The translations under genes and the position numbers were made by a program. Positions 1 to 43,592 of a stretch of DNA of 43,592 nt are shown in pieces. The stretch is from Oscillospiraceae bacterium (GTDB lineage Bacteria > Bacillota > Clostridia > Oscillospirales > CAG-272): positions 1 to 43,592 of the forward strand of contig SVTA01000006.1 in assembly GCA_015064005.1 (NCBI GenBank). The letters run 5' to 3'. The notes under the pieces were generated by a model. That model saw only the letters and a program-made list of their open reading frames with translations, had not been told where the DNA came from and did no database searches. Within the stretch, counting starts at the first letter, position 1. The number at the start of each line of letters is the position of its first letter.

Positions 1-78
1 AGAGATTTTAAGTTTGCTGACGATTTTTCAAATCTTTCAGGCGTACAGATAATCAAAACAGAATCAATAGACAAGTGA
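1..78 (+). CDS. 3' end of an unidentified gene (partial)
   Basis: Frame 1 is open from the window edge to a TGA at 76-78 and gives a 25-residue tail ending in KTESIDK. It is followed by a clear terminator at 168-195, which fits the end of a transcription unit. The stretch is too short to assign to any family. The call rests only on the open frame at the edge plus the downstream terminator. Confidence 0.4.
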   Translation, partial: RDFKFADDFSNLSGVQIIKTESIDK

Positions 79-167
79 TACATCATCTAAAACGGTCTTT
101 CCGTTTGAGTTCGAATCCTTATTGCAAACCAAAAAAATATCTTTTTCGTAGTCTTTATACAACAAAC

Positions 168-195
168 AAGCCACCCAATCGGGTGGCTTTTCTGT
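168..195 (+). terminator. Rho-independent terminator
   Basis: Perfect 9-bp stem AAGCCACCC (168-176) / GGGTGGCTT (181-189) with an AATC loop, followed by a T-rich stretch. It closes the partial unit at the left edge. Confidence 0.85.
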
Positions 196-199
196 TTGG

Positions 200-249
200 C
201 TGCGGCACTCGTCGCTTCGAAGCTCGCTCTGCGAGCGAAGCGACGCAGA
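200..249. repeat. GC-rich imperfect palindrome
   Basis: GTCGCTTCG (211-219) pairs with CGAAGCGAC (236-244). CTCGC/GCGAG forms an inner stem, and CTGCG near 200 faces CGCAG near 245. There is no T tract, so it is not a terminator. It lies in a gene-free 515-bp stretch next to the larger palindromic element at 284-395. Confidence 0.55.
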
Positions 250-283
250 ATTAGGTTCGCATTCGAGCCGAAAGCCGTCTTTG

Positions 284-395
284 TGTCATTCTGAGCGAGC
301 GAAGCGAGTCGAACTTTTTCGTCCGAGATCCCAAACGGCACTTCGTACCGTTTGATCCTCACTCTGCTCGGATTTCGACTTCGCTCAGGATGACA
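284..395. repeat. Nested palindromic repeat element (REP/MITE-like)
   Basis: The outer arms are 284-313 (starting TGTCATTCTGAGCG) and 374-395 (ending CAGGATGACA), nearly exact reverse complements apart from an internal 9-nt insertion in the left arm. Inside, TCCGAG (322-327) pairs with CTCGGA (367-372), and CAAACGG (332-338) pairs with CCGTTTG (348-354). TGTCAT[TC]CTGAGCGAAG-type words are a widespread intergenic repeat in bacterial genomes, and this looks like a complete folded copy. No coding sequence is seen in it. Confidence 0.6.
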
Positions 396-533
396 TGGAC
401 GAAAAAGCGCGAGGCGAAGCCGTGGCGGAATCTACAAAGCGGCTCGGCGAAGAATCCTCGCTTTTGCGAAGCAAAAAAGATCCCCCCGTGCCCCAAGCGG
501 ACAGTTGGGGACGCCTGTCTCCGCAAAAGATGC

Positions 534-562
534 TTTACATTCCCGCGGAAATATGCTATAAT
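534..562 (+). promoter_or_regulatory. Promoter of the HAD phosphatase gene
   Basis: TTTACA (534-539), 17-bp spacer, TATAAT (557-562) preceded by TGC (extended -10). Transcription would start about 569, just ahead of the CGGAGGG ribosome site (581-587). Confidence 0.85.
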
Positions 563-593
563 AAGCTTGAAACCGATATGCGGAGGGAGAGCT

Positions 594-1226
594 ATGCTAA
601 CGTACGACCATTTCATATTTGACTTTGACGGGACGCTTTCCGACAGCTACGCCTCCTTTGTGAAGGCGGCTATGATGACTGCGGGAAAATACGGCGTTCC
701 CGCAGACGAAGAGCAGGTCTACTACCTGCTGAAGAAGTACAGCACCGTCTATCTGTTCGATACCCTGCCGTTTGGCCCGTGGCGAGATACCGCCTATGCC
801 GAATTCAGCAAGCTCTCCAAGGAGATCCTCGCGGAGGAGGCGGAAATGATGACGGGAACGGTGGAGCTGCTGGAATTTATCCGGGCGCACGGCGGAAAAA
901 GCTACGTGTACTCTCACAGCGGCGAGATCGTACTGAAAAACGTGGCGCGATGGGGCATCGGGCATTTCTTTACCGACTATATGCTGGGTGACAAGCGGTA
1001 TCCGCGCAAGCCCGCGCCGGACGCACTGCTGGAGCTGGTGCGGAGAAACGGCCTCGACCTTTCCCGCTCAGTGATGATCGGCGACCGAGACATCGACGTT
1101 CTTGCGGGGAAAAACGCGGGCATGGCAAGCATACTGCTGGACGACTCCGGCTTTTATCCCGATCTGGAGGTGGATGCCAGAGTGGGATCTCTGATCGACG
1201 TCAAGCACGCGATCCTCTGCCCATAA
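594..1226 (+). CDS. HAD-superfamily phosphatase (phosphoglycolate phosphatase-like)
   Basis: Predicted 210-residue soluble hydrolase of HAD subfamily I. Motif I is FDFDGT with nucleophile D10 and general acid D12. A small helical cap follows at about 16-80. Motif II is the Ser near 107-109 (VYSHS), motif III is K139 (RKPAPD) and motif IV is GDRDID at 163-168, so all catalytic elements are present. The start is ATG 594, preceded by CGGAGGG. The frame stays open upstream to about 390, but that stretch precedes the promoter and is not translated. The nearest named families are Gph and related phosphosugar phosphatases; the substrate cannot be read from sequence. It appears to be monocistronic. 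Confidence 0.9.
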   Translation: MLTYDHFIFDFDGTLSDSYASFVKAAMMTAGKYGVPADEEQVYYLLKKYSTVYLFDTLPFGPWRDTAYAEFSKLSKEILAEEAEMMTGTVELLEFIRAHGGKSYVYSHSGEIVLKNVARWGIGHFFTDYMLGDKRYPRKPAPDALLELVRRNGLDLSRSVMIGDRDIDVLAGKNAGMASILLDDSGFYPDLEVDARVGSLIDVKHAILCP

Positions 1227-1275
1227 CAGCCTTACACGACTGTATCAAGGCATCTCACTTATTTCCCGCCAAGTA

Positions 1276-1303
1276 TTGACTTTTCAAAAAAACGTGCTAT
1301 AAT
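1276..1303 (+). promoter_or_regulatory. Promoter of the PHP-domain gene
   Basis: TTGACT (1276-1281), 16-bp spacer, TATAAT (1298-1303) with an upstream TGC extension. The gene's AGGAGG site lies about 35 nt downstream. Confidence 0.85.
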
Positions 1304-1352
1304 GGCCTTAATACCGGCACCCGTTACACTATCTATTTAGGAGGAACATGAT

Positions 1353-2189
1353 ATGATCATCCATTCTGATTGGCACATTCACAGTGAATATTCCTACGAC
1401 GCCACCAATACGCTGGAGGGCATCGCCGCAGCCGCCAAGGAGGAGGGGCTGCGCTTTACGGGCATTACCGACCACGCAAACTATAACGACACCAGCTTCC
1501 TTGGCAATATCAGAGATTCCGCGGCAGGCGTTGCTGAGGCGCAAAAGACACACCCCAATATCATTCTCGGCGTGGAGCTTACCCCCATAGCCAAGCCTCA
1601 GTTTGATTACATTGCCAAAACCGGCACCAAGGAGGGCTTCGTTTGGCCTGAGGGCGGCACGCCCTTCCCCATTGAGCTGGCACTGACCAAGGAGGAGCTG
1701 CTGGCGCTGGGCGTACGTTACGCCATCGGTGCATCCCATTGGCGCGTGGACGTGCCCACCGAGCAGCGAACGCCCATCGTGCTGGAGGATTATATCAAGG
1801 AGTGGTACCGTCAGCAGCTGTGGCTTGCCTGTGATGAGCGCGTAACCATTCTCGGCCACCCTTGGTACAATGGCAAGGGCATCTGGTATGAGGATTTCGA
1901 TATGATCCCCCGCTCGATGAAGATGGATATTGCCGCCGCTCTCAAGGAAAACGGCAAGTACGTGGAGTGCAACTCCCACTTCCTCCGCAACAAGATGGCA
2001 CCGGAAAAATTCCGCCATCAGTATGCCGAGTATCTGCGCGAGATGTTCGAAATGGGCATCCCCGTCACCTACGGCTCTGACTCCCACCACAACTATTTTG
2101 ACGCCCGCCCCGACGTGGAAAAATACCTCATTGAGGCCGGCTTCCGGGACGGAGATATCGCCGAGATCGCCGAAAAGGATCTTTGGTAA
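1353..2189 (+). CDS. PHP-domain phosphoesterase (histidinol-phosphatase-like)
   Basis: 278-residue metal-dependent hydrolase of the polymerase-and-histidinol-phosphatase fold. The usual metal ligands are visible in order: H8 and H10 (DWHIH), D40-H41 (TDHANY), E75 (GVEL), H129 (GASHW), H169 (GHPW), E205 with N207, and D243 with H245 (GSDSHH). Such proteins use a trinuclear metal site to hydrolyse phosphomonoesters. HisK histidinol phosphatase is the best-known relative, but no his genes are nearby, so the substrate is open. The start is ATG 1353, a few bases after TAGGAGGA. The gene has its own promoter and a perfect terminator, so it is a single-gene unit. Confidence 0.88.
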   Translation: MIIHSDWHIHSEYSYDATNTLEGIAAAAKEEGLRFTGITDHANYNDTSFLGNIRDSAAGVAEAQKTHPNIILGVELTPIAKPQFDYIAKTGTKEGFVWPEGGTPFPIELALTKEELLALGVRYAIGASHWRVDVPTEQRTPIVLEDYIKEWYRQQLWLACDERVTILGHPWYNGKGIWYEDFDMIPRSMKMDIAAALKENGKYVECNSHFLRNKMAPEKFRHQYAEYLREMFEMGIPVTYGSDSHHNYFDARPDVEKYLIEAGFRDGDIAEIAEKDLW

Positions 2190-2197
2190 TAAGCTGT

Positions 2198-2231
2198 AAA
2201 AGAGCCTTGCCCGAAGGGGCAAGGCTCTTTT
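2198..2231 (+). terminator. Rho-independent terminator of the PHP gene
   Basis: Perfect 15-bp stem AAAAGAGCCTTGCCC (2198-2212) / GGGCAAGGCTCTTTT (2217-2231), loop GAAG. The next promoter starts 4 nt downstream. Confidence 0.95.
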
Positions 2232-2234
2232 ACC

Positions 2235-2263
2235 TTGACAAACGCACAAGCAAATGCTACAAT
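2235..2263 (+). promoter_or_regulatory. Promoter of the 2308 membrane protein gene
   Basis: TTGACA (2235-2240), 17-bp spacer, TACAAT (2258-2263) with a TGC extension. Confidence 0.85.
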
Positions 2264-2307
2264 AAGAGCAGAGGGACATCCCCGCTACCTAAGAAAGGAG
2301 AACACGT

Positions 2308-3117
2308 ATGGATCATCAGACCCCCACCCCCGAGGGCTACACCCTTGAAACCTTTTCTGCGGAGGGACTCACCGCCGTCACCCCCATCCCCAAACGGAAA
2401 AGCGCCGCATGGAAGGCCTTTTCCATCATCCTTTTTGTGCTGTCCATCCTATCGCTCTTCATTTCCATGTTCATCATTGCGGCAGCGGAAGCTGCCACCA
2501 ACCCCGCGCCCTTCCCCCATATGTGGCTCTTTGGCGTGACCCTGCCGCTGCCCATTGCATCGCTGGTATTCGGCATCGTCAGCACCGCCCGCGGCCGCAG
2601 GTGCCTCAAAAACATCATCGTCGGTGCCATTATGACCGCCTATCTCGGACTTTTCACGCTGATGATGATCGTGCTGGGTACCACCGACTCTGCGCTGCAC
2701 GATGACGCGGCCATTTTGAGAGCAGAACAGGCCACCTCCATTGATATTCCCGCCCACGTATATGTCTCTACCCACGAATATGACGTGGAAACCGACGGCG
2801 AGGTGGAGCAGCGCGTGCATCTGCGGGCCCACACCACCGTTCATTTCGATGAGGACGTGGCCGCGGAATTTGAAGCCGGACTTGCTGCGGACGGCAGATG
2901 GATGAATCACGTTCCCAACGATCTCATCGGGCTGCTGTATAACCTCGGTGATGCAACCTATTACAACCACCAACACGTTGTTCTGTGCAACGCCACCGGC
3001 GGCGAGCTGAACCAAACGCCCGCAAGAAGCGGCAAATACGAGTTCATTCAGCTGGTCTACGACAGCGAAGAGGACGTGCTGTACATCATGGAGTACGTGC
3101 TGATCTACCGCAAATAA
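2308..3117 (+). CDS. Membrane protein of unknown function, three N-terminal TM segments
   Basis: 269 residues. A short polar N-terminus rich in Pro and Thr is followed by three hydrophobic segments at about 35-62, 72-94 and 98-122. A polar domain of about 145 residues then starts at LHDDAAILRAEQATS and ends TSS-free at VLIYRK. The helical hairpin plus third segment resembles small DUF4190-type membrane modules, but no catalytic motif is seen in the tail. The start is ATG 2308 after AAGAAAGGAG. It has its own promoter. The gene is followed on the opposite strand by an AraC-type regulator with 19 bp between stops. Function not recognised. Confidence 0.8.
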   Translation: MDHQTPTPEGYTLETFSAEGLTAVTPIPKRKSAAWKAFSIILFVLSILSLFISMFIIAAAEAATNPAPFPHMWLFGVTLPLPIASLVFGIVSTARGRRCLKNIIVGAIMTAYLGLFTLMMIVLGTTDSALHDDAAILRAEQATSIDIPAHVYVSTHEYDVETDGEVEQRVHLRAHTTVHFDEDVAAEFEAGLAADGRWMNHVPNDLIGLLYNLGDATYYNHQHVVLCNATGGELNQTPARSGKYEFIQLVYDSEEDVLYIMEYVLIYRK

Positions 3118-3136
3118 ATGAGGCAAGCGCCCCCGT

Positions 3137-3940
3137 CTATCGCTGATGACGTGGGGCGCGACCCGTATATTTTTTGATGAGACGGCTGAAATAATTGACG
3201 TCCTCAATGCCTACCGCCTCCGCTACCTCGGCCACCGAAAGCCCGGTGCCGGAAAGCAGCTGACAGGCGGCATCCACCTTCACCCGCATCATATATTGCT
3301 TGGGAGAAACCCCCGTGCTTTCCTTGAAGGCGTGAGAAAAGCGCCCCTCGCTGAGGTGGCACATCCGGGCATAATCTGCCACGCTGCGATCCTCGGCGAG
3401 GTCGCGGTGCATGGCACGGCAAACGTCGTCCATGCGGTGTCGGAGTGCCGGTGCAACACCCGCCGCGAGATCCCGGGCGCAACGCCCCGCAAGTGTGAGG
3501 AAGCGCAATAAAAGCGCGGCGCACGCCTCCTCCCAAAAGGGCTTTTTCAGCTGAAACTCACTGGCCATTTCCCGAAAGATCCGCTCCCCCTCCCCGCTCT
3601 CACCCACGGCGATCACACGGCCGGAAAGTCCAAGATGCGCAAGCGTCTCCGGCACCTGAGTGCCGCTGAAATGAATATAGCCGGAAACCGTATCGTCCGC
3701 CGCGCGGAAGGCGTATTCCTGCCGCTCGTGGGGCAGATACAGCACCAGATGGCCCGCGGGAACGGTCACCACCTGCCCCGCCTCGGTCAGATAGCAGGCG
3801 CCCTGCATAATGTAAAGAATATGAAAATCCACCCGTCCCACGCGGCGCAGCATGGTGCGGTCACGGTCACGGAGCTGCTGAATGCCGCAGCTGTTGATCT
3901 CCAGAGGCTTTTCGGAAACCCGTTCACTGGAAAAATACAT
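3137..3940 (-). CDS. AraC-family transcriptional regulator
   Basis: 267 residues. The N-terminal half is a cupin-like ligand-binding/dimer domain (VPAGHLVLYLPHE in the first 90 residues). The C-terminal ~100 residues hold two helix-turn-helix units: SVADYARMCHLSEGRFSHAF, then the family signature SVAEVAEAVGIEDVNYFSRL followed by KKYTGRAP. This is typical of sugar-responsive activators. ATG 3940 follows a G-rich ribosome site. It is divergent from the Gfo/Idh/MocA dehydrogenase at 4107 with 166 bp between starts, so it probably regulates that gene and itself (inference). The inducer is unknown. Confidence 0.92.
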   Translation of the reverse strand: MYFSSERVSEKPLEINSCGIQQLRDRDRTMLRRVGRVDFHILYIMQGACYLTEAGQVVTVPAGHLVLYLPHERQEYAFRAADDTVSGYIHFSGTQVPETLAHLGLSGRVIAVGESGEGERIFREMASEFQLKKPFWEEACAALLLRFLTLAGRCARDLAAGVAPALRHRMDDVCRAMHRDLAEDRSVADYARMCHLSEGRFSHAFKESTGVSPKQYMMRVKVDAACQLLSGTGLSVAEVAEAVGIEDVNYFSRLIKKYTGRAPRHQR

Positions 3941-3960
3941 GGAACCCCCCTTTTTTCTTT

Positions 3961-3989
3961 ATTGTACACCGAATTTTTTCCTTTGTCAA
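3961..3989 (-). promoter_or_regulatory. Promoter of the AraC-type regulator gene
   Basis: On the minus strand: TTGACA (3989-3984), 17-bp spacer, TACAAT (3966-3961). Confidence 0.8.
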
Positions 3990-3996
3990 TAGCAGA

Positions 3997-4054
3997 TTTG
4001 TGCTAAAATACGGCAGGTTGCGGTATTCCATGGCGGACAATTTTGTGCTATACT
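3997..4054 (+). promoter_or_regulatory. Promoter/operator region of the dehydrogenase gene
   Basis: The nonamer TTTGTGCTA occurs at 3997-4005 and again at 4042-4050. The second copy runs into an extended -10 box TGC-TATACT (4049-4054) whose -35 position (TTCCAT, 4026-4031) is poor, as expected for an activator-dependent promoter. The first copy leads into TAAAAT (4004-4009) and may be a second start. The neighbouring AraC protein is the obvious candidate to bind here (inference). Confidence 0.55.
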
Positions 4055-4106
4055 GCAGATAACCCCATCCGTGCAAAATAAAATATAAAATGAAAGAGGA
4101 CTGACT

Positions 4107-5243
4107 ATGCTGAAATTTGGCGTGATTGGCTACGGCGGCCGCATTGGCGGCATCGTAGACCGTTTGGTAAGAAGCGGCGAGGCTACCCTTGTGGCCGTGG
4201 CCGACATTGACATTCCCGGTGCAAAGGCACGGGCAGAGGAAAAAAAGTACACTGACGTAAACTTTTACGAGGATGCGGAAGAAATGCTGAAGACAGAGCA
4301 GCTTGACGGCGTGCTGATCGGCACCCGCTGCTCCACCCACACGAAATATGCCCTTTTGGTGGCAAAATACGATCTGCCCCTGTTCCTCGAGAAGCCCGTT
4401 TGCATTGTGGACGAGGATCTTGCCCGTCTCGAGAGCATCGTGCCCACCATGGATACCAAAACCGTGGTATCCTTCCCCCTGCGCACCACGCCCCTGCTCC
4501 TTCGGGTGAAGGAGATCGTGGACAGCGGCAAGCTGGGCACCGTTGAGCACGTACAGGCCTATAACAACGTTCCCTACGCCCGCGGCTACTACCACAAGTG
4601 GTACCGTGACGAGAAGGAGACCGGCGGTCTTTTCCTGCAGAAGGCCACCCACGACCTTGATTATATCAACTTCCTGCTGGGCGACAACCGCCCCGTGCGC
4701 ATCGCCGCCACCAAGTCGAAGCAGATCTTCAAGGGCAATGAGCCCGCCGGCAAGCTCTGCGCCGATTGCGAAAAGCAGAAGACCTGCCCCGAAAGCCCCC
4801 GGAACGTGCTGAAAAACGGCGACGGCTACGCCATCGGCCCCTACTGCTGCTTTGCGGTGGATACGGGCAACGAGGATAGCGGCTCTGCCCTTGTGGAGTA
4901 TGAAAGCGGCATGCACGTGGTCTACTCCCAGAACTTTATCGCCCGAAACGGTGCGGGAAAACGCGGTGCGCGGCTCTTTGGCTTCAAGGCCACGCTGGAG
5001 TTTGACTGGGTCACCTCCACCATCCGCATCTTCCACCATCAGGAAAACACCAGCGAGGAAATCAAGATGACGGTTCCCGCCCACGGTCACGGCGGCGGCG
5101 ACGAAATGCTGGTTGCCAATTTCCTGGAGGTCATGAAGGGTGAAAAGCCCTCCATTGCACCTCTCACCGAGGGTATCCTCAGCGCCAAAATGTGTCTGGC
5201 GGCACGCCGTTCCTCCGAGGAGCACGTGTTCGTGGAGCTGTAA
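4107..5243 (+). CDS. Gfo/Idh/MocA-family NAD(P)-dependent oxidoreductase
   Basis: 378 residues. The N-terminal Rossmann fold opens with GYGGRIG (8-14), and the family's EKP signature sits at E95-K96-P97. The C-terminal alpha/beta domain carries H182-x-x-D185 in the catalytic region. An insertion at about 215-250 has C218, C221, C227, C247 and C248; similar Cys-containing insertions occur in a subset of MocA-like dehydrogenases and may hold a metal. Members oxidise or reduce sugars, inositols and amino-sugar derivatives; the substrate cannot be told here. The divergent AraC regulator suggests a sugar-inducible function. The gene ends exactly where a combined terminator/promoter hairpin starts (5250-5299). 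Confidence 0.9.
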   Translation: MLKFGVIGYGGRIGGIVDRLVRSGEATLVAVADIDIPGAKARAEEKKYTDVNFYEDAEEMLKTEQLDGVLIGTRCSTHTKYALLVAKYDLPLFLEKPVCIVDEDLARLESIVPTMDTKTVVSFPLRTTPLLLRVKEIVDSGKLGTVEHVQAYNNVPYARGYYHKWYRDEKETGGLFLQKATHDLDYINFLLGDNRPVRIAATKSKQIFKGNEPAGKLCADCEKQKTCPESPRNVLKNGDGYAIGPYCCFAVDTGNEDSGSALVEYESGMHVVYSQNFIARNGAGKRGARLFGFKATLEFDWVTSTIRIFHHQENTSEEIKMTVPAHGHGGGDEMLVANFLEVMKGEKPSIAPLTEGILSAKMCLAARRSSEEHVFVEL

Positions 5244-5244
5244 C

Positions 5245-5273
5245 TTGACAAGCCTCCCTTCGTATGCTATACT
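5245..5273 (+). promoter_or_regulatory. Promoter embedded in a terminator-like hairpin
   Basis: TTGACA (5245-5250) begins 2 nt after the upstream stop codon. A 17-bp spacer leads to TGC-TATACT (-10 at 5268-5273). The spacer and -10 box form the left arm and upper stem of the hairpin at 5250-5299. Confidence 0.85.
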
Positions 5274-5303
5274 GTAGATAGCACTACGAAGGGAGGCTTT
5301 CTT
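5250..5303 (+). terminator. Perfect hairpin that overlaps a promoter and hides a ribosome site
   Basis: AAGCCTCCCTTCGTA (5250-5264) pairs without mismatch with TACGAAGGGAGGCTT (5285-5299). The stem continues as TGCTAT/ATAGCA with one bulged C (5284). It is followed by TCTT and then ATG 5304. It would terminate read-through from the dehydrogenase gene and mask the GGGAGG ribosome site of the next gene. A transcript from the internal promoter (start about 5280) carries only the right arm, leaving that site free. Confidence 0.75.
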
Positions 5304-5762
5304 ATGAAATGGACCATACATTCCAAGGAATCACCGATGGAATGCTACCTGCGGCTGGCTGCCATCACCGATCCGGCTGAAACCTCATTTTGGTTCGCAG
5401 AAAGTCATTTTTTCGGCACCGTTGGGCAGGATTCCTTTGATATCTGCTACTGCGACCGTCCCTCCCCCTTTCGAAAGCATTTCCATCCCTTTAAGATCAA
5501 AGGACGTTTTGTTCAAACGGCAAACGGCACGGATATCGTGCTTCATTTTCGCCCCCACCTGCCAAAATGGCTTTGGTGGCTCTTGCCCGGCGCGATTCTT
5601 CTGCCGCTCGTTTTATTGATGGCGTTTCGCCAAAGCTTTGAACAAATGGGTGAGATCCTTTCTTTCGCACTGGCGTTTCTCTGCCTGCTTGCCTTTTTCC
5701 TTTTGGGCATGCTCCCATCTATGCTGTACGCCTTGAAAATACTCAAATCCACGTTCCGATAA
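5304..5762 (+). CDS. Small membrane protein of unknown function
   Basis: 152 residues. A polar domain at 1-86 starts KWTIHSKESPMECYLRL. Two hydrophobic segments follow at about 90-108 (WWLLPGAILLPLVLLMAF) and 118-145, ending LKILKSTFR. No motif that I recognise. The start is ATG 5304 with AAGGGAGG 8-15 nt upstream, inside the hairpin described at 5250-5299. Single-gene unit with its own promoter and a strong bidirectional terminator. Confidence 0.75.
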   Translation: MKWTIHSKESPMECYLRLAAITDPAETSFWFAESHFFGTVGQDSFDICYCDRPSPFRKHFHPFKIKGRFVQTANGTDIVLHFRPHLPKWLWWLLPGAILLPLVLLMAFRQSFEQMGEILSFALAFLCLLAFFLLGMLPSMLYALKILKSTFR

Positions 5763-5763
5763 G

Positions 5764-5803
5764 AAAAACCCGGGAAAGGACAAGTCCTTTCCCGGGTTTT
5801 TTC
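5764..5803. terminator. Bidirectional terminator between convergent genes
   Basis: 18-bp perfect stem AAAAACCCGGGAAAGGAC (5764-5781) / GTCCTTTCCCGGGTTTTT (5784-5801), with runs of T on both strands. It serves the plus gene ending at 5762 and the minus operon ending at 5818. On the operon side it is preceded by a small CCCCCAAACGGGG hairpin. Confidence 0.95.
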
Positions 5804-5817
5804 GCCCCGTTTGGGGG

Positions 5818-7731
5818 TTAAATATTCTTGCGGCGTAAAATGCGGGAGCTGTTGTACAGCACCACAAAGGCGCCGAGGTTATGCAGCACCGAGCCTGCCA
5901 GCGCCGTGATGACGCCAAAGGAGGACAGCGCGATCATCACCGCGCTGATGCCGATGGAAAGCACCAGATTCTGGTAGATGATGCGTCTGGTCTGTCTTGC
6001 AAGGTCGATGACAAAGGGAATGTTCATCAGGTTGTTGTTCATCAAAGCGATATCCGCAGATTCGATGGCCAGATCCGAGCCCATAGCACCCATTGCGATG
6101 CCAACGGTGGCCTCGCGCAGCGCAAGGGCATCGTTGATGCCGTCGCCCACGGCCAGTACATTATGCTCTCCCTCGGAAAGCTCCCGCAGGCGGGAAAGCT
6201 TATCCTCCGGCAGCAGACGGGCGTACACCTCGTCAATGCCCACCTTGTCGCAGATGGCGCGGGCGGGTGCTTCACGGTCGCCGGTCAGCATCACCGTATG
6301 CTCGGCGCCCAGCTCCCGCAGGGCATCTACACATTCGGCCGCATTCTCGCGCACCGTATCGTTAAAGGCAAGATAGCCAAGCAGCGTATTGTCAAGGCAA
6401 ACGTAGCTGACACTGCCCGCCGCCTCTTTATCCCATCCCTCCGGGATCACACACCCAAGCTCCACCAGCCATTCCCGACGGCCAAAGCGATAGATATGTC
6501 CGTCAGCGCTCTCGCCCTCCACGCCGCCGCCGGAGATCTCCCGCAGGGTAAGGGTATGATCAAAGGGACGGTCGCCCACGTATTCCGCAACGGCGCGGGA
6601 TACCGGGTGATTGGAGCCAACGGCCACGGAGGCGGCAGCAGCCAGCAGCGCTTCCTCGGTGACGTCACCGAAGGGCACCGCCTCCGTAAGGGACAGCTCG
6701 CCCCGGGTCACGGTGCCGGTTTTATCGAACACCACGGTGTCAATTTCCGTCAGCTCCTCAATGAACTTGGAGTTCTTGATCAGCACACCCCGTTTGGTGG
6801 CCACCGACAGCGCCGCGATCATGGGTGCGGAGCTGACCAGCATCTGCCCGCAGGGGCAGGACACCACCAGAATGGCGATGGCCTTGGAGATATCCGCCGA
6901 AACCAGCGCCACGGCGCCGGCCACGGCCAGCACGAAGGGAATGTAATAGCCAAGGAAGCGGTCAATGAGGCGGGATTCCGCCAGCGTAATGCCCTCGGAT
7001 TCCTCCAGCAGCTTCAGGATCTTGGAGAAGGAGGTATCCACGTGCTCCTTTTTGACCTCCACGATCATCAGACCGTCCAGATTGACGGTGCCTGCGTATA
7101 CCGGATCCCCCTCCGCTACGGCAGCGGGCTGGGGTTCACCGGTGAGGGACTTCTGATCCACGTTGCTCTTTCCGCTTTTCACCACGCCATCAATGGGAAT
7201 GCCGGCACCGGGCTTGATGATGATCTGCTGCCCCACGCGGAGCGCACCCACCTCCACCACGGTCTCCTTGCCGTCCTCATACAGCACGGCGGTGGTCTGC
7301 TGCATATTTTTCAGGCCCTCGATCACGTCGCGGCCGCCCATAATGCTGCGCTCCTCCAGAATATGCACAATATTGAGGATGAAGGGGATCAGCACCGCCA
7401 AAATCAGCTCCTGATTGAACACGCACGCAATAATAGCAATGCCCACCAGGATCTCCATAGCGTTGGTCAGATTTTTTGTGAAGATGCCCTTGATGCCGGC
7501 CACGATTACGGGAATACCCTCGATCAGCACGCCAACAAGGTACAGAATCTGCGCCACTACGGGATAGGATCCCTTCAGCGCATAGGTGTAAAGGAGGCCC
7601 ACCGCGAGGCAGGAAAGCGCTACGGCGCCGCAGAGGATATCCTTCGTCAGCTTCCGCCGACCTTTTTCGGTCAGGTTATCCCGGGAGAGCGCCTCGAGGC
7701 TGTTGCGCCCCATGTTATTGATATTTTCCAT
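5818..7731 (-). CDS. P1B-type (heavy-metal) P-type ATPase without HMA domain
   Basis: 637-residue cation pump. Visible motifs: two N-terminal TM pairs (about 32-52 and 58-125), actuator loop TGEP (197-200), metal-site C292-P-C294 in SCPCGQ, phosphorylation site D336 (DKTGT), H375-P376 of P1B pumps, TGD 484-486 and the hinge GDGIND (530-535). A last TM pair contains HNLGAFVVLYNSSRIL. All catalytic motifs are intact. It lacks the N-terminal metal-binding HMA domain. The residues after CPC (GQMLVSSAP) differ from the Zn/Cd CPCALVISTP and Cu patterns, so the ion cannot be assigned. ATG 7731 follows AAGGAGG, 7 bp after the preceding SPFH gene. It is the last gene of the SPFH operon. Confidence 0.93.
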   Translation of the reverse strand: MENINNMGRNSLEALSRDNLTEKGRRKLTKDILCGAVALSCLAVGLLYTYALKGSYPVVAQILYLVGVLIEGIPVIVAGIKGIFTKNLTNAMEILVGIAIIACVFNQELILAVLIPFILNIVHILEERSIMGGRDVIEGLKNMQQTTAVLYEDGKETVVEVGALRVGQQIIIKPGAGIPIDGVVKSGKSNVDQKSLTGEPQPAAVAEGDPVYAGTVNLDGLMIVEVKKEHVDTSFSKILKLLEESEGITLAESRLIDRFLGYYIPFVLAVAGAVALVSADISKAIAILVVSCPCGQMLVSSAPMIAALSVATKRGVLIKNSKFIEELTEIDTVVFDKTGTVTRGELSLTEAVPFGDVTEEALLAAAASVAVGSNHPVSRAVAEYVGDRPFDHTLTLREISGGGVEGESADGHIYRFGRREWLVELGCVIPEGWDKEAAGSVSYVCLDNTLLGYLAFNDTVRENAAECVDALRELGAEHTVMLTGDREAPARAICDKVGIDEVYARLLPEDKLSRLRELSEGEHNVLAVGDGINDALALREATVGIAMGAMGSDLAIESADIALMNNNLMNIPFVIDLARQTRRIIYQNLVLSIGISAVMIALSSFGVITALAGSVLHNLGAFVVLYNSSRILRRKNI

Positions 7732-7740
7732 ACGCCCTCC

Positions 7741-8691
7741 TTACGGATTGATAATGATGTTCGTTTCTCCGTCCTGCACCACACGTATTTTGCCGATCCG
7801 TTGCAGGAACGTGGCGGCTCTGACGGCATAAATACGCGTCTTAACCACCTCCGGGCTGGTCTCGTATTCCGGCAGCACGCCCCAAAACTCCGCCAGACTG
7901 TCGTTGGCGGTAGAGGTTCTGTTGGCCAGCTCCGCGCGGGCATCGGCGATATAGGCATTGGCCATGGCCTCTGCCAGCGGAATGATGTTTTCCCGATACT
8001 GTCTGGCGCGTTCGACGATGGTTTCGGCCTGTACGGTGGCGGCGTTCACGTCATCGTAATACTCACGAACCTCCTCGGGCATAGCCACGTTGGTCAGCTC
8101 CAGCGTATTCAGCGTGACCCCCACGCCCATCAGCTCCAGCCGCTCCATAGCCCGCTCCAGCACAGCAGAGGAAAAAGCGTCCTTGCCGTCTGTAAGGAGA
8201 TTGTCCACGTCAAGATTCGCCGCCTCGCAAAGCATAGCGTTGCTCACCGCCGCGTTGATGAGATATTCCGCATCCTTCACCCGCAGCGTGTAGGCCACGG
8301 GATCGGAAATGACGTACTTCACCGAGGCAGAAATGATGGCAATGCTCTGGTCACCGGTGATGACGTAGCCACCCTCGGCGGTGGTGGCGACAGTGTCACG
8401 GTCGGTAAAGTGGGTGGTGACGCTTTGCTCGATCACACTGCCCGTAGGCACGATCACCACCTCGTCAATGATATAGGGAAAGGCAAAGAGCAAGCCCGGC
8501 TCATGCACCTGCTCCTCGTAGCTATCTCCCACCAGCCGGCCAAAGCGAAGCACCAACGCCACGTTGCCGCTTTCCACCCGCCGGATGCCGGAGAAGAAGA
8601 CACCGATCAGCACCACGATGACCAAAATCAAAAAATACTTGGTCACGGTGCCGAGAATGTCCGCAAATAAGGTTTGTTTTTTCGTCTTCAT
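7741..8691 (-). CDS. hflK: SPFH/Band 7 membrane protein, HflK-like
   Basis: 316 residues. One TM segment at about 17-38 (KYFLILVIVVLIGVFFSGI) is followed by an SPFH domain starting RRVESGNVALVLRFGR. The helical region contains MPEEVREYYDDVNAATVQAE and an alanine- and glutamate-rich coiled coil, as in HflK. In E. coli, HflK and HflC form a membrane cage that modulates the FtsH protease; here no ftsH is adjacent. ATG 8691 sits after AGAGGTG, 8 nt after the stop of the HflC-like gene, so translation is probably coupled. The partner downstream is the P-type ATPase. The HflK name rests on the helical-region motif only. Confidence 0.85.
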   Translation of the reverse strand: MKTKKQTLFADILGTVTKYFLILVIVVLIGVFFSGIRRVESGNVALVLRFGRLVGDSYEEQVHEPGLLFAFPYIIDEVVIVPTGSVIEQSVTTHFTDRDTVATTAEGGYVITGDQSIAIISASVKYVISDPVAYTLRVKDAEYLINAAVSNAMLCEAANLDVDNLLTDGKDAFSSAVLERAMERLELMGVGVTLNTLELTNVAMPEEVREYYDDVNAATVQAETIVERARQYRENIIPLAEAMANAYIADARAELANRTSTANDSLAEFWGVLPEYETSPEVVKTRIYAVRAATFLQRIGKIRVVQDGETNIIINP

Positions 8692-8701
8692 GCAGCACCT
8701 C

Positions 8702-9781
8702 TTATCCGCCGATGCCGTTCTTGTTGGCAGCGTCCTCGATCAGTGCCCCCACAGCGGTGATCAGTGCCTCTCTGTCCTGCTCGGGCAGCTGGGTCAGAAT
8801 GTAGGTCAGATCGTGAACCACGGTTTCGTTGCCCTCGATCTCCATGTTCTTGGAATACTCCGTGAGGATGTTGAAGGGATACTCGTTTGCCTTGACCACC
8901 AGAATGGTGGAGCTGTTCACCGAGTTCACCATGGTATCCAGATTCTGCAGGAACTTGTAAAGCTCAATGTTGGCCTTCTGTGCCTCGGCGTAGATGCGGG
9001 CCACCTCGGCCTCGGTCTGTGCCTTGATGGCAGCGGCCTCGTTCTTTCCTGCGGCCTCGATCTCAGAGGCATCGGCAGAGGCATTGGATTCGATCTTGCT
9101 GGCCTCCTTGTCCGCATTGGCAAGGATGATGTCGATCTCCTTCTGGCGGTCAGCACGCATCTGCTCAAACACGCTCTCCAGATTCGTATCCGGCAGGGAC
9201 AGGCGAAGAATGCGGACATCGGTGATCTTGATGCCATAGTTGGCAAGGCAGTTATCCCGCACGCGGGTGAAGATCTCATCCTGGATCTCGTCAATACGGA
9301 TCTGCTCCCTTTCAAGGGAAACCAGCGCCGTCAGATCATAGCCACCCATGATGCTGTTGGTGGCGCTGAACACCTGGTCGTTGAGATAGGAGCTGACCTT
9401 GCCCTGAGAGCCGACGCTGCTATGATACAGCACCGTATCCTCGATCTCCCACGCCACGTAGGACTGAATGATGATGTTACGCTTGTCGCGGGTGGTGGTC
9501 TCCAGCTTGTTCGACTCCAGATACTGCAGCTTATCATCGTAGTTCACCACGGTTTCAAAGGGCCACGGCAGCTTCAGATAAAGGCCGGCCTCTGTGATCT
9601 CCTCGCGGACGGCACCAAAGCGCAGAATGACGGCGCACTGACCCTCTCTCACCTGAGCGGTGAAGCCGAACCAGAACAGCACCAGCAGCACCACCGCCGC
9701 CGTCAGGTACTTGGCAATCAGTCCCGCAACGGTGTGCTTTTTTTCGGTTTTTACGGTATTTGTATTTTCACGGTTACGCAT
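8702..9781 (-). CDS. hflC: SPFH/Band 7 membrane protein, HflC-like
   Basis: 359 residues. One TM at about 22-42 is followed by an SPFH domain from VREGQCAVILRFG to about 215. The EQMRADRQKEIDIILANADK segment matches the RMRAER...EA region of HflC, and a long Ala/Glu/Lys-rich coiled coil spans about 215-270. The C-terminal region is polar and acidic and ends GIGG. ATG 9781 follows AAGGAG, which overlaps the stop codon of the upstream gene. Probably forms a hetero-oligomer with the other two SPFH proteins of the operon (inference from adjacency). Confidence 0.87.
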   Translation of the reverse strand: MRNRENTNTVKTEKKHTVAGLIAKYLTAAVVLLVLFWFGFTAQVREGQCAVILRFGAVREEITEAGLYLKLPWPFETVVNYDDKLQYLESNKLETTTRDKRNIIIQSYVAWEIEDTVLYHSSVGSQGKVSSYLNDQVFSATNSIMGGYDLTALVSLEREQIRIDEIQDEIFTRVRDNCLANYGIKITDVRILRLSLPDTNLESVFEQMRADRQKEIDIILANADKEASKIESNASADASEIEAAGKNEAAAIKAQTEAEVARIYAEAQKANIELYKFLQNLDTMVNSVNSSTILVVKANEYPFNILTEYSKNMEIEGNETVVHDLTYILTQLPEQDREALITAVGALIEDAANKNGIGG

Positions 9782-9792
9782 ATTGTATCTCC

Positions 9793-11607
9793 TTATTTCT
9801 CTTCGGTGCTGCCGGTCAGGCTGCCGATATAAATGTTGGAGGAATCCACTCCGTCGCCCACGATGACCAAACGGGCGTCGGCATAGGCGGATTTCAGCGC
9901 CTCCAGATATTTGTAATAGCGATACTCGCCCGGCCAGGCCTCGTCTGCTTCAACGCTGGCCATAAAAGAGGCAACTGCCTCGTTGGCACTGGCCACGGCC
10001 ATGTAGCTGTCTGCCCGCTGGCCATTGACGGCGCTCTCGTATCTTGCCCAAGCACCTGCCAGCACGTAGGCCGCCTTTGCCTCCGCATCCAGAATGGTAG
10101 TGGAAGCAATGACGCCGGCGCTGAGGAAGTCCTGATAAACGGTTGCCACCTCCACGGGGGGATGGATGCTTTCCAACACCACGCTGACCACGCGCAGGCC
10201 TGTTTTATAGGTGTTCATCCGCTCGGTCAGCACCGTTTTCATACTCTCGGCAAAGGCCACGCGATCGGTGGAGAGCATCGTGTCAAGGTCGGTGCTGATG
10301 GTATTGTCCAGCACCATTTCATAGGCCGCCGCCTCCAGCAGCAGCTCGGGAGAGGTACAGTTGGTAAGGTAGGCATAAAGATCGTCGATGCAATATTCCA
10401 CCCGCAAATTGATGGAGATCAGCTCATTACCGCCACCCAGCAGCAGCTTATATTCCTCGCTGCCGTGCGATTCGGTCCAGATATTATCACCCTCTCGCTC
10501 CGGAATATAACCGACGGTCACCTTCTGTACGGTTTTGGTATCCACCACCTCCACCTGATCAAAGGGCCAGGGAAGCGTGAGATGCAAGCCGGGCTCCAGC
10601 GCCTCCGACTGCAGCTTACCCATCCGGTAGAGCGCGCCCTGCTGGTTGGCCTCGATCTGTACCAAACCCGTGGAGGCCCAGATCAAAAGAAGTGAGAGCA
10701 TCAAGGCGTAAGGGAACACCAGACGGATCAGCTGCATGCTCCACAGCGACCGCATGCTGATGCCGGTGTTCTTCTCCAGGTACACGAGAATGCCGAAATC
10801 TCCGCCGCCAAGCCCGGGCATGGGAATGGCAAGGTCGGGAGAGGTGAGCAGCTCGTTGCGCACCAAGCGCGCCACCAGTGCCACCACAAGGGAAAGCACC
10901 TCGTAGACGAACAGCACGGTGATCACCAGCGGCAGATAGCTCTGCAGGTTGATGAAGCCAAGGGCGTGAACAGCCAGCACCACCGCCTCCAGTATCAAGA
11001 TCACCTCGCCGAGGCAGAATGCGCTGCGCAGATTCTGCAGCAGGGCACGGTCGGCCTTTTCCACGTTGGCATCGTCCTCCGCTGCGTGCTTGCACCATTT
11101 GTCAAAAACGATACACAGCACGAACATCACCGCCAGCAGCACCGGAAGGAAGAATCCGTTTGCGTACCCGGTGGTGGGACGCTTGCGATAGGTCCAGAAC
11201 AGCACCGCACCGGCACCCAACACAAGCACGATCAGGGTGCTCAGCACGCGATGACGCTTTTCGCAGTAGTAGGTGCGGCATCCGCCCCAAGCCCGGCTGA
11301 AAAGGCCGGCAAGGCCCTGCCGTATCCGTCGGCGGAGCGGCACACGCTCTTCTGCGTCCGGCTCTGCATCCTCCTCGGCAGCTTCCTCCCGGGGAGTGGG
11401 CTTTTCTCGCGCCTCAAGGGCAGGTAACAGTAAAATCAAATTGATCACTGCCGGTGTCAGTAGCATCAAAGCTATCAACAGCAGCGGCAGATGCTTGAAG
11501 GTCACGTACAACGCTATCAACAGCACGCCCAACGCCAGCAGGCAAATTGCCGCGGCAAGGGAAACAAGACGCGCCTTGGTCAGCGTTTTCTTTTGCTTTT
11601 TCTTCAT
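9793..11607 (-). CDS. Large polytopic SPFH (HflK-like) protein
   Basis: 604 residues from ATG 11607, chosen because AAGGAGG lies 5 nt upstream. The frame could also start at a GTG at 11622, but the ribosome site would then fall inside the gene. The first ~310 residues contain about seven hydrophobic segments with a charged Glu/Arg-rich loop (about 65-95). The last segment leads into an SPFH domain (VQIEANQQGALYRMGK... LTLPWPFDQVEVVDT). The C-terminal helical part has SIHPPVEVATVYQDFLSA, an HflK hallmark. Ordinary HflK proteins have a single TM, so the polytopic N-terminal domain is an unusual addition. First gene of the operon. Confidence 0.85.
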   Translation of the reverse strand: MKKKQKKTLTKARLVSLAAAICLLALGVLLIALYVTFKHLPLLLIALMLLTPAVINLILLLPALEAREKPTPREEAAEEDAEPDAEERVPLRRRIRQGLAGLFSRAWGGCRTYYCEKRHRVLSTLIVLVLGAGAVLFWTYRKRPTTGYANGFFLPVLLAVMFVLCIVFDKWCKHAAEDDANVEKADRALLQNLRSAFCLGEVILILEAVVLAVHALGFINLQSYLPLVITVLFVYEVLSLVVALVARLVRNELLTSPDLAIPMPGLGGGDFGILVYLEKNTGISMRSLWSMQLIRLVFPYALMLSLLLIWASTGLVQIEANQQGALYRMGKLQSEALEPGLHLTLPWPFDQVEVVDTKTVQKVTVGYIPEREGDNIWTESHGSEEYKLLLGGGNELISINLRVEYCIDDLYAYLTNCTSPELLLEAAAYEMVLDNTISTDLDTMLSTDRVAFAESMKTVLTERMNTYKTGLRVVSVVLESIHPPVEVATVYQDFLSAGVIASTTILDAEAKAAYVLAGAWARYESAVNGQRADSYMAVASANEAVASFMASVEADEAWPGEYRYYKYLEALKSAYADARLVIVGDGVDSSNIYIGSLTGSTEEK

Positions 11608-11640
11608 GGTTTCCTCCTTCACACAAGGACCTTTACCCCT

Positions 11641-11659
11641 CGCGCGCGAGAACGCGCGC
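11641..11659 (-). promoter_or_regulatory. GC hairpin in the 5' leader of the SPFH operon
   Basis: CGCGCGC stems (11641-11648 and 11653-11659) close a four-base loop (TTCT on the transcript). It lies about 10 nt downstream of the predicted transcription start and about 20 nt upstream of the AAGGAGG site, in otherwise AT-rich sequence. It may stabilise the transcript's 5' end. Confidence 0.55.
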
Positions 11660-11675
11660 AGGGATAGATAATATT

Positions 11676-11704
11676 ATTATACATATATTTTTCCCCATTG
11701 TCAA
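11676..11704 (-). promoter_or_regulatory. Promoter of the SPFH/P-ATPase operon
   Basis: Minus strand: TTGACA (11704-11699), 17-bp spacer, TATAAT (11681-11676). A second TTGACA lies 10 bp further upstream (11709-11714). Confidence 0.88.
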
Positions 11705-11762
11705 GATTGTCAAAAATTTTAACATTTTTATCACATTTCTCTACATTTTTCCCAACAGAAAA

Positions 11763-11804
11763 GAAGGTGGCCGCAAGGGGTGCTTCCCTTGCGGCCACCT
11801 TTTA
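11763..11804 (-). terminator. Terminator of the 1-phosphofructokinase gene
   Basis: AAGGTGGCCGCAAGGG / CCCTTGCGGCCACCTT, 16-bp stem with a 6-nt loop, flanked by T-rich sequence on the minus strand. Between it and the stop codon lies a second small hairpin, ACCGTTT / AAACGGT (about 11815-11835). Confidence 0.9.
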
Positions 11805-11838
11805 AAAACGCATACCGTTTTGGGGGTAAACGGTAAAA

Positions 11839-12735
11839 TCAGCCCTTCAGCAGGGCGAGAATATCTGCCCGACCGGCAAGTCCGGGGAGCCCCGCCGTAG
11901 CGCCGCCTGCGGCAAGCCCCAGCCGCAGCGCCCGGTCGTATCCCCGAGAGATGCCTGCCAGAAAGCCGGCCACCATAGAATCTCCCGCGCCCACGGTATT
12001 GACGGCGGCACCGCCCACTGCCGGCGCGCGATGCACGGTGCCCTCCGCGTCCAGCAGCAGCGCCCCCTCGCCGCCAAGGGAGACCAGCACGTTCTGCGCC
12101 CCCGCAGCCTGCAGCTCCCGCGCGGCGGCGGCCAACTCCCCATCGTTGGAAAGCGTTCGCCCCACCAGCCCCGAAAGCTCCCTGCGGTTGGGCTTGATGA
12201 GGAAGGGACGGTAGCCAAGGGTTGCCCGCAGCAGCGCGCCCTCCGCATCCACCACAAAGCGCACACCGCGCCCCGAAAGATGCGCCAGCATCCGCTCATA
12301 TATATTAGAAGGTAGCGTTCCGGGCACGCTGCCCGCCAACACCAGCGTATCGCCTTCCTCCAAACGATCCAGCTTCTCCAGCAGCACCTCAACCATCTCC
12401 AACGGTACCGCAGGCCCCTTACCGTTGATCTCGCTCTCGCGTCCCCCGCTCTTTACCTTGACGTTGATGCGGGTAAAGCCCTCCGGCAAGCGCAAAAAGT
12501 CGGTTTGGACGCCGGCAGCCGCCAAATGTGCCTCCAGCGCGTCTCCCGTAAAGCCGGCCACAAAGCCCAGTGCCGTGCTTGTCACGCCCAGCTCCCGCAG
12601 CACCAGCGATACGTTGATGCCCTTGCCTCCAAAATAAATTTCTTCACCGGTGGCGCGGTTGGTCGCCCCCTCGGCAAAGGCGGGCAGATGCACCACGTAA
12701 TCCACGGCAGGATTCAGCGTAACGGTATAGATCAT
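11839..12735 (-). CDS. fruK: 1-phosphofructokinase (PfkB family)
   Basis: 298 residues of the ribokinase/PfkB fold. The N-terminus IYTVTLNPAVDYVV is characteristic of fructose-1-phosphate/tagatose-6-phosphate kinases. GGKGINVS (36-43) is the first PfkB signature and GAGDS (249-253, catalytic D252) the second. Fructose-1-phosphate would be phosphorylated to fructose-1,6-bisphosphate with ATP. The start is ATG 12735 (GGAGG five bases upstream); the open frame extends 19 codons further but through the promoter. No fructose PTS or regulator is adjacent, so tagatose-6-phosphate kinase activity cannot be excluded. Confidence 0.88.
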   Translation of the reverse strand: MIYTVTLNPAVDYVVHLPAFAEGATNRATGEEIYFGGKGINVSLVLRELGVTSTALGFVAGFTGDALEAHLAAAGVQTDFLRLPEGFTRINVKVKSGGRESEINGKGPAVPLEMVEVLLEKLDRLEEGDTLVLAGSVPGTLPSNIYERMLAHLSGRGVRFVVDAEGALLRATLGYRPFLIKPNRRELSGLVGRTLSNDGELAAAARELQAAGAQNVLVSLGGEGALLLDAEGTVHRAPAVGGAAVNTVGAGDSMVAGFLAGISRGYDRALRLGLAAGGATAGLPGLAGRADILALLKG

Positions 12736-12763
12736 AACGTCCTCCATCATAGTATCTGCTTTT

Positions 12764-12792
12764 ATTATACGACAAAGCGGCAAGGGCGTCAA
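12764..12792 (-). promoter_or_regulatory. Promoter of the 1-phosphofructokinase gene
   Basis: Minus strand: TTGACG (12792-12787), 17-bp spacer, TATAAT (12769-12764). Confidence 0.87.
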
Positions 12793-12882
12793 GTGGCTTT
12801 GTGGGAATTTGCCAAATCCTGTCTTTTCCCTCTCTGTTCCCTTCTCATTTTTTCCAAAATCTCAAAAAGTCACGCAATCCCC

Positions 12883-12911
12883 TTGACAAACACCGCAGAA
12901 AGTCCTATAAT
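12883..12911 (+). promoter_or_regulatory. Promoter of the feo operon
   Basis: TTGACA (12883-12888), 17-bp spacer, TATAAT (12906-12911). The start point (about 12918) is immediately followed by the first GTTAG-N6-CTAAC palindrome. Confidence 0.9.
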
Positions 12912-12918
12912 ATGGTCA

Positions 12919-12934
12919 GTTAGGCAAGACTAAC
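12919..12934 (+). promoter_or_regulatory. Palindromic operator 1 of the feo operon
   Basis: GTTAG-GCAAGA-CTAAC, 16 bp, placed at the predicted transcription start, where a bound repressor would block initiation. The half-sites resemble the GTTAG/CTAAC core of DtxR/MntR-type iron or manganese operators. The same palindrome occurs at 13207-13222. Confidence 0.7.
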
Positions 12935-12963
12935 TTTCTTGCCGATCGGGAAAGGAGCTCAAT

Positions 12964-13185
12964 ATGAGAACTTTGAAGGACGTCCCCGTGGGTGGTAGCG
13001 CCAAGGTACTGAAGCTGCACGGCGAGGGTGCCATCCGACGCCGCATCATGGACATGGGCATCACCAAGGGTGTGGTGATCCGCGTACGTAAGCTGGCCCC
13101 TCTCGGTGATCCGATGGAGCTGTCGCTGCGCGGCTATGAGCTGTCGCTGCGCAAGGCAGATGCCGAAATGATCGAGGTAGAATGA
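12964..13185 (+). CDS. feoA: Ferrous iron transport protein A
   Basis: 73-residue SH3-like cytoplasmic protein that works with FeoB. Recognisable FeoA features are the opening VPVGGSAKVLKLHGEGAIRR, the DMGITKG turn, PLGDPMEL and the closing LSLRKADAEMIEV, which align over the full normal length of the family. ATG 12964 follows AAAGGAG. feoB starts 60 bp downstream, with a second operator palindrome in the gap. It is the first gene of the feoA-feoB-Cys-rich protein operon. Confidence 0.95.
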   Translation: MRTLKDVPVGGSAKVLKLHGEGAIRRRIMDMGITKGVVIRVRKLAPLGDPMELSLRGYELSLRKADAEMIEVE

Positions 13186-13206
13186 CCGTTTTTGTTTCGC
13201 ACAAAA

Positions 13207-13222
13207 GTTAGTTGAAACTAAC
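13207..13222 (+). promoter_or_regulatory. Palindromic operator 2 between feoA and feoB
   Basis: GTTAG-TTGAAA-CTAAC, 16 bp, same half-sites and spacing as the site at 12919. The full palindrome is GTTAGTT-GA-AACTAAC. I see no convincing promoter next to it; it could act as a second binding site or a roadblock. Confidence 0.65.
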
Positions 13223-13245
13223 AGCTAACAGAAAGGATACATCAA

Positions 13246-15444
13246 ATGGAACTGAAAATTGCCCTTGCCGGCAATCCCAATTGCGGCAAGACCACGCTGT
13301 TCAACGCGCTGACCGGTGCCAATCAATACGTAGGAAACTGGCCCGGCGTTACCGTGGAAAAAAAGGAAGGCCGGCTGAAAAAGCACGACGGCGTGATCAT
13401 CACCGACCTGCCCGGCATCTATTCCCTCTCCCCTTACACGCTGGAGGAGGTGGTAGCCCGCAATTATCTCACCGTAGAGCGTCCGGATGCCATCCTCAAC
13501 ATTGTGGACGGTACCAATCTGGAGCGCAATCTTTACCTCACCACCCAGCTGATGGAGATCGGCATTCCCGTGGTGGTGGCCATCAATATGATGGATATCG
13601 TGCGCAAGAACGGCGACACGATCCACACCGAAGCGCTGGCCGACAAGCTGGGGTGCCCTGTGCTGGAGATCTCGGCACTGAAGAGCGACGGCGTGCTGGC
13701 CGCTGCCGAGGTGGCCATCGAGGCCGCCAAGGCAAAAAAGCCGCCCCAGCCCATTATGTTCTCCGGCAAGGTAGAGCACGCCATTGCCCACGTGGAGGAG
13801 GCTGTAGTACACCATCTCCCCGAGGAGCAGCAGCGCTGGTACGCCATCAAGATCTTTGAGCGGGACGCCCGCGTGCTGTCCGAGCTGCAGGTGAACGAGG
13901 GGGTCAAGGCTCACATTGAGCAGGACATCGTTAAGGTGGAGCGGGCGCTGGACGACGATGCGGAGGCCGTGATCATCAACGAGCGCTACAATTACATCGT
14001 CAGTATTATTGGCGACTGCTACAAAAAGAAAAACGCCAATGCCCTCTCCGTTTCCGAAAAGATCGACCGCATCGCCACCAACCGCATTCTGGCTCTGCCT
14101 ATTTTCGCCGTGATCATGTGGCTGGTCTACTTCCTGTCCATTGGCTCCGTCGGTGATTTCACCGTGGTCTTTATGAACGACGGCCTCTTTGGCTCCTTTG
14201 CCGAGGCTGCCGCCGCCGGCGACCTCCCCGCCTTTATGGGCAGCTGGATCAGCATTCCGGAGCTGCTTGACCGGGTGCTGCTGAACGCCGCGGGCGAGCC
14301 TGCCGTATTCCCCTGGCTTTACTCCCTCATTCAGGATGGCATCGTCGGCGGCGTTGGCGCCGTGCTTGGCTTCGTGCCTCAGATGCTGGTGCTGTTTTTG
14401 CTGCTCTCCCTGCTGGAGGACTGCGGCTATATGTCCCGTATCGCCTTCATTATGGACCGTCTGTTCCGCAAATTCGGCCTTTCCGGCAAGTCCTTCATCC
14501 CCATGCTGGTGGGCACCGGCTGCAGTGTGCCCGGCATTATGGCCTCCCGTACCATTGAGCAGGACCGTGACCGTAAAATGACGGTGATGACCACCGCCTT
14601 TATGCCCTGCGGTGCCAAAATGCCCATTGTGGGACTCATTGCGGGCGCCCTCTTCAGAGATTCTCTGATGGGCGGCGCGTGGGTGGCCACCAGTGCCTAC
14701 TTCCTGGGCGTCGGTGCGGTGATCCTCTCCGGCCTGATGCTGAAAAAGACAAGGCCCTTCCGCGGCGAGCCCGCTCCCTTCGTGATGGAGCTGCCCGCCT
14801 ACCACGCCCCCGTGGCCGGCAACGTGCTGCGCACCACCTGGGAGCGCGGCTGGAGCTTTATCAAGCGCGCCGGCACCGTGATCATGGCCGCCAGTATGAT
14901 CATCTGGGTGCTGAACAACCTCTCCTTTGAGGGCGGCTTCCATTATATCACCGAGACAGCAGGCGGCAGATCCATCCTTGAGATGATCGGCTCCGGCGTC
15001 GCCTGGCTCTTTAAGCCGCTGGGCTTTGGCTACTGGCAGGCAGCCGTTGCCACCGTCCTTGGTCTTGTGGCCAAGGAGGAGGTGGTGGGCGTGTTCGGCG
15101 CCCTTGGCATGGGCTCTGCCGAGGAGGCCATGGCGCAGATCTTCGGTGGCAGCGGCCTTGCGGGCTTCTCCTTTATGGTCTTTAACCTGCTCTGCGCTCC
15201 CTGCTTTGCCGCCATGGGTGCCATCAAGCGGGAAATGAACAATCCCAAATGGACGGCGTTTGCGATCTCCTATATGTGCGTGTTCGCTTATATGGTCTCC
15301 TTCATCATTTACCGCATCGGCGCGCTGTTTGTCACGGGCTTTACCCTGCCCAACGTCATCGGTGCCGTCATCGCCCTTGCGTTCATCGGCTTCTTTGCCT
15401 ATATGGTAGCGCGTCCTGTGCGGGATGCCGTCACAAAGAAGTGA
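13246..15444 (+). CDS. feoB: Ferrous iron transporter B
   Basis: 732 residues, full length. The N-terminal G domain has G1 GNPNCGKTT (9-17), G3 DLPG (54-57), G4 NMMD (114-117) and a G5-like ISALK near 145. A helical dissociation-inhibitor domain follows to about 270. The membrane part has two inverted 'gate' repeats, with GCSVPGIMASR and MPCGAKMPI carrying the conserved Cys residues thought to line the iron path, then KEEVVGVFG and the last TM segments. It imports Fe(II) driven by nucleotide hydrolysis. ATG 13246 follows AAAGGA. A Cys-rich miniprotein starts 18 nt downstream. Confidence 0.97.
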   Translation: MELKIALAGNPNCGKTTLFNALTGANQYVGNWPGVTVEKKEGRLKKHDGVIITDLPGIYSLSPYTLEEVVARNYLTVERPDAILNIVDGTNLERNLYLTTQLMEIGIPVVVAINMMDIVRKNGDTIHTEALADKLGCPVLEISALKSDGVLAAAEVAIEAAKAKKPPQPIMFSGKVEHAIAHVEEAVVHHLPEEQQRWYAIKIFERDARVLSELQVNEGVKAHIEQDIVKVERALDDDAEAVIINERYNYIVSIIGDCYKKKNANALSVSEKIDRIATNRILALPIFAVIMWLVYFLSIGSVGDFTVVFMNDGLFGSFAEAAAAGDLPAFMGSWISIPELLDRVLLNAAGEPAVFPWLYSLIQDGIVGGVGAVLGFVPQMLVLFLLLSLLEDCGYMSRIAFIMDRLFRKFGLSGKSFIPMLVGTGCSVPGIMASRTIEQDRDRKMTVMTTAFMPCGAKMPIVGLIAGALFRDSLMGGAWVATSAYFLGVGAVILSGLMLKKTRPFRGEPAPFVMELPAYHAPVAGNVLRTTWERGWSFIKRAGTVIMAASMIIWVLNNLSFEGGFHYITETAGGRSILEMIGSGVAWLFKPLGFGYWQAAVATVLGLVAKEEVVGVFGALGMGSAEEAMAQIFGGSGLAGFSFMVFNLLCAPCFAAMGAIKREMNNPKWTAFAISYMCVFAYMVSFIIYRIGALFVTGFTLPNVIGAVIALAFIGFFAYMVARPVRDAVTKK

Positions 15445-15462
15445 TCAGAAAGGAGCAGCTCT

Positions 15463-15624
15463 ATGTGGCTTTCTTACGTATTGATCGTCCTGATCGCCGC
15501 TGCCTTCATTTCCGTTGTGGCGGTGGGCATCCGCAACAAGAGACAGGGTAAGAGCTCCTGCTCCTGCGGTGGGAATTGCGGCGCCTGCGGCTGCTGCCCC
15601 AGTGCCAAGAAGAACGAAAAATGA
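15463..15624 (+). CDS. FeoB-associated Cys-rich membrane miniprotein
   Basis: 53 residues starting at ATG 15463 after AAAGGAG, 18 nt behind feoB. One N-terminal TM (about 4-23, VLIVLIAAAFISVVAVG), a short basic linker (RNKRQGK), then a Cys/Gly cluster with six cysteines (SCSCGGNCGACGCC) and a Lys-rich end. This is the family of small proteins found right after feoB in many Firmicutes. The cysteines probably handle Fe(II) near the FeoB pore (family inference). It is easily missed because of its size. Confidence 0.92.
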   Translation: MWLSYVLIVLIAAAFISVVAVGIRNKRQGKSSCSCGGNCGACGCCPSAKKNEK

Positions 15625-15628
15625 AAAA

Positions 15629-15695
15629 AAGCCCCCAAACGGGGCTTAAAAACAAAGAAATGCGTGTTCCCAAACGGGAACACGCATTTCTTTTT
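15629..15695. terminator. Back-to-back terminators between convergent operons
   Basis: Hairpin 1: AAGCCCC (15629-15635) / GGGGCTT (15641-15647), with its T run on the minus strand. Hairpin 2: 18-bp perfect stem at 15654-15671 / 15676-15693 with loop AAAC and a T run on the plus strand. Together they end the feo operon and the 16-kb opp operon. Confidence 0.93.
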
Positions 15696-15954
15696 ATCTT
15701 GCCAATAACCAAAAGATGAAAAAGGCAGCGGCAAGAATGCCAAGGGTCACGAGGCAAGGAATAAACATCAGCTTCACGCTCTCCCAATAGGTGCGAGCGC
15801 AGGCCTTGAAGCGGGAGGTAGGATCCAGCGGGTCCAACGGGCGCTGCCCGTTGAGCGGGCGTCTGCCGCCCAGCGCCGACATATCGGCAAGGCTTCTGCC
15901 ATCGTCGATATAGCGGATCTTCTCCTTTTTCTGTTTCTTCTTCTTTTTGCTCAT
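15694..15954 (-). CDS. Small basic single-TM protein, last gene of the opp operon
   Basis: 86 residues. A Lys-rich start (SKKKKKQKKEK) precedes RYIDDGRSLADMSALGG, a linker, then TYWESVKLMFIPC and a C-terminal TM (about 64-84) ending LLAR. The start is ATG 15954 because AAGGAG lies 5 nt upstream; a TTG eight codons earlier is possible but less likely. It starts 21 nt inside the 3' end of the oppF gene region (oppF stop at 15975-15977). I recognise the IDDGRSLADMS motif as recurring in clostridial small membrane proteins but know no function. Confidence 0.82.
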   Translation of the reverse strand: MSKKKKKQKKEKIRYIDDGRSLADMSALGGRRPLNGQRPLDPLDPTSRFKACARTYWESVKLMFIPCLVTLGILAAAFFIFWLLAR

Positions 15955-15974
15955 AGCGGCTCCTTTGTTGTGGC

Positions 15975-16972
15975 TCAAGCCTTACCGGCATAGTGGCAGG
16001 CGGCGAAATGGCCGGGCTCACACTCCCGGTATTCCGGCTTCTGCTGCTTGCACAGCTCCGTAGCGTGAGGGCAACGGGTGTGGAAGCGACAGCCGGAGGG
16101 GGGATTGGCGGGAGAAGGGATATCGCCCTTCAGCACGATGCGCTGCATTTTGACATCGGGATTCGGATTCGGGATCGCCGAGAACAGCGCCTTGGTGTAG
16201 GGGTGCAGGGGGTTGTCAAAGATATCCTTCTTGGTGCCAAACTCCATCATCGCGCCCAGATACATCACACCGATCTTATCCGAAATGAACTTGACCACGG
16301 AAAGATCATGGGAAATGAAGAGGTAGGAGAGGTTCATCGACTTCTGCAGATCCTTCAGCAGATTGATGATCTGCGCCTGAATGGATACGTCCAGCGCCGA
16401 AACCGGCTCGTCACACACCACAAGGCGGGGCTGAACGGAAAGGGCGCGGGCAATGCAGATACGCTGGCGCTGACCGCCGGAGAACTCATGAGGATAGCGC
16501 TCGTAGTAATAGTCGCGCAGGCCACATTTCTCCATCAGATCCATCACGTATGCCTTGACCTCCTCCTTGGGCACGATACCGTGCACCAGCACCGGCTCGG
16601 AGAGAATATCACCTACGGTACTGCGGGGAGGCAGAGAGGAATAGGGATCCTGGAAGATGATCTGCATATCGGTGCGGATGGGGCGCATCTGCGCCTTGGT
16701 GTAGTTGGTAATATCCTTGCCGTCAAAGAGAATTTGACCACCGTTTGCGGGGTAAAGCTTCAGAATGGTACGGCCAAGAGTGGTTTTACCGCAGCCGGAC
16801 TCACCCACGATACCGAGGGTCTCGCCGGGCTTAAGAGTGAAGGATACGTCCTCCACCGCCACCAGCTCGGAAAGTACCTTGCCGGTGATGGATTTCTTCA
16901 GGGGAAAGGTTTTGCGGAGATGATTGACCTCAAGCAGAGGGGCATCTGCGGATTGTTTCAGCTGCTCATCCA

Positions 16973-16973
<1 letters not shown>
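15975..16973 (-). CDS. oppF: Oligopeptide ABC transporter ATP-binding protein OppF
   Basis: 332 residues. Walker [10 protein letters not shown] (57-65), Q-loop near FQDPYSSL, signature FSGGQRQR (164-171), Walker B LVVCDEP (D188, E189), H-loop ISHD, and the C-terminal peptide-transporter extension with CRFHTRCP and CP-type cysteines that often bind an iron-sulfur cluster in OppD/F proteins. It pairs with OppD to power peptide import. ATG 16973 overlaps the oppD stop as TAATG, with GGAGG inside the oppD end, so translation is coupled. Confidence 0.95.
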
Positions 16974-18217
<1,244 letters not shown>

Positions 18218-18222
18218 GGCGA

Positions 18223-19299
18223 TCACCTCCTCATCTTGGGGTCGAGGGCGTCACGCAAGCCGTCGCCCACAAAGTTGAAGCCAAGCACGGCGAGGATAAT
18301 GCAGATGCCGGGAGGGCCCCAGATATTAAAGTAGTTTTGCAGAATGTTCTGATCCTCCGCGACGATGTTGATCATCGTACCCCAGGCAGCGTACTTTTCG
18401 GGAGCGCCGAGACCCAGATAGGAAAGGGACGCCTCGTAAAGGATCATGCTGCCAAGGCTCAAGCTCATCGACACGATGAGCTGGGGCATCACGTTGGGGA
18501 TCAAGTGTTTGGCGATCTTACGGGTAGCGGAATATCCCATGGCTTCTGCCGCCACCATATACTCCTGCTCGCGCAGCGACAGGATCTGACCGCGCACCAG
18601 TCTTGCTGTGCCCGACCAGGAAATGAGGGTAAGGAATGCCATCAGATAGTAGATCTTATACTGTCCCTTGATACCAAAGGAGTCAATAAGCGTGCCCACG
18701 ATCAGCAGGATCGGGAAGCCGGGCAGGCACATCAGCACGTCGCAGATACGCATGATGACGGTATCCACCCAACCGCCGAAATAGCCGGCGATGCCGCCGA
18801 ACACCACGCCGAAAAACGTGATGATGAAGACGGCCAGAAAGCTGACCGCAAGAGATACGCGACCGCCGTACATCAAGCGCGCCAGCACATCCTTGCCGGT
18901 CTTGTCAGTGCCGAGGGGATGATCCCCGTCGGGCTTGGCAAGAGAATTGACGGTCTTGCCGGTCTCCACAACCTGATAGAAGGTGTGGGTCTCGCCGTTC
19001 TCGTCCACGTAGGTAACCTCGCTGTAGGTATACTCCACCTTACCGGTTTCATCCACGTCGCCCTGCCCCCACTGGTTATAGACCACAGGGCCCAGCCAGC
19101 AGAACAGGAACAGGGATACGATCATCACAAGGCCCACCACGCTGAGCTTGGAGCGGAAAAAGCGGCGCAGCACCATCTGCGTGGGGGACATCAGCCGCAC
19201 GTTTTTCTCGTGGGGCTCGGTTTCCTCCACCGCTGCTGCATGCTCGGAGGCGGTGTCAAGCACAGTCTCGTTTTCTTTTTTCAGTTCTTCGGTTTCCAT
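18223..19299 (-). CDS. oppC: Oligopeptide ABC transporter permease OppC
   Basis: 358 residues. A polar, Glu-rich N-terminus (1-45) leads to a first TM at about 52-75. A long extracytoplasmic loop (about 80-135, with DGDHPLGTDKTGKDVLARL, the OppC family signature) and five further TM segments follow. The EAA loop is at AEAMGYSATRKIAKHLIPN. The C-terminus DGLRDALDPKMRR is typical. ATG 19299 follows AAGGAGG, which overlaps the oppB stop. With OppB it forms the membrane channel. Confidence 0.95.
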   Translation of the reverse strand: METEELKKENETVLDTASEHAAAVEETEPHEKNVRLMSPTQMVLRRFFRSKLSVVGLVMIVSLFLFCWLGPVVYNQWGQGDVDETGKVEYTYSEVTYVDENGETHTFYQVVETGKTVNSLAKPDGDHPLGTDKTGKDVLARLMYGGRVSLAVSFLAVFIITFFGVVFGGIAGYFGGWVDTVIMRICDVLMCLPGFPILLIVGTLIDSFGIKGQYKIYYLMAFLTLISWSGTARLVRGQILSLREQEYMVAAEAMGYSATRKIAKHLIPNVMPQLIVSMSLSLGSMILYEASLSYLGLGAPEKYAAWGTMINIVAEDQNILQNYFNIWGPPGICIILAVLGFNFVGDGLRDALDPKMRR

Positions 19300-19311
19300 G
19301 TCGCCCCTCCT

Positions 19312-20304
19312 TTACGCAAGCTTGACGCGGGGGTCCACCACGGCGTACATCAGGTCGGCAAGCAGCACGCCCAGCACGCTGAGGATGGCAAGGAACATAT
19401 TGTAGCCCATAATGAAGGGGATATCCGCCTCCATCATGGCCTTAAAGGCCACGTTACCGATACCGGGCAGGTCAAACACCTGCTCGGTGATGATCGCGCC
19501 GGAAAATAGCGACGGCAAAAGGCCTGCAAGAGAGGTAACAAGGGGAATGAGCGTGTTGCGGAAGGCGTGCTTGTATACAACAACCCGCTCCTTCAGACCC
19601 TTGGCTCTTGCGGTACGGATGTAATCGGAGTTCAGCACCTCCAGCATTTCGGTACGGGTCATACGCATACGGCCGCCGATGCTGAGGATGACAACGGTAA
19701 GAATGGGGATAAACATATGGCGCACGTAGTCGCCGAGAAGCGCGATACCGGACAGGGTCTGGGTCGCGTCGATCAGACCCGAGGGCGGGAACCACCCCAG
19801 CTTCATAGCCAGCACGTTTTTAAGGATCTGGCCGAAGAAGAAGGAGGGCAGCGAAATGCCAATCATCACCAGCACGGTGACGAGGTAGTCGCGGATGGAA
19901 TACTGATGGGTAGCGGCTGTGATGCCGAGGGGAATGGCAATGAGAAACTCAAATATGGTTGCAATGGCCGCCACCGCGAAGGAAACGCCCATTTTGCTGA
20001 CGATCACGTCAATGACGGGAGCGCCGTACTTGAAGCTGGTGCCGAAATCAAATTGGCATAGCTTCACAAGCCAGTTGAAATAGCCGCGGAGAATGCCCAT
20101 AAAGGAGTCGTCCTCCAGGCCATAGAGCTTCTTCATATTCTCCACCGTTTCCTCGGGGATGGTGGCACCGCCCTGGTTCATTGCCGCGATCTTGTTCTCG
20201 ATGAAATCCACGGGCATACAACGGATCAGCACGTAGATGATCAGGGATACACCAAGCAGGATCAGCAAGGACAGGCCCAGTCGCTTGAGAATATATTTTA
20301 ACAT
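19312..20304 (-). CDS. oppB: Oligopeptide ABC transporter permease OppB
   Basis: 330 residues, six TM segments, opening with KYILKRLGLSLLILLGVSLI, the usual first helix of OppB/DppB. The EAA coupling loop is RTARAKGLKERVVVYKHAFR, followed by NTLIPLVTSLAG, and the end YAVVDPRVKLA is typical. ATG 20304 has AGAGGAAA upstream. It is separated from oppA by 70 bp containing a GC-rich hairpin, which probably lowers expression of the permease and ATPase genes relative to the binding protein. Confidence 0.95.
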   Translation of the reverse strand: MLKYILKRLGLSLLILLGVSLIIYVLIRCMPVDFIENKIAAMNQGGATIPEETVENMKKLYGLEDDSFMGILRGYFNWLVKLCQFDFGTSFKYGAPVIDVIVSKMGVSFAVAAIATIFEFLIAIPLGITAATHQYSIRDYLVTVLVMIGISLPSFFFGQILKNVLAMKLGWFPPSGLIDATQTLSGIALLGDYVRHMFIPILTVVILSIGGRMRMTRTEMLEVLNSDYIRTARAKGLKERVVVYKHAFRNTLIPLVTSLAGLLPSLFSGAIITEQVFDLPGIGNVAFKAMMEADIPFIMGYNMFLAILSVLGVLLADLMYAVVDPRVKLA

Positions 20305-20333
20305 AATTTCCTCTGTCTTTTTGAAAGATTGGT

Positions 20334-20361
20334 TCCCCGCCCGCCTGAAAGCGGGCAGGGG
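20334..20361 (-). terminator. Attenuating/stabilising hairpin between oppA and oppB
   Basis: On the transcript CCCC-T-GCCCGC pairs with GCGGGC-GGGG (one bulged T) around a short loop. No long T run follows, so it is more likely a partial terminator or a barrier to 3' exonucleases that protects the oppA message than a full stop. Confidence 0.65.
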
Positions 20362-20374
20362 ATGTCAGTTCCGA

Positions 20375-22957
20375 TCAGTTGGCAAATTCAATATCCCAAA
20401 TGCGGTCCAGAGGAGAGCTGTAGGGATTGATGTCAGTGGGCAGACTCGAGGCCTTGATCACCTTGCCGTTGTAGGCATACAGAACCTTACGCTGGTAAAC
20501 GGGCATCTCAATGGCCAGATCCAGCACGTAGCCCATGGCTTCCTTGTAGAGCGCCGCGCGCTCCTTCTGATCGTCGGTCTCACGGGCAGCATCGATCTTG
20601 TCGGAGAGCTTGGTGAGAACATCGTTCTCATACACGTACTTGGCAGGCTCATCCTTGAAGGCATTGTAGCCCCATGCAAGGGTGCTGGTGGCGGTGGAAT
20701 TCTTGTGGTAGACCTGATACATATCGGGGTCAATGGTGGAGCCCCAAGCGGCAGCCCATACGGCAAGAGAGCCGGTGGAGAGCTTGGTAAGCGCCTGGGT
20801 ATCCGGCACTACCTCGATGTCCCAGCCACACTCGTTGAGGAGGTTGGCGGCAGACTGGAAGGTCTGATAGGTGGGGTGGTCGGTGAGGTTGGCACCCGCA
20901 ATGGTAAACTTGATGGACAGATCACTGTCGCCCGCGCTAACGCCGGCCATAGCCATGTACTCCAGGATTTGCTGCTTTGCATACGCCTTGTCAAAGCGCA
21001 CGGCGATATACTCGCTGTGGCCATTGTCACGGTCGGTCTTGCCCTGCTCGTCCTTGGGGTATGCCCAGCTGACAGTGGACATAGGCCAGTAGATGGTTTC
21101 TGCCATGCCGGTGCTGTAGTAGGACAGCGCCAGGCTGGTATCCATAGCGGACATGATGGCACGGCGCAGGTAAACGTTGGGGATCTCGCGGGCATTGATG
21201 CCGATGTAGCCGTAGCCCAGCTGGTCGGTCCATACCTTATCCACGCCCTTGTCCTTCAGAGAGTTGAGCTTATCGATGTTGTTCTGGGTGAACTGGGGAG
21301 TGACGAAATGCACGGAGCCGCTCTCCAGCACGCTGATGGCGTTGGTGGCACTGACTACCTGATAGCGAACCTTCTCGATCTTGGGCTGGCCGAGGAGGAA
21401 ATTGTCGTTTCTCTTGAAGTAAACAACGTTGTTGCTGTAGAAGGCGTTGCCGTCGGGGTTGCTGTTGTTGTTGGCGTCGGTAGCCTGATAAGCGCCGGCA
21501 CCCATGGGAACCTTGATATTGCGAGTGGACTGGATCTCGTCCTTCATGAAGTCAAAGCTGTTGTACTCCACGCCGAACTGGTTGTTTGCGATATCCACGG
21601 TGCGGCCCTCGGCATAGTAGTGCTGGGGTGCTACGGCAAAGGCGAAGTTCCAAACGGCCTTGGGGTCGATGCCGTTGATCTTGATCTGCAGCACGTCATA
21701 GGTGCCGTCAACGGCGGGGGTGCCGTCAGCGTTGTGCTGCTTTGCGATGGTGTATTCGGTACCGTTTACGGTGATCTTATCGGGAGCGGTAGCGCTGTGG
21801 CCAAGGGAAACGATGCCGGAGATGTTCTTGATCTTCAGCTCATCGCCCTCCATCTTCTCGTCCAGAATGACCTCCTTGGCCTTTGCGGTGAACTCGGTCA
21901 TCAGCTTCTGAGCGGTAGCCCAGTACTGCAGGATCTCGTGCAGGCTCTGCTCCACCTTGGTGTCGTACACGTACTGCACGGCGGAGTCCATATCCTTGCA
22001 AACAGCAGGATTGTACTGGCGGGTCACCTTGACGATCTTGGACTTATCCTCAACCTCTCTGCCCTCGCTGTTCAGCTTCTTGCCGTACTCCAGGGTAACC
22101 AGACCCTCGGCGTACATAAAGGAGGTTACGGCGTCAAACTCGCCGGTGGACTTGTAGGGCTCCTCGGTGTAGGCATCCTTGGCGCTGGCGTAGTCGGTAT
22201 AAAGCTCTTCCTTGAAGAGCTTCAGTGCCTGCTCGTAGTCGGCAAGCAGCTGAGCGTTGGTCACCTTGCTGGGATCCGCGCTGACAGCCTCCTTGTAGCC
22301 GGAGCTGAGCGCGTGCTTGCTGATGGCCTCGCGCATCTGAGCCTCGGTGGCGCTGTAGCTGCCGGCGGTGGGGGTCTTACCGGTCTGCATGAAAAGGGTG
22401 ATCAGCTCGTTGATACGGTTCTTGGCTCTGGTGCTGGCACCGGAGGTGATGGTATCCTCCACGTTGCCGGAATCAGCGCCAAAGGTCTGGGTGCGGTAGT
22501 CCTTCAGACCCACGATATCGGTGGAGTACATGGTGGAGGAGCCGGTGTAGACCGGGTCCAGGTACACGTACAGGTTGAACATCACGTCCTCCATGGTCAG
22601 GGGATGACCGTCGGAGAACTTGATGCCGTTCTTCAGCACGAAGGTGTAGGTGGTGTAGGTGCCATCGTAATTGCTGGCGTAGTCCTTGGTCACAACGGCG
22701 TATTTGTCGCCGAAGGCTACCACAGCCTCCTCGTTCACGTAGTCGGTGGTCAGCATACCGATCTGCGTCATGGACACGATGGTGCCGTCAGCACCGGTGG
22801 TGGAGTAGAAGGGGTTGAACAGGCCGTCCAGCTCCTCGGACATGATGACCAGCGCATCGGGATTCTGTGCCTGCTGGGGCTTCTTGCAGGAAGCCAGCAG
22901 CGTTACAGTGCCGAGGAGCATGGTCAAGCAAAGAATGAGTGAAATGATCTTTTTCAT
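20375..22957 (-). CDS. oppA: Oversized oligopeptide-binding lipoprotein OppA
   Basis: 860 residues from ATG 22957 (GGAGG upstream); an ATG four codons earlier lacks a ribosome site. Lipoprotein signal MKKIISLILCL... with lipobox LLASC (Cys near 24). It belongs to the type-5 solute-binding proteins: the lobe I motif FVLKNGIKFSDGHPLTMEDV is clear, and the C-terminal half has IGINAREIPNVYLRRAIMSA and AYANRKV-type ending PVYQRKVLYAY. Ordinary OppA proteins have about 540 residues. The extra ~280 residues lie mainly between about 130 and 420 (charged, helical, Lys/Glu/Ala-rich, with KAKEVILDEKMEGDELKIKN). Captures peptides for OppBCDF. Confidence 0.93.
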   Translation of the reverse strand: MKKIISLILCLTMLLGTVTLLASCKKPQQAQNPDALVIMSEELDGLFNPFYSTTGADGTIVSMTQIGMLTTDYVNEEAVVAFGDKYAVVTKDYASNYDGTYTTYTFVLKNGIKFSDGHPLTMEDVMFNLYVYLDPVYTGSSTMYSTDIVGLKDYRTQTFGADSGNVEDTITSGASTRAKNRINELITLFMQTGKTPTAGSYSATEAQMREAISKHALSSGYKEAVSADPSKVTNAQLLADYEQALKLFKEELYTDYASAKDAYTEEPYKSTGEFDAVTSFMYAEGLVTLEYGKKLNSEGREVEDKSKIVKVTRQYNPAVCKDMDSAVQYVYDTKVEQSLHEILQYWATAQKLMTEFTAKAKEVILDEKMEGDELKIKNISGIVSLGHSATAPDKITVNGTEYTIAKQHNADGTPAVDGTYDVLQIKINGIDPKAVWNFAFAVAPQHYYAEGRTVDIANNQFGVEYNSFDFMKDEIQSTRNIKVPMGAGAYQATDANNNSNPDGNAFYSNNVVYFKRNDNFLLGQPKIEKVRYQVVSATNAISVLESGSVHFVTPQFTQNNIDKLNSLKDKGVDKVWTDQLGYGYIGINAREIPNVYLRRAIMSAMDTSLALSYYSTGMAETIYWPMSTVSWAYPKDEQGKTDRDNGHSEYIAVRFDKAYAKQQILEYMAMAGVSAGDSDLSIKFTIAGANLTDHPTYQTFQSAANLLNECGWDIEVVPDTQALTKLSTGSLAVWAAAWGSTIDPDMYQVYHKNSTATSTLAWGYNAFKDEPAKYVYENDVLTKLSDKIDAARETDDQKERAALYKEAMGYVLDLAIEMPVYQRKVLYAYNGKVIKASSLPTDINPYSSPLDRIWDIEFAN

Positions 22958-22994
22958 ATTTGCCTCCATATATCTTTCATTTAATTAAATACGT

Positions 22995-24362
22995 TCAGGA
23001 AAATTGGAGCGTGACGTTGCCTGCGGCATCCACGGCAATGGTGGCCGTCTGCCCCACAGTATCCGTGCCCGTCAGGGCCACGGTCACATTCTCAGCGGAC
23101 ACGCCCATATCCACGCCGTTGCCGAACAGCACACCAATGGTCGCTGCGGAGGTCTGCGGATGGCAGGCTCTGTCGATCAGCAGACTGCCGCTGACGGTCA
23201 CACCCGTAAGGGTGGCACCCTCGGCGACGCTGCCGGCAAGAAGTCCGAAGCTGGCTCCGTTCAGACGGGAGCCGGCGAGGATGGTGTAAGAAATATTTTC
23301 AAAGGACACGTTGCGCAGGGTGGCATTTGACTCCAGGGCACCGAAAAGGCCGCCAATCATCTTGGAGTTATCCGCCTGCACCACGTTGACGTTGCTGATC
23401 TTGTGGCCGTTGCCCTCAAGCATACCCGAGAAACGGATAAAGGCAAGGCTGGGAGGCCACATTTCACCGGCAAAATCAAGATCTGCCATCAGCTCCAGGC
23501 AAGCACCCGGGCGAACCGCGCTCTGCTGGAATTGCTTGACGGTCTGGATGCGGTACCACTCGCCTTTGCGCCAGGTGGTGTATACGGGGATCTTCTCCGC
23601 GCTGGCAATGCCCTTGTCGTAATCCACCGCGCCACCGAGCTTTTCGGTGATGGGGGTGGTCTTTTCCGCGTCTGCATAGGCGGAAACAAAGGTCATGCCC
23701 TCCACCTTGGGAAAGCGCTGCATATTCATGGCGCCGGTCTTTTCATCCCACGAGGGCAGGGAAAGCTCCAGAGCCTCCACCGTGCCGAGAGAGGAAAAGC
23801 TGCCGTCGGCCTCCTCCTTATAAAATTCAAAGGAGAAATAGGGTACCCACGCGGCATACAGCGTCAGCACATTTTCCTCGGCGGTGTAGCTGCCGTTGGG
23901 ATCAACCTTCACCCGATCCGTGGAAAAATCCCACTTGCCCGCATATTCATAGCCCTGCGGTCTACCGGACACGGCAGTGGGCACGCCGTATTCGTCAAGG
24001 GGCTCACCCGCCTCGTTTACGCGGGGAATGCGCTGGGTATACCAGCCGGCAAGGAAGCACTTGGTACGGGAGACCTCGAAGGCGCCGTCGCCCCGACGCT
24101 CATCGTCGGGGGCGATCAGGGCGATCTCCTTCATACCGTCGGCGCCGGTCTTGCCGTTTTCGGGGTTGAATACGTCCACCACGAAAACGTCCTTGGTACC
24201 GGCAAATACGCCGCCATTGGCATCAAAGCGCACGCTGACGGTGTGGCCGTCCTTGTCAAGGGAGCTGTAGGGGGTCTCCCACTGACTGCAGCCACAGAGC
24301 AGACCCACCGCCAAAAGCAGTGCCGCCAGCAATACTGTTACAATCCATTTTCTTTTCATCAT
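22995..24362 (-). CDS. Surface lipoprotein with FDANGG-type repeats and GLUG-like motifs
   Basis: About 455 residues. Signal WIVTVLLAALLLAVGLLCGC with lipidation Cys near 25. The N-terminal part has VSVRFDANGGVFAG and CFLAGWYT, typical of InlB B/Listeria-Bacteroides repeats, and a second such unit around LTLYAAWVPYFSFEFYKE. From about 270 the sequence changes to a beta-helix style (LEGNGHKISNVNVVQ, IGGLFGAL, NVSFENISYTI, FGLLAGSV), as in GLUG-repeat adhesins. ATG 24362 is used; a TTG one codon upstream has better spacing from GGAG. It lies between the surface protease and oppA in the same operon. Probably an adhesin or protein-binding lipoprotein. Confidence 0.8.
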   Translation of the reverse strand: MMKRKWIVTVLLAALLLAVGLLCGCSQWETPYSSLDKDGHTVSVRFDANGGVFAGTKDVFVVDVFNPENGKTGADGMKEIALIAPDDERRGDGAFEVSRTKCFLAGWYTQRIPRVNEAGEPLDEYGVPTAVSGRPQGYEYAGKWDFSTDRVKVDPNGSYTAEENVLTLYAAWVPYFSFEFYKEEADGSFSSLGTVEALELSLPSWDEKTGAMNMQRFPKVEGMTFVSAYADAEKTTPITEKLGGAVDYDKGIASAEKIPVYTTWRKGEWYRIQTVKQFQQSAVRPGACLELMADLDFAGEMWPPSLAFIRFSGMLEGNGHKISNVNVVQADNSKMIGGLFGALESNATLRNVSFENISYTILAGSRLNGASFGLLAGSVAEGATLTGVTVSGSLLIDRACHPQTSAATIGVLFGNGVDMGVSAENVTVALTGTDTVGQTATIAVDAAGNVTLQFS

Positions 24363-24382
24363 CAAGTAAACGCTCCAAAAGC

Positions 24383-27300
24383 TTATGCTTTATCGGAGGA
24401 GTCATCCCCGTCGGCCTCGGCTGGCTCAGCCGGCGCGACGGTATCCTCCGTGACCGCCTCCTCTGCAGATCCAGGGGTGGGGGTCTCTACGCTATGGGGA
24501 GATGCGGGACCTTGGGGGTCGTCCTTGCTTCCTTTGCCATGAAGGGACTCAAAGACAGCAGCAACGATTGCGATAAGCGCAATGCCCGCGCCGAGGACGA
24601 TGGCCACTACCACGGAGGTGGGGAACGCATCCGTCTCCACGGGAGTTTCATCCACAGGAGGCTCCTCGGGAGCAGGAGGCTCCTCGTTCTGGAGATATTC
24701 CAGATCCGTAATGCGCTTTTCTGCCTGAGTCAGCTTGGCATATTCAGTCACCAGAGCCCGCTGCTCCAGGCTCGCCACCTTGTCGTAGGCGGCACGGGCC
24801 AGCTGAACGAGTGCCTTATCGGAAAGGGATACGCGCTCGGGCAGCTTATTGATGGCAGCAATGGCAGCCAGGGTCACATCATCGGCAGCGGTGGCACCGT
24901 CCAGCACCACATTGAAGTACTGGGCAAAAATGAAGGAATCGTAGTTCTTGCCGTTTACGGGACGCACCATCACCAGATTCTGATCCATATGACCGATGTA
25001 ATCCACAAAGTTGGCGCCGTAGTAAACGTTGGTGGCAAGATCGGCGGCGTTCCACATGAAGTAAGGAACGATGCCAAGGCCGGGCTTTTCCAGCACCGTG
25101 ACGCCGTCGGTATCCATGAAGACGTAGTTGCCGGTGGCGGGCACGTTATCACCGCTGACATAGTAGTAATAATCGTACTCCTCCTCAAGGATGGGAGCGT
25201 CATAGCTGGCGAAGGACACGAGAGAGAGACTGTCACAGCCGAAGAATGCCTTGTGACCGATGGACTCCACCGTGTAGGGAAGCATCACCTTGACCACGTC
25301 GGCACCAGCAAAGGCCATGGCGCCGATGCGCACGGTTCCTGCTGCCACCTGCGCACTCTCGGCGTCGCCGGCGTAGGTGATCAGCACAAGTCCGTTGGGC
25401 ACCACGCGATACAGAGAGCCATCCACCACCTTGACGGTTTCGCTGATGTCAAAGGTATAGGTGGGTACCTCGTAATCGGTGCCGTTGAAGCTTTCCACAA
25501 CAATGCTGCTGAAGGGCACCAGGCGGCACATGGCGAAGGGATTGTCGCCGATGCTGACCAGACTATTGCCCAGCTTGACGGCAAGATCGGTCACCGTTTC
25601 CATCATAAAGGCATTGGTGCCGATGTGGGTAGCGCCGGAGAGGTCTGCCTCGGCCAGTGCCGTGTAGGCAAAGGCATAATCGGCAATTTCGGTAGCATAG
25701 GCAAGGTTGGCAGTTGCGGACAAATCCTTGCAGTAGGAGAACGCGCCCTCACCTACGGTGAAGGGAGCATTACCGAAGGTCACGCGGGCAAGCTCCTCCA
25801 CGTACACAAAGGCATACTCGCCGATAGCGGTAGCGGAGGAGAGATCCACCTCCACCAATGCCGTTTCGCTGAAGGCGTTATCGCCGATAATCTCCACGTT
25901 TTGGGTATTGATGGTGGAGAGCTTGTCGGCACCGCCGAAGGCGCGAGCGGGGATCTCCTTGATGCCGGCGCCGAGCTTCACGGTAGTAAGCTCGCGGCAG
26001 TAGGCAAAGGCATCCTCACCGATGGCTGTGGCAGCGGAGAGGTCCACGGAGGTAAAGACGGGGGCATAGTAGCGGTATACGTAGTTGCCGTCCACCACGG
26101 AGGGAACGGTACAGCCGCTGTTGGCGAAGAGATAAAGCACGTCGCCGGAGAAGGCGCTGTCGCCAATGGAAACAACCTTAGAAAGGTCGATATCGCGGAG
26201 CGCGCCTGCGTTGTAGAAGGCCTGGTCGCCGATGACGGCACCGTCGCCAAGGGTCACGCTCTCCAGCGCGCAGGCACCGAAGAAGGCGCTGTCACCGATG
26301 GTCACGTCACGGCCGACGGTCAGATTCTTAAGATTGGAGAGATAGACGTAGTAGTAATGACGCACGCCGTCCTCGTCCTTGAAGTTATCCACGCGCCAGA
26401 ACTCATCTCTGTTGAGGTGGAAGGCATAGTCGCCGATGACGGCGCCATTGCCGATGATAACGGTTTCAAGCTCCGCGCACTCGCAGAAGGCACCCTCACT
26501 GACGGTGAAGCCGTCGGGCACGTTAACAGTGGTAAGCTTGCTGCCCGCAAAGGCATACTTGCCGAGGGTCATGCCGTTCTTCAGCACGAATCCGGTCATG
26601 GCCGTGTTACAGAAGCCGTAATCCCCAATGTCAGTCAGGGCGGGCATATTGACGGTAGCAAGACGCTCTGCGTCCGCAAAGGCGTAGTTACCGATCTTCG
26701 TCACGGCAGGTGCCGTGATGGCAGTGATACCGGTATGACCGGAGAAAGCACCGTTTTCGATGACCTTGATCTCACCGCCCAGCACAAGCTCGCCGCGGAA
26801 GGCGGGCAGCGCCAGCACCAGCGTATCCCCTGCCCCGTTGGTCAGGTAGTTGCCGGAGGTGTGCAGCTTCAGGTTGGTGTTGGCAGCATCCACAGTGAAG
26901 CGCTCCACCTTGGTGCCGCGGAAGGCATACTCACCGATGACGGCCACGTCGCGACCGAAGCTGACGCTTTCCAGCTTGGTGCAGCCGTTGAAGGCGCCGG
27001 TGGGTACCACCGCTGCATTGACGGTCACCTCGGTGAGGCCTGCGCAACCACTGAAGGCGTACTGACCCAGCTTGATCTTTTCCGCACCCATGGTGAGGGT
27101 GGAAACCGAGGTGCAGCCCGCAAAGGCGTAGGCACCAACGGACTGGGTGTTCTCCGGCAGAGCGATGCCGGCAAGGTTTTCATTGCCGAAGAAGGCGTAA
27201 TCCGCCACGGCCACGGTGCGCTTCAGCGAAAGGGTGCCGCGCAGATCGCAGTTGTAGAAGGCGTGCTGGTTGATGAACTTGGCGTTCTCAAGACCCTGCA

Positions 27301-30300
27301 CGGTTTCAAGAGAGGTACAGCCGTAGAAGGCACCGTAGTCCACCTTCACAATGGTGGAGGGGAGGGTGATCTTCTTCAGGGACGTGAGTCCCGCAAAGGC
27401 GTACGGGCCAATGGTCTCCACGCCCTCGGGAACGATGACCTCCTCGATGGTATCCTCACCGATGTACCAGATCTTGGTGGCGTCCGGCTCCTCCTCGGTG
27501 ATCTCCCAAGGCTCCTTGGGAATGTAATTGAAGTTGGAGAAGGCGAACTGGCCGATCTCAGTGACGGCAAGGCTTGTGGGGATCTGTACCACGCCACCGT
27601 TACCGTAATAGTGGGTAATGGAGGGGCCGGTGGTCACGTAGGGATCCTTGACCTCGATGGAAACAGATTTGCTGTAGAAGGTGCTCTTTCCATCCATCAG
27701 CACGCGAATGGAGATGGAGGCAAAGCCCTCTCCCACCGCTACGATGCTGCCGTTTTCATCCACCGTAGCTACCTTATTGTTACTGCTCTCGAAGGTCACC
27801 TTGGTGGCATTCGGGAAGTAGGCATCCAGCCGGTAGCGCAGTGTCACGGCCTCGGAGGGATACATGGTCAGCGAGCAGTAGGCATCGTTATTAAACTTAC
27901 GCTCGTCACCGGTCTCACCCAATTCTCTATCGGGAGAGGAGAGCATAAAGAAGGCCTTGTCCGTGTGATAACCGGTGATGGTAAAGGTGTCAAGCACAGG
28001 CTTATCGTAGCGCACAAATCCTGCCTCGCCCTCGGCCAGCACCGTCAGCATGAAGGTAGTGGTCTTGAGCGATACGGGGTCACGGGCGGCAATGCGCGCC
28101 TTGCCGGGGGCAACGGCCACCAGTTTGTTGTTGACAACCGTTGCGACGGCGGGATTCAGAGAGGAGAACTCCAAAAGCTCCGGCCACTCGCCGCCGGGAT
28201 AAACCTTGGGGGCGAGGGTGTAGACCTGATTGGGGCTGAGGGTAAGGCCCTCGGCAGCCTCCTCAAAATAGAAATCGGCGAAATCGTCGGGCAACGGGAT
28301 CTCGTAGGCTGCCTGGTTCAGCGCGTAGTCATAGCAAACCACGGTGAAGGTGTTGCGATTGATGGTGCTGTTGCGGATGATATCCACGTAATCGGTCAGC
28401 TCGTAGGTCACGTAGGAGGTACCGTTGAATTCGGAGTAAACAGGGGTCATATACTCCCCAAAGGTATTGAGCATATAGCCGCTGCCATCCGATGCCATAC
28501 CCACGTAGCCCATCTGCATGGACATGGCGTAGTGGTTATCGTAAACCGCCACGCGGGCAAACAGACGCGTTTTCTTTTCGGCACGGTCGTACTCGGTGTA
28601 GAAATCACAGCCGGTCACGGTGGGGGCGGAGAAATCGGTGCGGAAGGGGAACTCAAAGACGTTACTGTCGTTGGTTTCAAGGCCGCCGTTGCCGTAATCC
28701 ACGTAGCCCTGAAGCTTCACGGTGTAGGCGGTGTTGTTCTTGAGATTTTCCTCAATGGCGGAGAACTCAATCTCCACATTAGCGGGATAGATAGTGCCAC
28801 CGTCACCGTAGGACTTGCGCACGTCGTCCTCGATCTTACTGAACACCACCTCGCCGGTGGCATCCTCCGTGATGGTGATCTCGATCTTCGCGGCGTTGCG
28901 AAGGAGACCCATCCACACGAAGCGCAGAGAGTTGACGGTATCCGCCTGGTTGGAAAGGGAGATGTACTTGCGATCCGCGGCAATCTTAGTAGAGCCGGGC
29001 GCCTGCTCAAAGTAGTAGGAGCCAAGGAAGCTGACGTAGTCGTCGGAAAGGCCGCCTACGGGACGGGAGGCGTATGCATCGGGCAGGGTCTTGTCCAGCA
29101 CGTCAATGGCATCGTCCAACTCATCCTTGTTGGTTTCAAAGTAATCAAGGTCGAAAAGGGGTGCCTCGGTCCAGTCACCGTAGAAGCCAAGGTACGGCAC
29201 GTTCAGATTCACGGTGGTGCCGCTCTTGGCGGTCAGCTTGAGGAAGCCCTCCACGTACATACCGTTTTCAAAGGAGGCGTCAAGGTAGGCCTTGTCCGCA
29301 TCGCTGAGCGTGATGGTCACGGTCACGTCGGTGGTGGAGCCGGGGGCAACGGTCACGGTCTTGCCGTCGGCCGAGCCGCTCTCGATCTTAACGGTGGCAC
29401 CGCTGAGGATATAGCCCTCCTCGGTAACGGTGGTTTCACCCTGATGGGTCTTGGTGTCACTGACACCCTCGGTCATTACAATAGCAGAAAGGTCGTAGGA
29501 AAGGGTCGCGTTTCCAAAATTCTTAACAGTAAATTTCAGCGTATACTTGCCGGTCTTTGCGGGATCGTCACCAAGCTCGATCTTGGTCTTATCCATGGCA
29601 TCGCCGGTCACGCGGTTGTAGGTAATGATGTAGGCGGGGGTCAGGGCGCAGCTGTTCAGGTTTGCAAGACCCGCGCCCTGCTTGCGCACAGAATAGGGCA
29701 GGCCGTTCTTGTTCAGCACGATATCCGCGGTGGACATCATCAGCTGATTGACAAGATTGGTAACGGCAACATGATCGTTTGCAATATCCGGGAAGTTGGA
29801 CTTCACGTACTGGCGCAGCAGCGCGGTAAGGCCGGATACGTTGGGCGTTGCCATGGAGGTGCCGGAGATACGGTCGTAATCCTGACCGGGCACGGAGGAG
29901 AGAATGTATCCGCCGTGAGCGGTGATCTCGGGCTTCAGCTGCAGGTCGGGCGTAGGGCCCCAGGAGGAGAAGTCGGACATGAAGGGGCCGGAGGTCTGAT
30001 TGCGGCTTACCTTGATCTTGCCCGTGCCGGCAGCGGCCAGCAGCTCACCGTGATCCTGCGCGATGGAACAGACGGGAATGGTGGTGTCACCAACGTTCAT
30101 CTTGATATCACCGGACACGTTGTTATAAATGATAATGCCGGCGGCACCCTTCTGCTGTGCCACGTTGGCCTTTTCCTCAAAGGTGGTGGAGCCACGGCTC
30201 ACCAGAACGATCTTGTTCGTCACGTCAATGCCGGTGTAGTCGGCGGAGCGGCCGGCACCGGGAATGGTGATGAATTCGATCTCCATCTCATTGACGCCGT

Positions 30301-31681
30301 CGGCCAAAAGCTCATCCACAAAGTGCTTCTCATCCGATACGCGGTTGTTGGACTCCTGGAAATAGATGATGGTGTTATTATAAAGAATGTAAGGAGTTTT
30401 TACACCGTTGATAGACGCAACCGAGAGGGCGCCGGCGTAGGTGCCGGGAGAGCCGACGGTAGCGCTGTCGGGATTGGAGGTAAGACCCAGGTTGCCGTTC
30501 TTTTCGGAGCCGTAGGTAGAGTTGTAGCTGTTGGAGGCGGCAACGATCAGGCTGATGCCGCTTTCCTTGATGCGATCGTAAACACCGGAAAGCGCCTCGC
30601 GGTCGGTAGGACGGCTGAAGCCGCAGCCGGTACCGAGGGACATATTGATCACATCCACACCCAGCACCACACAGTCCTCCAGCGCCGCCAGGATCCAGGA
30701 GGCCAGCGCCGTCTGCTTCACGTCGGAGAAGGTCTTCATGATCACCAGCTGGGCGTTAGGTGCCACGCCGGTAATGGTATCGTCCTTACCCGCAATGATG
30801 CCTGCCACGTGGGTGCCGTGGTCACTGTTGATGGGGAATACGTCGGAGTCACCGTCGGCATAGTCGAAGCCAAAGGGCACCTTGTCGCTGACGTAAACAT
30901 CAGAGGCGGTGAGACCGCTCTGCATGCCGTTGGCGCGGGTGCCGCCCACCAGCGCGCTCACCTCGGCAAAGGTCAGGCCCAGCTTGCTTCTGTCAGCCTT
31001 GAAGTTGCCAAGCGAAAATGCGGTGTGGTAGTAATCAAGACCGGTATCCAGCACAGCCACCACCATACCGGTGCCGTCATAGGCAAAGGAGGAGCTGTTG
31101 AAGATGCCCGTGTCATATACGTTCACCTTGTTTTCCACCAGCTGAGTCTCGGCCACGTGATACACCTCGCTGACGATGGTGGTGGCACGGTCACCAAGGG
31201 CGGTGCAGACCGTTTTGAAGTCCGCAGCCTTGACTGTGATCTCAAAGCCGGAAAGCACAGTGTCGTAATCCACACCCGTGCCGTATTCCACTGCAGTGGT
31301 GTCCAGCAGCGCCATCAGCGCCGCATTCTCCCGAGAGATCTTCGCCTTGACGGCGGCAGCCTCATCGGTCAGGACATACTCCGTGAAGGAAAGCTTGCTG
31401 CCGGATTTTTCATAAGCATCAAGCAGGCTCTCCTCCTCGGTTTTGATGATCAGGGATATGATGTCCGTATCCTTGACCGTATCGGGGAGCTCGTAAACCA
31501 CAGAGCTGTCAAAAAACTGATTTCGGTTGGTAATGAGCGATTCCTCCAGCAGCCTTATGGTCGACCCGGCGCTTTCGGTTCCGCCCACCGCCGTGATCAG
31601 CGCGCCAAGCAGCAGCACAAGGGCCAGCAGCAGTGACACGCCACCAAGCAGCGATCTGGCAAGTTCTTTTTTGGTTGTCAT
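24383..31681 (-). CDS. Giant cell-surface subtilisin-like protease with BspA-type leucine-rich repeats
   Basis: 2432 residues. Signal peptide/TM at 11-33, propeptide-like region to about 195, then an S8 peptidase domain with D212 (VAVLDTG), H288 (DHGTHVAG), oxyanion N384 (AASN) and S609 (GTSMATP). A protease-associated (PA) insert lies at about 440-560 (KANVAQQKGAAGIIIY). Fn3-like beta domains follow (about 690-830), as in lactococcal PrtP/C5a peptidase. Two Ig-like Big2 units occur at about 1150-1350 (FSSLNPAVATV, SSNNKVATVDENG). About 800 residues of leucine-rich repeats of the LRR_5/BspA type follow (repeated IGxYAFxGC, LxxVxLG). The Pro/Glu-rich C-terminus has a TM at about 2350-2372 and an acidic tail, with no LPXTG. 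First gene of the opp operon. Confidence 0.93.
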   Translation of the reverse strand: MTTKKELARSLLGGVSLLLALVLLLGALITAVGGTESAGSTIRLLEESLITNRNQFFDSSVVYELPDTVKDTDIISLIIKTEEESLLDAYEKSGSKLSFTEYVLTDEAAAVKAKISRENAALMALLDTTAVEYGTGVDYDTVLSGFEITVKAADFKTVCTALGDRATTIVSEVYHVAETQLVENKVNVYDTGIFNSSSFAYDGTGMVVAVLDTGLDYYHTAFSLGNFKADRSKLGLTFAEVSALVGGTRANGMQSGLTASDVYVSDKVPFGFDYADGDSDVFPINSDHGTHVAGIIAGKDDTITGVAPNAQLVIMKTFSDVKQTALASWILAALEDCVVLGVDVINMSLGTGCGFSRPTDREALSGVYDRIKESGISLIVAASNSYNSTYGSEKNGNLGLTSNPDSATVGSPGTYAGALSVASINGVKTPYILYNNTIIYFQESNNRVSDEKHFVDELLADGVNEMEIEFITIPGAGRSADYTGIDVTNKIVLVSRGSTTFEEKANVAQQKGAAGIIIYNNVSGDIKMNVGDTTIPVCSIAQDHGELLAAAGTGKIKVSRNQTSGPFMSDFSSWGPTPDLQLKPEITAHGGYILSSVPGQDYDRISGTSMATPNVSGLTALLRQYVKSNFPDIANDHVAVTNLVNQLMMSTADIVLNKNGLPYSVRKQGAGLANLNSCALTPAYIITYNRVTGDAMDKTKIELGDDPAKTGKYTLKFTVKNFGNATLSYDLSAIVMTEGVSDTKTHQGETTVTEEGYILSGATVKIESGSADGKTVTVAPGSTTDVTVTITLSDADKAYLDASFENGMYVEGFLKLTAKSGTTVNLNVPYLGFYGDWTEAPLFDLDYFETNKDELDDAIDVLDKTLPDAYASRPVGGLSDDYVSFLGSYYFEQAPGSTKIAADRKYISLSNQADTVNSLRFVWMGLLRNAAKIEITITEDATGEVVFSKIEDDVRKSYGDGGTIYPANVEIEFSAIEENLKNNTAYTVKLQGYVDYGNGGLETNDSNVFEFPFRTDFSAPTVTGCDFYTEYDRAEKKTRLFARVAVYDNHYAMSMQMGYVGMASDGSGYMLNTFGEYMTPVYSEFNGTSYVTYELTDYVDIIRNSTINRNTFTVVCYDYALNQAAYEIPLPDDFADFYFEEAAEGLTLSPNQVYTLAPKVYPGGEWPELLEFSSLNPAVATVVNNKLVAVAPGKARIAARDPVSLKTTTFMLTVLAEGEAGFVRYDKPVLDTFTITGYHTDKAFFMLSSPDRELGETGDERKFNNDAYCSLTMYPSEAVTLRYRLDAYFPNATKVTFESSNNKVATVDENGSIVAVGEGFASISIRVLMDGKSTFYSKSVSIEVKDPYVTTGPSITHYYGNGGVVQIPTSLAVTEIGQFAFSNFNYIPKEPWEITEEEPDATKIWYIGEDTIEEVIVPEGVETIGPYAFAGLTSLKKITLPSTIVKVDYGAFYGCTSLETVQGLENAKFINQHAFYNCDLRGTLSLKRTVAVADYAFFGNENLAGIALPENTQSVGAYAFAGCTSVSTLTMGAEKIKLGQYAFSGCAGLTEVTVNAAVVPTGAFNGCTKLESVSFGRDVAVIGEYAFRGTKVERFTVDAANTNLKLHTSGNYLTNGAGDTLVLALPAFRGELVLGGEIKVIENGAFSGHTGITAITAPAVTKIGNYAFADAERLATVNMPALTDIGDYGFCNTAMTGFVLKNGMTLGKYAFAGSKLTTVNVPDGFTVSEGAFCECAELETVIIGNGAVIGDYAFHLNRDEFWRVDNFKDEDGVRHYYYVYLSNLKNLTVGRDVTIGDSAFFGACALESVTLGDGAVIGDQAFYNAGALRDIDLSKVVSIGDSAFSGDVLYLFANSGCTVPSVVDGNYVYRYYAPVFTSVDLSAATAIGEDAFAYCRELTTVKLGAGIKEIPARAFGGADKLSTINTQNVEIIGDNAFSETALVEVDLSSATAIGEYAFVYVEELARVTFGNAPFTVGEGAFSYCKDLSATANLAYATEIADYAFAYTALAEADLSGATHIGTNAFMMETVTDLAVKLGNSLVSIGDNPFAMCRLVPFSSIVVESFNGTDYEVPTYTFDISETVKVVDGSLYRVVPNGLVLITYAGDAESAQVAAGTVRIGAMAFAGADVVKVMLPYTVESIGHKAFFGCDSLSLVSFASYDAPILEEEYDYYYYVSGDNVPATGNYVFMDTDGVTVLEKPGLGIVPYFMWNAADLATNVYYGANFVDYIGHMDQNLVMVRPVNGKNYDSFIFAQYFNVVLDGATAADDVTLAAIAAINKLPERVSLSDKALVQLARAAYDKVASLEQRALVTEYAKLTQAEKRITDLEYLQNEEPPAPEEPPVDETPVETDAFPTSVVVAIVLGAGIALIAIVAAVFESLHGKGSKDDPQGPASPHSVETPTPGSAEEAVTEDTVAPAEPAEADGDDSSDKA

Positions 31682-31751
31682 TGTTCGTACCTTTCTGGAT
31701 TATTTTGCGTGCGATATGCAAGGCCATACGTGCCCAGCATATCATTGTTTG

Positions 31752-31780
31752 ATTATATCACACCCGAGCGCAAATTTCAA
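31752..31780 (-). promoter_or_regulatory. Promoter of the protease/opp operon
   Basis: Minus strand: TTGAAA (31780-31775), 17-bp spacer, TATAAT (31757-31752) with a TGA extension. It would drive a ~16-kb transcript of eight genes ending at 15694. The 285-bp divergent region holds only the two promoters and AT-rich sequence. Confidence 0.82.
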
Positions 31781-31865
31781 GCCTAAATTTTAATATATAT
31801 ATAAAATATTTGTTAAATTTATAATTTGTACAAACTTTGTTTTCATTTAGTTTTTGTATTTCCTC

Positions 31866-31894
31866 TTGATTTTTGACGTGAAATGTGGTATTCT
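31866..31894 (+). promoter_or_regulatory. Promoter of the TlpA-domain lipoprotein gene
   Basis: TTGATT (31866-31871), 17-bp spacer, TATTCT (31889-31894) with a TGG extension; weaker than the other promoters here. Confidence 0.6.
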
Positions 31895-31966
31895 AATTTA
31901 TGATGCCTAATTATGCCCTTCAAGCAATGACGGTAAGCCTCACAAAAAACACATAGGAGAACACCC

Positions 31967-34840
31967 ATGAACAACCTCAAGCGCGCACTTGTCCTGCTGC
32001 TGGCGCTCACAATGCTGATGGCAATGCTCTTGCCTGCCCTCACCTCTTGCCAGACACCGGACACCCCTAACGATCCCAACACCCCTCCCAGCGGCGACAC
32101 CCCCGGTGGCAATACCCCCGGCGGTGACAATCCCGGCACCTCCCAGAATCAGAGCTACACCATCCGGGTCAAGTCCCAGGGCGGCATTCTGATGAAGGGC
32201 GTCAACGTCTTCGTTTATGCCGACAGCGCCCTTTCCGATCTGAAGGGCTACGGCACCACCGATGAAAACGGCATTGCCACCGTTTCCCTTCCTGCCGGCA
32301 CCGGCTACCACGCCGTGCTTAGCTCCGGCGTGCCCGCCGGCTATAATAAGGAGGCCAGCTACGCCATCACCGGCAACAGCCTGGACATTACCCTCACCTC
32401 CTCTCTCGTGATGGACAACAAGCAGCCCAGCTCCTATAAGGTGGGCGATGTTATGCATGATTTCTCCATGCTCACCGCTGACGGCAAGACCTTCACGCTC
32501 TCCGAGGTGCTGAAGGAAAAGGACGCTGTACTGCTGAACTTCTGGTTCGCCTCCTGCGACCCCTGCCGCATCGAGTTCCCCTTTATGATGTCCGCCTACG
32601 AAAATTTCAAGGATGACATTGAAATTTTGGCCATCAACCCCCGGGATGACGCCACCACCTTCAGCATGGGTGTCAATAGTCTGGGGCTGACCATGCCCGC
32701 AGCCAACGTGGCCGAAACCAACGCCGTGAAGATGGCCTTTGGCGTGGATGCTTACCCTACATCCGTACTGATCGACCGCTACGGCGTCATCTGCCTCATT
32801 GAGGAAGGCAGCCTCCCCGCCGAGCAACCCTTTAGCCTGATGTTCCAGCACGTGACGGCGGAGCCCTATCAGCAGAAGCTCTTCTACGACATCAACGAGC
32901 TGCTGCCCGAGGAGAAGCCCGATGTGCAGATGCCCTCCTCCGATGAGATCGGTGCCGTGCTGGACGGCGGCCGTGTGGAGGTCACCTACGCTCCCGAAAC
33001 CGATCCCAAGGACGCGGAATTCTCCTGGCCCTTTGTGATCAACGGCGAGAAGGTGCTGGGCGTTGACTGCATCCGTCCCGCAAACTCCTCCAAGCTGCAC
33101 AATAACGGTATGTCCTTCCACAATTCCTACGCAACCCTGTACGCTACCCTGCATCTGAACGCAGGCGACGTGCTGGCTCTTGATTATTTCGCCTCCTGCG
33201 AGAACGGCGGCGACGCGCTCATCGTGCTGGTGGACGGCAAGGATATCTACCAGATCTCCGGTGAGAGCGATGCTTGGAAGACCTGCTACACCTTTGTGGC
33301 CGAGACCGCGGGCGACTATGAACTTGCCCTCTGCTACGTGAAGGACGGCTCCACCCACGTGGGTGATGACACCGTTTACCTGAGCAACCTGCGGGTGCTG
33401 ACCGTGGACGACATCACCTCCGCCACCTATATTCCCCGCTATGCTGCCACCAACATGATCGAGGGCGGCGGCGGCTACGAGCACTACGCCGATGTGTATT
33501 TCAACACTGAGGACGGCTATTACCACGTAGGCAGCGTGAACGGCCCGCTGCTTTTGGTGGATCTGATGGGCACCACCCTCTTTGCCCCCAAGGATTCCAT
33601 CTACAATATGGCCTATAACGGCGAAATCACCTATAACGGTGTGAATTATTACGATCAGATCGTCAAATATTGCTCCTTTGCCTCCAACTCTGAGCTGTAC
33701 GGTATGTGCACCGTCAATGCGGAGCTGGCAGATCTTTTGAAGATCGTTGCCAAGGTCAAGGGCATTCTCCCCACCGAGAATACCTGGCTTGAAATGTGCG
33801 AATATTACGATTGCTACGGCACCGATGAGGAGCTGGCCGATCCCATTCGCGGCCTTGCCGCCTTCTGTGCCTTCCCCACCGTGGAGTCTACCGAAAGCAA
33901 TCCCTTCCCCAACAAGATCACCTACAACCGCGTGATCATGCCCCGCGGCCTGCTTTACGAGTTCGTTCCCACCAAGTCCGGTGCCTACCGCATCACCTCC
34001 AAGAGCCAGTGGGAGGTCAACGGCTGGATCTTTGACGCAAACGGCAAGCAGCTGTACGCGCATGAGGGCGGAGAGCGCCTGTGGCGTGATGAGGACGGAT
34101 CCGGCGACCTCTCTATGGTCTACTACATGGAGGCCGGCACCGCCTACTATATTGATATTGCCTTCTACGACGTGTACCAGTACGGCGATATCTACTTCGC
34201 GCTGGAATTTATGGGCGAAAGCTACGATCTGTTTACTCTCGCCTCGCAAGGCTTCTTCACCTACGAGGAAAGCGTGGTCGAGGGCGAAATTAACGAGATC
34301 CTGGCCGGTGGCATTGATGTGGCGCTGAACCCCGAGACCGGTTACTACCATCACAAGCTCTCCGACGGCAGCTTTGGCTCCATCCTGTATCTGGACGTGA
34401 TCGGCTACAGCAACATCTTTGGCGACAAGGACATGAACGATCTGCTGGCCGCCGGATCCTTCAACTTTGGCTATTCCGAGAACGATCAGTTCATCATCAC
34501 CTTCAAGAACACCTATGGCGACCAGTGGCTTGATAAGCTGCGGGTCTACTGGGGCGAGGATTACGACGAAAACTACGCCCTCTATCAAGTGGATGAGGTG
34601 CTGGCCGGCATTTACCACGGCACACCCAATTCTGACTACACCGAGCGCATGCGCACTCTGCTGGCCGATGCCTACACCGTGGAGAACGCCCCCTCCCCCG
34701 AGCTGGTAGGCTGTCTTGCGGTGACTGAGGAGCTGGCTACGATCCTCCAGAAGCTGATGGATAAATACACCTTTGAGGGTGTGGATCATTCCTTCACCAA
34801 GCTTTGCTACTACTATCAGCACTTCGGTCCTGCCAACTGA
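31967..34840 (+). CDS. Multidomain lipoprotein with TlpA-like thioredoxin domain
   Basis: 957 residues. Lipoprotein signal with lipobox LTSC (C28), then a Pro/Gly/Thr-rich linker. Domains: a transthyretin/CnaB-like beta domain (about 62-145); a TlpA/AhpC-type thioredoxin domain (158-300) with active site C197-D-P-C200 in NFWFASCDPC and the cis-Pro in DAYPTS; a beta-sandwich that looks carbohydrate-binding-like (about 335-480); then two copies of an unknown module beginning G-Y-Y-H and ending Cys-x-Tyr-Tyr (510-618 and 788-955), separated by a PPC-like beta unit (655-750). The CDPC motif differs from the usual WCxPC. ATG 31967 follows TAGGAG. Likely an extracytoplasmic thiol oxidoreductase. 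Confidence 0.85.
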   Translation: MNNLKRALVLLLALTMLMAMLLPALTSCQTPDTPNDPNTPPSGDTPGGNTPGGDNPGTSQNQSYTIRVKSQGGILMKGVNVFVYADSALSDLKGYGTTDENGIATVSLPAGTGYHAVLSSGVPAGYNKEASYAITGNSLDITLTSSLVMDNKQPSSYKVGDVMHDFSMLTADGKTFTLSEVLKEKDAVLLNFWFASCDPCRIEFPFMMSAYENFKDDIEILAINPRDDATTFSMGVNSLGLTMPAANVAETNAVKMAFGVDAYPTSVLIDRYGVICLIEEGSLPAEQPFSLMFQHVTAEPYQQKLFYDINELLPEEKPDVQMPSSDEIGAVLDGGRVEVTYAPETDPKDAEFSWPFVINGEKVLGVDCIRPANSSKLHNNGMSFHNSYATLYATLHLNAGDVLALDYFASCENGGDALIVLVDGKDIYQISGESDAWKTCYTFVAETAGDYELALCYVKDGSTHVGDDTVYLSNLRVLTVDDITSATYIPRYAATNMIEGGGGYEHYADVYFNTEDGYYHVGSVNGPLLLVDLMGTTLFAPKDSIYNMAYNGEITYNGVNYYDQIVKYCSFASNSELYGMCTVNAELADLLKIVAKVKGILPTENTWLEMCEYYDCYGTDEELADPIRGLAAFCAFPTVESTESNPFPNKITYNRVIMPRGLLYEFVPTKSGAYRITSKSQWEVNGWIFDANGKQLYAHEGGERLWRDEDGSGDLSMVYYMEAGTAYYIDIAFYDVYQYGDIYFALEFMGESYDLFTLASQGFFTYEESVVEGEINEILAGGIDVALNPETGYYHHKLSDGSFGSILYLDVIGYSNIFGDKDMNDLLAAGSFNFGYSENDQFIITFKNTYGDQWLDKLRVYWGEDYDENYALYQVDEVLAGIYHGTPNSDYTERMRTLLADAYTVENAPSPELVGCLAVTEELATILQKLMDKYTFEGVDHSFTKLCYYYQHFGPAN

Positions 34841-34849
34841 TCCAAAACA

Positions 34850-34890
34850 AAAATTTTACTCAGCGCCCCCGCGCTGAGTAAAATTTTATC
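34850..34890 (+). terminator. Terminator/attenuator after the TlpA-domain lipoprotein gene
   Basis: 17-bp perfect stem AAAATTTTACTCAGCGC (34850-34866) / GCGCTGAGTAAAATTTT (34871-34887), loop CCCC. The next lipoprotein gene starts 23 nt after the stem. No separate promoter is evident for that gene, so termination is probably partial. Confidence 0.8.
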
Positions 34891-34909
34891 AATTGAAAAG
34901 GAAAAAACT

Positions 34910-36442
34910 ATGAAAAATATGATTTTTCGCGCCGCATTGCTGACGCTACTGCTCGCCACTCTGCTGGCGCTGACCGCCTGTACCACCCCCGAAGCGCCGC
35001 CCAGCGGCGACAATCCCCCTCCCCCCTCCGGCGACGCGGAATACACGGTAACGGTAAAGGATAACAAGGGGGCAGCGCTCGCAGGCGTGGTGGTCAATTT
35101 CAATCAAAACGGCACCGTAGTAAAAATGGCGCTGACCGGTGCCGACGGCACCGTGAAGGCAACCCTGCCCCGAGGAGATTACAGCGTCAGCTTCACCGCC
35201 CCCGACAAGGCCTACGACTACGAGGCAGAGAAATGTGTACTTTCCGCCACCGTTTTGGCACTAAATGCGGTTTTATACACACCGCTTTCCGAAACGGTGA
35301 CCTTGTACAACAATTACAAAGCCTATTATGTGGACGAAGGCGTTTTCCGCCCCGTCTTGGCACCAAACGATATGACCTACTTTGTTTTCGTGCCCTCCCG
35401 CGCAGGCGTCTATCGGATCAGCGTGACCGCTGACAAGCCCCTTGACCTTGGCAATTACGGCGCGCCCACGTATATTTGGGAGCAAAAGATCGCCCCCCGC
35501 GAGGACGGCACCGTTGAATTCGTCGTTCGCAATTACAATGTAGGAGACACGCCCCAGCAAACCACCCAGTATCTCTTTGGCATTCATACCGGAAGCACCG
35601 GCCTCGCCTCCTGCATTCTCAACGTGGAGCACACAGGTATGCCGGAGGTGGCGCCGGAGGAACTGCCCTGGAACGATCTGCAGGCCGACGCCGACATCAA
35701 GCCCGCGGACTTCGTGCATTATCTCAACTGGAAGCCCACCTTCCACAATCTTCCCATCACCGACCCCGACTTGACGGTGATATTCAATGAAAGTGACGGC
35801 TTTTATCATTACGGCACCGCCGACGGCCCCGTGGTGATGATCCGCATCACCTCCCCAAGCCCCTATCTCCCCTCCTTTACCGAGATCTGCGAAAGCGACC
35901 CCTTGCGCGCGTATATCTATGACGACGAGGGAAATTTCGTCCGCAAGGAGGGCTATCTCAATCTGATCAATGCCTATGCCGCCATTTGCAACGCAGACGG
36001 CGTTTGCCCCCTCACCAAGCAGCTGGAATATGTGATCAAAACCTGTGGCAAGCACAAATCCTGGTGGGATTTTGGCAAGGGTATGCACATCTTCGGCGAC
36101 AACATCGTTGAGGTGGATACCGCTTGGCTCTTTGCCTGCGGCTATTACACCGTGGAAAAGGACGGCGCTACCCTTGAGGCGCCCGCCAAGCTGACCACGG
36201 AGGCTGCCGGACGCGCGCTGATTGCCGGTGACACCACGCTCTATTTCACCGCCGAGGCAATGGAGGCCGCTACTCTGACCGTGACCGGACTTGGCGCGAA
36301 TGATGCCGTCACCTTTGCGGGCACCGTTTACCGGCCCGTGGACGGTACCGTGACCGTTTCCGTTCCCCAAGCCGGCGACAAATCCTTCTCCATCACCCAT
36401 GTGGGTGCAGGAGAGCTTGAGCTGACGCTGACACTTTCATAA
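34910..36442 (+). CDS. Lipoprotein sharing the G-[FY]-Y-H module with its upstream neighbour
   Basis: 510 residues. Signal with lipobox LTAC (C24), then a Pro-rich linker. Domains: a transthyretin/CnaB-like unit (44-122, VTVKDNKGAALAGVVV); a PPC-like beta unit (about 145-240, YFVFVPSRAGVYRIS); the unknown module starting DGFYHYG (297-302) with C366, C379 and W385-W386 and ending about 395; and a C-terminal beta unit ending in LELTLTLS. Its order of modules is a shortened version of the protein encoded at 31967, without the thioredoxin domain. ATG 34910 follows AAAAGGAAA. Function unknown; surface-exposed. Confidence 0.8.
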   Translation: MKNMIFRAALLTLLLATLLALTACTTPEAPPSGDNPPPPSGDAEYTVTVKDNKGAALAGVVVNFNQNGTVVKMALTGADGTVKATLPRGDYSVSFTAPDKAYDYEAEKCVLSATVLALNAVLYTPLSETVTLYNNYKAYYVDEGVFRPVLAPNDMTYFVFVPSRAGVYRISVTADKPLDLGNYGAPTYIWEQKIAPREDGTVEFVVRNYNVGDTPQQTTQYLFGIHTGSTGLASCILNVEHTGMPEVAPEELPWNDLQADADIKPADFVHYLNWKPTFHNLPITDPDLTVIFNESDGFYHYGTADGPVVMIRITSPSPYLPSFTEICESDPLRAYIYDDEGNFVRKEGYLNLINAYAAICNADGVCPLTKQLEYVIKTCGKHKSWWDFGKGMHIFGDNIVEVDTAWLFACGYYTVEKDGATLEAPAKLTTEAAGRALIAGDTTLYFTAEAMEAATLTVTGLGANDAVTFAGTVYRPVDGTVTVSVPQAGDKSFSITHVGAGELELTLTLS

Positions 36443-36444
36443 TT

Positions 36445-36493
36445 AAAATCCCCCCAAACGGTGCAGTTTTTTTGCCGTTCGGGGGGATTTTCT
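36445..36493 (+). terminator. Terminator of the 34910 lipoprotein gene
   Basis: AAAATCCCCCC (36445-36455) / GGGGGGATTTT (36481-36491), with inner stem AACGG/CCGTT, directly after the stop codon, followed by CTTTG. Confidence 0.85.
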
Positions 36494-36546
36494 TTGCTGA
36501 AATCGGTGTTTTCACCCACTTTTCACAAGTTCTTTTCAAAACAATG

Positions 36547-36575
36547 TTGCAATTATGCAAAAAATGTGCTATAAT
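36547..36575 (+). promoter_or_regulatory. Promoter of the 36615 gene
   Basis: TTGCAA (36547-36552), 17-bp spacer, TATAAT (36570-36575) with a TGC extension. It fixes the start of the small gene downstream, because earlier start codons would precede transcription. Confidence 0.87.
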
Positions 36576-36614
36576 AATGTGTCGAAATCATACGATGAAC
36601 GGCAGGTGATACGG

Positions 36615-36842
36615 ATGCGTTATACAACGATCGTGGGCACGCAGGATCAGGTAGACATCACTATTTACGGCAACGTGAGCTTGATTTGCCGCGTGATGGA
36701 GCTGGGGAAGCAAGTCGGCGCCCTGATCTACGAGGTAGAGCTGAGCGGCAAAGAGCTGCTGGAAAAAATCCACCTCAACGAGAAATACAGGGCCGAGATC
36801 CAACCGGATCATCACTATATCATCACTGCATACGACTGGTAA
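36615..36842 (+). CDS. Small soluble protein of unknown function
   Basis: 75 residues, MRYTTIVGTQDQVDITIYG to YIITAYDW. ATG 36615 is the first start after the promoter; the ribosome site is weak (GGCAGG, 9 nt upstream). It is a compact alternating hydrophobic/polar sequence with a predicted helix (SGKELLEKIHLNEKYRAEI), no Cys, no TM and no signal. It precedes the lipoprotein at 36866 by 23 bp without a terminator, so the two are probably cotranscribed. Not recognised. Confidence 0.7.
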   Translation: MRYTTIVGTQDQVDITIYGNVSLICRVMELGKQVGALIYEVELSGKELLEKIHLNEKYRAEIQPDHHYIITAYDW

Positions 36843-36865
36843 TTCAAATCAAAAAGGAGAATATG

Positions 36866-38128
36866 ATGAAAACACTGAAAAAGATCCTCCCTCTGGCGCT
36901 GGTGCTTTGCCTGTGCCTTGGCACGCTGCTGCTTGCCGCCTGCACCAAGCCCGAAACACCCGAGGAGCCGGAAGTTCCTGCTGAAAAGAAAAACTTTGCC
37001 ATCACCGTGGTTGACCAGAACGGCGCCCCTGTGGAGGGTGCGAAGATCCACTTTTATGACGCCTCTGTCACCGAAAAGGGAAATGCCACCACCAACGCCG
37101 CCGGCATTGTGATGATAGAGCTGGAGGCTGTAGCCTACAACATTGTGGTGGATGCCCCCACCGGCTACACCGCCGAGGCGAGTTATTCCCTGCCCGCCGG
37201 CACTACGGTCATGACCATTACCCTGCAGAAGGCTGATACCCGCCCCGTCTACACCGTTACCGTCAAGGATATGTACGGCGACCCCATTGCCGGACTTGAC
37301 ATTCAAATGTGCGTGCCCGAGGGCAACTGTGTCCTTGGCCCCACCACTGACGCCACCGGCACCTCCAAGGTAACGGTTCCCGCTGTAGACAGCTACTACG
37401 TGACCTTCCCCAACTCCGCTGCATTCTCCAAGCAGTATCTCTTCGAGGAAAAGTATTATTTTGAGGAGAACGCGCAGACCATCGAGATCACCCTTTATCC
37501 CAACAACACCCCCGACGGCACCGCCGAGCGTCCCTTCGTCTTTACGGGCGAGCCTTATACCGTGACGCTCCCCGCCGGCTCCTCCACTTATTTCATCGGC
37601 TTTGGTATTTATAACTGCGACTTTACCGCCACCGGCTTTGTGGGCGGCAAGCTGACCTGCGGATCCCTTGCCGTAACCGCTGAGGCAAACGGCACCCTCA
37701 CCGCCACTATGCCCATGCCCGCCCCCGGTGCCGCCGGCAACACCCCCGTTTCCTTCGTTTTGGAGAACACCGGCAGCGCCGCCGCCACCGTGACCTTCCA
37801 TATCCAGTCCAAGCCCGGCACCTCCGGCAATCCCATTGCCCTTACCGATCTCACCGCTCCCCTCACCGTTGAGGTAAAGGAGGGCGCCGCCTTCTACTAC
37901 ACCTATACCGCCACCGCCGCAGGCACCTTGACCGCATCCTGCACCGATGCCCGCAGCAATATCACCCTCAACAATCTGACCTCCTCCCGGTACGGCAATG
38001 CCTCCGACGGTGCTGCCTCCACCACCATGACCGTCAACGTCGGTGATACGGTACAGATCATCATTGGCACCGTGGCAGCTGAGGGTAAGAACAACGTGAC
38101 TCTCACCGTCACGCTTTCCGTAGCATAA
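36866..38128 (+). CDS. Lipoprotein with two transthyretin/CnaB-like domains
   Basis: 420 residues from ATG 36866 (AAGGAG 6 nt upstream; an ATG one codon earlier is also possible). Lipobox LLAAC (C26). Two related beta modules follow (about 44-122, FAITVVDQNGAPVEGAKI; about 128-215, YTVTVKDMYGDPIAGLDI), then a Thr/Ala/Gly-rich beta region to the end (PYTVTLPAGSSTYF, FVLENTGSAAATVTF, ending VTLTVTLSVA). No catalytic residues are seen. It shares its N-terminal module type with the lipoproteins at 31967 and 34910, so the three form a paralogous surface-lipoprotein set. Confidence 0.78.
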   Translation: MKTLKKILPLALVLCLCLGTLLLAACTKPETPEEPEVPAEKKNFAITVVDQNGAPVEGAKIHFYDASVTEKGNATTNAAGIVMIELEAVAYNIVVDAPTGYTAEASYSLPAGTTVMTITLQKADTRPVYTVTVKDMYGDPIAGLDIQMCVPEGNCVLGPTTDATGTSKVTVPAVDSYYVTFPNSAAFSKQYLFEEKYYFEENAQTIEITLYPNNTPDGTAERPFVFTGEPYTVTLPAGSSTYFIGFGIYNCDFTATGFVGGKLTCGSLAVTAEANGTLTATMPMPAPGAAGNTPVSFVLENTGSAAATVTFHIQSKPGTSGNPIALTDLTAPLTVEVKEGAAFYYTYTATAAGTLTASCTDARSNITLNNLTSSRYGNASDGAASTTMTVNVGDTVQIIIGTVAAEGKNNVTLTVTLSVA

Positions 38129-38136
38129 TTCAAAAT

Positions 38137-38192
38137 CCCGCACCGTTTGGCGGGTAAAGCAAAAAAACGCGAGCATCCGCTCGCGTTTTTTT
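38137..38192. terminator. Bidirectional terminator between convergent genes
   Basis: Small hairpin CCCGC (38137-38141) / GCGGG (38150-38154), then a perfect stem of seven A plus CGCGAGC (38161-38174) / GCTCGCG plus seven T (38179-38192). It ends both the lipoprotein gene and the minus-strand redox operon. Confidence 0.93.
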
Positions 38193-38199
38193 GTTGCGC

Positions 38200-38781
38200 T
38201 CATTTCAGCGCGGCGTCTACCAGAGCCTTCAGCTGCTCGTAGGACATGGCGCTGGATTTGCTATAGGTGATCACACCGTCGCCGTCAATGATCACGGTGT
38301 AAGGATAATAACCGTCACCACCGTAAAGGGTATAGAAGGGGTTGCCCGCATCATTCACGCCAAAAATGATCTTGGAATCGGGGAAACGCTCGGTTACGTA
38401 CGCCTCCGGCTCATAGGGATCGGTGTCAGCGGGATAGCTGTGCACCGCAAAAACCGTAACCGTTTCGGCATATTCCGTGGCGATCCGGTCAAAATCCGGC
38501 AGCTCGTTACGGCAGGGTCCGCACCACGTGCCCCAGAAATTCAGCACCGTCACCTTGCCGCGATTGCTCGCTACGTTAAAGCTGCCCTCCGAGAGAAGCA
38601 GTGGGATATCAGCGCCGTAGGCAAGATTGCCCACGTTATTGCCGGGCACGGCGGTCACCTTATCGGGAGAAGGTAGCTCCCCACCGATAGGCGGCTCCTC
38701 CGGCTTCTGGCAGGCAGCAAGGCAAAGCAGCAGCACACCTGCCAACAAAAGGCAAAGTATTCTTCTCGTTTTCATAAGCAT
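38200..38781 (-). CDS. TlpA-family thiol-disulfide oxidoreductase lipoprotein
   Basis: 193 residues. Lipoprotein signal with lipobox LAAC (C24), a short linker, and a thioredoxin-fold TlpA domain whose active site is C87-G-P-C90 in NFWGTWCGPC; the cis-Pro region is YYPYTVIIDGDG. ATG 38781 is chosen because CGGAGG lies 6 nt upstream of it; the ATG at 38775 is possible. It begins immediately after the stop of the polyferredoxin-TlpA fusion gene (TGA at 38783-38785). A membrane-tethered reductase outside the membrane that could receive electrons from the fusion protein (inference). Confidence 0.93.
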   Translation of the reverse strand: MLMKTRRILCLLLAGVLLLCLAACQKPEEPPIGGELPSPDKVTAVPGNNVGNLAYGADIPLLLSEGSFNVASNRGKVTVLNFWGTWCGPCRNELPDFDRIATEYAETVTVFAVHSYPADTDPYEPEAYVTERFPDSKIIFGVNDAGNPFYTLYGGDGYYPYTVIIDGDGVITYSKSSAMSYEQLKALVDAALK

Positions 38782-38782
38782 C

Positions 38783-40345
38783 TCAATCCTCCGACTTGGC
38801 ATTGTGAAGCGCAAATTCCTGACCGTAGCAAAGGTTGCCCACGTTCTTGCCGGGCAACACCACTCCCGTGGCGGGCCCTGCGGAAAGTCCTTTTTCAATA
38901 TCGGCCTTCAGCTCCTCGTAGCTGACAGCGCCGGGATGTCGGGCAATGATCACGCCGTTCACGTCCAGCACGACGGTCATGGGGTAGGCACCGGGAAGGC
39001 CGCCCAGCGTCTGGAAATAGGCATCTCCCGCATCATAGCCAAAGAGCATCTTGCTCTCCGGGAAATGAGTGGCAATATAGTCGGGGGCCTTCTCCTTTTC
39101 AAACTCGGTATTGAGAATGAGGAAAGTGGCACGACCTTCAAACTCTGTGGCCAGCTCGTCGAAATGCGGCAGCTCGTCCTTGCAGGGCTGACACCACGTG
39201 CCCCAGAAATTGATCACCGTCACCTTGCCCTTGTTTTCTGCCGGGTTGAAGGTGTCTCCCACGGGCGTTTCGACGGGAGGCGTCACCGCCGTGCCCTTAT
39301 CCAGCACGTTATAGTAAACCAGCGCACCCGCAAGCAGGGAGAGCATCAGCACCACAGCCACGATCTTGGTGACAAATTTCCGTTTTGCCACGGTTTTCTC
39401 CACCCGTTCGGCGGCTTTTTTGGTTTCCTCGCCGGCATCCTTCTCGGCTGCAGCCTTCACCACGGCAATCTCGTTGGGCGCGATAAACACCTGCGAGCCC
39501 TTCCAGGAAATGGCCTTGGTGGGGCAGACGGAGATGCAGGCACCACAGTTGATGCACTCGTTGTCACCTACGTGGCGAATATCCATTTCGCATTTCGCGA
39601 GGCAGCGGCCACAATCAATACACTTGGGCTTTTCCAGCTTAATGCCGAAGAGGGCGATCTTGTTGAACAGGCCGTAAAGTGCCCCAAGAGGGCAGAAAAA
39701 GCGGCAGAAAAAGCGGTAAATGAAGATGGAGGCCACCACGAAGATGACCAGCAGCACGAATTTCCACGTAAACAGCGGCCCCAGCATGCCCAGCTGCTCC
39801 GCGTTATCGGGATGGCCAAGCAGACCGATACCACCGAGTAGCGTTCCGGAGGGGCAAATGTACTTGCAGAACGCGGGCAGGATCACGTCCTTCCCCGCAA
39901 ACATCAAGGGGAGAATGATCACAAACAGCCCAAGGATCACATATTTCAGATAGGATAGCACCCGCGTGACGCGGCTTTTCTTCAGTTTGGGGGTCTTGAT
40001 CTTATGTAGCAGATCCTGAATCAGACCAAACGGGCAAAGAAAACCGCAGATCCAGCGGCCAAAGAGCATACCGTACAGCAGAATAATGCCAAACATATAG
40101 GTGGCCGCCTTAGCATTGGAGGCGGTCAGCGCGTTCTGCAGCGCACCGAGGGGGCAGGCAGCGGAGGCACCGGGGCAGGAGTAGCAGTTGAGGCCGGGAG
40201 CGCAGATATTTTTGATTGGGCCTTGATAAATGCGCCCCTTGCCAAATCCCTTGAGATTGGCATTAAAGAGCAGCGCCGCATAGAGCTGAATGAGTCTGCG
40301 CTTGGTAGGCAGGTGTGCGCGTATCCAATTTTTCACTTTTCCCAT
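38783..40345 (-). CDS. NapH-type membrane polyferredoxin fused to a TlpA thioredoxin domain
   Basis: 520 residues. The N-terminal half is a NapH/NosR/YccM-like membrane iron-sulfur protein: Cys cluster C48-C54-C57-C64, TM helices at about 82-98, 132-149 and 190-212, and three CxxxCP[FSL]G turns (C100/C104, C160/C164, C214/C218). Two classical 4Fe-4S motifs follow (C242-C245-C248-C252 and C264-C267-C270-C274), then a charged linker, a TM at about 325-345 and an extracytoplasmic TlpA domain with W-C385-Q-P-C388. The C-terminus (NVGNLCYGQEFAL, 501-513) resembles the start of a second TlpA domain, cut short. Probably passes electrons from cytoplasmic ferredoxin-like donors to external thiols. ATG 40345 follows GAGGTGA, 11 nt after the upstream gene. 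Confidence 0.9.
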   Translation of the reverse strand: MGKVKNWIRAHLPTKRRLIQLYAALLFNANLKGFGKGRIYQGPIKNICAPGLNCYSCPGASAACPLGALQNALTASNAKAATYMFGIILLYGMLFGRWICGFLCPFGLIQDLLHKIKTPKLKKSRVTRVLSYLKYVILGLFVIILPLMFAGKDVILPAFCKYICPSGTLLGGIGLLGHPDNAEQLGMLGPLFTWKFVLLVIFVVASIFIYRFFCRFFCPLGALYGLFNKIALFGIKLEKPKCIDCGRCLAKCEMDIRHVGDNECINCGACISVCPTKAISWKGSQVFIAPNEIAVVKAAAEKDAGEETKKAAERVEKTVAKRKFVTKIVAVVLMLSLLAGALVYYNVLDKGTAVTPPVETPVGDTFNPAENKGKVTVINFWGTWCQPCKDELPHFDELATEFEGRATFLILNTEFEKEKAPDYIATHFPESKMLFGYDAGDAYFQTLGGLPGAYPMTVVLDVNGVIIARHPGAVSYEELKADIEKGLSAGPATGVVLPGKNVGNLCYGQEFALHNAKSED

Positions 40346-40356
40346 ACCGTTTCACC

Positions 40357-41127
40357 TCATCCAAGTCCAATACATTCGGTACAGATGTTGATGGCCTTGC
40401 CCAGCACATCGGCCATACCGCCGTGGAGAATGCCAAAGACGATCAACACCGCAGCTCCCACCAAGAGGCTGCAGCGCACGGCAAGCATCACCGGCCTTTC
40501 GTGCCGCTTCAGCCACTGCCGCAGGGGGCAGGCACATACGGGGGCGGGGGCTTTTTCCGTTGTCTCACGCAGCAGGCGCATCTCCTGCTTGATGAGGACG
40601 CGACAAGCATAATCGGCCGCTAAGCCGACAATGAAGGCGAAGCCGAACCACAGCACCGTCCACAGCGCGCAGGCAATGACTACGTTGTTATAGGCGGCGC
40701 CGTCGGGGTAATTTTGTGCATTCAACAAATAAATAAGCGAGCCTACCGTGGCGATAACCGATGCCATAACGTTCAGTATCCGCAGCACGCGGCGGCGATG
40801 CGCCAACGCCTCGGCCTCCGGCGTCGTTCCTTTCCGTTTCAAGCGGGAAAGGGCCATTTCACCGTGCGGATCGGCGCGCAAAGCCGCCTCCTCCGGGGGA
40901 AACAACGCCCGCAGCACGGCTGTAGTCACAATACCGAGAAGCGTTAGACACCCCGGCACCGCAATGCGGGAAAGTGCCGCGCCCACGCTTTCTCTCGTAA
41001 AGGGAGAGCTCCCTTGCCGATAGATGCCAACGCAGGAAAGGATCAGCAGCACGCCCGTGACGGTCAGCAGCACCGACAGCACGATGCCGCAGCTCAGGTG
41101 CAGCCGCTTTCTGTTCTTTAAGGACAT
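40357..41127 (-). CDS. Polytopic membrane protein ending in a CD1871A-like CXXC tail
   Basis: 256 residues from ATG 41127 (AAGGGGGC upstream). TM segments at about 12-33, 51-72, 114-133, 143-168 and 215-236, with a basic cytoplasmic loop (about 75-112) and a Cys-containing loop (VCACP near 197-201). The last ~40 residues form a TM followed by LGKAINICTECIGLG, with C249 and C252. That ending matches the free-standing ~40-residue clostridial CD1871A-family CXXC proteins, here fused to a larger membrane protein. It is first in the operon with the polyferredoxin-TlpA fusion, so the CTEC tail may be a relay or substrate of that chain (inference). Confidence 0.82.
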   Translation of the reverse strand: MSLKNRKRLHLSCGIVLSVLLTVTGVLLILSCVGIYRQGSSPFTRESVGAALSRIAVPGCLTLLGIVTTAVLRALFPPEEAALRADPHGEMALSRLKRKGTTPEAEALAHRRRVLRILNVMASVIATVGSLIYLLNAQNYPDGAAYNNVVIACALWTVLWFGFAFIVGLAADYACRVLIKQEMRLLRETTEKAPAPVCACPLRQWLKRHERPVMLAVRCSLLVGAAVLIVFGILHGGMADVLGKAINICTECIGLG

Positions 41128-41163
41128 AGCAAAGCCCCCTTCTTCACATAATTTATCTATTTT

Positions 41164-41192
41164 ATCATACCACAAAAAGCTCACGCCGTCAA
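41164..41192 (-). promoter_or_regulatory. Promoter of the redox operon
   Basis: Minus strand: TTGACG (41192-41187), 17-bp spacer, TATGAT (41169-41164) with a TGG extension. The region from here to 41300 is very AT-rich and otherwise featureless. Confidence 0.82.
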
Positions 41193-41304
41193 GTTTCTCT
41201 GAAAAATTACCCTCTTTTTCTTTTTTTAAGCGATATGTCACGCATTCATAATATCTTGTTATCGTTTTATTATTTATTATTATTTTGAAATAATAATTTT
41301 TCTA

Positions 41305-41333
41305 TTGACATTTTTTTGCTTTCCCAGTAAAAT
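41305..41333 (+). promoter_or_regulatory. Promoter of the SLC13/ArsB-type permease gene
   Basis: TTGACA (41305-41310), 17-bp spacer, TAAAAT (41328-41333). Confidence 0.85.
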
Positions 41334-41393
41334 GAAACTGCGCAAATCACAACAAAAGCCTTCCTATTACTTTAACGAAAGGTTCCAACCGCT

Positions 41394-42698
41394 ATGATTC
41401 CCGCAATGATTATTTTTGCCGTCACCTACGTGCTCATGCTGGTGTTCAGCAGGGTGCGTCCCTTTATCGCCCTTGCATCCGGCATCCTCTTTATTATTTT
41501 CGGCTTTCTCCCTCTCGACCGGGTGTTGGTTGAAATCGACTTCAACGTGCTTTTGATGATTGCGGGCACCATGGGTCTGATCGCGCTGTTCATCGAAAGC
41601 AAGATGCCCGCGCTTCTTGCGGACCTTGTGATGGAGCGCGTCCCCAATGTACAGATAGCAGCCGTAGCGCTGGCGTTGTTTGCCGGCATTATTTCCGCCT
41701 TTGTAGACAACGTGGCCACCGTGCTGATGATCGCTCCCGTGGCACTGGAGATCTGCAAAAAGCTGAAGACCAATCCCGTTCCCTTCATCATCGCCATCGC
41801 CGTTTCCAGTAATCTTCAGGGCGCGGCTACGCTGGTGGGCGATACCACCGCCATCATGCTTGGCTCTGCCATGGATCTGAACTTCATGGAGTTCTTCTTC
41901 TATCAAGGCAAGCCCTCTATATTCTTTGCCGTGGAGCTGGGCGCGGTGCTTTCCGCACTGATCCTCGCATTTCTCTTCCGTCGGGAAAAATCCCCCATTC
42001 CCAAGACCGGCGAGCGTACCAAGGTTACCGATCCCGTGCCCTCCGTCCTGCTTTGCATTCTGCTGGCGCTGCTGGTGGCGGTTTCCTTTGCTCCCGACAG
42101 CTGGAATCTCCCCGACGAGATCAACGGCATCATCTGCTGCGCGCTGATGGTGATCGGCCTCGCCATTCACTTTGCCAAAAAGAGAACCCTTTCCGCCATT
42201 ATCGATCCCCTCAAGCAGATCGATTACGAAACGCTGGGATTGCTGCTGGGGCTGTTCCTGATGATCGGCGGTCTTGAGCACACAGGCGTGATCGCCAAGC
42301 TGGCCGAGCTGCTGGCACATATGGGCGGCGGCAACATCTTCCTGCTCTATACCGTCATCGTATGGGCCTCGGTGCTGATCTCCGCCTTTATCGACAACAT
42401 CCCCTACGTGGCCACGATGATTCCCGTTATTGGGGGCCTCGCGATTCAGCTCAGTGCCACCACCGGCGTGGGTGCCGCGCTGATTGCTACACCCCTTTAT
42501 TTCGGTCTGCTCTCCGGTGCCACGCTGGGTGGCAATATCACCCCCATCGGCGCCTCCGCCAATATTACCAGCATCGGCATTCTCCGGCGTCAGGGCTATG
42601 AGGTGAAGAACCGCGACTTTTTCAAGATCGGCATTCCCTTCACCGTGGCCGCCATTGTACCCGCTTATATCTATATCTGGCTTGTATTCGGCGTATAA
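41394..42698 (+). CDS. SLC13/ArsB-type (ion transporter superfamily) permease
   Basis: 434 residues, about 11 TM helices in two inverted halves. Each half has a conserved re-entrant region: FVDNVATVLMIAP ... VSSNLQGAATLVGDTTAIMLG in the first, and FIDNIPYVATMIPV ... GATLGGNITPIGASANI in the second. This is the ArsB/NhaD/CitM (IT superfamily) pattern. Candidate substrates are dicarboxylates, arsenite or cation/proton exchange. No ars genes are nearby, so specificity is open. The start is ATG 41394 after AACGAAAGG. Single-gene unit with its own promoter and terminator. Confidence 0.9.
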   Translation: MIPAMIIFAVTYVLMLVFSRVRPFIALASGILFIIFGFLPLDRVLVEIDFNVLLMIAGTMGLIALFIESKMPALLADLVMERVPNVQIAAVALALFAGIISAFVDNVATVLMIAPVALEICKKLKTNPVPFIIAIAVSSNLQGAATLVGDTTAIMLGSAMDLNFMEFFFYQGKPSIFFAVELGAVLSALILAFLFRREKSPIPKTGERTKVTDPVPSVLLCILLALLVAVSFAPDSWNLPDEINGIICCALMVIGLAIHFAKKRTLSAIIDPLKQIDYETLGLLLGLFLMIGGLEHTGVIAKLAELLAHMGGGNIFLLYTVIVWASVLISAFIDNIPYVATMIPVIGGLAIQLSATTGVGAALIATPLYFGLLSGATLGGNITPIGASANITSIGILRRQGYEVKNRDFFKIGIPFTVAAIVPAYIYIWLVFGV

Positions 42699-42704
42699 GA
42701 CGTC

Positions 42705-42739
42705 AGCCGCTCCGCGCTTGCACGGCGGAGCGGCTTTTT
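42705..42739 (+). terminator. Terminator of the permease gene
   Basis: AGCCGCTCCGC (42705-42715) / GCGGAGCGGCT (42725-42735) followed by TTTT. Confidence 0.93.
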
Positions 42740-42742
42740 CGC

Positions 42743-42812
42743 AAAAAGGTCGCCGCAAAGCATCTGTGGCGACCTTTTTCGATATGTTTCGGCGTGGCGT
42801 GCGCCACACAAC
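42743..42812 (-). ncRNA. Candidate ~70-nt small RNA
   Basis: A consensus promoter on the minus strand (42819-42847) would start transcription near 42812. The transcript has no ATG. It folds a GTGGCG/CGCCAC stem (42794-42807) and then a terminator hairpin AAAAAGGTCGCC / GGCGACCTTTTT (42779-42768 / 42754-42743). No minus-strand gene lies downstream before the converging permease gene. The simplest reading is an orphan small RNA. The same hairpin also has T runs on the plus strand and may back up the permease terminator. Confidence 0.6.
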
Positions 42813-42818
42813 AATATT

Positions 42819-42847
42819 ATTATAGCATAGTTAAATGCGCTTGTCAA
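42819..42847 (-). promoter_or_regulatory. Orphan consensus promoter on the minus strand
   Basis: TTGACA (42847-42842), 17-bp spacer, TATAAT (42824-42819) with a TGC extension: a full-consensus promoter with no protein gene in front of it. Confidence 0.85.
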
Positions 42848-42921
42848 GCAAAACTTGGTCAATCCTTACACTTTCTCCCTATTAAACAAAAATTTATTGT
42901 TTATTTCTTACAGTTTGCATA

Positions 42922-42950
42922 TTGCAAAGAGGCCAAAAATATGGTATACT
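42922..42950 (+). promoter_or_regulatory. Promoter of the large structured RNA
   Basis: TTGCAA (42922-42927), 17-bp spacer, TATACT (42945-42950) with a TGG extension; transcription start expected near 42957. Confidence 0.85.
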
Positions 42951-42974
42951 ACAAGTGCAAAGGAGGATAGGCCA

Positions 42975-42986
42975 ATGAACAAGTAA
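42975..42986 (+). CDS. Minigene 1 inside the large RNA (Met-Asn-Lys-stop)
   Basis: ATG AAC AAG TAA with AGGAGG (42961-42966) exactly 8 nt upstream. It is the first ribosome site on the predicted transcript, about 5 nt from its 5' end. The same 26-nt block recurs at 43089 with 22 identities. Whether ribosomes use it is unknown; a three-residue peptide is unlikely to be the product of interest. Confidence 0.4.
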   Translation: MNK

Positions 42987-43102
42987 GCATCGGCTCCCGG
43001 CCAAAGCACCCACCACGGATCCCGGCACGGGTAGCCAGAAAGCACGCTTTCCACCCTTTGCGGCATATAGCATGCCGTACACATGTACAGGAGGAAGGTC
43101 CA

Positions 43103-43114
43103 ATGTACAAGTAA
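43103..43114 (+). CDS. Minigene 2 inside the large RNA (Met-Tyr-Lys-stop)
   Basis: ATG TAC AAG TAA with AGGAGG (43089-43094) exactly 8 nt upstream, 128 nt after minigene 1. In both copies a CTCCC word lies about 30 nt downstream of the GGAGG and could pair with it, so the ribosome site may be switched on or off by folding. Confidence 0.4.
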   Translation: MYK

Positions 43115-43409
43115 TCAAACGACTCCCCATCCAAGGCGAGCGGATCGCTGTCAGGCACACGATGTGTAATATAGACGAGCATCCCCCCCTGCAGGAAACG
43201 CCTGCGGAGATGCATCCACCCCCGCCTGACGCAAAATAGCCAGCATGGGCAGTCAGCATCGCACCCTTACATGAAGGCATCACGCGAAAATCAACGGACT
43301 CTCGTTAGAGATATTGGAATGAATGAATCGTTTTCCGATGGTGAGTGCAGCGCAAGGGTAGCTTAGGAAAGAGAGGATCACAAAAGATGTTAGATACTAA
43401 GAGCGAACA

Positions 43410-43460
43410 GAAATGACCCTTGGTTGTTGTAAAGAAAGCAACCAAGGGTCATTTCTTATT
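43410..43460 (+). terminator. Terminator of the large structured RNA
   Basis: 17-bp perfect stem GAAATGACCCTTGGTTG (43410-43426) / CAACCAAGGGTCATTTC (43439-43455), then TTATTT. Confidence 0.95.
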
Positions 43461-43529
43461 TACTTGCTCACCACGCGCAAAAGGCGCGAGGCGGCAACGC
43501 GGGGACCAATCAACGCGAAAATAGGTTTG

Positions 43530-43556
43530 AGAGCGGTTTTTGCCGCTCTTTTTATT
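43530..43556 (+). terminator. Second terminator downstream of the large RNA
   Basis: AGAGCGG (43530-43536) / CCGCTCT (43543-43549) followed by TTTTTATTT. The ~70 nt between the two terminators hold a CGCGC-AAAAG-GCGCG hairpin but no gene or promoter that I can support. Confidence 0.85.
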
Positions 43557-43566
43557 TAATCTGCAC

Positions 43567-43592
43567 AAAAAAAAAAAAAAAAAGGGGTTTTT
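43567..43592. other. Low-complexity contig end
   Basis: Seventeen consecutive A (43567-43583), GGGG, then TTTTT at the very end. Most likely an assembly or sequencing artefact at a contig edge, not biology. Confidence 0.6.

Follow-up and report, generated by a model that had tools for sequence, protein, structure and literature searches.

Phage lambda bar minigenes consist of an SD sequence, an AUG, one or two codons and a stop codon. They cause peptidyl-tRNA drop-off, and under limiting Pth their expression depletes tRNA or halts growth. Three-codon reading frames are also found in leaders of antibiotic-resistance genes. Rli53, the leader of lmo0919 in Listeria, contains a three-amino-acid ORF that has been reported to sense lincomycin in cis (PMC8079631), and for Bacillus subtilis the vmlR leader is predicted to contain a three-codon uORF, which is called putative (PMC9226507). 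In the available portions of these reports, the three-codon ORF is placed in a structured RNA that is able to end at a terminator (PMC8079631, PMC9226507, PMC11550727). Dual-function sRNAs and trans-acting leader peptides, such as peTrpL (PMC7298713, available in part), yield a very short peptide from a short transcript. ROOL, GOLLD and OLE (Rfam; PMC12286853, likewise available in part) are large, isolated bacterial RNA genes without an assigned function. Among the matches listed for the open-access literature, the titles and the first lines of the abstracts describe no tandem three-codon ORFs in a free-standing RNA. An earlier listing as an unnamed candidate is possible, for example in the supplementary tables of a human-microbiome RNA survey (PMC8040213).

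We analysed a 43,592-nt stretch of DNA from an Oscillospiraceae bacterium (assembly GCA_015064005.1, contig SVTA01000006.1), hereafter the window. As judged from the comparison of homologous loci, what stands near its end is a free-standing RNA gene that some gut Oscillospiraceae and related bacteria carry (Table 1). Like Rli53 and vmlR, the RNA has a three-codon ORF with a ribosome site. However, those RNAs are cis leaders of an antibiotic-resistance gene, whereas no conserved or regulated downstream gene was found for 113 copies of the present RNA, which also sometimes repeats its tripeptide ORF and has a nonapeptide ORF that runs into the terminator. As in dual-function sRNAs, an independent transcript with a conserved small ORF is predicted. 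Unlike the peTrpL type, as described in the available part of that report, the RNA has its own promoter, several ORFs with a fixed length of three codons and no attenuated downstream operon. The SD-AUG-one or two codons-stop layout is that of the lambda bar minigenes, but the present units occur in Clostridia genomes, often in tandem and inside a long RNA, and are not known to be toxic. In contrast to ROOL, GOLLD and OLE, the RNA has no CM match, and it combines conserved coding frames with a variable body. It very probably represents a new family of translated RNA.

Table 1. Positions of the RNA gene, its promoters, reading frames and helices in the window.
Feature	Position	Strand	Basis
Divergent promoter, TTGACA-17-TATAAT, extended -10, 12/12 consensus	42819..42847	-	Sequence scan
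Predicted divergent mini-transcript, 70 nt, begins GTTG	42743..42812	-	Start assumed 6 nt after -10
Terminator hairpin of the mini-transcript	42743-42779	-	Sequence scan
Conserved AT-rich spacer separating the divergent promoters	42848..42921	.	Alignment A2, 30 loci
Long RNA (predicted transcript, ~500 nt)	42957..43460	+	Promoter and terminator; near full-length homologue L009, 77% identity
Long-RNA promoter, TTGCAA-17-TATACT, TG before -10	42922..42950	+	Sequence scan; conserved in homologues
Tripeptide minigene 1, ATG AAC AAG TAA (MNK*)	42975..42986	+	SD GGAGG 42962-42966; direct repeat with minigene 2
Small hairpin GGCAT/ATGCC between the minigenes	43062..43076	+	One double compensatory change in L009
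Tripeptide minigene 2, ATG TAC AAG TAA (MYK*)	43103..43114	+	SD GGAGG 43090-43094; repeat D1
Helix GTCAGGC (43150-43156)/GCCTGAC (43224-43230), closes internal domain	43150..43230	+	Covariation in L009
Proposed long-range helix ACCCTT (43263-43268)/AAGGGT (43354-43359)	43263..43359	+	By eye
Hairpin TCTC-GTTA-GAGA	43300..43311	+	Homologues with changed stems TCCC/GGGA, ATCTT/AAGAT, by eye
Nonapeptide ORF, ATG TTA GAT ACT AAG AGC GAA CAG AAA TGA (MLDTKSEQK*)	43387..43416	+	SD AGAGAGG 43370-43376
Terminator hairpin, nonapeptide stop codon (43414-43416) in 5' arm	43409..43456	+	Repeat and terminator scans

A preliminary description of this DNA claimed a discrete RNA gene of about 500 nt, framed by its own promoter and terminator and without a protein, and the sequence bears out the first part of this claim. 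The promoter of the long RNA is present with a 17-nt spacing and matches the consensus at 9 of 12 positions. Taken alone, this match is weak because two promoter-like sites were found in the region against 1.1 in shuffles, although the homologues keep the site. In 82 of 83 copies, its -10 element ends 23-33 nt 5' of the AUG that opens the first minigene. The terminator hairpin was also confirmed, with 18 perfect pairs in the repeat search and 20 in the terminator scan. In an RNAalifold prediction from an alignment of 34 sequences (A1), both sides had changed at 8 of the 19 predicted pairs of this helix. The contig stops just past a long A run (43565-43592), and the near homologue L009 extends beyond its own A run; therefore, the end of the window is probably an assembly break. 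Elsewhere in the window (38200-40345, minus strand), there are two adjacent thioredoxin-fold-like ORFs, the larger of which apparently also has ferredoxin-like cysteine motifs by eye.

Homologues were found in genomes titled Oscillospiraceae or Clostridia. A blastn search of 293 related genomes gave matches in 64, including the genome itself. Most of them cover about 42 nt near the 3' end (43367-43408), and L009 is the full-length match from the only other genome that has one. From 34 sequences of the 3' region we built a covariance model, R1, which was used with strict filters that lose weak matches. Counting the genome itself each time, R1 matched 74 of the 248 genomes sampled from its family, 43 of 297 from the order and 8 of 293 from the class. 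When named genomes were scanned with a pattern, at least 116 stretches matched. Among the 80 matches listed, the MAGs are titled Oscillospiraceae, Clostridia or Candidatus Faecousia, and many titles mention a ruminant or deer gut. Phages and plasmids gave no blastn match to the RNA, and a scan of viral contigs with the pattern of the 3' module gave none. L038, the sole viral contig with a match to the minigene pattern, was judged unrelated on reading part of it. The whole RNA gene is present in two or three copies within a few kb in G027:C45, G323:C2, G505:C15 and G219:C52, and the three copies in G027 lie within 1.4 kb. Three copies in L035 carry differing minigenes.

In this comparison of sequences, nothing in the RNA is as regular as its translation signals. 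A typical minigene unit at the 5' end reads GG-5 or 6 nt-CC-N-AUG-two codons-stop, and the homologues carry one to four units (SD, AUG, two variable codons, stop) near this end. Both minigenes of the window sit within a 40-nt direct repeat. A script was run on 113 non-redundant copies; the promoter and first AUG were placed in 83, and the other 30 gave no promoter or unit. The first ORF has three codons in 76 of the 83 placed copies, two codons in 5, eleven in 1 and twenty-three in 1, the last being a copy with a TTG start. As a comparison rate, 17% of all 954 ATGs found in the last 560 nt of the copies open a three-codon ORF, with the minigenes themselves counted in. The stop codons of the 76 three-codon first ORFs are TAA (66), TGA (9) and TAG (1). 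A regex that leaves the length free gave 145 units of the bar-type layout in 117 copies, 121 with three codons and 10 with two. By this regex, three-codon units number one in 59 copies, two in 19, three in 8 and none in 31, with tandem arrays in 27 copies; four three-codon units were found in L188 and L190. Among the 31 copies in which the regex gave no three-codon unit, 22 were read, and 7 of these do have one, with another spacing or a TTG start.

The length of the minigenes is far better kept than their sequence, since 76 of 83 have three codons while the stops and tripeptides vary. The regex listed 42 different tripeptides, at least one of which (MRQ) comes from outside the RNA. Codon choice is restricted: codon 1 is drawn from 11 codons, and codon 2 starts with A in 105 of 116 units. 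Therefore, a role of the sequence is also possible. This codon count admitted two- and three-codon ORFs only (116 and 8 of 124), and its lengths are no test. A small SD-to-AUG hairpin was considered for the minigenes and rejected because its third pair does not exceed chance (46 observed, 40.6 expected, P 0.09). On the minus strand of L273 (about 400-760), some units keep GAGGT..TTCCAA but have lost the AUG, and they stand beside three intact tripeptide units. These AUG-less units are either decaying repeats or a pre-AUG motif with a role of its own.

The second kind of reading frame is found at the 3' end. A micro-ORF of 8-12 codons, M(x)LDxKxxxx, was present in all 64 distinct copies examined, which came from 69 loci with L277 left out. 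To reduce the bias of our search pattern, this set was taken from CM matches, for the most part divergent copies: most belong to other families in the order or are weak matches within the same family, and three come from the class search. The universality of this ORF is partly ascertained, since both the CM and the search pattern came from copies carrying it. The stop codon is TGA in 33 copies, TAA in 26 and TAG in 5. The core, set by our own regex as [L/I]-[D/E]-x-K, is kept in 59 of the 64 copies, where five Leu codons and both codons each for Asp and Lys are in use, and is absent in 5. An extra codon follows the first ATG in 28 of the 59 core copies, and in 19 of those it is a second ATG. 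In L244, the frame is apparently shifted near the end of the ORF. In 62 of 64 copies the terminator holds this stop codon within its 5' arm, and the 3' arm compensates for a change of the stop codon (TGACCC/GGGTCA versus TAACCC/GGGTTA).

The core is kept with synonymous codons and an ORF of 8-12 codons is present in every copy examined, which is how a translated peptide would evolve. The core nucleotides are also highly conserved; therefore, a role of this stretch as RNA is possible. Nine residues are very small for a product, which counts against a peptide output. The view that the gene encodes no protein is not supported, as the window has three micro-ORFs with ribosome sites (MNK*, MYK* and MLDTKSEQK*), the last of which the preliminary description had overlooked, and both kinds stay ORFs in the homologues. 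The preliminary description had itself named a coding frame conserved across homologues as evidence against a non-coding RNA, and the 3' micro-ORF is such a frame.

The promoter of the long RNA stands back to back with a divergent one. Divergent promoters were sought in 81 of the 83 placed copies, those with enough upstream DNA. All 81 loci score 10-12 of 12, nearly all at one offset, and 70 of the 81 have a terminator-like hairpin at most 130 nt from this promoter; both are raw counts without a shuffled control. The 70 short divergent RNAs so predicted have a median length of 47.5 nt. An antisense pairing of the mini-transcript with its long RNA was rejected, since the duplex energies are alike for cognate (-30.4) and non-cognate (-30.3) pairs (P 0.58, 70 loci). 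In 118 genomes, a profile of the promoter block (R2) scored at least 57 bits at 41 places. No regulon with the complete block in common was seen: 40 of these places adjoin an R1 copy (matched by eye), and the remaining one, G051:C35, lies where a contig ends. The next match (46.7 bits, L277) stands 5' of an apparently ordinary protein gene. Weak AT-rich R2 matches occur in all 118 genomes, and short operators may be shared among them.

We tentatively favour a trans-acting peptide or translation-state device, since a downstream gene of the Rli53 or vmlR style is missing here. A structured riboregulator ranks second and is already unlikely, an attenuator and a titrating minigene array are each improbable, and a large ornate non-coding RNA comes last.

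The second of these readings is a trans-acting regulatory RNA, free-standing like 6S or CsrB, whose function would lie in the structured body, while the micro-ORFs would only recruit ribosomes that protect both the 5' and the 3' end against exonucleases. A free-standing gene without conserved neighbours and the lack of conservation in the tripeptide sequence agree with it, but the 3' peptide is conserved at the amino-acid level. The body between the two kinds of ORF is variable and the least conserved part of the RNA, which speaks against it together with the single full-length match in another genome. The 504-nt stretch folds better than its shuffles (z = -4.56). However, z is only -0.65 for the body without the terminator, and 27 of 100 shuffles fold as well. 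The excess stability is therefore that of the terminator, and exceptional folding does not extend to the body, which is no more stable than shuffled sequence. Folding energy was thus rejected as evidence for body structure, and the support for such structure comes from covariation only.

The helix that closes the internal domain, a three-way junction in the preliminary description, does exist. In L009, 3 of its 7 pairs have changed on both sides with all pairs kept, a count from two sequences only, for which 39 of 500 shuffles reach an equal score. Of the putative junction, the test covered this closing helix, together with the hairpin between the minigenes, which lies outside the junction and has one double change; RNAalifold on the 34 sequences predicted no helix besides the terminator. 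Other candidates were found by eye in the homologues. The proposed long-range helix reads CCTTTTGC/GCAAAAGG in several of them, as seen by eye. A hairpin TTCTC-loop-GAGAA stands 5' of the 3' module with both sides changed in some copies, again by eye; RNAalifold on A1 predicted neither it nor the hairpin at 43300-43311. A possible CAAGGGT/ACCCTTG pairing, a candidate antiterminator seen by eye in the window, is not kept in L013. The structured reading is also supported by a compact pseudoknot, CAC-G-GCG-GTG-NNN-CGC, which 52 of 177 copies carry and whose stems (CAC/GTG and GCG/CGC) both vary, including the replacements CAT/ATG, CGC/GCG and ACG/CGT. The motif gave 57 matches in total against a mean of 7.8 in letter-shuffled copies, but 5 of the 57 do not resemble the motif, and duplicates occur among the order-level copies. 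However, the exact motif is absent from the window's own RNA.

The genomic surroundings bear on the attenuator reading. The neighbours of 113 copies comprise 344 ORFs, which fall into 276 clusters, the largest with 5 members. The first ORF downstream shares the strand of the RNA in 56 cases and lies on the other strand in 43. We read 20 of the 55 close same-strand downstream ORFs by eye, 5 chosen as clustered and 15 at random. Several seem spurious, and those that can be recognised are metabolic or tRNA-charging enzymes unrelated to one another. Since neighbours, downstream gene and orientation are not conserved, the unit is most likely an independent gene and not a leader; as far as can be judged from these loci, the RNA is probably an autonomous gene. 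In an attenuator, a ribosome stalled on the tripeptide or nonapeptide ORF would block the terminator and turn on the downstream gene. The three-codon ORFs of Rli53 (PMC8079631) and the predicted uORF of vmlR (PMC9226507), as given in the available parts of these papers, are precedents, and such coupling would require a stop codon within the terminator arm, as seen here. However, without a conserved downstream gene or a fixed orientation, this reading is improbable, and an attenuator for one particular neighbour was rejected from the ORF clusters and the 20 downstream ORFs read.

Also improbable is a minigene array that, by analogy with bar-type minigenes, would titrate ribosomes, initiation factors or tRNAs through peptidyl-tRNA drop-off and so act as a translation brake or a defence device. 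The units of SD, AUG, two codons and stop, their tandem arrangement in 27 of the 117 copies, the patchy occurrence and the whole-gene tandem copies in some genomes would fit such an array. However, 59 of the 117 copies have a single unit by the regex, the nonapeptide is left unexplained, and the phage and plasmid searches and the scan of viral contigs for the 3' module pattern gave no match.

No known RNA class could be assigned. Rfam 15 gave 0 matches at the gathering score in the whole window; a permissive scan of 42700-43592 gave 15, all far below gathering and none to ROOL, GOLLD, OLE or raiA. In 20 homologous loci, Rfam found only tRNA and Gut-1, both outside the RNA. No tmRNA, with its tRNA-like domain and tag frame, was detected in the window by ARAGORN or Rfam. 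A large ornate RNA resembling OLE, GOLLD and ROOL, as in the preliminary description, is therefore the least probable reading. Size, isolation and some covarying helices agree with it, but neither the window nor the RNA of the homologous loci matches Rfam, the reading frames are conserved and the stability of the body is that of shuffled sequence.

In the reading that we prefer, although with rather less than even confidence, the gene is autonomous, its RNA is translated and belongs to a class that Rfam 15 lacks, and it would work through ribosome engagement. Ribosomes would start on the three-codon ORFs and be released at once, keeping the 5' end occupied. This occupancy may meter translation or shield the RNA from 5' decay, and the body would stay folded because no elongating ribosomes unwind it during loading at the 5' end. 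The 3' ORF would yield a short trans-acting peptide, and a ribosome terminating on the terminator arm would couple 3'-end formation to translation. We tentatively propose that the output is the nonapeptide, or else its translation as such, under the control of the leader, and any mechanistic step finer than this is less probable still. The fullest version, which we consider doubtful, is a gene of a new kind, whose free-standing RNA would load ribosomes in Clostridia: one or more three-codon ORFs would be timed docking sites for them, and the conserved nonapeptide, from an ORF that ends in its own terminator, would be a trans-acting signal of translational state, the whole being expressed from a conserved back-to-back pair of promoters.

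If this is true, the minigenes would be among the smallest known genes, three codons with their length and not their sequence under selection. Selection would act on initiating and terminating translation itself, and a conserved nonapeptide would be tied to its own terminator. The system would be directly testable, with one RNA, few start codons and one deletion. Such genes would then occur in an RNA family that is absent from Rfam and that roughly one in three genomes sampled from this gut family carries (74/248).
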